Of a stretch of 40,049 bases of DNA, positions 1 through 40,049 are shown one piece after another (the first letter of the stretch is position 1; every line of letters begins with the position of its first letter). The DNA lies in IMG/VR virus record IMGVR_UViG_3300020442_003398, positions 1-40,049 of that record. One strand, written 5' to 3'. Source of the DNA: a virus. The position numbers were made by a program, and so were the translations under genes. Below the pieces are notes generated by a model. That model was not told where the DNA came from. It was given only the letters and a program-made list of their open reading frames with translations, and did not search any database.

Positions 1-2
1 GC

Positions 3-239
3 ATAAAAAATCAAAGAGAAGGAAGTCTTTTTTTGGACATTCTTAATTTTAGAAAAACAATACACACAACCGGGTGGCAAATAAGTGTGCTAATTCTTAT
101 TGTTGATGATACCGTTGAATATGTGTTGTATTCCGGTGAAAAAAATATAGACAGAACCGAGAAAGAAAAAAACCCCCTTGGACCGTTTCAAGGGTTTGAC
201 GGTGGTGACATAGTAGGAGCTGCATCTGAATTTAAGTAA
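3..239 (+). CDS. C-terminal end of an upstream gene (partial, unknown)
   Basis: This reading frame is open from the left edge of the window to a TAA at 237-239, so it is probably the tail end of a gene that starts outside. The visible 78 or so residues end in a Gly-rich stretch (GPFQGFDGGDIVGAASEFK), a kind of C-terminus common in phage structural or assembly proteins. A TTG at 33 could serve as a start, but no Shine-Dalgarno sequence precedes it. In T4-like genomes a terminase or tail gene often lies upstream of the portal gene, but nothing here identifies the product. The frame may also be chance, since the stretch is short and AT-rich. No function is assigned. Confidence 0.4.
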   Translation: MKNQREGSLFLDILNFRKTIHTTGWQISVLILIVDDTVEYVLYSGEKNIDRTEKEKNPLGPFQGFDGGDIVGAASEFK

Positions 240-266
240 ATATGTATATATATTGTTTGACAATTG

Positions 267-276
267 AATATTTATC
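267..276 (+). promoter_or_regulatory. Candidate late promoter element before portal gene
   Basis: AATATTTATC matches 8 of 10 positions of the TATATTTATA element that recurs before transcription units in this window. It lies 31 bases before the portal ATG at 308. Promoter function is inferred from recurrence and position only. Confidence 0.4.
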
Positions 277-307
277 AAATATGATTAATGACTTATAACT
301 TTATATT

Positions 308-2173
308 ATGGCAGACGATTCCAATCAACAAAATAAATTATTCGGTGCATTAAAAAGACTTTTTTCAAGTGGGGTTGTAGTACGCAATGTTGGTGGAAAG
401 AAACTAAAAGTTGCCGATACTGATAATCTACAATACTCCAAACGAACCCGTGATAAATACCAAAGAATGCACACTATGTATAGTGATTATGCAAGTGGTT
501 TTAATAATATTGGATTCCAAACCGCAAGATTAGAGTTATTTAGTGACTATGAAGTAATGGATACCGACCCAATTATTTCAAGTGCATTGGATATATATGC
601 AGACGAGTCTACTACAAAAAGTGAATTCGGAGAAATTCTGAAAATTTCCAGTAGTGATTCAAATGTCAAAGGAATTCTTGAAAATTTATTTTATGATATA
701 TTAAACGTTGAATTTAATTTGTGGGGTTGGATACGTAATATGTGTAAGTATGGAGATTTTTATCTGCATTTAGAAATAGAACCTGAATATGGAGTTATGA
801 ATGTAAAACCCATTTCAAGTTACGAAATGACCAGAATAGAAGATATGGATCCTGATAATCCTCAACTTGTATTGTTTAAGCAGGAAGGAACTGTAAAAGC
901 ACAATATGAAAATTATGAAATAGCTCATTTTCGTTTAGTTGGTGATACAAACTATCTTCCATATGGAAAAAGTATGGTTGAAGCAGCTAGGCGTGGATGG
1001 AAGCAACTTCAACTTATGGAAGATGCTATGCTCATTCATCGAATAATGAGAGCACCTGAAAAAAGAATGTTTTATATTGATATTGGTAATATTCCACCAA
1101 ATGAAGTCGATAACTTTATGCAAAAAGTGATTAATAAGATGAAAAAAGTTCCGTTTGTTGACGAAAAAACGGGTGACTATAATCTTAAGTTTAATTTGCA
1201 AAACATGACTGAAGACTTCTTTATGCCAGTTCGTGGTGGTGACAGTGGTACTCGTATTGAAAATTTGGGTGCAATGACGTATGATGGCACAGAAGATATT
1301 GAGTATGTTAAAAATAAGATGATGGCTGCACTCAAAATCCCAAAAGCATTTCTTGGATACGAAGAGGGTATTACCGGTAAAGCAACACTTGCAGCTGAAG
1401 ATATTAGGTTTGCAAGAACAATTGAGAGACTGCAAAGAATTACAATAAGTGAACTTACTAAGATTGCGATTGTTCACTTGTATTCACAGGGGTATACAGA
1501 TGCTAAGTTAGTGGATTTTAATTTAAAGTTGACAAATCCTTCTACAATTTTTGAAGAAGAACGAGTTAGGATTTTATCAGAAAAGTTAAGCACGGCCCGA
1601 GATATGATTGATGCCAAGATGTTTTCTAAAGAATGGGTGTACGATAAAATATTTGGGTTAAGTGAGGATGAAGTAAATCAGATCAGAACTAATTTTGTAG
1701 ATGATGCCAAAGAATATTTCCGCCTTGAGAGTATTCAAAATGAAGGGAATGATCCAGCAGATCCATCACAGAGTTCCGATGCAGAAGAAGAAGATAGTTG
1801 GGGGTTTGGTGATTTTAAGAATATGAGTGACGAAGAAAAGGAAGAAGAAATAAAGAAAAGAAAAAAAGAAGAAAACAAACGAAAAAATGATGGAAAAAAG
1901 TATGATCATCCAGACCAACAACCAATGGGTCGTGATCCTCTTGGTTCTAAAGAACGAAGAGTGAGTGGTCGTGATTGGGGTGATAGTCCTTTGAAACTTG
2001 AAGGTGATTTAAAAAAACTAGACAAATTTCTTAAAAAAAATAAAGAACCAAGTAAATCAAAAAATAACTCTGGTATGAAACAAATATTATGTGAAGAAAC
2101 TGATAAAATCACCGATAATCATCAGATAGATAAAATAGACTATTTAGACGATAAAAATATTATTGAAAAATAA
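308..2173 (+). CDS. 20: Portal vertex protein, T4 gp20-like
   Basis: The product is the dodecameric portal through which DNA enters and leaves the head and on which the prohead starts to assemble. The 621-aa protein has the T4-type portal core: an N-terminal part with YSDYASGFNNIG and the segment DPIISSALDIYADE (near residues 95-108), then the stem/wing region with a YGDFYLHLE-type strand, and MKKVPFVDEKTGDYN and LGAMTYDGTEDIEYVKNKM further on. T4 gp20 is 524 aa. The extra length is mainly a highly charged, low-complexity tail after about residue 480 (runs of E and K). It heads the head-gene cluster, which continues to the protease, scaffold and capsid genes. The start at 308 is the first ATG after the promoter-like element and fits the family N-terminus. 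Confidence 0.93.
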   Translation: MADDSNQQNKLFGALKRLFSSGVVVRNVGGKKLKVADTDNLQYSKRTRDKYQRMHTMYSDYASGFNNIGFQTARLELFSDYEVMDTDPIISSALDIYADESTTKSEFGEILKISSSDSNVKGILENLFYDILNVEFNLWGWIRNMCKYGDFYLHLEIEPEYGVMNVKPISSYEMTRIEDMDPDNPQLVLFKQEGTVKAQYENYEIAHFRLVGDTNYLPYGKSMVEAARRGWKQLQLMEDAMLIHRIMRAPEKRMFYIDIGNIPPNEVDNFMQKVINKMKKVPFVDEKTGDYNLKFNLQNMTEDFFMPVRGGDSGTRIENLGAMTYDGTEDIEYVKNKMMAALKIPKAFLGYEEGITGKATLAAEDIRFARTIERLQRITISELTKIAIVHLYSQGYTDAKLVDFNLKLTNPSTIFEEERVRILSEKLSTARDMIDAKMFSKEWVYDKIFGLSEDEVNQIRTNFVDDAKEYFRLESIQNEGNDPADPSQSSDAEEEDSWGFGDFKNMSDEEKEEEIKKRKKEENKRKNDGKKYDHPDQQPMGRDPLGSKERRVSGRDWGDSPLKLEGDLKKLDKFLKKNKEPSKSKNNSGMKQILCEETDKITDNHQIDKIDYLDDKNIIEK

Positions 2174-2190
2174 TTAGATGAAATCTAATT
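2172..2190 (+). terminator. AT-rich hairpin after portal gene
   Basis: AATTAGAT and ATCTAATT form an 8-bp stem with a GAA loop directly at the portal stop codon. The stem is weak and has no clean U-run, so it may be a weak terminator or an mRNA 3'-end stabiliser. A promoter-like element starts at the next base. Confidence 0.35.
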
Positions 2191-2206
2191 TATATTTATA
2201 TTTATA
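2191..2206 (+). promoter_or_regulatory. Candidate late promoter, two overlapping elements
   Basis: TATATTTATATTTATA holds two overlapping perfect copies of TATATTTATA (2191-2200 and 2197-2206). It lies directly after the hairpin behind the portal gene and about 30 bases before the GTG start at 2237. Confidence 0.5.
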
Positions 2207-2236
2207 CCTGTATATATACATAGAACAACCATCGAT

Positions 2237-3106
2237 GTGAAAAAATTAAAACACAGTAAATATAAAAATACAGGTATATTATTTGAACTCCTTGTGAGGC
2301 AAATAACCGCAGACGTGCTTGATGGAGTAGAAGTATCGTGTGCCAAAAAGTTACTGAAGAAGCACTTTTCCGAATCTACATATTTAGGAAAAGAGCAAAG
2401 ATTATACCAGTTATTAATAGAAGAATCTACTAATGACTCAAGTCGTGCGAAGTATATTTTGAACCAAGTAGTAAGTTCATATAAGAAACTGCCCGTAAAT
2501 AAACTTATATCTGCAAGATATAACTTAGTTAAGGAAATAAAAGAAACATATCCAATAAATGACTTATTTCGTTCAAAGATTAAGAATTACAAGACATATG
2601 CAAGTATTTTTAAATTATTTGAGAGTTATAACCCAAATATTTATTGTGACCCGAAAGAAATTGTCGAATCAACTGATACAATTATTTCAAATCTATGTTC
2701 AAATAAACAAACAAAAAATGAAGTAATTGATGTCGACGAATATGAAAAGCAAAACGAAGATTTACGTCTCATAGCATATAAACTACTTGTTGATAATTTT
2801 AATAAAAAATATAGTTCACTTGATGAAAATCAGCAAACACTTCTTAAAAATTATATAAATAATATTTCAAATACAAATAGTTTGAGAGAGTACATAAACA
2901 ATCAAGTCCCACATATTAAAAGTGAAATTAATAAATGCTCTAATTACGTAGATGACGATGTAGTTAAGATAAAGTTAAATGAAGTAATTTCTCAACTTGA
3001 TAAAACTACCGATGGAAAGGTTGTAAAAGATTCGCAAGTCTCCACTATACTAATGAGCTATGAGCTGATTAAGGAACTTAAAAAACATGCGAATAAAAAA
3101 AAGTGA
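2237..3106 (+). CDS. Conserved phage protein of unknown function next to portal
   Basis: The 289-aa protein is soluble and Lys-rich. Its N-terminus (HSKYKNTGILFELLVRQITA) looks like that of an uncharacterised family I associate with the portal region of environmental T4-like phages, but I can name no function. It is mostly predicted helix, with no membrane segment and no recognisable catalytic motif. The start is GTG at 2237: the ATG at 2235 is followed at once by TGA, and no other ATG precedes the conserved N-terminal segment. No clear Shine-Dalgarno sequence is visible. The 3' end overlaps the next gene by 20 bases, so the two are probably translationally coupled. Its place between portal and protease suggests a role in head assembly, by position only. 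Confidence 0.75.
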   Translation: MKKLKHSKYKNTGILFELLVRQITADVLDGVEVSCAKKLLKKHFSESTYLGKEQRLYQLLIEESTNDSSRAKYILNQVVSSYKKLPVNKLISARYNLVKEIKETYPINDLFRSKIKNYKTYASIFKLFESYNPNIYCDPKEIVESTDTIISNLCSNKQTKNEVIDVDEYEKQNEDLRLIAYKLLVDNFNKKYSSLDENQQTLLKNYINNISNTNSLREYINNQVPHIKSEINKCSNYVDDDVVKIKLNEVISQLDKTTDGKVVKDSQVSTILMSYELIKELKKHANKKK

Positions 3107-3572
3107 ATTTAAGTCTTTGATAAGAGATCTCTTACACGAGGTTTTGGAAGATGAAAAGGTAAATGAAATAAACACTACATCGAGTGTAGAGGGATATGAA
3201 ACACCATTTGCGTTTGATCCATCTGAAGATGAAAAAATTCATAAAAATAAAATAAAAAAAAGAGCTGAAGTTTTTGATTTTAAAATTACATCGGATAGAA
3301 AAAATAATACATTAAAACTAACCGAGGGGAAGAGTTTATTTCACATATTCCGTGATGCATCGGATTACAATGATCAACAAAAACTTGGAATTTCTATTCG
3401 TGAAATAAATAAGTTACTTAACGAGATTCAGAAACTTGTCAATATATCATCACGATTTAAAATTGAAAAGAATGTAAGCAATGATAAAATGTGGAAGACC
3501 ACAAATAGGTATTTGCACAAGTTAGATGAAAAAATAAAAAGAATTTCAAATAAAATAAAAGAATTGAGGTAG
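3087..3572 (+). CDS. Small head-region protein with (I/L)xE N-terminal helix
   Basis: The 161-aa protein begins with a basic amphipathic helix (MRIKKSEFKSLIRDLLHEVL) that contains an LHE triplet. Similar N-termini occur in several genes between the portal and capsid genes, and the pattern resembles the T4 capsid-targeting peptides cut after (I/L)xE by the gp21 protease. A VEGYETPFAF segment follows near residue 34. The C-terminal half is predicted long helix or coiled coil (residues about 100-160), rich in Lys. No enzyme motif is visible. It overlaps the upstream gene by 20 bases and is followed after 4 bases by the next start. An internal head or prohead-core protein is a reasonable guess from position and N-terminus, but this is inference. 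Confidence 0.7.
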   Translation: MRIKKSEFKSLIRDLLHEVLEDEKVNEINTTSSVEGYETPFAFDPSEDEKIHKNKIKKRAEVFDFKITSDRKNNTLKLTEGKSLFHIFRDASDYNDQQKLGISIREINKLLNEIQKLVNISSRFKIEKNVSNDKMWKTTNRYLHKLDEKIKRISNKIKELR

Positions 3573-3576
3573 CACT

Positions 3577-3975
3577 ATGAAAGATTGTACAAGATTAGAT
3601 GTGGTTTCTGCGAATCTTAGAAAACGTCCAAATGAAAATTCGTCAAAACCAAAAAGTGTATCAAATGAATATTGGTACAAATTAAAAAAAGAAATGAATA
3701 ACAAAAACTGGAAAGTTAGTAACAATACACTTAAATGCAGTGAAGAGATTGGTGGATGTACACTTGATGTTAGTATAGAGTATTCACGCAATTTAAGAAA
3801 ATATATACAGAATATTAATTTCAATCATACAAGTTCCGAAGAAAAGAGTCCTGTTGATCTAAAGGAATGTATAGTTTCTGAATTAAATTCGTTATCTCTG
3901 CTGGCCAACAAGTTATCAGAAAAGTTGTCCGAAGAATCTGTAAATGGAAACAATGATTCAAATTCGATAAATTAA
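3577..3975 (+). CDS. Small protein of unknown function
   Basis: A 132-aa protein with a Lys/Asn-rich sequence and no recognised domain. It contains SNEYWYKLKKEM near residue 27 and, near the C-terminus, LNSLSLLANKLSEKLSEES. The next gene carries SSEYWVEIIKML and LNHLSILLSEKF in the same order, so the two may be distant paralogues. The start lies 4 bases after the preceding stop (GAGGTAGCACTATG), where GAGG overlapping the upstream stop serves as ribosome binding site. It has four Cys residues but no spaced zinc motif. It belongs to the portal-to-protease gene string; no function can be assigned. Confidence 0.65.
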   Translation: MKDCTRLDVVSANLRKRPNENSSKPKSVSNEYWYKLKKEMNNKNWKVSNNTLKCSEEIGGCTLDVSIEYSRNLRKYIQNINFNHTSSEEKSPVDLKECIVSELNSLSLLANKLSEKLSEESVNGNNDSNSIN

Positions 3976-4001
3976 TAATAAAATAAAACTAATGGTTAAA
4001 A

Positions 4002-4616
4002 ATGAGTGATCCACATATAGAAAAATATAAGTCAGCACTAAAACAACTTGGGATCACAATAAAATCTGCCCATAAAACAACTGAGGGTAAAAAACTATCG
4101 TCTGAATATTGGGTTGAAATTATTAAAATGCTCAAAAAAGCAAAACTTGGAATTTCCATGATGGAACTTGGTATTGACGATGAGTCGGAAATATCAACCA
4201 CACATGATAAATCAAAAGATAGTGCTAAATCAGCACCGGAAGAACAACCGACCGGAGATGAACAGGAAGATACGGATACAGAAGATACATCAGGAAAATC
4301 TAACGATGCTAAATTGGCGGCAATAGGGTTAAAGAAAGAGTCAATTCATAAATTTCATGATACACTTAACCACCTTAGTATATTGTTATCAGAAAAGTTT
4401 GATAATGTTTCACGTGACGGAACTGAATTTATAGTTAATATAAATGATCGTAGATTTACTATAAAATTTGATGATAAGTTTTTTATGGTATCAGAAGACT
4501 ATAATTTTGAACTCGGTGATGACTCTGATATGCAGAGCATAGTAAATACATTTGCTAAATTATCATCATTATCACATGAAAACTTGGTGCAAGAGTATAA
4601 TCAGGAACTACTTTAG
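4002..4616 (+). CDS. Acidic-linker protein of unknown function in head cluster
   Basis: The 204-aa protein has two ordered parts joined by an acidic, Ser/Thr-rich linker (residues about 65-100, many D, E, T and S). The first part has SSEYWVEIIKMLKKAKLG. The second has LNHLSILLSEKFDN followed by a beta-rich segment (TEFIVNINDRRFTIKFDDKFFMVSEDY). The S-x-EYW and LSEK segments also occur in the gene before it. No known family is recognised. It is followed by a short AT-rich gap and a promoter-like element before the protease gene. Its place suggests a prohead or neck accessory role, but that is inference. Confidence 0.7.
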   Translation: MSDPHIEKYKSALKQLGITIKSAHKTTEGKKLSSEYWVEIIKMLKKAKLGISMMELGIDDESEISTTHDKSKDSAKSAPEEQPTGDEQEDTDTEDTSGKSNDAKLAAIGLKKESIHKFHDTLNHLSILLSEKFDNVSRDGTEFIVNINDRRFTIKFDDKFFMVSEDYNFELGDDSDMQSIVNTFAKLSSLSHENLVQEYNQELL

Positions 4617-4660
4617 TAGTTATTTTATTAAAAAAATAAATAAATCGAGATACATATATA

Positions 4661-4670
4661 CTTATTTATA
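4661..4670 (+). promoter_or_regulatory. Candidate late promoter before protease gene
   Basis: CTTATTTATA matches 8 of 10 positions of the recurring TATATTTATA element. It ends 5 bases before the ATG at 4676, the spacing a T4 late -10 element has to its transcription start, so a leaderless transcript is possible. Confidence 0.4.
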
Positions 4671-4675
4671 TTAAT

Positions 4676-5302
4676 ATGGCAAAAAAAGTAATAGTATCCA
4701 CAATGCCCTTTGAATTTAGTCCTGAACAGATAAACGAGAGCATAGAAAAGAATTCAGGAAGACTTGTTGTTCGTGGAATTCTACAAAAAGCATCAGAGCA
4801 AAATCAAAATGGGAGGGTATATACCAGGTCACTACTTGAAAGAGAGGCCGGTAAATACCAAGAATTAATCGATGACCGCCGAGCTCTTGGAGAACTTGAT
4901 CATCCTGAGAGTAGTGTAGTAAATTTACAAAATGTAAGTCATAATGTAACTAAAATGTGGTGGGACGGAAATAATTTAGTTGGTGATGTTGAAGTGCTTG
5001 GTACTCCATCTGGAAACATTCTAAAAGAGTTATTTAAATCCGGTATTACACTCGGTATTAGTTCCCGTGGAATGGGAACAACCAGAGAATCAGAAGGAAA
5101 AACTTTAGTAAACGATGATTTTGAATTGGTTGCATTTGACTTTGTAAGTAATCCATCTACCCGTGGTGCATTCTTAGAGCCAGTAAATTTAAATGAGTCG
5201 GTGGCGGATAAAAATATAGTCACGACCGGAAGAGTGTGTACTGAGTATTGTAAGGTCGAGGAAATTGTCCATGAAATACTTGGTGAAATTGGAGAAATGT
5301 AA
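4676..5302 (+). CDS. 21: Prohead core protease, T4 gp21-like (peptidase S77)
   Basis: This protease cuts scaffold, internal proteins and the N-terminus of the capsid protein during head maturation, generally after (I/L)xE. The 208-aa protein matches T4 gp21 (212 aa) in length and in key segments: NQNGRVYTRSLLE near 43-55; GELDHPE near 72-78 with the candidate catalytic His at about 76; GISSRGMG near 127-134 with the candidate nucleophile Ser at about 129-130; and DFVSNPSTRGA near 155-165. The start at 4676 gives the family N-terminus and lies just behind a promoter-like element without a clear Shine-Dalgarno sequence. Its TAA shares one base with the ATG of the next gene, so the two are probably translationally coupled. 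Confidence 0.92.
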   Translation: MAKKVIVSTMPFEFSPEQINESIEKNSGRLVVRGILQKASEQNQNGRVYTRSLLEREAGKYQELIDDRRALGELDHPESSVVNLQNVSHNVTKMWWDGNNLVGDVEVLGTPSGNILKELFKSGITLGISSRGMGTTRESEGKTLVNDDFELVAFDFVSNPSTRGAFLEPVNLNESVADKNIVTTGRVCTEYCKVEEIVHEILGEIGEM

Positions 5303-5763
5303 TGAGTAATAATATTTCTAAAATAATCAAATCTACTATATTAGAAGTTCTTAAGGAAGAACGACAAAAGCAATTAAATGAATTTAATCCTACAACGGGT
5401 AGATTTGCCGATGAAGGTCTATCTCCTGAACAAAAAAAACTTACTTCTGAAAAAATTTCTAAGTTTGGAAATTATCAGACATATATAGCACATGAAGCAA
5501 AAGATACTGATGTTGCAGAAGACATTTGTAATATAGTTGAGAATGCTTCAAAATACATTTTAAATGAAACTGATGATTGGTTTGATGCTATGAGTGTAAA
5601 GAGAAATTTAAAAGAAATCAAAACACTTGCAAAAGAATTTTACAAAACTGCAAGTGAACGACAAGTCTATACACAGAGAATGCAAAGTTTGTATGAAGAT
5701 ATGGGAAATATTTTGAATAGGTATTTTGAAATAAATGGAGAAATAGCAAATGACCAAAAATAA
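5302..5763 (+). CDS. Small head-region protein with (I/L)xE N-terminal helix
   Basis: The 153-aa protein starts on the last base of the protease stop codon (TAATG) and overlaps the next gene by 14 bases, so it is embedded in the protease operon. The N-terminus (MSNNISKIIKSTILEVLKEE) is a short amphipathic helix with an LKE triplet, followed by NEFNPTTGRFADEG. The rest is predicted helical (residues about 50-150) and contains no Cys-based or catalytic motif. Proximity to the protease and the N-terminal pattern suggest an internal head or core protein processed by that protease, comparable in position to T4 gp67 and gp68. No direct similarity to those is visible to me. Confidence 0.7.
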   Translation: MSNNISKIIKSTILEVLKEERQKQLNEFNPTTGRFADEGLSPEQKKLTSEKISKFGNYQTYIAHEAKDTDVAEDICNIVENASKYILNETDDWFDAMSVKRNLKEIKTLAKEFYKTASERQVYTQRMQSLYEDMGNILNRYFEINGEIANDQK

Positions 5764-6451
5764 ACTAAAGCAGATGGTAAGAAAAGTTCTTCTTGAAAAA
5801 CTTGTAAAGCAACCAGAGATACATGGAAAGTTAATAAAAAAGAAACTTGATTTTAGAGGAGTTCAACGAGAGTGTGTAGTTACTGGAACAATATCTGATA
5901 TCAACGAATATGCAACAAAAAATAATCTTAAGTTTATTAAATCATCAGATTCATTCTTTGGTGGTTATTTTTTAGATGAAATGACTTCTTATGAGTTTGA
6001 ACCAAATCCTGAATTTTATGGAGAAATGATGGAGACTAATATGTCAGCACGTGAACAACTTTCAAGAATATGTGGAACTAACGACAAAGTTTTAACTGAA
6101 TTGAATAAATCTCAAATAGAAAGACTTGTAAGTTATATTTTTAAAAATGAGTCATTTTATAGTGAAAAAACAAATCTTGTATTTGAATCCATTACAAACT
6201 GCATTGAAAATAAATTACACGATAAAACGCAGTTTACGAGTTTGTTTGAATATCTTGTAAAACAGGCAATTTTAAACGAAACTACCGAAAGTTTTAATAA
6301 GTTGACAGACGCAGACTTAAACTACGCAACCAATTTATTATCTACCAAGTTTTTTAATGAATTATTATCAACGGAATCAATTCATTTGGATGCGGTATTT
6401 GATAATACTAAGGAGACATTATTTAAATCAAAAAACAAAATAAAGATATAA
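5750..6451 (+). CDS. Unknown protein in protease operon, basic N-terminal helix
   Basis: The 233-aa protein overlaps its upstream neighbour by 14 bases. It begins with a basic amphipathic segment (MTKNKLKQMVRKVLLEKLV) containing an LLE triplet, again like the other head-region proteins here. A compact segment with LDFRGVQRECVVTGTISD follows near residues 33-50. The remainder is predicted mainly alpha-helical and contains repeated Asn/Thr/Lys-rich stretches. No family is recognised. A core or accessory head protein is inferred from operon position only. Confidence 0.7.
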   Translation: MTKNKLKQMVRKVLLEKLVKQPEIHGKLIKKKLDFRGVQRECVVTGTISDINEYATKNNLKFIKSSDSFFGGYFLDEMTSYEFEPNPEFYGEMMETNMSAREQLSRICGTNDKVLTELNKSQIERLVSYIFKNESFYSEKTNLVFESITNCIENKLHDKTQFTSLFEYLVKQAILNETTESFNKLTDADLNYATNLLSTKFFNELLSTESIHLDAVFDNTKETLFKSKNKIKI

Positions 6452-6497
6452 AAACAATTTCAACAGAACAAATTGTGTATTTGTGAGGAAAAATATT

Positions 6498-7163
6498 ATG
6501 AAAATTACAAGAAAAGAATTAAGAGAAGTGATACAAGAAGTTGCCAATGAACTTGGTTTATTTGAAGGGTTAACCAAGGCACAAGAAAAGTTACCCGAAC
6601 CACTCAAGAAAGCAATTCTAAAAAAACAAGAAGAAGATGATACTACCACAGACTCCGAAGACGAGTCTTTGAATGAAGGAAACGCATGGGGTGCAGCTAT
6701 TAAAAAGGCACGGGACGAAAATCTTAAAGAATTTGAATTCAACGGAAAAAAATATAAACTAACCGAGAAAAAAAAGAAAATAAATGAAGACGATACTTCT
6801 GAGTTTGTCGGTGACGCAAATATTGAAGATGTTGATGAAGGAAATGCGTTTGGTGCGGCCGTTACTAAAGCAAAAGAAGACGGTGAAGATGAATTTGAAG
6901 TAGATGGTAAAACATATAAAGTAAAGGAAGACATATGCCCAAGTTGTGGAGAACAACCTTGTGTGGATGAAGCAAGTTGTTCAGAAGAAGATGAAGAGGT
7001 TGAAGAAGGTAATGCATTTGGTGCAGCCGTAACAAAAGCAAAAGAAGACGGAGATACGGAATTTGAAGTAGACGGAAAAACTTATAAGGTTCGTGAAAAC
7101 TGGACAAAAATAAAACTTTCTGAAAAGTTAGATAGAATTCTAGGAAATCGTAAAATTTTGTAA
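6498..7163 (+). CDS. Head-region protein with three EGNAFGAA-type repeats
   Basis: The 221-aa protein starts at ATG 6498, chosen over a GTG at 6483 because GAGG at 6485-6488 is well spaced for 6498 and the resulting N-terminus MKITRKELREVIQEVANE is the helix shared by head-region genes. Three copies of a repeat of about 31 residues follow, starting near residues 60, 114 and 170. Each runs EGNA(F/W)GAA, then a KA(K/R)-x-(D/E) segment, then F-E-F/V-x-GK-x-YK. Acidic linkers separate them, and one linker carries CPSCGEQPC, a possible metal site. I have the impression that GNAF...GKxYKV repeats occur in other environmental phage head proteins, but I know of no tested function. The basic faces could bind DNA; this is a guess. 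Confidence 0.75.
   Translation: MKITRKELREVIQEVANELGLFEGLTKAQEKLPEPLKKAILKKQEEDDTTTDSEDESLNEGNAWGAAIKKARDENLKEFEFNGKKYKLTEKKKKINEDDTSEFVGDANIEDVDEGNAFGAAVTKAKEDGEDEFEVDGKTYKVKEDICPSCGEQPCVDEASCSEEDEEVEEGNAFGAAVTKAKEDGDTEFEVDGKTYKVRENWTKIKLSEKLDRILGNRKIL
6675..7100 (+). repeat. Three coding repeats of about 31 residues
   Basis: Copies begin at 6675, 6837 and 7005. Copies 2 and 3 agree almost throughout (EGNAFGAAVTKAKEDG, then EFEVDGKTYKV). Copy 1 is more diverged (EGNAWGAAIKKARDEN). The DNA is less conserved than the protein, so the repeats appear old and under selection. Confidence 0.8.
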
Positions 7164-7186
7164 TTTTTACTTAAAAAACAATTAAA

Positions 7187-7220
7187 AAAGCAAAAAAAAG
7201 AAGAATTCTTTCTTTTTATT
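7187..7220 (+). terminator. Possible weak AT-rich terminator
   Basis: An A-rich tract, the palindrome AAGAATTCTT (7201-7210) and a T-rich tract can fold into an imperfect A/T stem followed by T-runs. It has almost no GC pairs, so termination would be weak. It lies between the repeat-protein gene and the promoter-like element for scaffold and capsid genes. Confidence 0.25.
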
Positions 7221-7251
7221 AAACTTTTTTAAATATTTGTTTATGTAAGTA

Positions 7252-7261
7252 TATATTTATT
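7252..7261 (+). promoter_or_regulatory. Candidate late promoter for scaffold and capsid genes
   Basis: TATATTTATT matches 9 of 10 positions of the recurring element. Unlike several others it is 100 bases from the next start (7362), leaving a leader of about 95 bases that can form two hairpins. Confidence 0.5.
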
Positions 7262-7270
7262 TTTCAAAAT

Positions 7271-7336
7271 GTTTCTACTTTATTAGAAACTTATATAAAG
7301 GTTTTAATTATTTAAAGTCCCACTAAAATGACTTTA
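7271..7336 (+). promoter_or_regulatory. Two hairpins in the scaffold/capsid mRNA leader
   Basis: The first hairpin is GTTTCTA/TAGAAAC (7271-7277 with 7284-7290, loop of 6). The second is TAAAGTC/GACTTTA (7313-7319 with 7330-7336, loop of 10). Both are perfect 7-bp stems. The first would sit at the 5' end of a transcript started from the element at 7252. They may stabilise the mRNA or keep the start region open. Function is inferred. Confidence 0.4.
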
Positions 7337-7361
7337 CTAAACAAATAAAGGATAATTAACC

Positions 7362-8678
7362 ATGAGTAAATTACTTAAAGAAGCTATTGCTGATGCGAAA
7401 GCAGTTCGTGAGACAGCTCTTGCCAATGCAAGACTTGCTCTTGAAGAAGCATTCGCACCACGTTTGCAAAGTATGCTTACCAAAAAACTCAAGGAAGAAG
7501 AACTTGATTTAGAAGACGAAGAATCAGAAGACGAAATTTCTGATGAAGTTGAAGAAGGTTCTTATTCTGAAGATGACGAGGAAGTAGAAGTTGCTGACGA
7601 AGAAGAATTAGGTGACGAAGAAGGTCTTGGCGATGAAGTTGCCGATGAAGAACCCGTTGCCGATGAAGAACCATCCACAGAAGATGAACTCGAAGCAGAA
7701 TTATCTGACGAAGAGGAAGACTTAGGTGGAGAGGGTGAAGAAGAATTGTCTCTTGATGATGAAGAAGAAGAAATTGAAGAAGATTCATTTGATTTGGACA
7801 CAATCATCAAAGAACTTGAGGATGAAATTGACAGTACTTTAGATGTAGATGATTCCGAAGAAATTGAAGAAAAGGCAGGATGTTATTCGGAAGAAGACGA
7901 AGAAGAATCTGTTGAAGAACAATCTGACTCATCAGAAATCGGAAAGAAAGAGAATCATGTGGATGTAGCAGATTGCAAAGATTGCGAAGACCCACAAGGA
8001 TCAAGTTTGACAGAAGATGAAGATTCAGATGAAGAAGATTCTGAAGAAGAAAGTCACGAAGTCGATGAAGAAATTGACTTAGAAATCGTTGAAGATAACG
8101 AAGAAGAGTCAGTTGCTGAAACAACCGAAGAACCCGTTGCCGAAGAAGAAACAATTGAGGAAGAGGACGAAGAAATCAACCTTGAAGAAATTCTTAAGGA
8201 ACTTGAAGACGAGTCTACAATTGAAGAAGATTCATCCGAACTTGCAGAACTTAGAGTAGCAAATGAAAAGCTTCAAAAAGAAAATGATGAATACCGCAAA
8301 GTTTATAAATTTTTGCGAGGTAAGTTAAATGAAGTAAATCTTCTTAATGCTAAATTGCTTTACACAAATAAGTTGTTTAAGGCACACGCATTAAATGAAG
8401 ATCAAAAGTTAAAAGTCGTAGAAAGTTTTGACCTTACGAAGAATGTTCGTGAAGCAAAACTCGTTTACGCAACACTTGGTGAGAGTTTTTCAACTCAGGC
8501 ATCCGAAGTTAAGGAAAAATCCAAACCCACTCCAAGAAAGGAAAAGGTAGAAAAAAATCCTTTAACTGAAGGAATTGCATCCAAGGCAATAAAATCAACA
8601 AAACCTTCCAAGAAGATTTTATCTGAAGGCAATGATCTTGCCGATAGATTTAAGAAACTTGCAGGTATAAAATCATAA
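7362..8678 (+). CDS. 22: Prohead scaffold (core) protein, T4 gp22-like
   Basis: The 438-aa protein forms the internal scaffold on which the capsid shell assembles and is expected to be degraded by the gp21-like protease. It lies directly before the capsid gene, as in T4. The N-terminal helix (residues 1-45) is followed by an extremely acidic region (about 45-300, dominated by E and D). After that comes a helical, Lys-richer segment with a coiled-coil heptad pattern (ELRVANEKLQKENDEYRKVYKFLRGKLNEVN) and a C-terminal NDLADRFKKLAGI tail of the type scaffolds use to contact the shell. T4 gp22 is 269 aa; the extra length is the acidic block. It contains one Cys near the middle and a CKDC pair. AAAGGATAA, 15 bases or so upstream, serves as ribosome binding site. 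Confidence 0.85.
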   Translation: MSKLLKEAIADAKAVRETALANARLALEEAFAPRLQSMLTKKLKEEELDLEDEESEDEISDEVEEGSYSEDDEEVEVADEEELGDEEGLGDEVADEEPVADEEPSTEDELEAELSDEEEDLGGEGEEELSLDDEEEEIEEDSFDLDTIIKELEDEIDSTLDVDDSEEIEEKAGCYSEEDEEESVEEQSDSSEIGKKENHVDVADCKDCEDPQGSSLTEDEDSDEEDSEEESHEVDEEIDLEIVEDNEEESVAETTEEPVAEEETIEEEDEEINLEEILKELEDESTIEEDSSELAELRVANEKLQKENDEYRKVYKFLRGKLNEVNLLNAKLLYTNKLFKAHALNEDQKLKVVESFDLTKNVREAKLVYATLGESFSTQASEVKEKSKPTPRKEKVEKNPLTEGIASKAIKSTKPSKKILSEGNDLADRFKKLAGIKS

Positions 8679-8707
8679 CAAATAAAATTCAAAAAGGATA
8701 ACTTAAA

Positions 8708-10126
8708 ATGAGTGAAATCAGTAAATTATTAAAAGAAAGTCACAATCCTCAAGAACGTCTTATGGCAGAAACCCGTGGTTTGGTAACAAAGTGGGAAAAA
8801 ACAGGACTTCTTGAAGGAATTTCGACAGATACAGAAAAGAGTGGTATGTCCATTCTTTTAGAAAACCAAGCAAAGCAGTTGATCGATGAAGCTTCACGTA
8901 CAGGTAGTAATGGAAGTGAAGAGTGGAGTGGAGTTGCACTTCCACTTGTTCGTCGTGTGTTTGCAGAAATCGCATCAAAGGAATTCGTTTCCGTTCAACC
9001 AATGAATCTTCCATCTGGATTGATTTTCTACTTAGACTTCAAGTATGGTTCAGACCAATCACTTCAAGGAAAAAATGGAAGTCTTTTTGGTGGATCTTCT
9101 GACGCAAAATTCGGAACAACCGACGAAGCAACAGGTGGTCTTTACGGAGACGGCCGTCATGGATATTCCTTAAACGATGTTAAAGTCTCTATTTCAAGTG
9201 GTGACTCAGTACCATCTGATGCCGATCTTGATGGTTTGCGAGCATTTAAGGTAGTTGGTGCAGATGATACAAAAGAAGCACTTACCGCTGACGGAAAAGC
9301 TCAACAAGACGGAACACTTCACTACCACAGAAAAACAACTGCTGGAGCAAGAGGTGACTTTGAAGCATCTGAAGATGCAACCGAAGGTGCTGTAACCGGA
9401 TCACAAGATGTCGGAATTCCTGAAGTTAACTTGGAACTCAAAAGTGAACCAATCGTTGCAAAGACACGTAAGTTGAAAGCAGTTTGGACACCTGAGTTGG
9501 CACAAGACTTAAACGCATACCATAGCATTGACGCAGAAGCAGAATTGACTTCTCTTCTTTCCGAGTACGTTTCAATGGAAATTGATTTGGAAATTCTTGA
9601 TATGCTTATCGTTAACGCACACGTTCAAGGTGGTACATTCGTTGCGAACGCAGAACTCAAGGGTGGTGAGACTCAAGGAACATTGTTCCAGAAGCTCGGC
9701 ACAAAGATTCAAAAGGTGAGTAACGAAATTCATCAGTTGACTCTTCGTGGTGGTGCAAACTTCTTGGTTTGTTCTCCACAAGTAGCAACCGTTCTTGAAA
9801 GTATTCCAGGATACGCAGCGGACACAGACGGAAATCAGTCTCAGTTCGCAATGGGTGTTTCCAAGGTTGGTGCATTGAACAATCGTTTCCAAGTCTACAA
9901 GAACCCATACATGACAAGTGGTGACGTTCTTATCGGATTCCGTGGAACAAACTTCCTCGAAACAGGTGCAGTTTATGCTCCGTACATTCCGTTGATCCAA
10001 ACTCCTTTGGTATACGATCCGGTCAACTTTACTCCACGTCGTGGTGTTATGACCCGTTATGCCAAGAAGATGGTTCGTCCAGAATTTTACGGAAAAATCA
10101 CTGTATCAGGTACAGAGGCTCTGTAA
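8708..10126 (+). CDS. 23: Major capsid protein, T4 gp23-like
   Basis: The 472-aa product builds the head shell. Similarity to T4 gp23 is clear at VQPMNLPSGLIFYLDFKYG (near residue 97), in the C-terminal block YAPYIPLIQTPLVYDPVNF, and in the ending with TRYAKKM. T4 gp23 loses 65 N-terminal residues to gp21. Here the equivalent cut is probably after Glu61 in QLIDE-ASRTG, since it is an (I/L)xE site and the residues after it align with the T4 mature N-terminus. The gene has more C-ending codons (AAC, TTC, CGT) than its neighbours, as expected for the most expressed protein. An AAAGGATAA ribosome binding site like that of the scaffold gene precedes it, and a strong terminator follows. No second, gp24-like vertex gene was found in the window. 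Confidence 0.96.
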   Translation: MSEISKLLKESHNPQERLMAETRGLVTKWEKTGLLEGISTDTEKSGMSILLENQAKQLIDEASRTGSNGSEEWSGVALPLVRRVFAEIASKEFVSVQPMNLPSGLIFYLDFKYGSDQSLQGKNGSLFGGSSDAKFGTTDEATGGLYGDGRHGYSLNDVKVSISSGDSVPSDADLDGLRAFKVVGADDTKEALTADGKAQQDGTLHYHRKTTAGARGDFEASEDATEGAVTGSQDVGIPEVNLELKSEPIVAKTRKLKAVWTPELAQDLNAYHSIDAEAELTSLLSEYVSMEIDLEILDMLIVNAHVQGGTFVANAELKGGETQGTLFQKLGTKIQKVSNEIHQLTLRGGANFLVCSPQVATVLESIPGYAADTDGNQSQFAMGVSKVGALNNRFQVYKNPYMTSGDVLIGFRGTNFLETGAVYAPYIPLIQTPLVYDPVNFTPRRGVMTRYAKKMVRPEFYGKITVSGTEAL

Positions 10127-10151
10127 TTCTAATTGGAATAACACAAAATTT

Positions 10152-10179
10152 AAGAGGGGTTCTTTTGAACCCCTCTTTT
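10152..10179 (+). terminator. Strong intrinsic terminator after capsid gene
   Basis: AAGAGGGGTTC pairs with GAACCCCTCTT (11 bp) around a TTTT loop, followed by a T-rich tail. It ends the scaffold-capsid transcript. The next promoter-like element begins about 30 bases downstream. Confidence 0.9.
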
Positions 10180-10206
10180 ATTTTATAACGATTAATGTGG
10201 TTAATG

Positions 10207-10216
10207 TATATTTATA
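10207..10216 (+). promoter_or_regulatory. Candidate late promoter before neck genes
   Basis: A perfect TATATTTATA between the capsid terminator and the gp13-like gene. It ends 3 bases before the ATG at 10220, with no room for a ribosome binding site, so a leaderless mRNA is expected if this is the -10 element. Confidence 0.55.
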
Positions 10217-10219
10217 GAC

Positions 10220-11584
10220 ATGGAAGAAGAGAACAACGAAGAGACGCAAAAACAAAGTGTAGAGTTGGAACGAGTTAGGTGGGACGGAACATTAAGTTCT
10301 CCTATTGGAAAAACTCCATTTGGTTTTTTTGATACGGATCAATCGTTTGTTGGGTTTGCACCAAGAGCAGCTGATTGGGCGGCAAAAAGACTTGGTTATC
10401 CAATTGTAGATGTTGAAATGATTGATGTACAATTTTATGCCTGTTTTGAAGAAGCTATTACTGAGTATAGTTCTCAAGTCAATCAATTTTCAATTAAACA
10501 AAATTTATATAGTTTAAAAGGAACAACAACAAGTGTAAATCTAACAACATCTGTAATGCAAACACAACCATTACCATTTTATTTAAAATTATCTGAAGCG
10601 TATGGTGCTGAAGTAGGAACTGGTGGTAATGTAGATTGGAGAAAAGCAAGTTTAGAAGTAAAAGCAGGAGTTCAAACTTACGACTTACAAGGATTATTCA
10701 ATCAATACTATATTTGTCCAAAAACTGGTGAAAAGAAAATAGAAAGAATTGAAGTAAAAAGAATATGGCATCATCCACCACCTGCACTAAATAAAATATA
10801 CGATCCAATGGCAAACTCCGGAATGTCATTTTCTAATTTATTAAATGAATTTAATTGGAACGGAATGTCTCCATTAGGAACTCAATTTTTACTTCGTCCT
10901 GTTAACGAAGATTTAATGCGTTTACAAGCAATTGAATTCAACGAGCAAGTAAGAAGAAGTGCATATGGATTTGAAGTAATAAATAACAAATTGACAATTC
11001 TTCCAGTACCACAAAAAGATTTTACTCTTTGGTTTGATTATGTGTATAAACGAGAAAGAGATATGGCAGCGGTACAAGGATATGTTGATGCGGATGAATT
11101 CAATACAATTCCCAAAACACAAACTCAGGTCGAAGAATCTACAACACAACAAGTAGTCGCATCTGAATCAACAAAAGGACTAGATGATGGAAGTTGTCAT
11201 ACGGGTAAAGACAAACCAAGTAATGGAAAGTGTGATTCAAGTGTTACTGATGTAAGTAATGCACCTTATGAATTTCACGACTTTAGCACAATTAATGATG
11301 TCGGAAAACGATGGATTATGAAATATTATTTATCATTGTGCAAAGAATTATTGGGTGCAATTCGTGCGAAGTATCAAAGTATTCCAATTCCTGGAGGAGA
11401 AACTTCTTTAGATGGATCAGAACTGCGAGCTGAAGCACAACAAGAAAAAGAGCAGTTGATCACAGAATTGCGAGAGGATTTGGAAGTAACAAGTCGTAGT
11501 ACAACAAGTGAACAACTCAATCAGGTTGCAGATAATTTACAAGAAAATTTAAGAAAAGTACCAAACTTTTTATACATAGGATAA
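10220..11584 (+). CDS. 13: Neck protein, T4 gp13-like
   Basis: The product is expected to sit below the portal and, with the gp14-like protein, close the filled head and bind the tail. Two blocks match T4 gp13: LGYPIVDVEMIDVQFYACFEEAITEY (residues about 53-80; T4 has LGAPIINVELTPDQIYDCI), and a C-terminal part with KRWIMKYYLSLCKELLGAIR and IPIPGGETSLDGSELRAEAQ (T4 has LPGGVTIDGQRLIEEA). At 454 aa it exceeds T4 gp13 (309 aa). The extra length is an N-terminal acidic extension and a Thr/Gln-rich insertion near 300-345. The ATG follows a TATATTTATA element by 3 bases with no Shine-Dalgarno sequence. The stop shares its last base with the next ATG. Confidence 0.88.
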   Translation: MEEENNEETQKQSVELERVRWDGTLSSPIGKTPFGFFDTDQSFVGFAPRAADWAAKRLGYPIVDVEMIDVQFYACFEEAITEYSSQVNQFSIKQNLYSLKGTTTSVNLTTSVMQTQPLPFYLKLSEAYGAEVGTGGNVDWRKASLEVKAGVQTYDLQGLFNQYYICPKTGEKKIERIEVKRIWHHPPPALNKIYDPMANSGMSFSNLLNEFNWNGMSPLGTQFLLRPVNEDLMRLQAIEFNEQVRRSAYGFEVINNKLTILPVPQKDFTLWFDYVYKRERDMAAVQGYVDADEFNTIPKTQTQVEESTTQQVVASESTKGLDDGSCHTGKDKPSNGKCDSSVTDVSNAPYEFHDFSTINDVGKRWIMKYYLSLCKELLGAIRAKYQSIPIPGGETSLDGSELRAEAQQEKEQLITELREDLEVTSRSTTSEQLNQVADNLQENLRKVPNFLYIG

Positions 11585-12051
11585 TGGAAAGATCAAAAGG
11601 GAGATACTATTCACGTAGAGATGTCCGTTTTATGAATAGTCTAAACGGAGAGTTAATGCTCAATATAATAGAGCAAATGGTAACGGTTTATAAGATTAAT
11701 CCGAACTCAACAGATTCTTCTGTCTACGGAGAAAGTATGAATAAAGTTTATTATCCTGGTGTAGAAATAAGTTGTTTGGTTGAATCCGATCCACAATCTA
11801 CGAGTTACGAAGGATTTGGTCCTGATGTAAAGAAAGGAACAATATTTAGATTTCACCAAAAATTATGTGAAACAAAAGAAATATATCCAGAGGTTGGTGA
11901 TATAGTTTTATGGGAAAATGCTTTCTTTGAAATTTCAAATATTGTAGAGAACCAATTCTTAGGAGGACAACCTGAAAAGAATTATAGTTTATTAAGCAAT
12001 GCCCATATGACAAGAAAAAGTAAATTAAATATTTTACCAAGGACACAATAA
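11584..12051 (+). CDS. 14: Neck protein, T4 gp14-like
   Basis: The 155-aa product should join the gp13-like ring at the head-tail neck. The best match to T4 gp14 is the C-terminal half: YPEVGDIVLWENAFFEISNI (T4 has [21 protein letters not shown]), followed by FLGGQ...YSLLSNAHMTRKSKLNI (T4 has YQLGQNAIRKITAGKF). The middle carries YPGVEISCLVESDPQSTSYEGFG, the counterpart of the T4 segment around GVECYYVPRE. It is shorter than T4 gp14 (256 aa) because the C-terminal tail is missing. It starts on the last base of the upstream TAA and ends just before the gp15-like gene, so gp13, gp14 and gp15 form one operon in T4 order. Confidence 0.8.
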   Translation: MERSKGRYYSRRDVRFMNSLNGELMLNIIEQMVTVYKINPNSTDSSVYGESMNKVYYPGVEISCLVESDPQSTSYEGFGPDVKKGTIFRFHQKLCETKEIYPEVGDIVLWENAFFEISNIVENQFLGGQPEKNYSLLSNAHMTRKSKLNILPRTQ

Positions 12052-12052
12052 T

Positions 12053-15000
12053 ATGGATTATGATAAAGTAAATAATCCGTTTATTACACTACGGAATCAT
12101 AAAACAGATAAAGAATTTACGGTTGATTTAAGTAAAGATGTACCGAATGTTGTAAATGATCCGAATATGTCTAATCTTAAAAAATCAAATCATGCTTTAT
12201 ATTCTGATAATCGTGCTGAAAAATTAAGATGGGGTGATGATGTAAAAACATTCGGTAATTATAGTATAACTTTAGTAGACATTGATAATATAATTTATGA
12301 GTATTTTACAAAAGTAATAAATCCAACTGTAACCGACACGAACAATACAAAAATAAGTGTACCTGTAAGACACGCATCACCCGAAAGATGGAGTGCAATT
12401 CAAAGTGATGGTAGATATAGAGATGATAAAGGTCAACTTCAAAGACCTGTCATAATATTCACACGAACAAGTGTTGCAAGAGACGAATCATTTGTAACAT
12501 TTAATAAGTACCTTTCAGTTCCAGTTGTCAAAAAATTTAGTAGCAAGAACGCATACGATAGAATAAGTTTACTTAACAATGCAGAACCACTGCATGAAAT
12601 ACACAATGTAACATTTCCGGATCATGTAGTATTAACTTACGATTTTAATATGAACACAGAGTATGTTCAACAAATGAATCAGTTAATTGAAACTATTAAT
12701 TTTGCAGAGAATGATTATTGGGGTGATCCTGCTAGATTTAAGTTTCGTGCATCAATTGACTCATTTACGAATTCCGTGGAAACACCATCGGATGATGACA
12801 GATCGGTAAGTTCAACATTTAGTGTTACCGTAAATGCTTATTTATTACCATTAGTATTTGATAACCAAACAAACATTAAAAGAGGTCTTAGTACACGGAA
12901 AGTGATTTGGGGAACTGAAGCACAAAGTGTGGTGGTTGATGAACTAGGAAAACCCGTTGCCCACACACAACAAGAACTATCAATAGATTTTAAAAAAAAA
13001 GATATAACGACAGAAAAAAGTTTGATTTTAAGTCGTAAAACTCAGAAAGTATATTTAAGAAGAAACGATGGTGAATCATTTGTTATAAGAATCTGGAGAG
13101 ATCAACCAACATATACAATAAATGTAGAAGGTCGTAATTTCATAGTAAACATTGAAGAACTTGAAAATAAAATAATATGGGATTTAGGTGTCTCTGAAAT
13201 AGAAGTTATACCAAATAGTCAATACGATATAGAGGTTGGTAGAGGTAATAAAATTCAACTAAGCACTTCAACTGCATTAGAAACTTTTTTAATAAAATTT
13301 TTACCATACGAACACCCGACCCCAACACCAGAAAAAACACCAACTCCAATTCCACCACAACCAACACCAACTCCTAAACCTCCAATTCCAACTAAAACAC
13401 CAACACCAACACCCGAGCAACCTACTCCAACTCCAGAGCAAATAATTCCAATCGAGACACCGACACCCGAGCAACCTACTCCAACTCCAGAGCAAATAAT
13501 TCCAACTGAGACCCCAACTCCAACTTGTGATCCACATAGTCACGATGAAACACCAACTCCTGATCAACCTACTCCAACTCCAGAACAAATAATTCCAATT
13601 GAGACACCAACTCCTACGTGTGGACCAGATCATCATGATGAAACACCTACATCAAGGGAAAAAAAAACACCGACTCCACTTGATACACCAACTCCAACAG
13701 AAACAATAACCGAAACAAAAACTAATATACCCACTTTAACTAAAACACCAACACCGACACAAACTGATACACCGACTCCAACGGATACACCAACACCGAC
13801 ACAAACTGATACACCAACACCATCTCAAACCGATACACCGACTCCAACAGATACACAAACTCCGACTCCAACGGATACACCGACTGATACACCAACTTCA
13901 ACTCAAACCGATACACCAACTGATACACCAACTTCAACTCAAACCGATACACCAACTGAAACTCCAACTGATACACAAACTTCAACAGATACACCGACTC
14001 AAACTCAGACACAAACCGAGACACCGACACCTGAATCAACTCCTACACCGACACCAATTCCACACTATGAATTAGAAACTTCATCCGACATAATAAATGA
14101 AGGAGATGCTTTAGTGGTTACTCTAAAGACAATTAATGTTCCGGTTGGGACCAGCGTGGGATATGCAATATCAAATCCAGACGATTTCGGTAAAACTTTT
14201 ACTGGTGAATTTATTGTATCTGATAATGGCAATACCTCCATTACATTTTCTCCAATAGAAGACTATAAAACAGAGGGTACGGAAACACTCATATTAGAAC
14301 TTATAAGTTCAAGTATAGGGGGTAACCAATGGCAAAATAATAGAATTTCAGTAGAGATAAGAGACACTTCAGTGCCACCTGTTTATGAACTTACATCATC
14401 TTCATTGGAAATAGAGGAAGGTTCTGAAGTTACAATAACATTAAGAACCGTAAATGTTCCGTCTGGAACAGATGTAAGTTATGTAGTTACAAATAGAGAT
14501 GACATTGGAATGCTAGATTTAGTTGGCAGTTTTACAGTTGGTGAAGATGGAACTGCATCAGTTTCGTTTGTACCAATAGAAGATTTTAAATTAGAAGGAA
14601 ACGAAACCTTTAAACTAGAATTGGCTGGTTCAAGCACTGGTAGAGACGAGTGGAAAAATGTAAGTATAGAGATTTTGATAATAGATTCTTCTGTACCAAC
14701 TCCAACTGATACACCAACTTCAACTCAAACCGATACTCCAACTGAAACTCCAACTGAAACTCCAACTGAAACTCCAACGGATACACCAACTGAAACTCCA
14801 ACGGATACACCAACTGAAACTCCAACTGAAACTCCAACGGATACACCAACTGAAACTCCAACGGATACACCAACTGAAACTCCAACTGAAACTCCAACGG
14901 ATACACCAACTGAAACTCCAACGGATACTCCAACTGAAACTCCAACTGAAACTCCAACGGATACACCGACTCCTAAGTCAACTCCTACACCGACACCAAT

Positions 15001-16210
15001 TCCACACTATGAATTAGAAACTTCATCCGACACAATAAACGAAGGAGATGCTTTGATCGTTACACTTAAGACAATTAATGTTCCGAGTGGAACTAGAGTA
15101 GGTTACGCAATGTCAAATCCAGACGATTTCGGTAAAACTTTTACTGGTGAATTTATTGTATCCGATAGTGGTAACACCTCTATTACATTCTCACCAATAG
15201 AAGATTATAAGACAGAGGGTACGGAAACACTTATATTAGAGCTCATAAGTTCAAGTGCAGGAGGTAATCAATGGCAAAATAATAGAATTTCTGTTGAGAT
15301 AAAAGATACATCAGTACCACCTATTTATGAACTCGTATCTTCGTCTTTAGAAGTAGACGAAGGTTCTGAAGTTACAATAACACTAAGAACCGTTAATGTT
15401 CCAACTGGAACAGATGTAAGTTATGTAGTTACAAATAGAGATGACCTTGGGGTGTCGGACTTAGTCGGTAGTTTTATAATTGGTGAGGATGGAACTGCAT
15501 CTGTAACATTTACACCAAAAGAAGATTTTAAGTCAGAGGGAAATGAAACCTTTAAATTAGAATTGGCAGGTTCGAGTACGGGTAGAAATGAATGGAAAAA
15601 TGTAAGCATAGAGATTTTGATAATAGATTCTTCAGTTCCAACACCCACTCCAACCGAGACACCAACTGAAACACCTACTCCAAAACAAACACCAACCCCA
15701 ACTCCAGAACAAACTCCCACACCAACTGAAACACCTACTCCAAAACAAACACCAACTCCAACCCCATTACCACAACCAGAAGAAACACCAACCCCAACTC
15801 CAGAGCAAACCCCCACACCAACAGAAACACAAACAGAAACACCAACCGAGACACCAACTGAGACACCAACTGAAACTCAGACTGAAACAATTACATCAGA
15901 ACCTTTGCAAGTAAAATTATATATAGTTTCAATTTCAAATGATTCAAACCCGTATACCTTAACGCAAGATGATTTAAACGGAGATTTAAATCCAACTATT
16001 ATTGAATATACGAGTGGTGATGAAATATCAACGGACCAACAATCAGTATTTTTAATATCAGATGAAGAATTGTGTTATAGTGCAGTTATTGAATTTTCTG
16101 ATTATGAAATAGAATCTTATACCTTGCCATTAATCGGACAGATGCAAGAAGAGTATTATTACAGTATACCATATAAAAGAATAAAACGCATCGAAATCAG
16201 TATTTGTTAA
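12053..16210 (+). CDS. 15: Tail terminator, T4 gp15-like, with Calx-beta/Pro-Thr extension
   Basis: Residues about 60-285 match T4 gp15, the ring that caps tube and sheath and joins the tail to the neck: KISVPVRHASPERWSAIQ, then VVLTYDFNMNTEYVQQMNQL, FKFRASIDSFTNSVETPSDD and SSTFSVTVNAYLLPLVFD, in T4 order. T4 gp15 is 272 aa; this protein is 1385 aa. A beta-rich segment (285-420) comes next. Pro-Thr linker 1 (about 422-670) leads to a pair of Calx-beta-like domains (671-882), each with EGD or EGS...TLRTVNVP, G-x-F and EGxET(L/F)xLEL. Linker 2 (883-984) and a near-copy of the domain pair (985-1195) follow, then linker 3 and a 100-residue C-terminal domain. Calx-beta domains usually bind calcium and occur in adhesins. 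Exposed collar fibres that help adsorption are inferred. Confidence 0.85.
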   Translation: MDYDKVNNPFITLRNHKTDKEFTVDLSKDVPNVVNDPNMSNLKKSNHALYSDNRAEKLRWGDDVKTFGNYSITLVDIDNIIYEYFTKVINPTVTDTNNTKISVPVRHASPERWSAIQSDGRYRDDKGQLQRPVIIFTRTSVARDESFVTFNKYLSVPVVKKFSSKNAYDRISLLNNAEPLHEIHNVTFPDHVVLTYDFNMNTEYVQQMNQLIETINFAENDYWGDPARFKFRASIDSFTNSVETPSDDDRSVSSTFSVTVNAYLLPLVFDNQTNIKRGLSTRKVIWGTEAQSVVVDELGKPVAHTQQELSIDFKKKDITTEKSLILSRKTQKVYLRRNDGESFVIRIWRDQPTYTINVEGRNFIVNIEELENKIIWDLGVSEIEVIPNSQYDIEVGRGNKIQLSTSTALETFLIKFLPYEHPTPTPEKTPTPIPPQPTPTPKPPIPTKTPTPTPEQPTPTPEQIIPIETPTPEQPTPTPEQIIPTETPTPTCDPHSHDETPTPDQPTPTPEQIIPIETPTPTCGPDHHDETPTSREKKTPTPLDTPTPTETITETKTNIPTLTKTPTPTQTDTPTPTDTPTPTQTDTPTPSQTDTPTPTDTQTPTPTDTPTDTPTSTQTDTPTDTPTSTQTDTPTETPTDTQTSTDTPTQTQTQTETPTPESTPTPTPIPHYELETSSDIINEGDALVVTLKTINVPVGTSVGYAISNPDDFGKTFTGEFIVSDNGNTSITFSPIEDYKTEGTETLILELISSSIGGNQWQNNRISVEIRDTSVPPVYELTSSSLEIEEGSEVTITLRTVNVPSGTDVSYVVTNRDDIGMLDLVGSFTVGEDGTASVSFVPIEDFKLEGNETFKLELAGSSTGRDEWKNVSIEILIIDSSVPTPTDTPTSTQTDTPTETPTETPTETPTDTPTETPTDTPTETPTETPTDTPTETPTDTPTETPTETPTDTPTETPTDTPTETPTETPTDTPTPKSTPTPTPIPHYELETSSDTINEGDALIVTLKTINVPSGTRVGYAMSNPDDFGKTFTGEFIVSDSGNTSITFSPIEDYKTEGTETLILELISSSAGGNQWQNNRISVEIKDTSVPPIYELVSSSLEVDEGSEVTITLRTVNVPTGTDVSYVVTNRDDLGVSDLVGSFIIGEDGTASVTFTPKEDFKSEGNETFKLELAGSSTGRNEWKNVSIEILIIDSSVPTPTPTETPTETPTPKQTPTPTPEQTPTPTETPTPKQTPTPTPLPQPEETPTPTPEQTPTPTETQTETPTETPTETPTETQTETITSEPLQVKLYIVSISNDSNPYTLTQDDLNGDLNPTIIEYTSGDEISTDQQSVFLISDEELCYSAVIEFSDYEIESYTLPLIGQMQEEYYYSIPYKRIKRIEISIC
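13316..14062 (+). repeat. Pro-Thr linker 1 with two Cys-His islands
   Basis: About 249 codons of TPTP, TPEQ, TDTPT and similar low-complexity repeats in the gp15-like gene. Two copies of PTPTC(D/G)PxxHDET interrupt it, bringing Cys and His residues together, and a short EQIIPxETPTP unit recurs three times. Confidence 0.85.
14063..14696 (+). repeat. Calx-beta-like domain pair, copy 1
   Basis: Encodes two adjacent domains of about 105 residues each (HYELETSSD... and YELTSSSLEI...). The pair recurs 942 bases further on (314 codons), starting at 15005, with most residues conserved but many silent base changes, so the duplication is not recent. Confidence 0.85.
14697..15004 (+). repeat. Pro-Thr linker 2 with a 60-bp minisatellite
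   Basis: Contains three consecutive 60-bp units: 14761-14820 and 14821-14880 are identical, and 14881-14940 differs at one base. A partial fourth unit follows. Each encodes a 20-residue block of alternating TPTE and TPTD. Near-identity at the DNA level points to recent expansion by recombination or slippage. Confidence 0.95.
15005..15636 (+). repeat. Calx-beta-like domain pair, copy 2
   Basis: Second copy of the domain pair at 14063-14696, with the same order of segments (INEGDALIVTLKTINVP, then EGSEVTITLRTVNVP). Differences are mainly silent or conservative, which indicates selection to keep both copies. Confidence 0.85.
15637..15900 (+). repeat. Pro-Thr linker 3
   Basis: About 88 codons of TPTE, TPKQ and TPTPEQ repeats linking the second Calx-beta pair to the C-terminal domain. 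TPKQTPTPTP occurs twice, at spacings that suggest local duplication. Confidence 0.85.
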
Positions 16211-16261
16211 ACATTTAATATTATTATTGAATTATCAGAATTTATTTGTTACCATAAATTT

Positions 16262-16537
16262 ATGGAAAATAATCAATGTAAAATTACCGATGACGAAAAA
16301 AACGAATTGGTGGAGTTAAATGCAGAATATCAAAATTTGCTTTTATCTATGGGTGAATTAAACGTAGAAGAACTTAGTTTGAAGACACAACTTAAATCTT
16401 TAAAACAAACTAAGAAAAAATACAAAGAATCCCTTATACAATTCAAGAATAAAGAGAAAATTTTCTCAGATAGACTAACAAAGAAGTATGGAGCAGGAGA
16501 TTTGGATATTTCTTCTGGAATTTATCTTAAAAGTTAG
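16262..16537 (+). CDS. Small coiled-coil protein, unknown
   Basis: The 91-aa protein is almost entirely predicted helix with heptad-like spacing of Leu and Val from about residue 10 to 75 (ELVELNAEYQNLLLSMGELN, then KTQLKSLKQTKKKYKESL). It has no signal peptide, membrane segment or enzyme motif. It lies in a gap between tail terminator and sheath genes, preceded by an AT-rich stretch without a clear Shine-Dalgarno sequence. A tail assembly chaperone or small structural coil is possible; nothing proves it. Confidence 0.65.
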   Translation: MENNQCKITDDEKNELVELNAEYQNLLLSMGELNVEELSLKTQLKSLKQTKKKYKESLIQFKNKEKIFSDRLTKKYGAGDLDISSGIYLKS

Positions 16538-16574
16538 TATTTTAGATAAATATTAAATTTTGGAATTTTTTGAC

Positions 16575-16584
16575 TATATTTATT
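16575..16584 (+). promoter_or_regulatory. Candidate late promoter before sheath gene
   Basis: TATATTTATT matches 9 of 10 positions of the recurring element. It leaves a leader of about 48 bases that ends in a good ribosome binding site (AGGAG at 16623-16627) for the ATG at 16638. Confidence 0.5.
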
Positions 16585-16637
16585 TTAAAAGTTTCAAATT
16601 TTAACCATTAACAACTCAATATAGGAGAAACCCAAAG

Positions 16638-19295
16638 ATGGCAGAACGTATAGTAAGTCCGGCAGTATTCACCAATGAAATAGATTCAACATTCTTGGTT
16701 GAAGGAATTTCTGCAATCGGTGGTGCGATTGTTGGTCCTTTCACAAAAGGTCCCGCATACTCACCAACCGTTGTTACAAGTATTAACGAATTAGAAGCAC
16801 TTTTCGGTGTTCCTCAAGGTATCTATTACCAACCATTCACCGCACGTGAATATCTTCTTCAACAAGGAGTAGTCACAATCGTAAGAACAGGTGCAATGGA
16901 AGGATGGTATAACTTGCAAGCACTCGCAATTAAAGCAGAGTATGTTTCAGGAAGCATTGATTCAGCAGATGTTGCTGAAGGTGATGTACCACAAGAAGCA
17001 GTAATCGGTGTTTTGGCAAATACTTTAAAAGAAAAAACTGATACTGGTGAATTGATTTTGAAAGAAAACTTAGCATCTCCAAGAGAAACAAGCATCGGTT
17101 TTTATGGATCATATTTAGAAGATGCAAGTGGAAATCAAGTAACAGAACTTGAATTATCCGCTGATACCTTGACTGGTCAATTAGTTTTACGTCAAGTATT
17201 CAACGAACAAGATAGTGCTACAAGTAACAATGTTCTTGAACCAACTGAGTTGGGTTCATTTAGATTTAGCATTGACCCATCTTCACCAGATAGTTTACAA
17301 AACATCTTCGGAAGAGCACCTCAAAGAAATGTAAAACCAGCATACTTTGAGTCATATTTTGAAAGCACACAATCTCTTATTCATGACTTAGTTGTAAATC
17401 ATGGTGCTAAATATAAAATCACAATTGAGTTAAGTGATGATTTCTTAAACTTCTCAAGTCAATTAGAAGATGCGGACGGAGATGGATTTCCAAACTACCA
17501 AGACTCTGATTATCAGTATCCAGCATATGACGGAGCAGGTAAAGGTGAACACGCTTGTCGTCCTGCTAAAACTCCTTACATTATGTCACAAGAAATTAGT
17601 GGTTCACGATATGAACTATTTAGATTCTGCACAAGAAGTTTTGGACAAGCATCAAATCGTGAAGTTAAGGTAGGTATTTTTAATGTTAAAACACCTGGAA
17701 CTTTAGACGGAACAGAATACGGATCATTCAGTATTGTTGTTCGTGGATTTGGTGACAACGACAAAACACAAGATGTAATTGAAGAATTTAGAGATGTTAC
17801 ACTTGATCCATTGAGTCCTCGTTATCTTCCAAGAGTAGTTGGTGACCGTTATACATACATCAATGAAATGGGTAAGATCATCGAACGTGGTGATTATGCA
17901 AACGGAAGTGATTGGATTCGTGTTGAAATGCCAAAAGATAGTATCGCACCTACACAATGTATGCCATACGGACACGCTGCATATCAATGCCCAATTGGTG
18001 AATTAGATTTACCAGAACCAAAGTATGCGTATTCTTCTCAGTACTCACGTGTATCAAAAAGATACTTCTGTGGTGCAGTTTTCAATGAAGATTCTCCTGA
18101 TGGAGTTCTTAAATTACCAGAGTGGAGTAAAGATACACTTGAACTATTTTCACCAATTCCTGAAAACGCAGGATTTGCTGGAATGGGATTTTTCATGGAT
18201 CAACCTGGAACAATTGAAAAAGACATTGACGGAGTTATTGAAACAGAAACATTTGAACCAATTCCATCTGTTCCTTCAAGTGCAAGTGCTGAAGCAGACG
18301 CACGTGGTCATCGTAGATTCTTAGTTGGATTCCAAGGTGGTGAAGACGGACATTCTCCAGTTCTTCCAATTTTACTTGGTGATGATATTCGTGCTGACAA
18401 TGTACAAGGTATGGATTGTAGTAAAAGATTCTCTCCTGGTACTCAAGGATACGAAAGAGCATTTAAAGCACTTAGTAACCAAGACGAGTTTGATATTAAC
18501 TTGCTCGTAACACCTGGACTTACATTAGACTTACACAGAAGTGTTATCAACATGGGTGTTGATCTTTGTGAAACACGTGAAGACTGCTTTTATATTCTTG
18601 ATTGTGTTCAAGCAAATGGTCAACCTGGATTGGTGGATGAAGCAGTAATGCAAGCATCAACTATTGATAGTAACTACGCTGCTACATATTATCCTTGGGT
18701 TAAGATTATTGATCCAGCAACAAATGCTCTTCAACCATTCCCACCAAGTGCAGTTATGCCAGCAGTATATGCCGCTAATGATAAAACCGCTGCTGAGTGG
18801 TTCGCACCTGCCGGTTTAAATCGTGGTGGTCTTGAAGGAGCAGTTAGTGTAATGGATCGTCTTACATTTGCAGAAAGAGACACTCTTTATGAAGGTAAGG
18901 TTAATCCTATTGCTCAGTTTCCTGGACAAGGTATTGTTGCTTTCGGACAAAAGACACTTCAAAGACGAGCATCTGCACTTGACAGAATCAATGTAAGACG
19001 TCTCTTGATTACTCTTAAGAAGTTTATCGCAAGTACATCACGTTATTTGTTATTTGAACAAAACACCGCTGCAACCCGTAATAAGTTCTTGGCAATCGTC
19101 AATCCTTACTTAGAAGCAGTTCAGCAACGTCAAGGTTTGTATGCGTTCAATGTTATTATGGACGAATCAAATAACACACCTGACTTGATTGACAGAAATA
19201 TCCTTTACGGACAAATCTTCTTGCAACCAGCACGTGCGGTTGAGTTTATCATACTTGACTTCAACCTCCAAGCAACTGGAGCAACATTTGGGTAA
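16638..19295 (+). CDS. 18: Tail sheath protein, T4 gp18-like
   Basis: The 885-aa subunit forms the contractile sheath around the tail tube. The N-terminus (SPAVFTNEIDSTFLVEGISAIGGAIVGPFTKGPAYSP, split here by reading) has the family pattern, with SINELEALFG near residue 50. The C-terminal domain has LNRGGLEGAVSVMDRLTFAERDTLYEGKVNPI, an RRLLITLKKFI helix and a final ILYGQIFLQPARAVEFIILDF strand. T4 gp18 is 659 aa. The additional 225 residues form insertions in the surface domains. One insertion, near residue 277, has a DADGDGFPNYQDSD segment like thrombospondin type 3 calcium-binding repeats. Codon use is biased like the capsid gene. AGGAG at 16623 fits the start. A UUCG-loop terminator follows. 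Confidence 0.95.
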   Translation: MAERIVSPAVFTNEIDSTFLVEGISAIGGAIVGPFTKGPAYSPTVVTSINELEALFGVPQGIYYQPFTAREYLLQQGVVTIVRTGAMEGWYNLQALAIKAEYVSGSIDSADVAEGDVPQEAVIGVLANTLKEKTDTGELILKENLASPRETSIGFYGSYLEDASGNQVTELELSADTLTGQLVLRQVFNEQDSATSNNVLEPTELGSFRFSIDPSSPDSLQNIFGRAPQRNVKPAYFESYFESTQSLIHDLVVNHGAKYKITIELSDDFLNFSSQLEDADGDGFPNYQDSDYQYPAYDGAGKGEHACRPAKTPYIMSQEISGSRYELFRFCTRSFGQASNREVKVGIFNVKTPGTLDGTEYGSFSIVVRGFGDNDKTQDVIEEFRDVTLDPLSPRYLPRVVGDRYTYINEMGKIIERGDYANGSDWIRVEMPKDSIAPTQCMPYGHAAYQCPIGELDLPEPKYAYSSQYSRVSKRYFCGAVFNEDSPDGVLKLPEWSKDTLELFSPIPENAGFAGMGFFMDQPGTIEKDIDGVIETETFEPIPSVPSSASAEADARGHRRFLVGFQGGEDGHSPVLPILLGDDIRADNVQGMDCSKRFSPGTQGYERAFKALSNQDEFDINLLVTPGLTLDLHRSVINMGVDLCETREDCFYILDCVQANGQPGLVDEAVMQASTIDSNYAATYYPWVKIIDPATNALQPFPPSAVMPAVYAANDKTAAEWFAPAGLNRGGLEGAVSVMDRLTFAERDTLYEGKVNPIAQFPGQGIVAFGQKTLQRRASALDRINVRRLLITLKKFIASTSRYLLFEQNTAATRNKFLAIVNPYLEAVQQRQGLYAFNVIMDESNNTPDLIDRNILYGQIFLQPARAVEFIILDFNLQATGATFG

Positions 19296-19318
19296 GAAAA
19301 AATTATAACTAAAAAAAC

Positions 19319-19347
19319 AAAAAACCCTTCTTCGGAAGGGTTTTTTT
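19319..19347 (+). terminator. Intrinsic terminator with UUCG tetraloop after sheath gene
   Basis: CCCTTC pairs with GAAGGG around a TTCG loop, extended by A-T pairs and followed by seven T residues. A clear intrinsic terminator ending the neck-sheath transcript. Confidence 0.95.
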
Positions 19348-19354
19348 GTAGATA

Positions 19355-19364
19355 TATATTTATA
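19355..19364 (+). promoter_or_regulatory. Candidate late promoter directly after sheath terminator
   Basis: A perfect TATATTTATA lies 7 bases after the terminator T-run and 5 bases before the ATG at 19370, the spacing of a T4 late -10 element to its start point. A leaderless mRNA is expected if the element works this way. Confidence 0.6.
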
Positions 19365-19369
19365 GTAGA

Positions 19370-20077
19370 ATGAATCAAAGTTTAACAGATATAGTAATTG
19401 AAATTCAATACGATGAATTTGTATCGTTTGTAAACGAGAACAAACTAACGGAATCTACTCAACTACTAAACGAAATAATAATACCTGGTAAGTTAAAAAA
19501 AGTTTGGGGATTTATCAAAGACCTAAAACAAAAACTTTCGGTTAAACTTACCGACTTGGTAAAATTATTTATGGACAAACTTGTTTTTAAATTTTTTGCG
19601 AAAATAAAATTTAGTATGAGTTATTTGTACAAACTTGTTAAAAAAGGATTCAAAGCATATAAAGAAGTAATAAAAGCAATTGGTGAGTATGTAGCAAGTA
19701 CTAAAGTAGGTAAGTGGACAGAAGAGAAACTAAAGCAATTAGATGACTTTTTAGCAAAACATCCACGCACTAAAAAGATAGCAGGTTTAGCAGTTGCTGG
19801 TATACTTGTTTATATATGGTTAAACATGACATTCACAGGTAATGCAGATTACGACTTTGATATGGGAGACATGATAATGGCTCTCGGTGGAGGATTCACT
19901 TTATCAAAGTTGTTTGCCGGACCAGAGGGAATGGCACTTTTAACTTTATTTGCAACGGGAATGTTAGGATTATCATTTCCATGGCCAGGACCACAACATT
20001 TGCAATTTGTAGGAGCAGTTTTATATGGTTCGGCAAAAATAGTAGGAAAAAAACTAACAAAGGATAAAAATAAATAA
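19370..20077 (+). CDS. Hydrophobic protein between sheath and tube genes, unknown
   Basis: The 235-aa protein has a basic, amphipathic N-terminal half (residues about 30-120, with KLKKVWGFIKDLKQKL and LVKKGFKAYKEVIKAIGEYV). One clear membrane-type helix follows (KIAGLAVAGILVYIWLNMTF, residues about 139-158), then more hydrophobic stretches (MIMALGGGFTLSKLFAG, MALLTLFATGMLGLSF). No family is recognised. The features could fit a holin-like or membrane-active protein, or a hydrophobic tail component, but the location between sheath and tube is not typical of lysis genes. It has its own promoter-like element and no Shine-Dalgarno sequence. Confidence 0.7.
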   Translation: MNQSLTDIVIEIQYDEFVSFVNENKLTESTQLLNEIIIPGKLKKVWGFIKDLKQKLSVKLTDLVKLFMDKLVFKFFAKIKFSMSYLYKLVKKGFKAYKEVIKAIGEYVASTKVGKWTEEKLKQLDDFLAKHPRTKKIAGLAVAGILVYIWLNMTFTGNADYDFDMGDMIMALGGGFTLSKLFAGPEGMALLTLFATGMLGLSFPWPGPQHLQFVGAVLYGSAKIVGKKLTKDKNK

Positions 20078-20097
20078 ATATATTTTTTAACTTATTG

Positions 20098-20107
20098 GAT
20101 ATTTATT
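20098..20107 (+). promoter_or_regulatory. Possible promoter element, distal copy before tube gene
   Basis: GATATTTATT matches 8 of 10 positions of the recurring element. It lies 21 bases after the stop of the hydrophobic protein gene. A second copy follows at 20149. Confidence 0.35.
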
Positions 20108-20148
20108 GATGAGTTTTGTAATAAAAACGACTTTTCAAAAAACTAACC

Positions 20149-20158
20149 AATATTTATT
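20149..20158 (+). promoter_or_regulatory. Candidate late promoter before tail tube gene
   Basis: AATATTTATT matches 8 of 10 positions of the recurring element. It leaves a leader of about 30 bases that contains GGAG (20182-20185) well spaced from the ATG at 20196. Confidence 0.4.
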
Positions 20159-20195
20159 TAAAGAAATTACAACCTAAAAATTTGGAGAATTAACA

Positions 20196-20687
20196 ATGGC
20201 AGAAGTAATAGATGTAAACGAAATGTTTTTTACGGCATTTGAACCGAAAACAGCAAATAGATTTATTATGTATATGGATGGTTTACCAGCATATCTTATT
20301 AAATCAGTAACCCGTCCTAATCTCAATATTGATCCAGTGACAATCGATCACATCAATATCAAAAGAAAACTCCGTGGAGGTAAAGCAGAGTGGCAGGACA
20401 TCACAATGACACTTTATGATCCGGTAGTACCAAGTGCGGCTCAGGCTGCTATGGAATGGATTCGTCTCTCCCACGAATCGGTAACCGGTAGAAATGGTTA
20501 TGCTGACTTCTACAAGAAAGACTTGACTTGTAACCTTTTGGGTCCTGTCGGTGACAAAGTAGAAGAATGGACAATCAAGGGTGCATTCTGTACCGCAGTT
20601 GACTTTGGAACATTAGATTGGTCAACAGGTGATCCTTTGAATGTTAACTTGACTGTTGCGTATGACTACGCAATTCTTCAATACTAA
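20196..20687 (+). CDS. 19: Tail tube protein, T4 gp19-like
   Basis: The 163-aa protein has the same length as T4 gp19 and forms the hexameric rings of the inner tail tube. Family segments include FEPKTANRFIMYMDGLPAYLIKSV near the N-terminus, KLRGGKAEWQDITMTLYDPV in the middle, and a C-terminal TAVDFGTLDWSTGDPLNVNLTVAYDYAI-type block. A GGAG ribosome binding site precedes the start and codon use is biased like the other abundant proteins. A strong terminator follows, so the gene is probably transcribed as its own short unit, consistent with very high tube demand. Confidence 0.95.
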   Translation: MAEVIDVNEMFFTAFEPKTANRFIMYMDGLPAYLIKSVTRPNLNIDPVTIDHINIKRKLRGGKAEWQDITMTLYDPVVPSAAQAAMEWIRLSHESVTGRNGYADFYKKDLTCNLLGPVGDKVEEWTIKGAFCTAVDFGTLDWSTGDPLNVNLTVAYDYAILQY

Positions 20688-20714
20688 GAACAAAAAAAAA
20701 CTTGGTTGTATTTT

Positions 20715-20742
20715 AAAAAAACTCCCTTTGGGGAGTTTTTTT
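20715..20742 (+). terminator. Intrinsic terminator after tail tube gene
   Basis: CTCCC pairs with GGGAG around a TTTG loop, extended by seven A-T pairs and ending in a T-run. A clear intrinsic terminator between the tube gene and the next promoter-like element. Confidence 0.93.
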
Positions 20743-20751
20743 GTTTTTGTA

Positions 20752-20761
20752 TATATTTATT
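20752..20761 (+). promoter_or_regulatory. Candidate late promoter directly after tube terminator
   Basis: TATATTTATT matches 9 of 10 positions of the recurring element. It lies 9 bases after the terminator and ends 4 bases before the ATG at 20766, again leaving no leader. Confidence 0.55.
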
Positions 20762-20765
20762 TACA

Positions 20766-21107
20766 ATGAAATCTGAAAATCTTAAAACGCAAATACTTGA
20801 TCTTTTTGAAGAAATCAAGCATGAAAAGAAAACTGAATTACAACTTGAGGGATTAAGTAGTGCGTATGCAAAACTTGCAAAATTTTTATTAAAGCAAGTA
20901 AGAGGTGGAAAATTAAGTCGCAATTATGATATTGATGATAATTCTGGAAGAATGGTTTTCCAAACAGGAAGTGGCAAGAAGATTGTTTTCAATGATATGA
21001 AACTAGGTGTTACTGCAAATAAAACATGGAAAGGTAAAAAGGACAACGAGTTCTTTAATTACAATGACCATGATAAAATATTAAAATTTGCTCTTGCTGA
21101 CATTTAA
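20766..21107 (+). CDS. Small protein of unknown function downstream of tube gene
   Basis: The 113-aa product starts at ATG 20766. A longer frame open from 20706 is rejected because it would begin before and run through the terminator. The N-terminal part is helical (LKTQILDLFEEIKHEKKTEL, then LSSAYAKLAKFLLKQVRGGK). The C-terminal part looks like a small beta unit (NSGRMVFQTGSGKKIVFNDM). No family is recognised. There is no Shine-Dalgarno sequence, and the promoter-like element lies 4 bases upstream. It sits between the tube gene and the tail assembly genes, which suggests a tail-related role by position only. Confidence 0.65.
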   Translation: MKSENLKTQILDLFEEIKHEKKTELQLEGLSSAYAKLAKFLLKQVRGGKLSRNYDIDDNSGRMVFQTGSGKKIVFNDMKLGVTANKTWKGKKDNEFFNYNDHDKILKFALADI

Positions 21108-21198
21108 TTATATACTTTTCATATAAAAATTTTTATTCTTGAATATGTATATATATTGGTATATATTATACTAATATTTTAAAAAAGGTTATAATTTT

Positions 21199-22110
21199 AT
21201 GGAAAACGAAGATAGTATTAAAATCCCAAATGAGGTTCGTGCAGCTATGCAAACTGATAACACGACTACGAGTAAAACAGAAACTACTCAGTCAAACAAA
21301 TCAGATACTACTGCATTTCAGCAACAAACAGACGCAGTTCAAAAAACCGAGTACCCAAGTGAGGTTGTAGATTTGCCAAGTAAAGGTTGGTTTTATGATC
21401 AAACAAGTCCACTTGCAAGTGGTAGAGTTGATGTTAAGTACATGACTGCAAAAGAAGAAGATATTCTTACAAGTCAAAATCTTATCAAAAAAGGAATTGT
21501 TCTAGATAAACTTCTTGAACAACTTATTATTTCACCTGGTGTTAAATTAGATGACATCTTGGTTGGAGATAAAAATGCAATATTTATTGCGGCTCGTGTT
21601 CTTGCATATGGAAAAGACTATAAGATTAAGTTCAAAGACCCATCCACAGGTGACGATGTAGAAGATACAATTGATCTTACTAAATTAGAACCACGTGAAA
21701 TAAACTTTGAAAACTTTAATCGTGGAGATAATATTTTTGAATATACTCTTCCACATAGTGAACGAGTTCTTCATTGGAAGTTGTTGACACACCAAGATGA
21801 ACAAGCAATCGATGCAGAGTTGAAGGGTTTAAAGAAGTTTACGAAAAACAAAAATGAAACATCAGAAGTAACCACTCGTTTAAAGTATGTAATTAAAGCA
21901 TTAGATGGTGACGATGATCGTGCTAGAATCAAAAGTTTTGTTGATAAGGAATTACTTGCACGTGATAGTTTGGCATTTCGTGAGCATATCAAAGAAAATA
22001 CTCCTGATTTGGATATGACATTTAACTTTGAATCCGAGGATACAGGATATACAGAAAGGATGACGATCCCATTAGGGGTCGACTTTTTTTACCCTTCCGC
22101 CGGAGTATAG
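21199..22110 (+). CDS. 26: Baseplate/tail assembly protein, T4 gp26-like, frame 1
   Basis: The 303-aa protein has a Thr/Gln-rich disordered N-terminus (1-55), then a block I associate with gp26-type proteins of T4-like cyanophages: VDLPSKGWFYDQTSPLASG, then VKYMTAKEEDILTSQNLIKKG, LIISPGVKLDDILVGDKNAI and ARVLAYGKDYKIKF (residues about 58-145). The gene lies between tail tube and tape measure, where many tailed phages encode frameshifted tail assembly chaperones. It ends with PLGVDFFYPSAGV. A second frame overlaps its 3' end without a start codon, and a T7 run in the overlap allows slippage, so a longer 374-aa product is likely. A chaperone for the tape measure or hub is inferred. AAAAAAGG upstream serves as ribosome binding site. 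Confidence 0.8.
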   Translation: MENEDSIKIPNEVRAAMQTDNTTTSKTETTQSNKSDTTAFQQQTDAVQKTEYPSEVVDLPSKGWFYDQTSPLASGRVDVKYMTAKEEDILTSQNLIKKGIVLDKLLEQLIISPGVKLDDILVGDKNAIFIAARVLAYGKDYKIKFKDPSTGDDVEDTIDLTKLEPREINFENFNRGDNIFEYTLPHSERVLHWKLLTHQDEQAIDAELKGLKKFTKNKNETSEVTTRLKYVIKALDGDDDRARIKSFVDKELLARDSLAFREHIKENTPDLDMTFNFESEDTGYTERMTIPLGVDFFYPSAGV

Positions 22111-22324
22111 AATAAGTCTCCACGAAGAGATTTTTAATCTCTGCTATTATAGTGAAGGTGCTTTCAATCAAAGCATAGTGTATAATATGCCTATATATCT
22201 GCGTAGGTTTTACTCAAAGAAGTTACTTGATGTTAAGACTAAAGAAAACGAACAAGTAAAAGCTCAACAAGCAAAAGCAAAAACAAGTTCATCTGCACCT
22301 CGTTCAAGACCCTCATTTAGATAG
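22076..22324 (+). CDS. Probable frameshift extension of gp26-like gene
   Basis: This frame is open from 22076 to TAG at 22322-22324 and is +1 relative to the gp26-like gene. It has no ATG, GTG or TTG before GTG 22178, yet its protein looks real from the overlap onward (LPPEYRISLHEEIFNLCYYS, then VYNMPIYLRRFYSKKLLD, ending in a Lys/Ala/Ser-rich tail). It resembles the short downstream parts of frameshifted tail chaperones in layout. The seven T at 22084-22090 let a tRNA-Phe on TTT re-pair one base forward, or two bases back, to enter this frame. A single extra T from sequencing error would explain it equally well. Confidence 0.65.
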   Translation, partial: GSTFFTLPPEYRISLHEEIFNLCYYSEGAFNQSIVYNMPIYLRRFYSKKLLDVKTKENEQVKAQQAKAKTSSSAPRSRPSFR

Positions 22325-22353
22325 TTGTTTTTCCATATAAATTCCCACAGACA

Positions 22354-22363
22354 TATATTTATA
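22354..22363 (+). promoter_or_regulatory. Candidate late promoter before tape measure genes
   Basis: A perfect TATATTTATA, 29 bases after the extension frame and 33 before the ATG at 22397. Flanking CATATAT and ATATATG could pair as a small hairpin. Confidence 0.45.
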
Positions 22364-22396
22364 CATGGATATATGTACACTCTCAGGAATTAAAAT

Positions 22397-22675
22397 ATGG
22401 AAAAAAATAAAAACACTAATAAATCGTCTTTGAATGAAGAGCATTTAATTAATGAATTTATCGGAAAACTTGCTACTGCTATTTTTAATAATAAAGCAAA
22501 AAAGTTGTCAAAAAAAGCGTTTAGTGATCCACGATTAACTAAAGTATTTGACAAGTATGTTGAAGATACAAAAAAGTTTAAGGATGAATTAAAACGTCTT
22601 GGTCTAACAAGTACAACGGATTTAAAAAATGCCATAAATAAAGATCCTAACTTGAAACCATTTGTTGATGTATAA
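22397..22675 (+). CDS. Small helical protein before tape measure gene
   Basis: The 92-aa, Lys-rich protein is predicted helical throughout (EEHLINEFIGKLATAIFNNK, then AKKLSKKAFSDPRLTKVFDK and DTKKFKDELKRLGL). It has no Cys, signal peptide or membrane segment. It lies 10 bases before the tape measure gene and probably shares its mRNA, which would fit a small assembly factor. No family is recognised and no function is assigned. Confidence 0.65.
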   Translation: MEKNKNTNKSSLNEEHLINEFIGKLATAIFNNKAKKLSKKAFSDPRLTKVFDKYVEDTKKFKDELKRLGLTSTTDLKNAINKDPNLKPFVDV

Positions 22676-22685
22676 TAGTTGACAT

Positions 22686-25600
22686 ATGGATATTTTAGAC
22701 GTAAACGATTTTACAAGCCAACTGCAAAAGTCGGTTAAGGATAATCTTACGCCTGAAATAACAAAAGTAAATGATCTTACAAAAGAATTTAAAAATTCTG
22801 TAATTGAAGGAAATTGGTCGGTTGCAATAGATTTAGTAGGAAGTGATAAAGTAAAAGAAATAAACACAGAACTTACAAGTAGTAGTGCATATTTTGAAAA
22901 AATTAAAAGTGAATCATCGTTAATTAATGAGCAATTAAATAAAGCAGTAAGTAAATCTGAGTTGAAAAACATCATTTCTGATAAGCAACTTGATTTAACT
23001 CAAAGAATTGCAAATGCAGGAAATTTGATAAAAGAATCAAACGAAGAAACTATACCATCTCTTCAAGCACAAATTCAACAAGAGCAAACCAAGTTATCGT
23101 TGCTTAATTTAAATGATTCAAACTATGCTTCTCAGTTAGAGACTGTAAATCAATTAGAAGAATCTCTTGTTCGTGAAAACGCACGAACTGCAAATTTAAT
23201 AGGTCAGCAACAAGCACTTACCAATTTAAAAGATGTAGAATTACAAAAATTGACGGACATAGTTAACGGCGGTGGTCAAATGTCTGCCATTTATACAAAA
23301 CTAGGTCAATATAGTAATGACTTAATAAAATCATCCGAGCAAAATTTACAAGTCAATATGGACTTACGAGATGTAATGTCTGAGATGGGTAATAATAAAA
23401 AAGAACTTATCGATGGTGCTAAAGATGTAATTGATGAATATACAGAAGGTTTAAGCAAAATAGGACAAGGAATTGAAAGTGCATTTTCTTCGTTACCTGT
23501 GGTTGGAGGAATGTTGTCTGCTATGGTAAAAGGACCACTTGAAGAAGCAACTAAAACTGCACAAGGAAAACTTAGAGATGCATTGATAAATTCGGGAGAT
23601 GCTACAAAGGCATTAACAGACGGAGTTTCTGCATTTGGTTCTGGTATAGCAAGTATCGGAAAATCAATTGGTGGTCTTTTGGTAAATCCAATATTTTTGA
23701 TAGTAGCAGCTTTTGGAGCATTTTTGATGTTACTTAAAAGTGCATACGATGAATTGGGTAAAATAGAAGAAGCCGGACGAGAGTTTAGATTTTCTATGGG
23801 AGCATCTGCTGAGTCTACTTTGCAAATGCGAGAAATGATAAAAGCAAATAGAGATCAATTTGCTGGATTTGGTGTATCAATCGAGGATTCAACAAAAGCA
23901 GCTTCTGCTCTTGGTGATGTATTTTCAAGTCACAATTATATACAAAAAGATACACTTGATACGGTTGTATTATTAGAAAAACAATTTGGTATAGCCGCTG
24001 AATCTTCTGCCAGTGCAATAAACAATGTAATGAAAATCGGAGGTGTATCAGCTGCACAAGCAACTAAAATAATAACACACGCAGGTTTAGTTGCACAAAA
24101 ACATGGTTTAAATTTTGCTAAAATTATGGACGATGTGGCTAATGCAGGTGATGATGTTTTATTGTTTTCCGGAGGTTCTGCTAAAAATCTTGCAAAAGCT
24201 GCGGTGGAAGCAAGAAAAATGGGAACTTCGATTGAAGAAATGGCAAGTGCCGCTGATAGTCTTTTGGATTTTGAAAGTAGCATTAATGCACAAATGTCTG
24301 CGAGTACAATGTTGGGAAGAAATATAAATCTCAATCGTTTACGAGAACTTGCATTAGCAGGTGATGCAGAAGGAATGGCAAAAGAACAATTACGATTATT
24401 AAAAGAACAAGGAGGAATTCGTAATTTAAATCGTTGGCAACAAAAATCACTTGCCGAAGCAATGGGTGTTGAACTAAGTACACTTTACAATTTAGAAAAA
24501 ACAGAACAACAACGGGTTCAAAGACAAGCAGATTTGGAAAAACTAGCAAAGGAAGGAAATAAAGATGCAATAAAACAGCTAGCTCTTCAAGAAAAGAAAG
24601 TTAAAGAAATACAAAAGTCTTCTTCTGAAATTCTTGCAGAAGAACTCCGAAAATCAGAGGAACTTGAGCAACAGACAGCAATGCAAAACAAAATGAATGA
24701 AGCAATGCTTGAGTTAAAACAAACTTTATTACCAGTTGTGCAAGATTTAATGCCAACATTTTTAAATATCGCAAAACTTCTTCCACCGATATTCAAAGGA
24801 ATCTCAGTTGCACTTGATTTCATAACTGCTCCGTTTCAATTAATTGTGGGATTACTAAATTCAATTCAAGATGGAGGAAAATCACTTTCAGATATGTTTA
24901 GTACAGATTTGGGTGGTATTTCAAAACTTCTTGTTGGTATTATTGGGGTGTTTATGATCGGTAAGAAATTACTAGGAGGATTTCCTAATATATTCACAGG
25001 TATTATTGATAAAATAAAAGGTGGATTTGGTGGAATAATGGACATGGTCAAAAGTCTCGGTGATGGAATTGGTAATACAATTAAAAATCTTTCAAAAGGT
25101 CTTGGTTCTGCACTCAATTACCTCGGAGCAGGAATCTCAGGTTTAGTTAAAAATATTGGTGACGGAATTGCTGGATTAGCAAAAGGAATCGGAAAGGGAA
25201 TTGGTGCAATATTTGATGGAATAGGAAAAGGAATTAAATCACTTGTTAGTAGTTTAGGAAAATTAAGTCCTGCTAATATGGCAAAAGCAGCGGTTGGTCT
25301 GTTATTACTTGCAGGTGCTATGTATGTATCAGCAAAAGCATTTCAAGAATTTGCAGTTGTTAGTTGGGAAGATATTGGAAAAGGAATTACTGGTATACTT
25401 GGATTGACAGGTGTTGCCTTATTATTATCAAAAGCATCTACTGCTATGATAAAAGGTGCAGTTGCAGTAGCATTGCTCGGTGCATCTTTAATTCCAGCTG
25501 CATATGCGTTTCAAATGTTTAATGAAGTTTCGTGGAAAGATGTTATATTTGGTGGAGTTGCAATTGGTATTCTAGCAGCTGCAGCGTTTGGGTTAGGAAT

Positions 25601-28600
25601 GATTATTGGACCAATAGCAATTGGAGCAGCTGCAATTGCTTTACTTGGTGCGTCAATAATTCCATTGGCATTTGCACTTAACTTAGCAGCTCCTGCTTTA
25701 GAATCATTTGGTAAAATATTTTTAGGATTTGCTTCTATAATGATAAAAGCACTTGAAGCAATAATAGGTGGAATTCTAAGTTTTGCAAAAATTGTCGGAG
25801 GTGTCATAATAAATGTAGTAAAATCTCTATCTGGAATAATTACTGCAATGGGAGATGCAATTGTTGGAGTTGTGACTGCAATTGGACAAGCAATTTCAGG
25901 TATAATCACAAGTATTGCAAATGGAATCGCAACGGTAATAGGATCAGTTTCTGGTGCTATTACTGCTATGGTTGATGACATAACTAGATTAAGTGAAATT
26001 GATGCAGTTAACTTAATAGCAGTTGCTGGAGGTATAGGAGCAGTTGGAGTTGCTCTTGCAAGTTTTGGAGTCGGTGGAGGAGTTGGAGCAGCTGCCTCGG
26101 GTGCAGGTAATGCAGTTGGTGCATTAGGAAATTCAATCGCAGGAGTATTTGGTGCAGACACAGACGAGTTAAATAAATCACCACTTCAAAAAATTCTTGA
26201 TTTCGCAAAAGAATCAGAATCAATTATATTGGTATCAGATAAAATTGATTCATTGTTAAATTCTTTTGATCGTCTTGCTGGTATGGAATCAATTTTAGAA
26301 ACAGCTGCTTCTGCATTACAAAAGTTTGGAGTTGCCTTGGCATCGTTTGGAGCAGGAAACGCGGCAGTTGGAATGGGAAATGCATTAGGGGCAATTGGAA
26401 ATAAAGTTGCTGGAATGTTTGGAGCAGATGTACCACAAGACCCAATTGATCAACTTATGGGATTTATTGATAAATTGGGTTCAGTAGATTTAAATGTAGA
26501 ATCACTTCAAATTCTAAGTGAATTAAACTTAGGAGGATTTCTAACTAACATAACTGATGATTTTGGTGATAAAATTGAAATGGTAAGTGAAGGAATGAGT
26601 GAAATCTTGGGAGTATTTGATAAAGTGAAACCATCGTCTGTCGTTTCGATGGAAAAAGTTTCAACTGGATTATCTACTTTGGTGGGAGGATTGGTTCGTT
26701 CGTTACCTAAATTAAAAACGAGTGACGCAAGAAGTTTAAAAGGTGTGGCAGATGCACTTGATGAATTTTTTGATGCTCTTGGTGATGTAAGTGCATCTAA
26801 AATAAAAGTCTTACCACAAATAGGTGTTGGAATAGTTCCTTTAATAAAAGATTTTGCTGAACTACCACTTGCTTCAATATCTGATGATGTAAGTTCTAAA
26901 ATGAATGACTTAGGAGATGGTATTTATCACTTCTTTAATGAACTTGAAGATGTGGATTTAGCAGTTTTACCTAACTTACCTACAATAAATGCAGGAATTA
27001 ATCCATTTATTACTGACTTCGCAAAAATTCCACTTGCATCAATTTCAGAAGATGTAAGTTCTATTATGAATAATATAGGAGATGGTATTTATCACTTCTT
27101 TGATGAACTAGCACCTACTGATCTGACTATTCTTCCAAAACTTACAACAATAACACAGGGATTAATACCATTCTTAAATGCATTTGGTCAAGTGAAATTA
27201 CCAGGTGAAGGTTTTGATACTATTTTAAAAGAACTAGGAAACGGAATTGAAGAATTTGCAGACTTCATAAATGACGGAGAGGCAGGAAAAATAAGTAAAT
27301 TCTTTAGAGATGCCGGAACTGCATTTCCTAGATTTGTTGATAGTATGGCAAATCTTGGAAGTGTCGGTGATGTAAGTATAGTAGGAAAATTAACTACATT
27401 GTCTGATATTTCAAATACACTTAATATAGATAATATTAACAAACTAAAAACATTCACATCTGGAATAGTTGATGCGATGAATTCATTTGCAGGAATACAA
27501 GACCCGGCAGTTGAAGCATTAAACGCAATTACAAGTGAGTTGTATATGTTGTGCGAAGTAATTGAAAAACTAGATGTTAGTAAGTTAAATCAATTAGAAA
27601 ATATAAACATAGGAGGTGTTCAAACTCCTATCAAAATTCCAGCAAGGAATCTACCACCTGCCGATCCGTTTATAGAAGGTAGTTTACCTGTCCGACCAAT
27701 GATTACAGACGGACCATCTCTCGCGGAAGTATTTGCAGTAGAACCACAACAACCTACTAAACCTGCGACAACTTCACTTGCAGAAGCATTTGCAGTGGAG
27801 GCACAAGCAACAACGACTACCGGAACTACTTCCCTTGCAGATGCGTTTGCAAATACTACAAAAACGGAAACGACTGATACTAAATACGAAATCTTTAAAG
27901 ATAGCATAACCAAGGAAATGGGTGATTTATCATCAGACCAATATGCTGAAAAACTCAAACTTTATATAAACACTAATAATGACTTGATACAAATGGGTCT
28001 TAACAGCCGTTATGGCACAGAACTTGATATAGATAAGTTTAGTCAGGAAAATAAATTCATGCAAAGAATGTTAGATGAAATTAATGCAGAAAAACCTATT
28101 ACTACCGAGAATGCGGAGGTAATTAAGGTTTCTCAAATACAAGGTGAGTTAATGTCAATGCCAGACTTAAATAATCAAATGCAATCAAACTTTGAAATGA
28201 TAGATTCAACTTCTACGCAACCCATTCCTCCAAGTTTTGATTTTGCTACGCAAAATACTTTACAAGCAACTGCTACTGCACCAACTAGTTTGATAACTAA
28301 AATTGCAGATTTTACGAGTAACTTATTACCTGACTTTAGTTTATTGGATTTATTTGCAGATGCAGACACTCCTACAACATCTAATAATATTGAACTAAGT
28401 GGTCTTGATACTATAAGTGTAAAGGGTCATAATGTGTTTGTTGAGGAGATTGCAAAGATAGTAAATAACGATACACCCACAACGGATGCAGAAAAAACTG
28501 AAGATAGTGCAAAGGTTGTAAAAAAATTAGATGAGTTGATTCTACTTATGAGAAGAGGTGGAATTTCTGTAAATATGGATGGAAGAAAAGTTTCACGTGC

Positions 28601-28625
28601 AGTGTCATCTGCAACTGATCAATAA
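22686..28625 (+). CDS. 29: Tail tape measure protein, T4 gp29-like position
   Basis: The 1979-aa protein occupies the tape measure position after the gp26-like gene. It has an N-terminal coiled-coil region (residues about 1-250), a strong hydrophobic helix near 330-356 (LVNPIFLIVAAFGAFLMLLK), and a second coiled region near 600-690. A Gly/Ile/Ala-rich hydrophobic middle (about 750-1130) includes GIGKGIGAIFDGIGKGI and AIGILAAAAFGLGMIIGP. Internal repeats lie near 1345-1490, and a low-complexity part has three SLA(E/D)xFA repeats near 1680-1730. T4 gp29 is 590 aa. With the usual ratio of about 0.15 nm per residue the tail could approach 300 nm, if the whole chain is extended. No peptidoglycan hydrolase domain was recognised. 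Confidence 0.88.
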   Translation: MDILDVNDFTSQLQKSVKDNLTPEITKVNDLTKEFKNSVIEGNWSVAIDLVGSDKVKEINTELTSSSAYFEKIKSESSLINEQLNKAVSKSELKNIISDKQLDLTQRIANAGNLIKESNEETIPSLQAQIQQEQTKLSLLNLNDSNYASQLETVNQLEESLVRENARTANLIGQQQALTNLKDVELQKLTDIVNGGGQMSAIYTKLGQYSNDLIKSSEQNLQVNMDLRDVMSEMGNNKKELIDGAKDVIDEYTEGLSKIGQGIESAFSSLPVVGGMLSAMVKGPLEEATKTAQGKLRDALINSGDATKALTDGVSAFGSGIASIGKSIGGLLVNPIFLIVAAFGAFLMLLKSAYDELGKIEEAGREFRFSMGASAESTLQMREMIKANRDQFAGFGVSIEDSTKAASALGDVFSSHNYIQKDTLDTVVLLEKQFGIAAESSASAINNVMKIGGVSAAQATKIITHAGLVAQKHGLNFAKIMDDVANAGDDVLLFSGGSAKNLAKAAVEARKMGTSIEEMASAADSLLDFESSINAQMSASTMLGRNINLNRLRELALAGDAEGMAKEQLRLLKEQGGIRNLNRWQQKSLAEAMGVELSTLYNLEKTEQQRVQRQADLEKLAKEGNKDAIKQLALQEKKVKEIQKSSSEILAEELRKSEELEQQTAMQNKMNEAMLELKQTLLPVVQDLMPTFLNIAKLLPPIFKGISVALDFITAPFQLIVGLLNSIQDGGKSLSDMFSTDLGGISKLLVGIIGVFMIGKKLLGGFPNIFTGIIDKIKGGFGGIMDMVKSLGDGIGNTIKNLSKGLGSALNYLGAGISGLVKNIGDGIAGLAKGIGKGIGAIFDGIGKGIKSLVSSLGKLSPANMAKAAVGLLLLAGAMYVSAKAFQEFAVVSWEDIGKGITGILGLTGVALLLSKASTAMIKGAVAVALLGASLIPAAYAFQMFNEVSWKDVIFGGVAIGILAAAAFGLGMIIGPIAIGAAAIALLGASIIPLAFALNLAAPALESFGKIFLGFASIMIKALEAIIGGILSFAKIVGGVIINVVKSLSGIITAMGDAIVGVVTAIGQAISGIITSIANGIATVIGSVSGAITAMVDDITRLSEIDAVNLIAVAGGIGAVGVALASFGVGGGVGAAASGAGNAVGALGNSIAGVFGADTDELNKSPLQKILDFAKESESIILVSDKIDSLLNSFDRLAGMESILETAASALQKFGVALASFGAGNAAVGMGNALGAIGNKVAGMFGADVPQDPIDQLMGFIDKLGSVDLNVESLQILSELNLGGFLTNITDDFGDKIEMVSEGMSEILGVFDKVKPSSVVSMEKVSTGLSTLVGGLVRSLPKLKTSDARSLKGVADALDEFFDALGDVSASKIKVLPQIGVGIVPLIKDFAELPLASISDDVSSKMNDLGDGIYHFFNELEDVDLAVLPNLPTINAGINPFITDFAKIPLASISEDVSSIMNNIGDGIYHFFDELAPTDLTILPKLTTITQGLIPFLNAFGQVKLPGEGFDTILKELGNGIEEFADFINDGEAGKISKFFRDAGTAFPRFVDSMANLGSVGDVSIVGKLTTLSDISNTLNIDNINKLKTFTSGIVDAMNSFAGIQDPAVEALNAITSELYMLCEVIEKLDVSKLNQLENINIGGVQTPIKIPARNLPPADPFIEGSLPVRPMITDGPSLAEVFAVEPQQPTKPATTSLAEAFAVEAQATTTTGTTSLADAFANTTKTETTDTKYEIFKDSITKEMGDLSSDQYAEKLKLYINTNNDLIQMGLNSRYGTELDIDKFSQENKFMQRMLDEINAEKPITTENAEVIKVSQIQGELMSMPDLNNQMQSNFEMIDSTSTQPIPPSFDFATQNTLQATATAPTSLITKIADFTSNLLPDFSLLDLFADADTPTTSNNIELSGLDTISVKGHNVFVEEIAKIVNNDTPTTDAEKTEDSAKVVKKLDELILLMRRGGISVNMDGRKVSRAVSSATDQ
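26735..27180 (+). repeat. Tandem repeats of about 55 residues in tape measure
   Basis: Two clear copies run PLASIS(D/E)DVSS, then GDGIYHFF(N/D)EL, a L-P-x-L segment and a GI/GL-x-PF stretch. A more diverged copy precedes them. Spacing is about 165 bases. Repeats in tape measures often mirror tail-length change by duplication. Confidence 0.75.
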
Positions 28626-28633
28626 AAAATGTT

Positions 28634-31600
28634 ATGATAAATAGTGCAATAGGACGAGTTGTAAAGGAATCAGTTAAAGGACTAACTGGAGTTGGTGGTA
28701 AGAATTTAACTAAACCTAAAAGTAAATTCAAATATGTGCCTTTTAGAGGCTCAAGTGATAGATTATCAATTTCTAAAAACGTAGAAAAAATCTATCAAGA
28801 CAACGGAACAATTTTTTGGACAGCTGAGAACGAAGAAGATGTGCCAAGGTGGTCGCATTACTACGATAAAGAAAAAGATCAAATGATTATGAACTGGTAC
28901 GGTAACACCGTTACTCGTATTGGAAATGAAGTTACCGATTCAGAACAAGTACAAAGACTTACAAAGTATCCCAACTTATCTCCTAGTTCAAATATAAAAG
29001 ATAAATCCGATAAAACTATAAAACCTTTAAAGAATGTGTACGCAAATCAAACACAAGGTCAACATGATGCTTTTAAAAGTGACATGGAGGCTGCCATGCA
29101 AAGAAATGGTATGAATTCTGTTGGGATGATAAATGATACAAAAAGAAAAGAAATCATAGACGCATATGCACAAGATAAAACTGAAAATGTAAAACCGTTT
29201 TTAACAAAGGGTCGTGGTGATAAGCAATCAAAATATGAAGATAATGCATCTAAACGATACGAGGATAGATACAAAAATAATCCAAAGTATTTACCTAAGA
29301 AAAAAATTCCAGATTATACATCTGGTCCAAGTATAAAGTATGATGAGTACAATTCACTTTATACATTAGATGAAAATACTGCTGATCTAAAAACCGAGTT
29401 TCAAACATGGAAAAATTGGGACTTCATTCCATTTACATTGCATGATATCGTAAATAGAAAATACCTTCCATTTAGATCATACATAAACTCTATAAGTGAT
29501 CAGTCCGATGCTGAATGGAATCAAATAAGATACATTGGTCGTGCAGATAATGTACAAATATATAATGGATTTTCTCGTATCGTATCTTTAGATTTTACAA
29601 CAGTTTGTTTTAGTGTAAAAGAACTTCATCCCATGTGGCAAAGAATAAATTATTTGGTTGGACTAACCAAACCAGCGGGATATACAACAGACGATCCACT
29701 ACTTGCTTCACCTCAAAATTCAAACTTTATTATTCCACCATTTTTGAAATTAAATCTAGGGGATATGTACAAAGAGCAACCTGTAGTGATGACATCCGTT
29801 GCATTGACGATACCACCAGAAGCATCGTGGGAATTGACATCGGATGTTGAAAACATGGATAATAATTACGAATATTTAAATGGTACATTTACTACTGAGA
29901 AAGATCAAAATATTCTTGTTGGTCATTATCCAAACATGGCTCAACTTTCTATATCTTTTAACTTTTTAGAAAAAAGATTACCCAAAACTACAAATCGTCA
30001 CTTTGGTCATTACAAGAGTGAAGATGAACCATTGAATGAATATATATTTGATGATGAAGGTAATCCGGAATTAGGTTTTAATTATAATTTAATACATCCC
30101 GATCCAGCAAATACGATTCGCAAGGAAGCAGAAGCAGAAGAAGGAACAGATATAGGACAGGATCCTGATCCGAATTCTACTGATCCTGATCCATTTCAAG
30201 GATTTGATAGTCCAGGATGTACCACATACCCACCCTCAAAGTATTACAGAAGTAGTTCTACTGGTAATTTAAAAACGAAAGAAGAATCACGTGTAGCAAG
30301 TGAACTAGAAACTTGGAAAGATTGTGCTTGTCAAGAAACTGCTAAAATGATGAATGAACAAAAAAGAGTTCGTGGTCAAGACGCAAAGAATACTTGTCAA
30401 TGGGATAAAGATGGAAAGTGCATTGAGACTGTTAATGGGAAAAAAGTACCAGATGGACTTAAATGCGTATACACAACTGAATTTAATGAAGAACCGGAAG
30501 AAGAGGAAGATGAAGATCAACCACCAAAATGTCCGTATCCGATTGGAGGTGAAAATGAAAAAGACGAAGACGGAAGGTTAATTGGATTCACACCATCTGA
30601 AAAAGAACTTGTTGATAAAAAAGAACCTGCGGTAATTTCAAAACTTAAAAAACGAAATCTTGCATATTGGATCAAAGATGTTGCTGATTTTATTGCACAT
30701 AAAATTGGAAAGGGTAAAATAGGAAATGGTCCATACACCTACCAAGATTCTGATTCAAAAGATAATCCACCTTTATCTAAAATAAGAAAAGTGTATAGTA
30801 GAAATGATGCGATTTTAATAGAGTTTGATGATAATGGAAATCCAATCTCTTACTCGGGACAAAAAGTTCCTGATGATATAAAAACGGATTTTAAAATTGA
30901 TTGTGATAAAGATGATATACAAGAAATAAGAGAGATTGCAGGAAATTATCAACCCGTTATTTATGTAGATGTAAATCAACCTTTTAAAATTCGTCTTGAT
31001 ACAACCGGTACAAATGCAATTACCAATTCAAACTACAATAATATAGGTGAAGTAAAAACACTTCTTGCAGATTTTGTTTCAAAACGAATGAACGATTCTT
31101 TTAGTGCAGATGGTAATGTCGGATCACGTGGAATTAAAAAATATGGTGATTTATCACGCAAAGAACACAAAGGAACTGTAATAGAAAAGGATGAACTTTA
31201 TTACATACCTTATGAAGAAGACCGTGATAAAATGATAAAAGGTCATAAAGTTTATCCAGGTACTGCTGATTATGTAAATTACGAAGTAAATAATGATGTT
31301 GCTGATCAATTAAAACTCGGAGATGGAAAAAAATATGCTGAACTTAAATTTGGATTTTATGCAATTGTAAGTAAAACAAAAAGAAAAATTTCTTCTTCTC
31401 CTGCTGATCAAAATATAGAAAATGAAATAGGTGATCATATTTTTGATTTTCTATGGGGTCTTAATGGAGAAACATTTAGTGGAGGTAGAGTATCAGAAGT
31501 TCCGGGTGCGGGTGGAGATGGTACAGAAATGAATACTGACCAGAAAAAAGCAGTAAAACTTGGTCGTGGTGGAACTCGTCTTCGTGAAATAGAAATTGAA

Positions 31601-33949
31601 AGACTTGAAAAGAAACTTGTTAGTGAGTCATCAATAGACGCAAGAATTAAAGACCCAAATACAACTGTTTTTGATTACGAACCAATTGGTCAATGGAATG
31701 AAGAACAGACAAGTCTTATTGTAAGTAGAATGGCAAATCCAGATTACCAACAAATTATATCAAAAAAATACAATAACAATGCTTCTCGTATTCAAATCGA
31801 AAATTATTTAGTGATTTTAGAGGGGACTACCGATCAAGATGCTAAAGATGCCGATGTCAAATATATGGAACAATCTTATGCAAAATTAAATGTAGACGTA
31901 GATGAAACAAAGCAAAATGAAACAAATCCTGAGTATCTTAAAAGCACAATTGAACAATATAAAGCAGAATTAAAATCTTTTCAAGATGTCATAGAAAAAG
32001 ATGATGAAAAATCATTACCTGTTGGTTTTTATTTTGATAAAAAATCATCTCATCCAAATCATTTTGTTCCGTGGGTTAAAGATCATGCACTTGATAAAAT
32101 AGAATTTATAGACGATGGATCGGCATCAAACGAAGAACCTGAGAAAGTAGACGTTCCAGAACCAAAACCAAAAACTGATACACCCACTTCGAATAGAACA
32201 CCTGTGTGGACATGGAATCCAATTGAAAATGCAGATACGTACGAAATTGAATTTAAAGGTAAAACAACGGTTACTAAAAATGTTTCTTATCAATATAAAG
32301 ACGAAGATGGAAATCCGATAAAGATATTAGGAAAGCATACAATACGTGTTAAAGCAGGTGTACCCAACAAAGCAGGAACTGGACTAGATTGGTCAACTGC
32401 CGGAATACACGAAGTTCAAGTAGATAAAAAAGCATTACCACCAAAACCATCAAAATGTCCATATAAAGTTGGTGAAGAAGGTGAAAAAGATATAAATGGT
32501 AGATTAGTGGGATTTGAGGTTGCAGACCCGTCTTCAGCTGATACTGCTAACCAAGTAAATCAAGGAATAATCAAAGCAATAGAAAATAATGTAAAAATGT
32601 GGTCAGGAGATGTAATGGCATATATCATTGCAAACGAAGATATGGGTGAATTAACATATCCGTGTGATCCAAGTAAAGTTTCTTGGGCAAGTGATGGAAC
32701 ATATGTAACAACAATTTATGAACAGAACCAAATGAAGTGGATGGTATCAAGCAAAACTATTACTACACTTGGTATGAATGGAGAAACGGCCGGATTTCCT
32801 CTACAATTAAATGGCAAAGACTTGGGTTCAACATATTACCAAGACTTTGATATGACTTGTGGTCCGAATGAAGAGGGTTCTTCCCGTGGTGATGAATCAA
32901 AAGACGATCCAAATGAACCACTTAAAACACCAAATCCACATACACAAAGTCCTACAAATAATTCAAAACCAGTTTGGAAGTGGTTGGAAATTAAAGGTGC
33001 TAATAAATACAAAGTTACATTAGAAAGGGTTGTTCTTCACCATAGAAGTGGTTGGAGACAAGCAGAAGATTATGGGACAATTCAATATTCGGATAAATTG
33101 GAAGCAAAACCTTTATTATCATTGGATGATGGATTTTATCGTATAGGTGTAACGGCAGAAGAAACCGAAAAAACTTTTGCAGGTGGAAGAACAGAAAGTG
33201 TTGTAAAAAGAAGTTCAGAGGTAGGAACTCATATAGCTGAAATAAAAGATGGAGCCCCAACGACACCAACACCGAAACCCACAGAAGGATGCGATGATTA
33301 TCCAAAACCTTATGAATTATTTTTATCAAGCTCCGAGTGGTGTGCAATTAATCAACCAAGAATTTCTTTTTCAAGGAAACTTAAAGTAAAAACCCAATGG
33401 AAAAAAGAAGTAGGATTGTATCTTGCGTGTAAACAAGGAATTGATGTATCAACTTTACAATACAATTATACGGTTTTTAATGATGACGGACGAATAGTAA
33501 AAGTTATTTTTGATGGAAAAGAAATTATAGTTGAAAACGATGAAGAAAATACTTTCTTTTTGAATAAAGGAACGGCTCTTGAAGGTGATGAACTTGAAGC
33601 ATATATTAATATGCAATATATACCAGATTGGAATCCAAATGATTCATACAAAGGTAAAAGAGTCACAGATCCTAAGTTAAAAAATTGTCCTGGAGAGCAA
33701 GGATTTATTCCAAATAAAGTTTTTCATAACGGTATATTATATATCGCACAGACATCTACTTCTGGAACTGTTCCACCTGGACACAGACCTGATGATGTAA
33801 ATGATCGAACACTTCCCGACAATCTTATGGCATCTCAACAGCGTGATTTAGAAACTTACGAAAATGATTTAAAGGAAAAATACTATAAACGTTGGTGGTT
33901 AACTGAAAAAGAAAATGCTTTATTAAACTCAGCAGAAGAAGATTTTTAA
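28634..33949 (+). CDS. 48: Baseplate tail-tube cap, T4 gp48-like, with many added domains
   Basis: Residues about 255-350 match T4 gp48, the cap that joins the tail tube to the baseplate: WDFIPFTLHDIVNRKYLPFR, then QIRYIGRADNVQIYNGFSR and HPMWQRINYLVGLTKPAG. T4 gp48 is 364 aa; this protein is 1771 aa. After the cap region comes a Cys-rich, acidic part (about 510-640). Repeated units then start with CPY or CDDYP (near 633, 1274 and 1552); two share CPYxxGxExEKDxxGRLxGF. Two fibronectin-like units start with PVWxWxxI (near 1190 and 1440). Near the C-terminus a segment (WNPNDSYKGKRV, then HNGILYIAQTSTSGTVPPG) resembles carbohydrate-binding modules of the chitin-binding type. The additions probably face outward and may bind the host surface, but this is inference. 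Confidence 0.75.
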   Translation: MINSAIGRVVKESVKGLTGVGGKNLTKPKSKFKYVPFRGSSDRLSISKNVEKIYQDNGTIFWTAENEEDVPRWSHYYDKEKDQMIMNWYGNTVTRIGNEVTDSEQVQRLTKYPNLSPSSNIKDKSDKTIKPLKNVYANQTQGQHDAFKSDMEAAMQRNGMNSVGMINDTKRKEIIDAYAQDKTENVKPFLTKGRGDKQSKYEDNASKRYEDRYKNNPKYLPKKKIPDYTSGPSIKYDEYNSLYTLDENTADLKTEFQTWKNWDFIPFTLHDIVNRKYLPFRSYINSISDQSDAEWNQIRYIGRADNVQIYNGFSRIVSLDFTTVCFSVKELHPMWQRINYLVGLTKPAGYTTDDPLLASPQNSNFIIPPFLKLNLGDMYKEQPVVMTSVALTIPPEASWELTSDVENMDNNYEYLNGTFTTEKDQNILVGHYPNMAQLSISFNFLEKRLPKTTNRHFGHYKSEDEPLNEYIFDDEGNPELGFNYNLIHPDPANTIRKEAEAEEGTDIGQDPDPNSTDPDPFQGFDSPGCTTYPPSKYYRSSSTGNLKTKEESRVASELETWKDCACQETAKMMNEQKRVRGQDAKNTCQWDKDGKCIETVNGKKVPDGLKCVYTTEFNEEPEEEEDEDQPPKCPYPIGGENEKDEDGRLIGFTPSEKELVDKKEPAVISKLKKRNLAYWIKDVADFIAHKIGKGKIGNGPYTYQDSDSKDNPPLSKIRKVYSRNDAILIEFDDNGNPISYSGQKVPDDIKTDFKIDCDKDDIQEIREIAGNYQPVIYVDVNQPFKIRLDTTGTNAITNSNYNNIGEVKTLLADFVSKRMNDSFSADGNVGSRGIKKYGDLSRKEHKGTVIEKDELYYIPYEEDRDKMIKGHKVYPGTADYVNYEVNNDVADQLKLGDGKKYAELKFGFYAIVSKTKRKISSSPADQNIENEIGDHIFDFLWGLNGETFSGGRVSEVPGAGGDGTEMNTDQKKAVKLGRGGTRLREIEIERLEKKLVSESSIDARIKDPNTTVFDYEPIGQWNEEQTSLIVSRMANPDYQQIISKKYNNNASRIQIENYLVILEGTTDQDAKDADVKYMEQSYAKLNVDVDETKQNETNPEYLKSTIEQYKAELKSFQDVIEKDDEKSLPVGFYFDKKSSHPNHFVPWVKDHALDKIEFIDDGSASNEEPEKVDVPEPKPKTDTPTSNRTPVWTWNPIENADTYEIEFKGKTTVTKNVSYQYKDEDGNPIKILGKHTIRVKAGVPNKAGTGLDWSTAGIHEVQVDKKALPPKPSKCPYKVGEEGEKDINGRLVGFEVADPSSADTANQVNQGIIKAIENNVKMWSGDVMAYIIANEDMGELTYPCDPSKVSWASDGTYVTTIYEQNQMKWMVSSKTITTLGMNGETAGFPLQLNGKDLGSTYYQDFDMTCGPNEEGSSRGDESKDDPNEPLKTPNPHTQSPTNNSKPVWKWLEIKGANKYKVTLERVVLHHRSGWRQAEDYGTIQYSDKLEAKPLLSLDDGFYRIGVTAEETEKTFAGGRTESVVKRSSEVGTHIAEIKDGAPTTPTPKPTEGCDDYPKPYELFLSSSEWCAINQPRISFSRKLKVKTQWKKEVGLYLACKQGIDVSTLQYNYTVFNDDGRIVKVIFDGKEIIVENDEENTFFLNKGTALEGDELEAYINMQYIPDWNPNDSYKGKRVTDPKLKNCPGEQGFIPNKVFHNGILYIAQTSTSGTVPPGHRPDDVNDRTLPDNLMASQQRDLETYENDLKEKYYKRWWLTEKENALLNSAEEDF
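30527..33560 (+). repeat. Repeated CPY units and fibronectin-like units in gp48-like gene
   Basis: Degenerate coding repeats: CPY units start near 30530, 32455 and (as CDDYP) 33290. Fibronectin-like units start near 32200 and 32965. Only the CPY starts and PVWxW starts are well conserved. Confidence 0.6.
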
Positions 33950-33951
33950 TT

Positions 33952-34245
33952 ATGAGATACAAAACAATACCCACAAAAAAAGATGAAGATGGAACTAAAA
34001 TAGTTTCCACATCAATACTTCCCACCGTACGAAAAAAAAGTACTGATACTTTTGTTTTAATGGTAGAAAAGACTCGTCTTGATCATCTTGCTTTTAAATT
34101 TTACGGAAATCCAAACTATTGGTGGATAATAGCATCTGCAAATGATATAAAAGGAACTATGTATGCAAAATTAGGCTCGCAAATTAGAATTCCACGTGAT
34201 ATAAATGCGGTAGTTTCTGAGTATAATAGAATCAACGGACTATAA
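33952..34245 (+). CDS. 53: Baseplate wedge protein, T4 gp53-like (short)
   Basis: The 97-aa protein contains the LysM-like block of T4 gp53: RLDHLAFKFYGNPNYWWIIASANDI (T4 has RPEELANAIYGNPQLYWVLLMCNDN), residues about 43-67. T4 gp53 is 196 aa; here only the core is present, and the C-terminal half is missing. gp53 links wedges to the central baseplate in T4. The gene starts 2 bases after the gp48-like stop and its stop overlaps the start of the hub-like gene by one base, so these baseplate genes are translationally coupled. A LysM-type protein of other role cannot be excluded because of the small size. Confidence 0.75.
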   Translation: MRYKTIPTKKDEDGTKIVSTSILPTVRKKSTDTFVLMVEKTRLDHLAFKFYGNPNYWWIIASANDIKGTMYAKLGSQIRIPRDINAVVSEYNRINGL

Positions 34246-37200
34246 TGGCTACAAATAAAAATTCGAGAGATGCAATTTTAAAAGGAGTAAATAAACAAAA
34301 TATTGATCCTTTCTTAGTAAAAGATTGGTCCCGTGACTCTAATTTGCAATTTCCAATGAGAAATCATATTAGGCAGTGGGTGCGTGAAGAATTTTTAAAT
34401 CGTTGGCGAAACTTTGGTTTGAATTTTACACACACCGGTGGTGGAGAAGCAACTGATTATCCAATTGGTTTTGGTGTTGATCAATCGGTGGCAATAAATG
34501 CAGTCACCGCCGGTGATTCGGAGTTATTAAATGATTGGGATCAAAGTATATACAAAGGACCCAAAACTGCGTGGGCTCGTGTAGTTTCAAGTGCAATAGT
34601 AGAAGACCCAATTACCGGTGAAGTAAAAAAAGGATTTGTTCTCGGTGGTAATGGTAACTTTCATGACACATATGGATTTGATCGTGGTGATGGTGTAAAT
34701 GGAGGTGGTGGAGAAGCAAAAACTTTGTTAGGTTATGAATGCGATCAAGACCCAAATGCTGATATTAAGAAACACGAAATAGATGAACCAGACTATAAAT
34801 TCAGACCATCTCCTGGTGTTGTAAGTGTTGAATCCGAGGATATAGAACCTGGAAAAAATTTTAGAAGAACTACTGTAAATTTCACTTGTTGGAGTCAGGC
34901 CCAACTTGACTATTTAGAACCTTACTTTTTTCAACCTGGTATGACATTGATTGTTGAGTGGGGTTGGAATACATATCCAAAAGAAGCATTACTTGATTTG
35001 TCGGCAAGAGGGTATAAAACTATACACGGAATTTGGAACAACGAAGGATTACCTGTATCAGAAAATATTGCTCCTGATGATATTCCACCATCACCCGCTG
35101 CGTATCATCTTCGCAAGGGAAATGGAAATTACGGATTTGCAATGGGATTTATATCTAATTTCAATTATTCTATACGAGAGGATGGTGGATATGACTGCTC
35201 GGTGATGGTTTCATGTATGTCGGAAGTTGGTCAACAGATAATGAATAAAGCAGGAGCAGACAAACGAAAAGATAGTAACAAATATATTGACATAAAAACA
35301 TTCATAAATACTACTCTTAGAAGATCACTTATGGGTAAAAATGATGTAGGTGCAAATATTAATGATGGACTTGATCCAGAAGATCAAAAAGTGTTGGCAG
35401 TTATTAAAGGAGAATCAACTTCAACTATAGTATCAGCAGCCGAACAAGAAGCTGTGAAAATTGCACGTGGTAGATATTTTACATTTAACAAATATAATTC
35501 TGCTAAACCTTTTATGGCCGGTAAATCAAACGCCAATGGAGGTACTTATATAACTGTTGGATATTTGATTGATATATTTAATATATTTTTTAATAGAGTA
35601 TCTGATGATAAAACAAGAATAGTAGAATTTTCTTGTTACGGATCAAGGTGTATTGCTCATCCAAATATTAAATCAGTGGATGGAAGTGTATTACTTATTC
35701 CCAACTCAGTTGCACCAAGATGGAATAAAGAAACATTTCATGGTTCAACCGTATCAAGAATAAACACAGACGGAAGTACAACTGACGGAGCAGGATTTTC
35801 CGTTCTCAAAAAAGGAGAAAGTTCTGATTCAAGGGGTTGTTACAAAGAAATTACTAAAAACTTTATAGATATTTTAAGAAGCATGAATCCTGCGATTGCT
35901 CCGGGTGCAACACTTCAAGACGCATTGCAACAAAGTCCTCGGGACGATTTGCATAGACTACTTACGGTTAAATCTCTTCCTGGATATAATTTACAACATC
36001 CTGCGATTGCAGGAAAATTAGACACAGATTTAAAAAATGTGGTAATGAAAGAAAGTGGAAAAAAAGTGGATAGACTCAAAGAAGCATGGGAAGAGTCTGA
36101 AGACACAGTAAGACCATTTCCAGATTTTCATGTTGATGCTTTTAAAACCGGAAACACAATGGGATATTCAGGAAGAATTCAAGATTTATATGTTAGTTTA
36201 GATGTAATAACTAACTCGTTTGAATCAGGTGAAAATGCAACTGCAATATTACTTGACATTATGAAAAAAGTATCAACGGCAGCGGGAGACATTTGGAAGT
36301 TTAATGTGATTGGTGGTGATCTAAATACATCATCAAACTCTGTATTACAATTAGTAGATCAAAACTTTTCTGGTAGTGAACCTGTATCAACCCAAAAATA
36401 TGATGCTTGGGTTTTTCCTTCACATAGAGGTGATAGTATAGTTCGTGAACTAGATTTAAGTGTAGAACCATCTTCTGAAATGGCATCTATGATTGTATTT
36501 GGAAACTTAGATAAGAAAAATGGATTTTTTGCGAAAGAAGAACGTGACTTAATTTTACAAGGAGCAAGTAATCCGTTCAAAGATTTAACTCAACAAGTCA
36601 AAAATGTAGATGATAAACCAAAGAATATTGAAGATCCAGAAAAGTACATAGTAAGTGCATCTAGTAAATACTTTGGAATCAAAAATGCTTCAAATTCAAA
36701 ATTACCAGCATATCCAATTGACAAAGGAAAATACGGTAGTGGTAGAAGAAAAAGTCCTCTTGGACCATATGATATTACTTATACCAAACCAAATAGTGTA
36801 GTGCGATATAGATTAACAGCATCTTCTAGAGCTGAACAACAAAGAAACATTGAAAAAGCAAAAAAAGAGGGTGATGAAAAGAGTATCAAAACTGGATCAC
36901 GAACACCAAAAGCAAATCGTTATGCGAGTTCAACTGGTGGAGGAGATATTGCTCAACCTAGAACTTATGAAATTCAGGTAGATGGAGATTTTGTAAATTC
37001 GGTGGGTAGCAAAGTGGGTTTAGAAGGATCGACTAATTCAAAAGTTTTTGATGGTAACTTAGTATTTGAAGCAAATGCCCTTGGAGACGATAAAGTAACA
37101 AAATATCCAGATAGATTTCCTAAGTATTTGGTAGGAAAAATAATAAAATACGGTGACTACACATCAGGTTCTAACGATGTATTTGTCGAAGATGGTCATC

Positions 37201-37850
37201 CTGAACCAGATGACGATAAAAAATACAAAATAGTATCTGCCACAACATACTTTGGATCAGATAAAACAGAGTTTCCCTATCAGATACATATACAGGAACT
37301 TGAAGGTGAAGAAACCGGATTAAATGAATCAGCACTTCAACTGTATCATGTCACGAAACAGACGCATGGAGACGATTTTGAAGATCATTTACCAGACCGT
37401 TTAAAAAAATATATTGATGAAAATGATTTAGATGAAGACTATCTTTCAAAGCAAGAAGTGTTAGTATATCATAACACGGGTAATAAATACAAAAAAATGT
37501 CGGTTGTTCGTGGTCCTATTAGAATAGAAGATGATTCTTATGGTGTAGATGGAGACGATTACGAAATTCAAATTGAGTTGGTTGATATAGATAGAAATAG
37601 AATGGTTGATTTTTGTGAGTCCGATGCTTCTCCAAAAAACAATATGGTAAATAATATGCCGATTCCTGGTGTAGATTTATCTCTTACAATAGATGGAATT
37701 GAAGGTTTGCGATTGTATGATACATTTAATTGTGCAGGAGTTCCATTAAAATATTTTGATCGTGGCATCTTTGCAATAACAGGTGTTAAGCATTCAATCG
37801 CAGATGGTGATTGGGTTACTACAATTGAGTCGCATTATTATCCTGGATGA
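34245..37850 (+). CDS. Large baseplate protein, probable hub (gp27-like role)
   Basis: The 1201-aa protein has a segment near residues 205-250 (RRTTVNFTCWSQAQLDYLEPYFFQPGMTLIVEWGWN, read in parts) of a type seen in large baseplate proteins of environmental T4-like phages. Its C-terminal 80 residues have IPGVDLSLTIDGIEGLRLYD, then GIFAITGVKHSIADGDWVTT, a pattern close to the last beta domain of gp27-type hub proteins. No lysozyme domain is visible. Position after gp48-like and gp53-like genes supports a hub or wedge role. T4 gp27 is only 391 aa, so a fusion or large insertion is implied. Function rests on pattern and position. Confidence 0.6.
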   Translation: MATNKNSRDAILKGVNKQNIDPFLVKDWSRDSNLQFPMRNHIRQWVREEFLNRWRNFGLNFTHTGGGEATDYPIGFGVDQSVAINAVTAGDSELLNDWDQSIYKGPKTAWARVVSSAIVEDPITGEVKKGFVLGGNGNFHDTYGFDRGDGVNGGGGEAKTLLGYECDQDPNADIKKHEIDEPDYKFRPSPGVVSVESEDIEPGKNFRRTTVNFTCWSQAQLDYLEPYFFQPGMTLIVEWGWNTYPKEALLDLSARGYKTIHGIWNNEGLPVSENIAPDDIPPSPAAYHLRKGNGNYGFAMGFISNFNYSIREDGGYDCSVMVSCMSEVGQQIMNKAGADKRKDSNKYIDIKTFINTTLRRSLMGKNDVGANINDGLDPEDQKVLAVIKGESTSTIVSAAEQEAVKIARGRYFTFNKYNSAKPFMAGKSNANGGTYITVGYLIDIFNIFFNRVSDDKTRIVEFSCYGSRCIAHPNIKSVDGSVLLIPNSVAPRWNKETFHGSTVSRINTDGSTTDGAGFSVLKKGESSDSRGCYKEITKNFIDILRSMNPAIAPGATLQDALQQSPRDDLHRLLTVKSLPGYNLQHPAIAGKLDTDLKNVVMKESGKKVDRLKEAWEESEDTVRPFPDFHVDAFKTGNTMGYSGRIQDLYVSLDVITNSFESGENATAILLDIMKKVSTAAGDIWKFNVIGGDLNTSSNSVLQLVDQNFSGSEPVSTQKYDAWVFPSHRGDSIVRELDLSVEPSSEMASMIVFGNLDKKNGFFAKEERDLILQGASNPFKDLTQQVKNVDDKPKNIEDPEKYIVSASSKYFGIKNASNSKLPAYPIDKGKYGSGRRKSPLGPYDITYTKPNSVVRYRLTASSRAEQQRNIEKAKKEGDEKSIKTGSRTPKANRYASSTGGGDIAQPRTYEIQVDGDFVNSVGSKVGLEGSTNSKVFDGNLVFEANALGDDKVTKYPDRFPKYLVGKIIKYGDYTSGSNDVFVEDGHPEPDDDKKYKIVSATTYFGSDKTEFPYQIHIQELEGEETGLNESALQLYHVTKQTHGDDFEDHLPDRLKKYIDENDLDEDYLSKQEVLVYHNTGNKYKKMSVVRGPIRIEDDSYGVDGDDYEIQIELVDIDRNRMVDFCESDASPKNNMVNNMPIPGVDLSLTIDGIEGLRLYDTFNCAGVPLKYFDRGIFAITGVKHSIADGDWVTTIESHYYPG

Positions 37851-38272
37851 GTATGAAAAATAAAGACGAAAACATTTACATGAATAGTTTATATTCAACT
37901 TTGGCCAAACGTCGTGGTAAATTAGATGGTTTAATATTTGTAGAACCAATTACCAAAAAACCGAATGTAGACGAGATAAATTATAGTGACAAATTTATAG
38001 TTAGATACTTCGTAAAGAAATCTAATTCCGAGCAAAGTACAATTTATGAAATTGATTCCTTACAATTCAATACTATGCAGAAAAATTCATTTTATACTTG
38101 TATTCCTGTTTTATGGCAGGTGTCTGGTGATATTGAAACGAAAAATACTGATCAAGGTAAGATTGTCGGTGCAAGAGAATTTAATTTAAATTCTGTTAAA
38201 AAAGCAAACAACAAAATAAAAGGTATTGGGAAAGTACTCAACAATCCTCTTGAATTTTACAAAGATATATAA
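37847..38272 (+). CDS. Small protein coupled to hub-like gene, unknown
   Basis: The 141-aa protein overlaps the hub-like gene by 4 bases (ATGA type), so translation is coupled. Its first half has YSTLAKRRGKLDGLIFVEPI; the middle is predicted beta (KFIVRYFVKKSNSEQSTIYEIDSLQF). It has no known motif. A small baseplate or assembly protein is likely from coupling, but not shown. It is the last gene of the recognisable tail cluster. Confidence 0.65.
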   Translation: MSMKNKDENIYMNSLYSTLAKRRGKLDGLIFVEPITKKPNVDEINYSDKFIVRYFVKKSNSEQSTIYEIDSLQFNTMQKNSFYTCIPVLWQVSGDIETKNTDQGKIVGAREFNLNSVKKANNKIKGIGKVLNNPLEFYKDI

Positions 38273-38286
38273 TATAATATTATTAT

Positions 38287-39573
38287 ATGTTTATAGAAAA
38301 TCCAAATGATGCAAAGAAACTTATTTCTTTGCTCAATGATCAAACGAGTATTGTAAATTTGTATTATACCAAACCAAATATACATTCCGGTAAAAATATA
38401 CCTCTCGTTATGATGATATTCGTAAATCAAACTTACTATGTAGTTTCATTTAATCATCCTGATGCGATTAATATTCCAATTGAATTCTTGAACTTGGTAT
38501 ATGAAACAAACGGAAAAAAACTTATTTTTGATAGAAAGAAATTAAAATACCATGTACCAAAATTTAAAAATTGCGTAGATGCAACGATTTGTTCTTATCT
38601 ATCACTCAAAAGTGAACTTGACGGAAACTATATAGATTCAAGAGTAAAAGATTTTAGGTCTGTACCGATAATGATTTTATTTAAGCACTTCAAAAACCTA
38701 TGTCAATCCGTAGGAGATACTGAATACGAATCTAATTTGACAAAATATGAGCAAGATTTTTCAAATGCACTATTTGGGATTGAAAAAAACGGTTTATATG
38801 TTACCGATTTCAATTTAGGTGATTCTAACTTGGTTGATAATAATAATTTAGTATTTAGTCAGTATAATATGATGACTCCAACTGGTCGTCCAAGTAACGC
38901 ATTTGGGAATATAAACTTCGCTGCTCTGAATAAAAAGACAGGACAAAGAGATTGTTTTACAAGTCGTTTTGGAAATGATGGATTATTAATCATGGTTGAT
39001 TATGAAAGTTATCATTTGAGACTTTTAGCAAACTTTCTTGAATATGATTTACCCAAAACATCTTTACATGAGTATCTTGGCAAATATTATCACGGAAAAG
39101 ATACTTTGACTGAAGAAGAATATGAGTTATCAAAGAAAATAACATTTAATCTAATATACGGTGGTATATCCGATGATGTAAAAGAAAATGTTCCGTTTAT
39201 GAAAACTATATCAGAGTATGTTGATTCAGTTTGGAACTTTTATAATAAAAATAAATTTGTAGAAACATGGTACTATAAAAGAAAAATTGCATCTGTATTT
39301 TTTGGTGAAAAGATAAATTCATATAAAATATTTAATTATTTATTGCAGTCGGCCGAAACAGAAAAAAATTGTGAAGTTATTTTAAAGTTAAATGATTTTC
39401 TAAAAGATGTGCAATCAAAAATGATATTGTACACATACGATGCTTTTTTATTTGATGTGCATAAAAATGATTTTGAACTAATCAAAAAAATGCAACCGAT
39501 TATTACATCAAACGATAAGTATCCTGTACGTACTTACATGGGAAGAACTTATGGAGATATGAAGCAAATTTAA
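38287..39573 (+). CDS. Divergent family A DNA polymerase-like protein
   Basis: The 428-aa protein has family A polymerase motifs in order. TPTGRPSN near residue 198 corresponds to the TxTGRLSS segment. Motif A is MVDYESYHLR with Asp238, and motif B is KKITFNLIYG with Lys283, Phe287 and Tyr291 at the E. coli spacing of K758, F762 and Y766. Motif C is YTYDAFLFDV with Asp385. Both metal-binding Asp residues remain. The steric-gate Glu of motif A is His243, the O-helix Arg before Lys is Tyr279, and the HDE of motif C is YDA. Residues 1-170 look like a reduced exonuclease domain without clear catalytic acids. The far-T4 phage RM378 is known to use a family A polymerase split from its exonuclease. 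Replication or repair is inferred; activity is uncertain. Confidence 0.78.
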   Translation: MFIENPNDAKKLISLLNDQTSIVNLYYTKPNIHSGKNIPLVMMIFVNQTYYVVSFNHPDAINIPIEFLNLVYETNGKKLIFDRKKLKYHVPKFKNCVDATICSYLSLKSELDGNYIDSRVKDFRSVPIMILFKHFKNLCQSVGDTEYESNLTKYEQDFSNALFGIEKNGLYVTDFNLGDSNLVDNNNLVFSQYNMMTPTGRPSNAFGNINFAALNKKTGQRDCFTSRFGNDGLLIMVDYESYHLRLLANFLEYDLPKTSLHEYLGKYYHGKDTLTEEEYELSKKITFNLIYGGISDDVKENVPFMKTISEYVDSVWNFYNKNKFVETWYYKRKIASVFFGEKINSYKIFNYLLQSAETEKNCEVILKLNDFLKDVQSKMILYTYDAFLFDVHKNDFELIKKMQPIITSNDKYPVRTYMGRTYGDMKQI

Positions 39574-39591
39574 GTTTTGAAATTAATTTAA

Positions 39592-39601
39592 GATATTTAT
39601 A
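39592..39601 (+). promoter_or_regulatory. Candidate promoter before last gene
   Basis: GATATTTATA matches 9 of 10 positions of the recurring element. It is followed by AAAAGG (39605-39610) and the ATG at 39620, giving a short leader with a ribosome binding site. Confidence 0.45.
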
Positions 39602-39619
39602 CCTAAAAGGTTATATCTA

Positions 39620-40015
39620 ATGAAAACAAAACTACTTTGCACATTTACTGATATGCATTCTTATGATGCAGAATTGGAATCGATAAAGAAATATTACGAT
39701 ATTGTTTTTGGTAAGATTTTTATTTTACAAGATATAGATGATTTAAATAGTTTGATGTTGACATATAACATTAATCAAGATACATTTAATTCTAGTAATT
39801 TTTACAAAAATACAATAAGCGTACATAGAAAAAAAGATTCAAATACACTATACACAATTAACTCATTAAATGCTTTGATAAAGAAACTCAATAATGGCAT
39901 AATAGATAACAATTTTGTTATAGATTGGAATTTGTACAAAAATAAAATACTACTGGTTGACGGTGATTCGTATCGTGAAGTCAGCACCCGTCTGTATAAT
40001 ATTAAAAAAGTTTAA
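39620..40015 (+). CDS. Small protein of unknown function after polymerase gene
   Basis: The 131-aa protein has an N-terminal beta-alpha segment (MKTKLLCTFTDMHSYDAELE) and a C-terminal block with SVHRKKDSNTLYTINSLNALI and NNFVIDWNLYKNKILLV. I associate this block with small uncharacterised proteins of environmental T4-like phages, but no function is known to me. AAAAGG before the ATG fits a ribosome binding site. It has its own promoter-like element, so it may be controlled separately from the polymerase-like gene before it. Confidence 0.7.
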   Translation: MKTKLLCTFTDMHSYDAELESIKKYYDIVFGKIFILQDIDDLNSLMLTYNINQDTFNSSNFYKNTISVHRKKDSNTLYTINSLNALIKKLNNGIIDNNFVIDWNLYKNKILLVDGDSYREVSTRLYNIKKV

Positions 40016-40049
40016 AAAATAAGTTGACTACTAATTCAAAATAAAATAA

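Follow-up and report, generated by a model that had tools for sequence, protein, structure and literature searches.

Two overlapping open reading frames of a T4-like phage, here called A and B, probably form a tail-assembly chaperone pair whose long form would be produced by a ribosomal +1 frameshift at a run of seven T (T7). Recoding into +1 at this run and a chaperone role of the lambda G/GT type had been proposed in a preliminary description, and both are supported by comparative sequence data. The frames lie in the IMG/VR virus record IMGVR_UViG_3300020442_003398, positions 1 to 40,049; this whole stretch of 40,049 nucleotides is called the window. Ordinary translation is expected to give a short form of 303 amino acids (TAC-N). 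In a fraction of the ribosomes the tRNA-Phe on the UUU of UUU UUU U would re-pair in +1 with the overlapping UUU, and reading would resume with ACC CUU CCG, giving a long form of 374 amino acids (TAC-NC). By analogy with lambda G/GT, the short and long forms may coat the tape-measure protein, the C-terminal extra part recruiting tail-tube subunits. The competing -1 slip would be blocked by the absence of a T before the run, and in the clade of the window a hairpin abutting the site is assumed to make slipping more frequent.

Gene organization

The 40-kb window derives from the genome of a T4-like phage, with matches to portal (gp20), protease (gp21), capsid (gp23) and sheath proteins. Gene A (21199..22110, plus strand) is T4 gp26-like, encodes the putative short form of 303 amino acids and terminates with TAG at 22108-22110, in agreement with the end given in the preliminary description. 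It matches PF12322 (T4_baseplate; T4 gp26/gp51 family) with E=7.4e-6 and 26.2 bits at a cut-off of 24.5 bits, and phrog_150 (baseplate hub) with E=1e-7. Relatives of A are encoded at 64 loci in IMG/VR. The predicted fold of A has a pLDDT of 81; of 576 solved chains compared with it, YqbN (3klu, Z 5.2) ranks first and the tail assembly chaperone of HK97 (2ob9, Z 4.9) second. This ranking was counted for the chaperone reading and the weakness of the scores (Z ~5) against it. A Foldseek comparison of the predicted fold with solved structures gave no match at E<0.001, and the profile of A gave no significant match to PDB sequences.

Both frames are located between the tail tube gene (20196..20687, plus strand; phrog_4542 tail tube, E=2.2e-24) and a 1979-aa ORF in tape-measure position (22686..28625, plus strand), whose counterpart by synteny carries the annotation tail tape measure protein in Flavobacterium phage immuto. 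The earlier placement between tube and tape measure is correct in position, but the interval further contains two short ORFs (20766-21107 and 22397-22675).

Frame B and coding selection

Frame B (22076..22324, plus strand) is the +1 frame and would contribute the C-terminal segment (TAC-C) to the long form. It is open from 22076 to 22321 with the stop codon at 22322-22324, and the post-slip residues start with ACC at 22091. As noted before, B holds no possible start ahead of 22178, the earliest ATG, GTG or TTG being the GTG at that position and the next one the ATG at 22187; the -1 frame closes almost at once, with a stop 5 nt beyond the stop of A. The fusion product measures 374 amino acids for a +1 shift, the size given earlier, and 375 amino acids for a -2 shift; the positions and counts of the preliminary description are thereby confirmed.

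The pN/pS ratio of the B region is 0.19 in the +1 frame and reaches 1.67 and 1.07 in the remaining frames, and in three sub-clades the +1 frame gives 0.19, 0.26 and 0.18, with the other frames above 1. By these ratios B is a real coding sequence, with purifying selection in the +1 frame only. The segment of B upstream of 22178 has a pN/pS of 0.23; being under coding selection, it must be translated from upstream, and no conserved start was found in the clade. Translation of the second frame solely as an extension of the first, the proposal of the preliminary description, is supported by the lack of a usable start, by the selection before the first possible start and by an in-frame fused copy in one relative (L046, see below). 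The fusion frame, the coding selection on it and the conserved site are documented by comparison of sequences.

Slip site

The T7 run (22084..22090, plus strand) stands in the DNA context GAC TTT TTT TAC and would be read GAC TTT TTT T|ACC. In a gapped pattern scan of public contigs exactly seven T were present in all 48 contigs matching the core pattern GGGGTCGACTTTT...ACCCTTCC; a run of six T, named earlier as the sign of one continuous gene, was not found. The codons from GAC through TCC are fixed in 24 diverged sequences, save one amino-acid change.

The slip sites of 111 +1 genes are TTTTTTT (84), TTTCTTT (19), CTTTTTT (3), TTTCTAT (2) and, in single cases, TTCTTTC, TTTTTTC and TTTTTTA. 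Every one of them offers a codon able to re-pair in +1, either UUU with UUU or UUC, or CUU with UUU; forward re-pairing of the latter kind occurs in RF2. At TTTCTAT and TTCTTTC the re-pairing of Phe two bases back is impossible and +1 is possible. TTTCTTT, TTTCTAT and TTCTTTC allow forward re-pairing and lack the homopolymer for polymerase slippage.

The base preceding the run in the 111 non-redundant +1 genes is C in 72, G in 26 and A in 13 cases and never T, versus 53.6 T predicted by the codon usage of the individual genes (102 of the 111 genes testable). Distant +1 genes (n=29) likewise show no T before the run versus 12.8 expected in the 23 that are testable, and their neighbouring codons do end in T. 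In the window C precedes the run, so the T TTT TTY heptamer of the -1 type is absent, and the general lack of T at this position indicates that the -1 heptamer has been removed in the +1 clade. As to the +1 features of the RF2 type, the A-site codon is TAC and not a stop codon, and GGGG lies 5-8 nt and not 3 nt upstream.

Hairpin at the slip site

A terminator-like hairpin, CGATCCC-ATTA-GGGGTCG (22064..22081, plus strand), ends 2 nt before the T7 run and was picked up blind by a terminator scan. In the clade of the window its minimum free energy lies far below that of synonymously shuffled sequences, none of 400 reaching so low a value. The blocks GAA AGG ATG ACG ATC and GGG GTC GAC TTT TTT TAC CCT TCC are nearly fixed in this clade; the stem codons are fixed, and the two codons between the blocks, which form the loop, are free. 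A consensus fold of 27 sequences suggests that GAAAGGA (22054..22060, plus strand) can pair with T7 and so extend the hairpin, but as this motif is invariant, covariation gives no support for its pairing. Because the stem is nearly invariant, covariation gives it thin support: G-C is replaced by U-A once, in L032, where the stem is shifted in register, and U-G by U-A once, in L039.

The L048 clade possesses a hairpin of different sequence in the same place. No strong hairpin was found by folding versus synonymous shuffles in most T7 relatives or in the TTTCTTT group, and a family-wide role of the hairpin was rejected, since a strong hairpin abutting the run is present in the clade of the window and in a few others only. 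A downstream hairpin in columns 103-119 of alignment A1 was also rejected; it falls on a conserved protein motif, and several sequences disrupt the pairing. For T4 gene 60, action of a 5' stem-loop on the ribosome has been documented (PMC5009743).

Distribution among relatives

The set was extended beyond the first 64 loci by scans whose queries came from Flavobacterium phage immuto, Microcystis phage Mel-JY01 and Bacillus phage SP-15. With B assigned by profile in both shifted frames, it lies in +1 at 217 loci and in -1 at none of the same group, so that the comparison of the overlap suggested earlier supports recoding into +1 at T7. The exceptions outside this assignment are the L046/L047 duplication, re-initiation in L072, the -1 group L061-L064, the truncated L029 and a junction deletion in L041. 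In a tree of 53 A domains, with some long branches and unsure details, the +1 users form essentially one clade, in which the re-initiating L072 and the duplicated L046 are nested; the -1 users lie outside.

L046 (3001-4754) carries tandem gp26-like genes, of which the second starts at a GTG overlapping the TGA of the first. This second copy is fused in frame to a B domain without a T run, so that an A-B fusion exists in nature as one ORF; the duplication parallels T4 26/51. In the jumbo phage LR756511 (L072, 3001-3930) A is prolonged beyond the FF motif and B restarts at TAATG with no frameshift. This re-initiation, a separate start of the kind named earlier as evidence against a fusion, is restricted to the outlying phages YC and LR756511 and is absent from the clade of the window. 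In L041 (3760-3790) about 110 nt are gone exactly over the A/B junction near the contig end; this may be a natural deletion or an assembly fault and is treated as a single outlier. In immuto (L066, 3848-3958) an annotated short hypothetical protein represents only the tail end of B, and Bacillus phage SP-15 has a short ORF at the corresponding place. The annotations of immuto, SP-15 and others, which lack the long form or give a short hypothetical ORF in its place, can be corrected on this basis.

The T4-like and chaperone setting of the preliminary description holds, but the -1 members at the same spot and the T4 pair gp26/gp51 had been missed. PF12322 is matched by both T4 gp26 and T4 gp51; T4 has two PF12322 genes, and P-SSM2, HTVC008M, KVP40, Atu_ph07 and PA5oct have one. 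In these single-gene phages A ends with NNT TTT TTC (or TTT), followed by a homologue of the gp51 tail in -1, which means that cyanophages, KVP40 and jumbo phages shift by -1 at this very spot, on T TTT TTC. A T precedes the run in all 90 of the -1 sequences checked, and AsFcp_4 and BUCT608 agree. In profile comparisons the +1 B matches the -1 B (hhalign, prob 93%, E 3e-7) and the -1 B in turn matches the C-terminal end of gp51 (prob 93%, E 2.7e-7); compared straight with gp51, the +1 B gives no significant match (prob 1%). By profile, A is homologous to T4 gp26/gp51, and the B part, linked stepwise through the -1 B, is probably homologous to the C terminus of gp51. One gene family would accordingly arrive at the same protein pair by -1 shift, +1 shift, re-initiation or gene duplication, the direction of the shift correlating with a single base adjoining the T run.

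Mechanism

The family-wide evidence favours a ribosomal +1 shift; the ribosomal level of the event, +1 instead of -2, the slip rate and the chaperone action are inferred. Two points were counted against a ribosomal slip: a hairpin 2 nt before the slip site would lie inside the ribosome or be unwound by it, and the stop of A is 17 nt beyond the T run, with no RF2-like stimulators. The preliminary description was right about the +1 frame and overlooked the terminator-like hairpin by T7, with which the slip may occur in RNA polymerase. We consider it rather unlikely, though a serious rival because the hairpin touches T7 in the clade of the window, that slippage is transcriptional and mediated by the stem-loop: with the polymerase on T7 the hairpin would sit in the RNA exit channel, one U would be lost, and the U6 mRNA would be translated normally into an identical 374-aa fusion. 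The blind finding of terminator-like geometry speaks for this, as do the strong synonymous selection on the hairpin in the clade of the window, the different-sequence hairpin of the L048 clade and the distance of 2 nt to the slip site, which fits RNA polymerase better than the ribosome. Roseiflexus IS630 has the same layout, a stem-loop by T5C5 removing one base (PMC5009743), and IS1447 slips at A7 (PMC6211511). Against it stand the lack of a strong hairpin in most T7 relatives and the TTTCTTT group, and the TTTCTTT, TTTCTAT and TTCTTTC relatives, which cannot realign in the polymerase; without context features such slippage has been reported for runs of about 9 (PMC5009743). That the long form of the window's clade derives wholly or partly from RNA polymerase dropping one U at the hairpin-pressed T7 is likewise a doubtful assumption; if true, recoding in this chaperone family would have passed from the ribosome to transcription with the site unchanged.

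The other explanations have much lower probability. A -2 ribosomal frameshift as in phage Mu, left as an option beside +1 in the preliminary description, would reach the same frame by a single tRNA stepping back on T7, adding one extra Phe; it is very unlikely, and +1 is preferred because Phe in the TTTCTAT and TTCTTTC relatives re-pairs at +1 and not two bases back. The predicted junction peptides are VDFFTLPPEYR with two Phe and VDFFFTLPPEYR with the third Phe of a -2 shift, and MTIPLGVDFFTLPPEYR for +1 or the loss of one U and MTIPLGVDFFFTLPPEYR for -2. Expression of B as a separate gene, from an internal start (22178 or a non-standard one) or by re-initiation at the stop of A, has precedents in the TAATG of YC and LR756511 and in an ATG near the stop of A in cyanophage B ORFs. 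It is very unlikely indeed and was rejected in the clade of the window, where the stretch before 22178 is under selection; 48 of the 111 relatives have no ATG, GTG or TTG within -45..+30 of the stop of A, and in the rest the positions vary. Homopolymers are error-prone, but a sequencing or assembly error in the T run of one continuous gene is refuted by the invariant T count and by the frame relation at 217 loci, non-homopolymer sites included. The family offers a clean natural system for what sets frameshift direction and for whether the target of a slip-site hairpin is the ribosome or RNA polymerase.

Comparison with known systems

Lambda G/GT uses a -1 shift. It resembles the window in its overlapping frames, the low-frequency fusion (lambda's) and the place between tube and tape measure; it differs in shift direction and is likened here by layout, not by sequence. 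For T4-like phages a short/long pair of tail-assembly chaperones was reportedly described by Vladimirov, Gautam and Davidson (2022, Virology 566:9-15); their two T4 chaperone genes are presumably 26 and 51, in agreement with the PF12322 matches. Chaperone recoding is known; a forward shift combined with a hairpin abutting the slip run seems to be a new variant, though Vladimirov 2022 may list +1.

According to the citing passages in PMC10885494 and PMC12846349, T4 had been assigned a short and a long tail-assembly chaperone before. The -1 shift at T TTT TTC and the T4 gene pair 26/51 are already published. The chaperones described in the citing papers share with the window PF12322, the place before the tape measure, the short/long pair and, in shifting groups, a poly-T slip; T4 is described there with the separate genes 26 and 51 and the others with a -1 shift at poly-T, whereas the window has +1 and no T before the run. 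Tail chaperones of different phages use -1, -2 or +1 (reviewed in PMC5009743), and +1 is "very likely" in the haloarchaeal myovirus HSTV-2, so that the kind is known and the case in the window is a variant. HSTV-2 infects a host of a different domain, and its likeness rests on shift direction, not on slip sequence. Other phage structural genes with a +1 frameshift agree with the window in direction, but are different genes that shift on a proline codon beside a stop or pseudoknot (PMC5009743). Roseiflexus IS630 shares the hairpin directly 5' of the slip run and the loss of one base giving +1; its T5C5 run lies in a transposase gene and its slippage was shown experimentally (PMC5009743), whereas the likeness in the window is one of geometry.

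Other features of the window

A terminator scan detected a terminator-like hairpin with a T tail at 20714-20743, directly 3' of the tail tube gene. Right behind the tail genes, the ORF 38287-39573 resembles DNA polymerase family A (E 7e-9). Past the neck genes, 12053-16210 encodes a 1385-aa protein, possibly an adhesin or fibre, with Calx-beta-like repeats (by eye) separated by long PTPTET linkers. The protein encoded at 6483-7163 contains three copies (by eye) of a repeat around EGNAFGAAVTKAKEDG.

Follow-up and report, generated by a model that had tools for sequence, protein, structure and literature searches.

As judged from its sequence, a gene lying behind the baseplate genes of the window, i.e., the whole 40,049-base virus record analysed here, encodes a member of divPolA1, a group of divergent phage family A DNA polymerases. 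On alignments and structural model, the protein has lost its thumb, and the alignments indicate a polymerase site fixed in a non-canonical form, with a His as steric gate, a non-Arg residue at the position of the O-helix Arg, and a Tyr-Asp-Ala/Ser motif C. According to the main text of the published description, divPolA1 occurs in 14 phages of 155–190 kb, including the Flavobacterium phage immuto, which also carry a regular polymerase belonging to family A, B, or C. Its thumb is truncated and its 3'-5' exonuclease inactivated by the replacement of three Asp, the palm residues are kept, and it is inferred to act in replication, with replication genes downstream in a conserved order (PMC11348598, Virol J 2024;21:200). 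The window protein resembles this group, typified by immuto gp001, in its retained palm Asp, its truncated thumb, and its apparently inactivated exonuclease, as well as in having relatives with a regular polymerase and with replication genes downstream. It matches immuto gp001 in tblastn with an E of 5e-38 and 26% identity, and belongs to a different subclade. What is added here, as measured by a literature search at the level of main texts, is the fixed active-site signature, a constant companion gene (dn131), and a wider range. Indeed, the main text of PMC11348598 describes neither a His/non-Arg/Tyr-Asp-Ala(Ser) signature nor a companion gene, and no occurrence of divPolA1 in a Microcystis phage or in a 484-kb phage.

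The original prediction placed a family A polymerase at 38287–39573. Exactly this open reading frame (ORF) was found, and its identity as a family A polymerase homologue is confirmed by Pfam and by predicted fold. The ORF matches DNA_pol_A (PF00476) with an E of 7e-9 and 35.5 bits, for a curated cut-off of 34.3, and matches DNA polymerase profiles of PHROGs, phrog_17 being the best. This cut-off is failed by some relatives, since the Mel-JY01 protein has no match and the LR756508 protein lies below it. The structure predicted from 21 sequences (mean pLDDT 82.3, pTM 0.84) has palm and fingers folds. Its comparison with Pol I structures, which had been proposed as a check, gave Klenow with an E of 9e-18 (Foldseek) and Bst Pol I with a Z of 25.6, an rmsd of 4.3, and 406 residues aligned (VIA). 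On sequence and model together, the protein is classed as a thumb-deleted family A derivative and not as a typical Pol I. The features of the locus are collected in Table 1.

Table 1. Genes and polymerase features at the end of the window (residue numbers are those of the window protein unless marked Klenow).
Feature	Position	Strand	Remarks
Baseplate wedge subunit (gp53-like)	33952..34245	+	Conserved upstream in 106/106 loci
"Hub", large protein two genes upstream	34245..37850	+	124/124 loci; no PHROG match of its own
up141, function-unassigned protein directly upstream	37847..38272	+	Position conserved in 153/160 loci
divPolA1-type thumbless family A polymerase homologue	38287..39573	+	ATG start, 428 aa; Pfam, model, 265-homologue alignment
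N-terminal 3'-5' exonuclease fold remnant	38287..38721	+	Residues 1 to ~145, boundary approximate; DxE lost
Thumb junction	38791..38889	+	Residues 169-201; 19-37 residues between ERNG-end and R668 equivalents
Motif A, D238-YESYH243LR	38998..39021	+	Catalytic Asp retained; His in place of the steric-gate Glu
Motif B/O-helix, Y279-ELS-K283-KIT-F287-NLI-Y291-G	39121..39162	+	Arg replaced by Tyr; Lys/Phe/Tyr kept
N350-YLL-Q354-SA-E357-T358-EK-N361	39334..39369	+	Klenow N845/Q849 equivalents kept; E357 and T358 family-specific
Motif C, Y384-D385-A386-FLF-D390	39436..39456	+	Catalytic Asp kept; His-Asp-Glu replaced by Tyr-Asp-Ala, Ser in relatives
dn131, 131 aa	39620..40015	+	Downstream of polymerase in every locus with enough flank

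The impression that the exonuclease part is degenerate is borne out. Acidic residues occur at the two exo I positions (26 and 28) in 0% and 1% of 187 homologues, and inactivation of the 3'-5' exonuclease is supported by the absence of this pair in the alignment. The exo II Asp position, aligned by eye, holds D82 in the window protein and is about half Asp and half Asn in the family, so that the window protein may retain one of the three Asp that are replaced in the published group. New conserved residues are found in the remnant, namely H33, H57, D/E59, K84, D98, and P127. The first five are conserved in 184/184 to 186/186 members of the 187-homologue set, and in the wider set of 265 the figures are 249/258 for H33, 259/259 for H57, 254/260 for K84, and 256/261 for D98.

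The thumb was assessed from spacing, profile comparison, and model. In all 265 homologues, 19–37 residues separate the equivalents of the ERNG end and of R668, versus about 116 in Klenow. When a profile of 28 diverse members is compared with Klenow (HMMER), three collinear pieces are obtained, and Klenow 561-653 (the thumb, about 93 residues) faces just four profile positions. The first two pieces are weak alone; the one at Klenow 530-560 scores 0.6 bits, its placement being backed by its collinear order, the length of the chain, and the structural model. Between positions 173 and 241, the model is free of helices of four residues or more. Taken together, sequence and model indicate that about 90 residues of the thumb are deleted. 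Aligning the family to Klenow with MAFFT misplaced exonuclease and thumb, and the HMMER pieces and the model were used instead; global hhalign against Klenow was likewise uninformative for these two regions.

Textbooks list the steric-gate Glu, the O-helix Arg, and the motif C Glu among the determinants of family A polymerases. Klenow residue numbers were assigned to the window protein by alignment. The window protein shares with Klenow the palm, the fingers, and a degenerate form of the exonuclease fold, and it retains equivalents of Asp705 (D238), Asp882 (D385), Lys758 (K283), Phe762 (F287), Tyr766 (Y291), Asn845 (N350), and Gln849 (Q354); R668 is also retained, as R201. Both metal-binding Asp and most of the residues in contact with the dNTP are therefore present. 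In contrast to Klenow, it has neither thumb nor DxE, and His243 stands for the steric-gate Glu710, Tyr279 for Arg754, Tyr384 for His881, and Ala386 for Glu883. Both catalytic Asp and the three substitutions at gate, O-helix, and motif C Glu are thus as the original prediction read them, and the change of His881 to Tyr comes in addition, as do the thumb deletion and the companion gene.

This arrangement is shared by the whole family. Relatives were collected by IMG/VR scans with the window protein (20 relatives), its alignment (24), the immuto protein (312, of which 80 were kept), the Mel-JY01 protein (109, 80 kept), and a broad alignment (at least 579, 80 kept), those from the window, immuto, Mel-JY01, and alignment scans overlapping; no matches were obtained with the LR756508 protein. 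Duplicates were excluded from the counts (L033–L036 and L044 for the 187-locus set, also L217–L219 and L223 for the 265-homologue set). The equivalent of Asp705 is Asp in 265/265 homologues and that of Asp882 in 262/262 (3 gaps). The gate is His in all 265, and the equivalents of K758, F762, and Y766 are likewise kept in 265/265. At the R754 position, Tyr (239), Ile (22), Leu (2), Met (1), and Val (1) are found and Arg never, whereas the His881 equivalent is Tyr in 262/262, followed after the Asp by Ala (200) or Ser (62), so that motif C reads YDA or YDS. E357 is present in 264/264 homologues and T358 in 256/264. The residue count at the Klenow His734 position shifted from one alignment to the other and was left aside.

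Motif A was contained in some of the search patterns, and a control for circularity was needed. A search pattern without motif A is carried by 221 of the 265 homologues, and the gate is His in 221/221. Besides, 57 polymerase copies fetched solely via dn131 all have both Asp, the His, the Lys, the Phe, the Tyr, and the motif C Tyr. The R754 position in these copies is Tyr in 33, Val in 13, Ile in 4, and Arg, Gln, and Leu in one each (gap in 4); the third residue of motif C is Ser in 49 and Ala in 8. Ratios of dN/dS (NG86) are 0.068–0.121 for six close pairs and 0.063–0.179 against the window protein, dS being saturated in the latter comparison; these values indicate strong purifying selection on the family. 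Because His and Asp are invariant among the homologues and dN/dS is 0.06–0.18, the altered active site is conserved and does not reflect decay. The alignments thereby describe one fixed non-canonical site.

Outside virus collections, GTDB genomes gave no polymerase homologue with profile A1 and two MAG contigs with profile A3 (L215 and L216). Their bins are named Nitrosopelagicus and uncultured bacterium, dn131 is found on both contigs, and phage-like genes flank the polymerase copy of L216; these are probably phage contigs inside bins.

Two other groups of polymerases deserve comparison. TV-Pols are defined by a two-helix thumb and an RxxxK motif in the fingers (PMC2579912, in the text consulted). 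The window protein has no thumb helices in its model and reads YxxxK, with Arg at this position in 0/265 homologues plus 1/53 scorable dn131-fetched copies; it is not a TV-Pol because the definition requires both features. Like divPolA1, divPolA2 of barbaviruses is a second divergent phage PolA that lacks a homologous thumb; it lies beside a PolB, but has its own N-terminal globular domain and a variable neighbourhood according to the main text of the published description (PMC11348598). As a separate observation, immuto gp001 (L027:1-1326) matches the PADLOC model RTasPolA, of reverse-transcriptase defence, with an E of 6e-7 over residues 299-429, which may point to palm features common to divPolA1 and defence-associated PolA proteins.

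The window holds a T4-like head and tail module, with genes for portal, head maturation protease, major head protein, tail sheath, tail tube, tape measure, and baseplate proteins. Neighbours were counted in 187 loci, each gene being scored solely in loci with enough flank. The block runs gp53-like, hub (a name given from its position among baseplate genes), up141, polymerase, dn131, SSB, RecA-like, 5'-3' exonuclease, and helicase, and a median of 22 nt separates polymerase and up141. Since the window contig stops after dn131, the order from SSB to helicase is taken from relatives. Within fixed distances downstream, SSB is found in 71/91 loci, the RecA-like gene in 65/85, the 5'-3' exonuclease in 57/78, and the helicase in 50/67. 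Three members of the wider clade of the window (L020, L023, and L025, 44–47% identical) have the SSB-RecA-exonuclease-helicase genes about 8–11 kb downstream, beyond the scored distances. The SSB is gp32-like, the 5'-3' exonuclease of Pol I type (PF02739/PF01367), and the helicase of DnaB type. The placement of the gene "at the end of the tail genes" gives one half of the picture: the polymerase does adjoin the baseplate genes, and in relatives it equally heads a replication and recombination block.

The T4-like late-promoter word TATAAATA occurs before the polymerase in 2/179 loci versus 3.0 expected, and may not be the promoter of these phages. The same word is enriched before ssb (26/152 loci versus 2.6 expected) and weakly before hub (10/135 versus 2.3). 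As to existing annotations, the gene of Microcystis phage Mel-JY01 at 55792-56832 (L028:25327-26367), labelled "DNA polymerase I", matches the phage exonuclease profile phrog_107, and the actual divPolA1 gene nearby is labelled "hypothetical".

Homologues of dn131, about 130 aa long with a conserved VHRKK...NTLYTINxLN, were found in 177 loci. Wherever the flank was long enough, they follow the polymerase (120/120 and 52/52 loci), at distances that range from an overlap to about 4 kb. In the reverse direction, 44/44 dn131-fetched loci with at least 6 kb upstream carry a polymerase on the same strand, as do 13/36 of those with less than 6 kb. Among 50,697 annotated phage records, both genes co-occur in the same six (four immuto records, Mel-JY01, and LR756508). 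Outside these six, ten further records (Bacillus, Staphylococcus) match part of the polymerase alone at 23–24% identity, and one short phage record matches weakly. Several contigs recur between the dn131 locus sets and the whole block is co-inherited; therefore, the counts establish constant association and not binding. The linkage is no stricter than that of hub (124/124) or of the gp53-like gene (106/106), and it may be one of lineage inheritance. The model of dn131 is alpha/beta (pLDDT 93.7), with a strand-helix order that appears unlike an OB fold. Fold searches gave a best Foldseek E of 0.28 and a best VIA Z of 6.1 over 63 residues, below the meaningful level. No Pfam family above its curated cut-off, no NCBIfam, and no PADLOC model matched, and the matches in PHROGs were all weak, with an E of 0.036 for the copy in the window and of 0.0075 for that of immuto.

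The original prediction called for a search of the complete genome for a second polymerase and a separate exonuclease. The counts given here come from relatives, the window record being a 40-kb fragment. Of the 17 gene-carrying records larger than 100 kb, 15 encode a separate polymerase, either of family B (8 records: G001, G009, Mel-JY01, LR756508, and G014–G017) or of family A in a full-length form of about 780 aa (7 records: immuto, G010–G013, G018, and G020). The full-length enzyme of immuto is regular in its Glu gate, its RxxxK, and its DxE, and its motif C reads HDQ. In the two contigs of about 115 kb, G008 and G019, neither a second family A or B polymerase nor a family C enzyme was found, and six shorter contigs (39–62 kb) have no family B match. 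Since a separate polymerase is carried by 15 of the 17 larger records, the thumbless polymerase is very probably not the replicase. Two of the records show irregular polymerase genes. At 47415-48068 and 260623-266900, LR756508.1, the 484-kb phage, has a family C alpha match as well as family B pieces in two frames, and it either holds three polymerase families, including its divPolA1 gene, or has genes split by insertions. In G017, the 115-kb contig of L185, a family B match runs across two frames at 53555-55532 (610 + 306 aa), which suggests an insertion, a split gene, or a frameshift.

It had been proposed that the protein might be the replicase of a lineage related to the Rhodothermus phage RM378. 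This kinship is rejected: a search of the whole RM378 record with profile A3 found no divPolA1 homologue, and the annotated RM378 polymerase p092 (522 aa, 79587-81155), whose motifs look family B-like, has no profile match and an hhalign probability of 0.1%.

The reading that we put first, and whose chances we see as evenly balanced, is that the divPolA1 member serves next to a normal replicase as a second polymerase with an accessory role, active and non-proofreading, which synthesises short stretches during recombination or lagging-strand maturation. As read from sequences and model, the enzyme would be catalytically active and poorly processive, and would make short DNA patches at recombination intermediates, gaps, or Okazaki junctions. 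Its grip on the duplex would come in trans from dn131, the phage SSB, or both. The nuclease half that a classical Pol I has, and that is missing here, would be replaced by the Pol I-type 5'-3' exonuclease, whose separate gene lies a few genes downstream. The earlier suggestion of a specialised repair enzyme comes close to this reading and retains part of its appeal. Several points weigh against an accessory polymerase. From work on Klenow mutants, loss of Arg754, of the motif A Glu, and of the motif C Glu is expected to slow synthesis. The position of the gene directly behind baseplate genes makes late or virion expression possible. A dn131 linkage no stricter than that of hub and of the gp53-like gene may be lineage inheritance. 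To these points come the low score of the Klenow 530-560 piece by itself and the end of the window contig before the SSB-helicase genes.

A bolder idea, which we hold to be speculative and doubtful, is that divPolA1 and dn131 form an obligate two-protein enzyme in which the thumb has been discarded and the grip is provided in trans. The His gate and the rebuilt pocket would then confer an unusual activity found in no known family A polymerase, such as de novo priming with DNA or with mixed ribo- and deoxynucleotides, or synthesis from strand ends at intermediates made by RecA.

Alternatively, the protein could be a non-synthetic factor of DNA ends or of the replisome, its palm binding metal and nucleic acid for a structural or regulatory job, e.g., tethering SSB or RecA to the helicase or the replicase. 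The change of several conserved polymerase side chains in essentially all members, the loss of the thumb, and the new invariant residues in the dead exonuclease (H33, H57, K84, and D98) and after Q354 (E357) are consistent with such a job. However, both Asp and the O-helix Lys, Phe, and Tyr show no substitution among the 265 homologues, a constancy that a purely structural role would not require, and we regard this explanation as unlikely.

A two-component primase-polymerase, in which the polymerase and dn131 would start strands de novo, the missing thumb accommodating the first triphosphate, is quite unlikely and is drawn by analogy. The model is CCPol of SCCmec, a TV-Pol described in the text of PMC7581432 as a family A polymerase without exonuclease that becomes a primase solely with its small partner MP. 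In both systems, a family A polymerase that is small and non-proofreading comes together with a helicase and with an uncharacterised protein of small size (PMC7581432; PMC10061031, as far as their texts describe them). In the phages, dn131 accompanies the polymerase with the constancy reported above (120/120 and 52/52, and 44/44 in reverse), and a DNA-helicase gene is nearby. However, CCPol retains a Glu steric gate and a shortened thumb (PMC7581432), neither of which the window protein has, and the dn131 model is not OB-like, whereas MP-type partners are predicted OB folds in the text of PMC10061031. A DnaG-type primase homologue is present in 11/13 records tested, the two misses being contigs of 110–124 kb that are possibly incomplete; the Toprim_2 profile by itself matches in 8/13, and immuto gp091 matches DNAG_N. 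A role as sole primase is weakened by these DnaG-type genes.

The suggestion of an inactive, virion-related relic, or of a virion-associated protein expressed with the tail genes, draws on the location of the gene, which follows the baseplate genes directly and at short distances (a median of 22 nt from up141). We consider it very unlikely, given strong purifying selection (dN/dS 0.06–0.18) and catalytic Asp invariant in 265/265 and 262/262 homologues. Moreover, the replication genes are equally close, and the TATAAATA word, which may not be a promoter there, is not enriched before the polymerase (2/179 versus 3.0 expected). That the thumbless protein is itself the phage replicase is the least credible option: no other polymerase is known from the window, a 40-kb fragment covered by a family A search, but 15 of 17 larger records carry a separate one (family B in 8, full-length family A in 7) and RM378 has no homologue.

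The divPolA1 family and its main anatomy are already on record in the main text of PMC11348598; the uniform rebuild of the active site and the constant companion merit experiment. With at least 579 environmental phage genes, a uniformly replaced active site, no thumb, and strong selection, the family amounts to a natural experiment on the minimal family A polymerase, and dn131 offers a concrete handle on what replaces the thumb. For annotation, the lesson is that a PolA match beside T4-like baseplate genes may be something other than the phage replicase.
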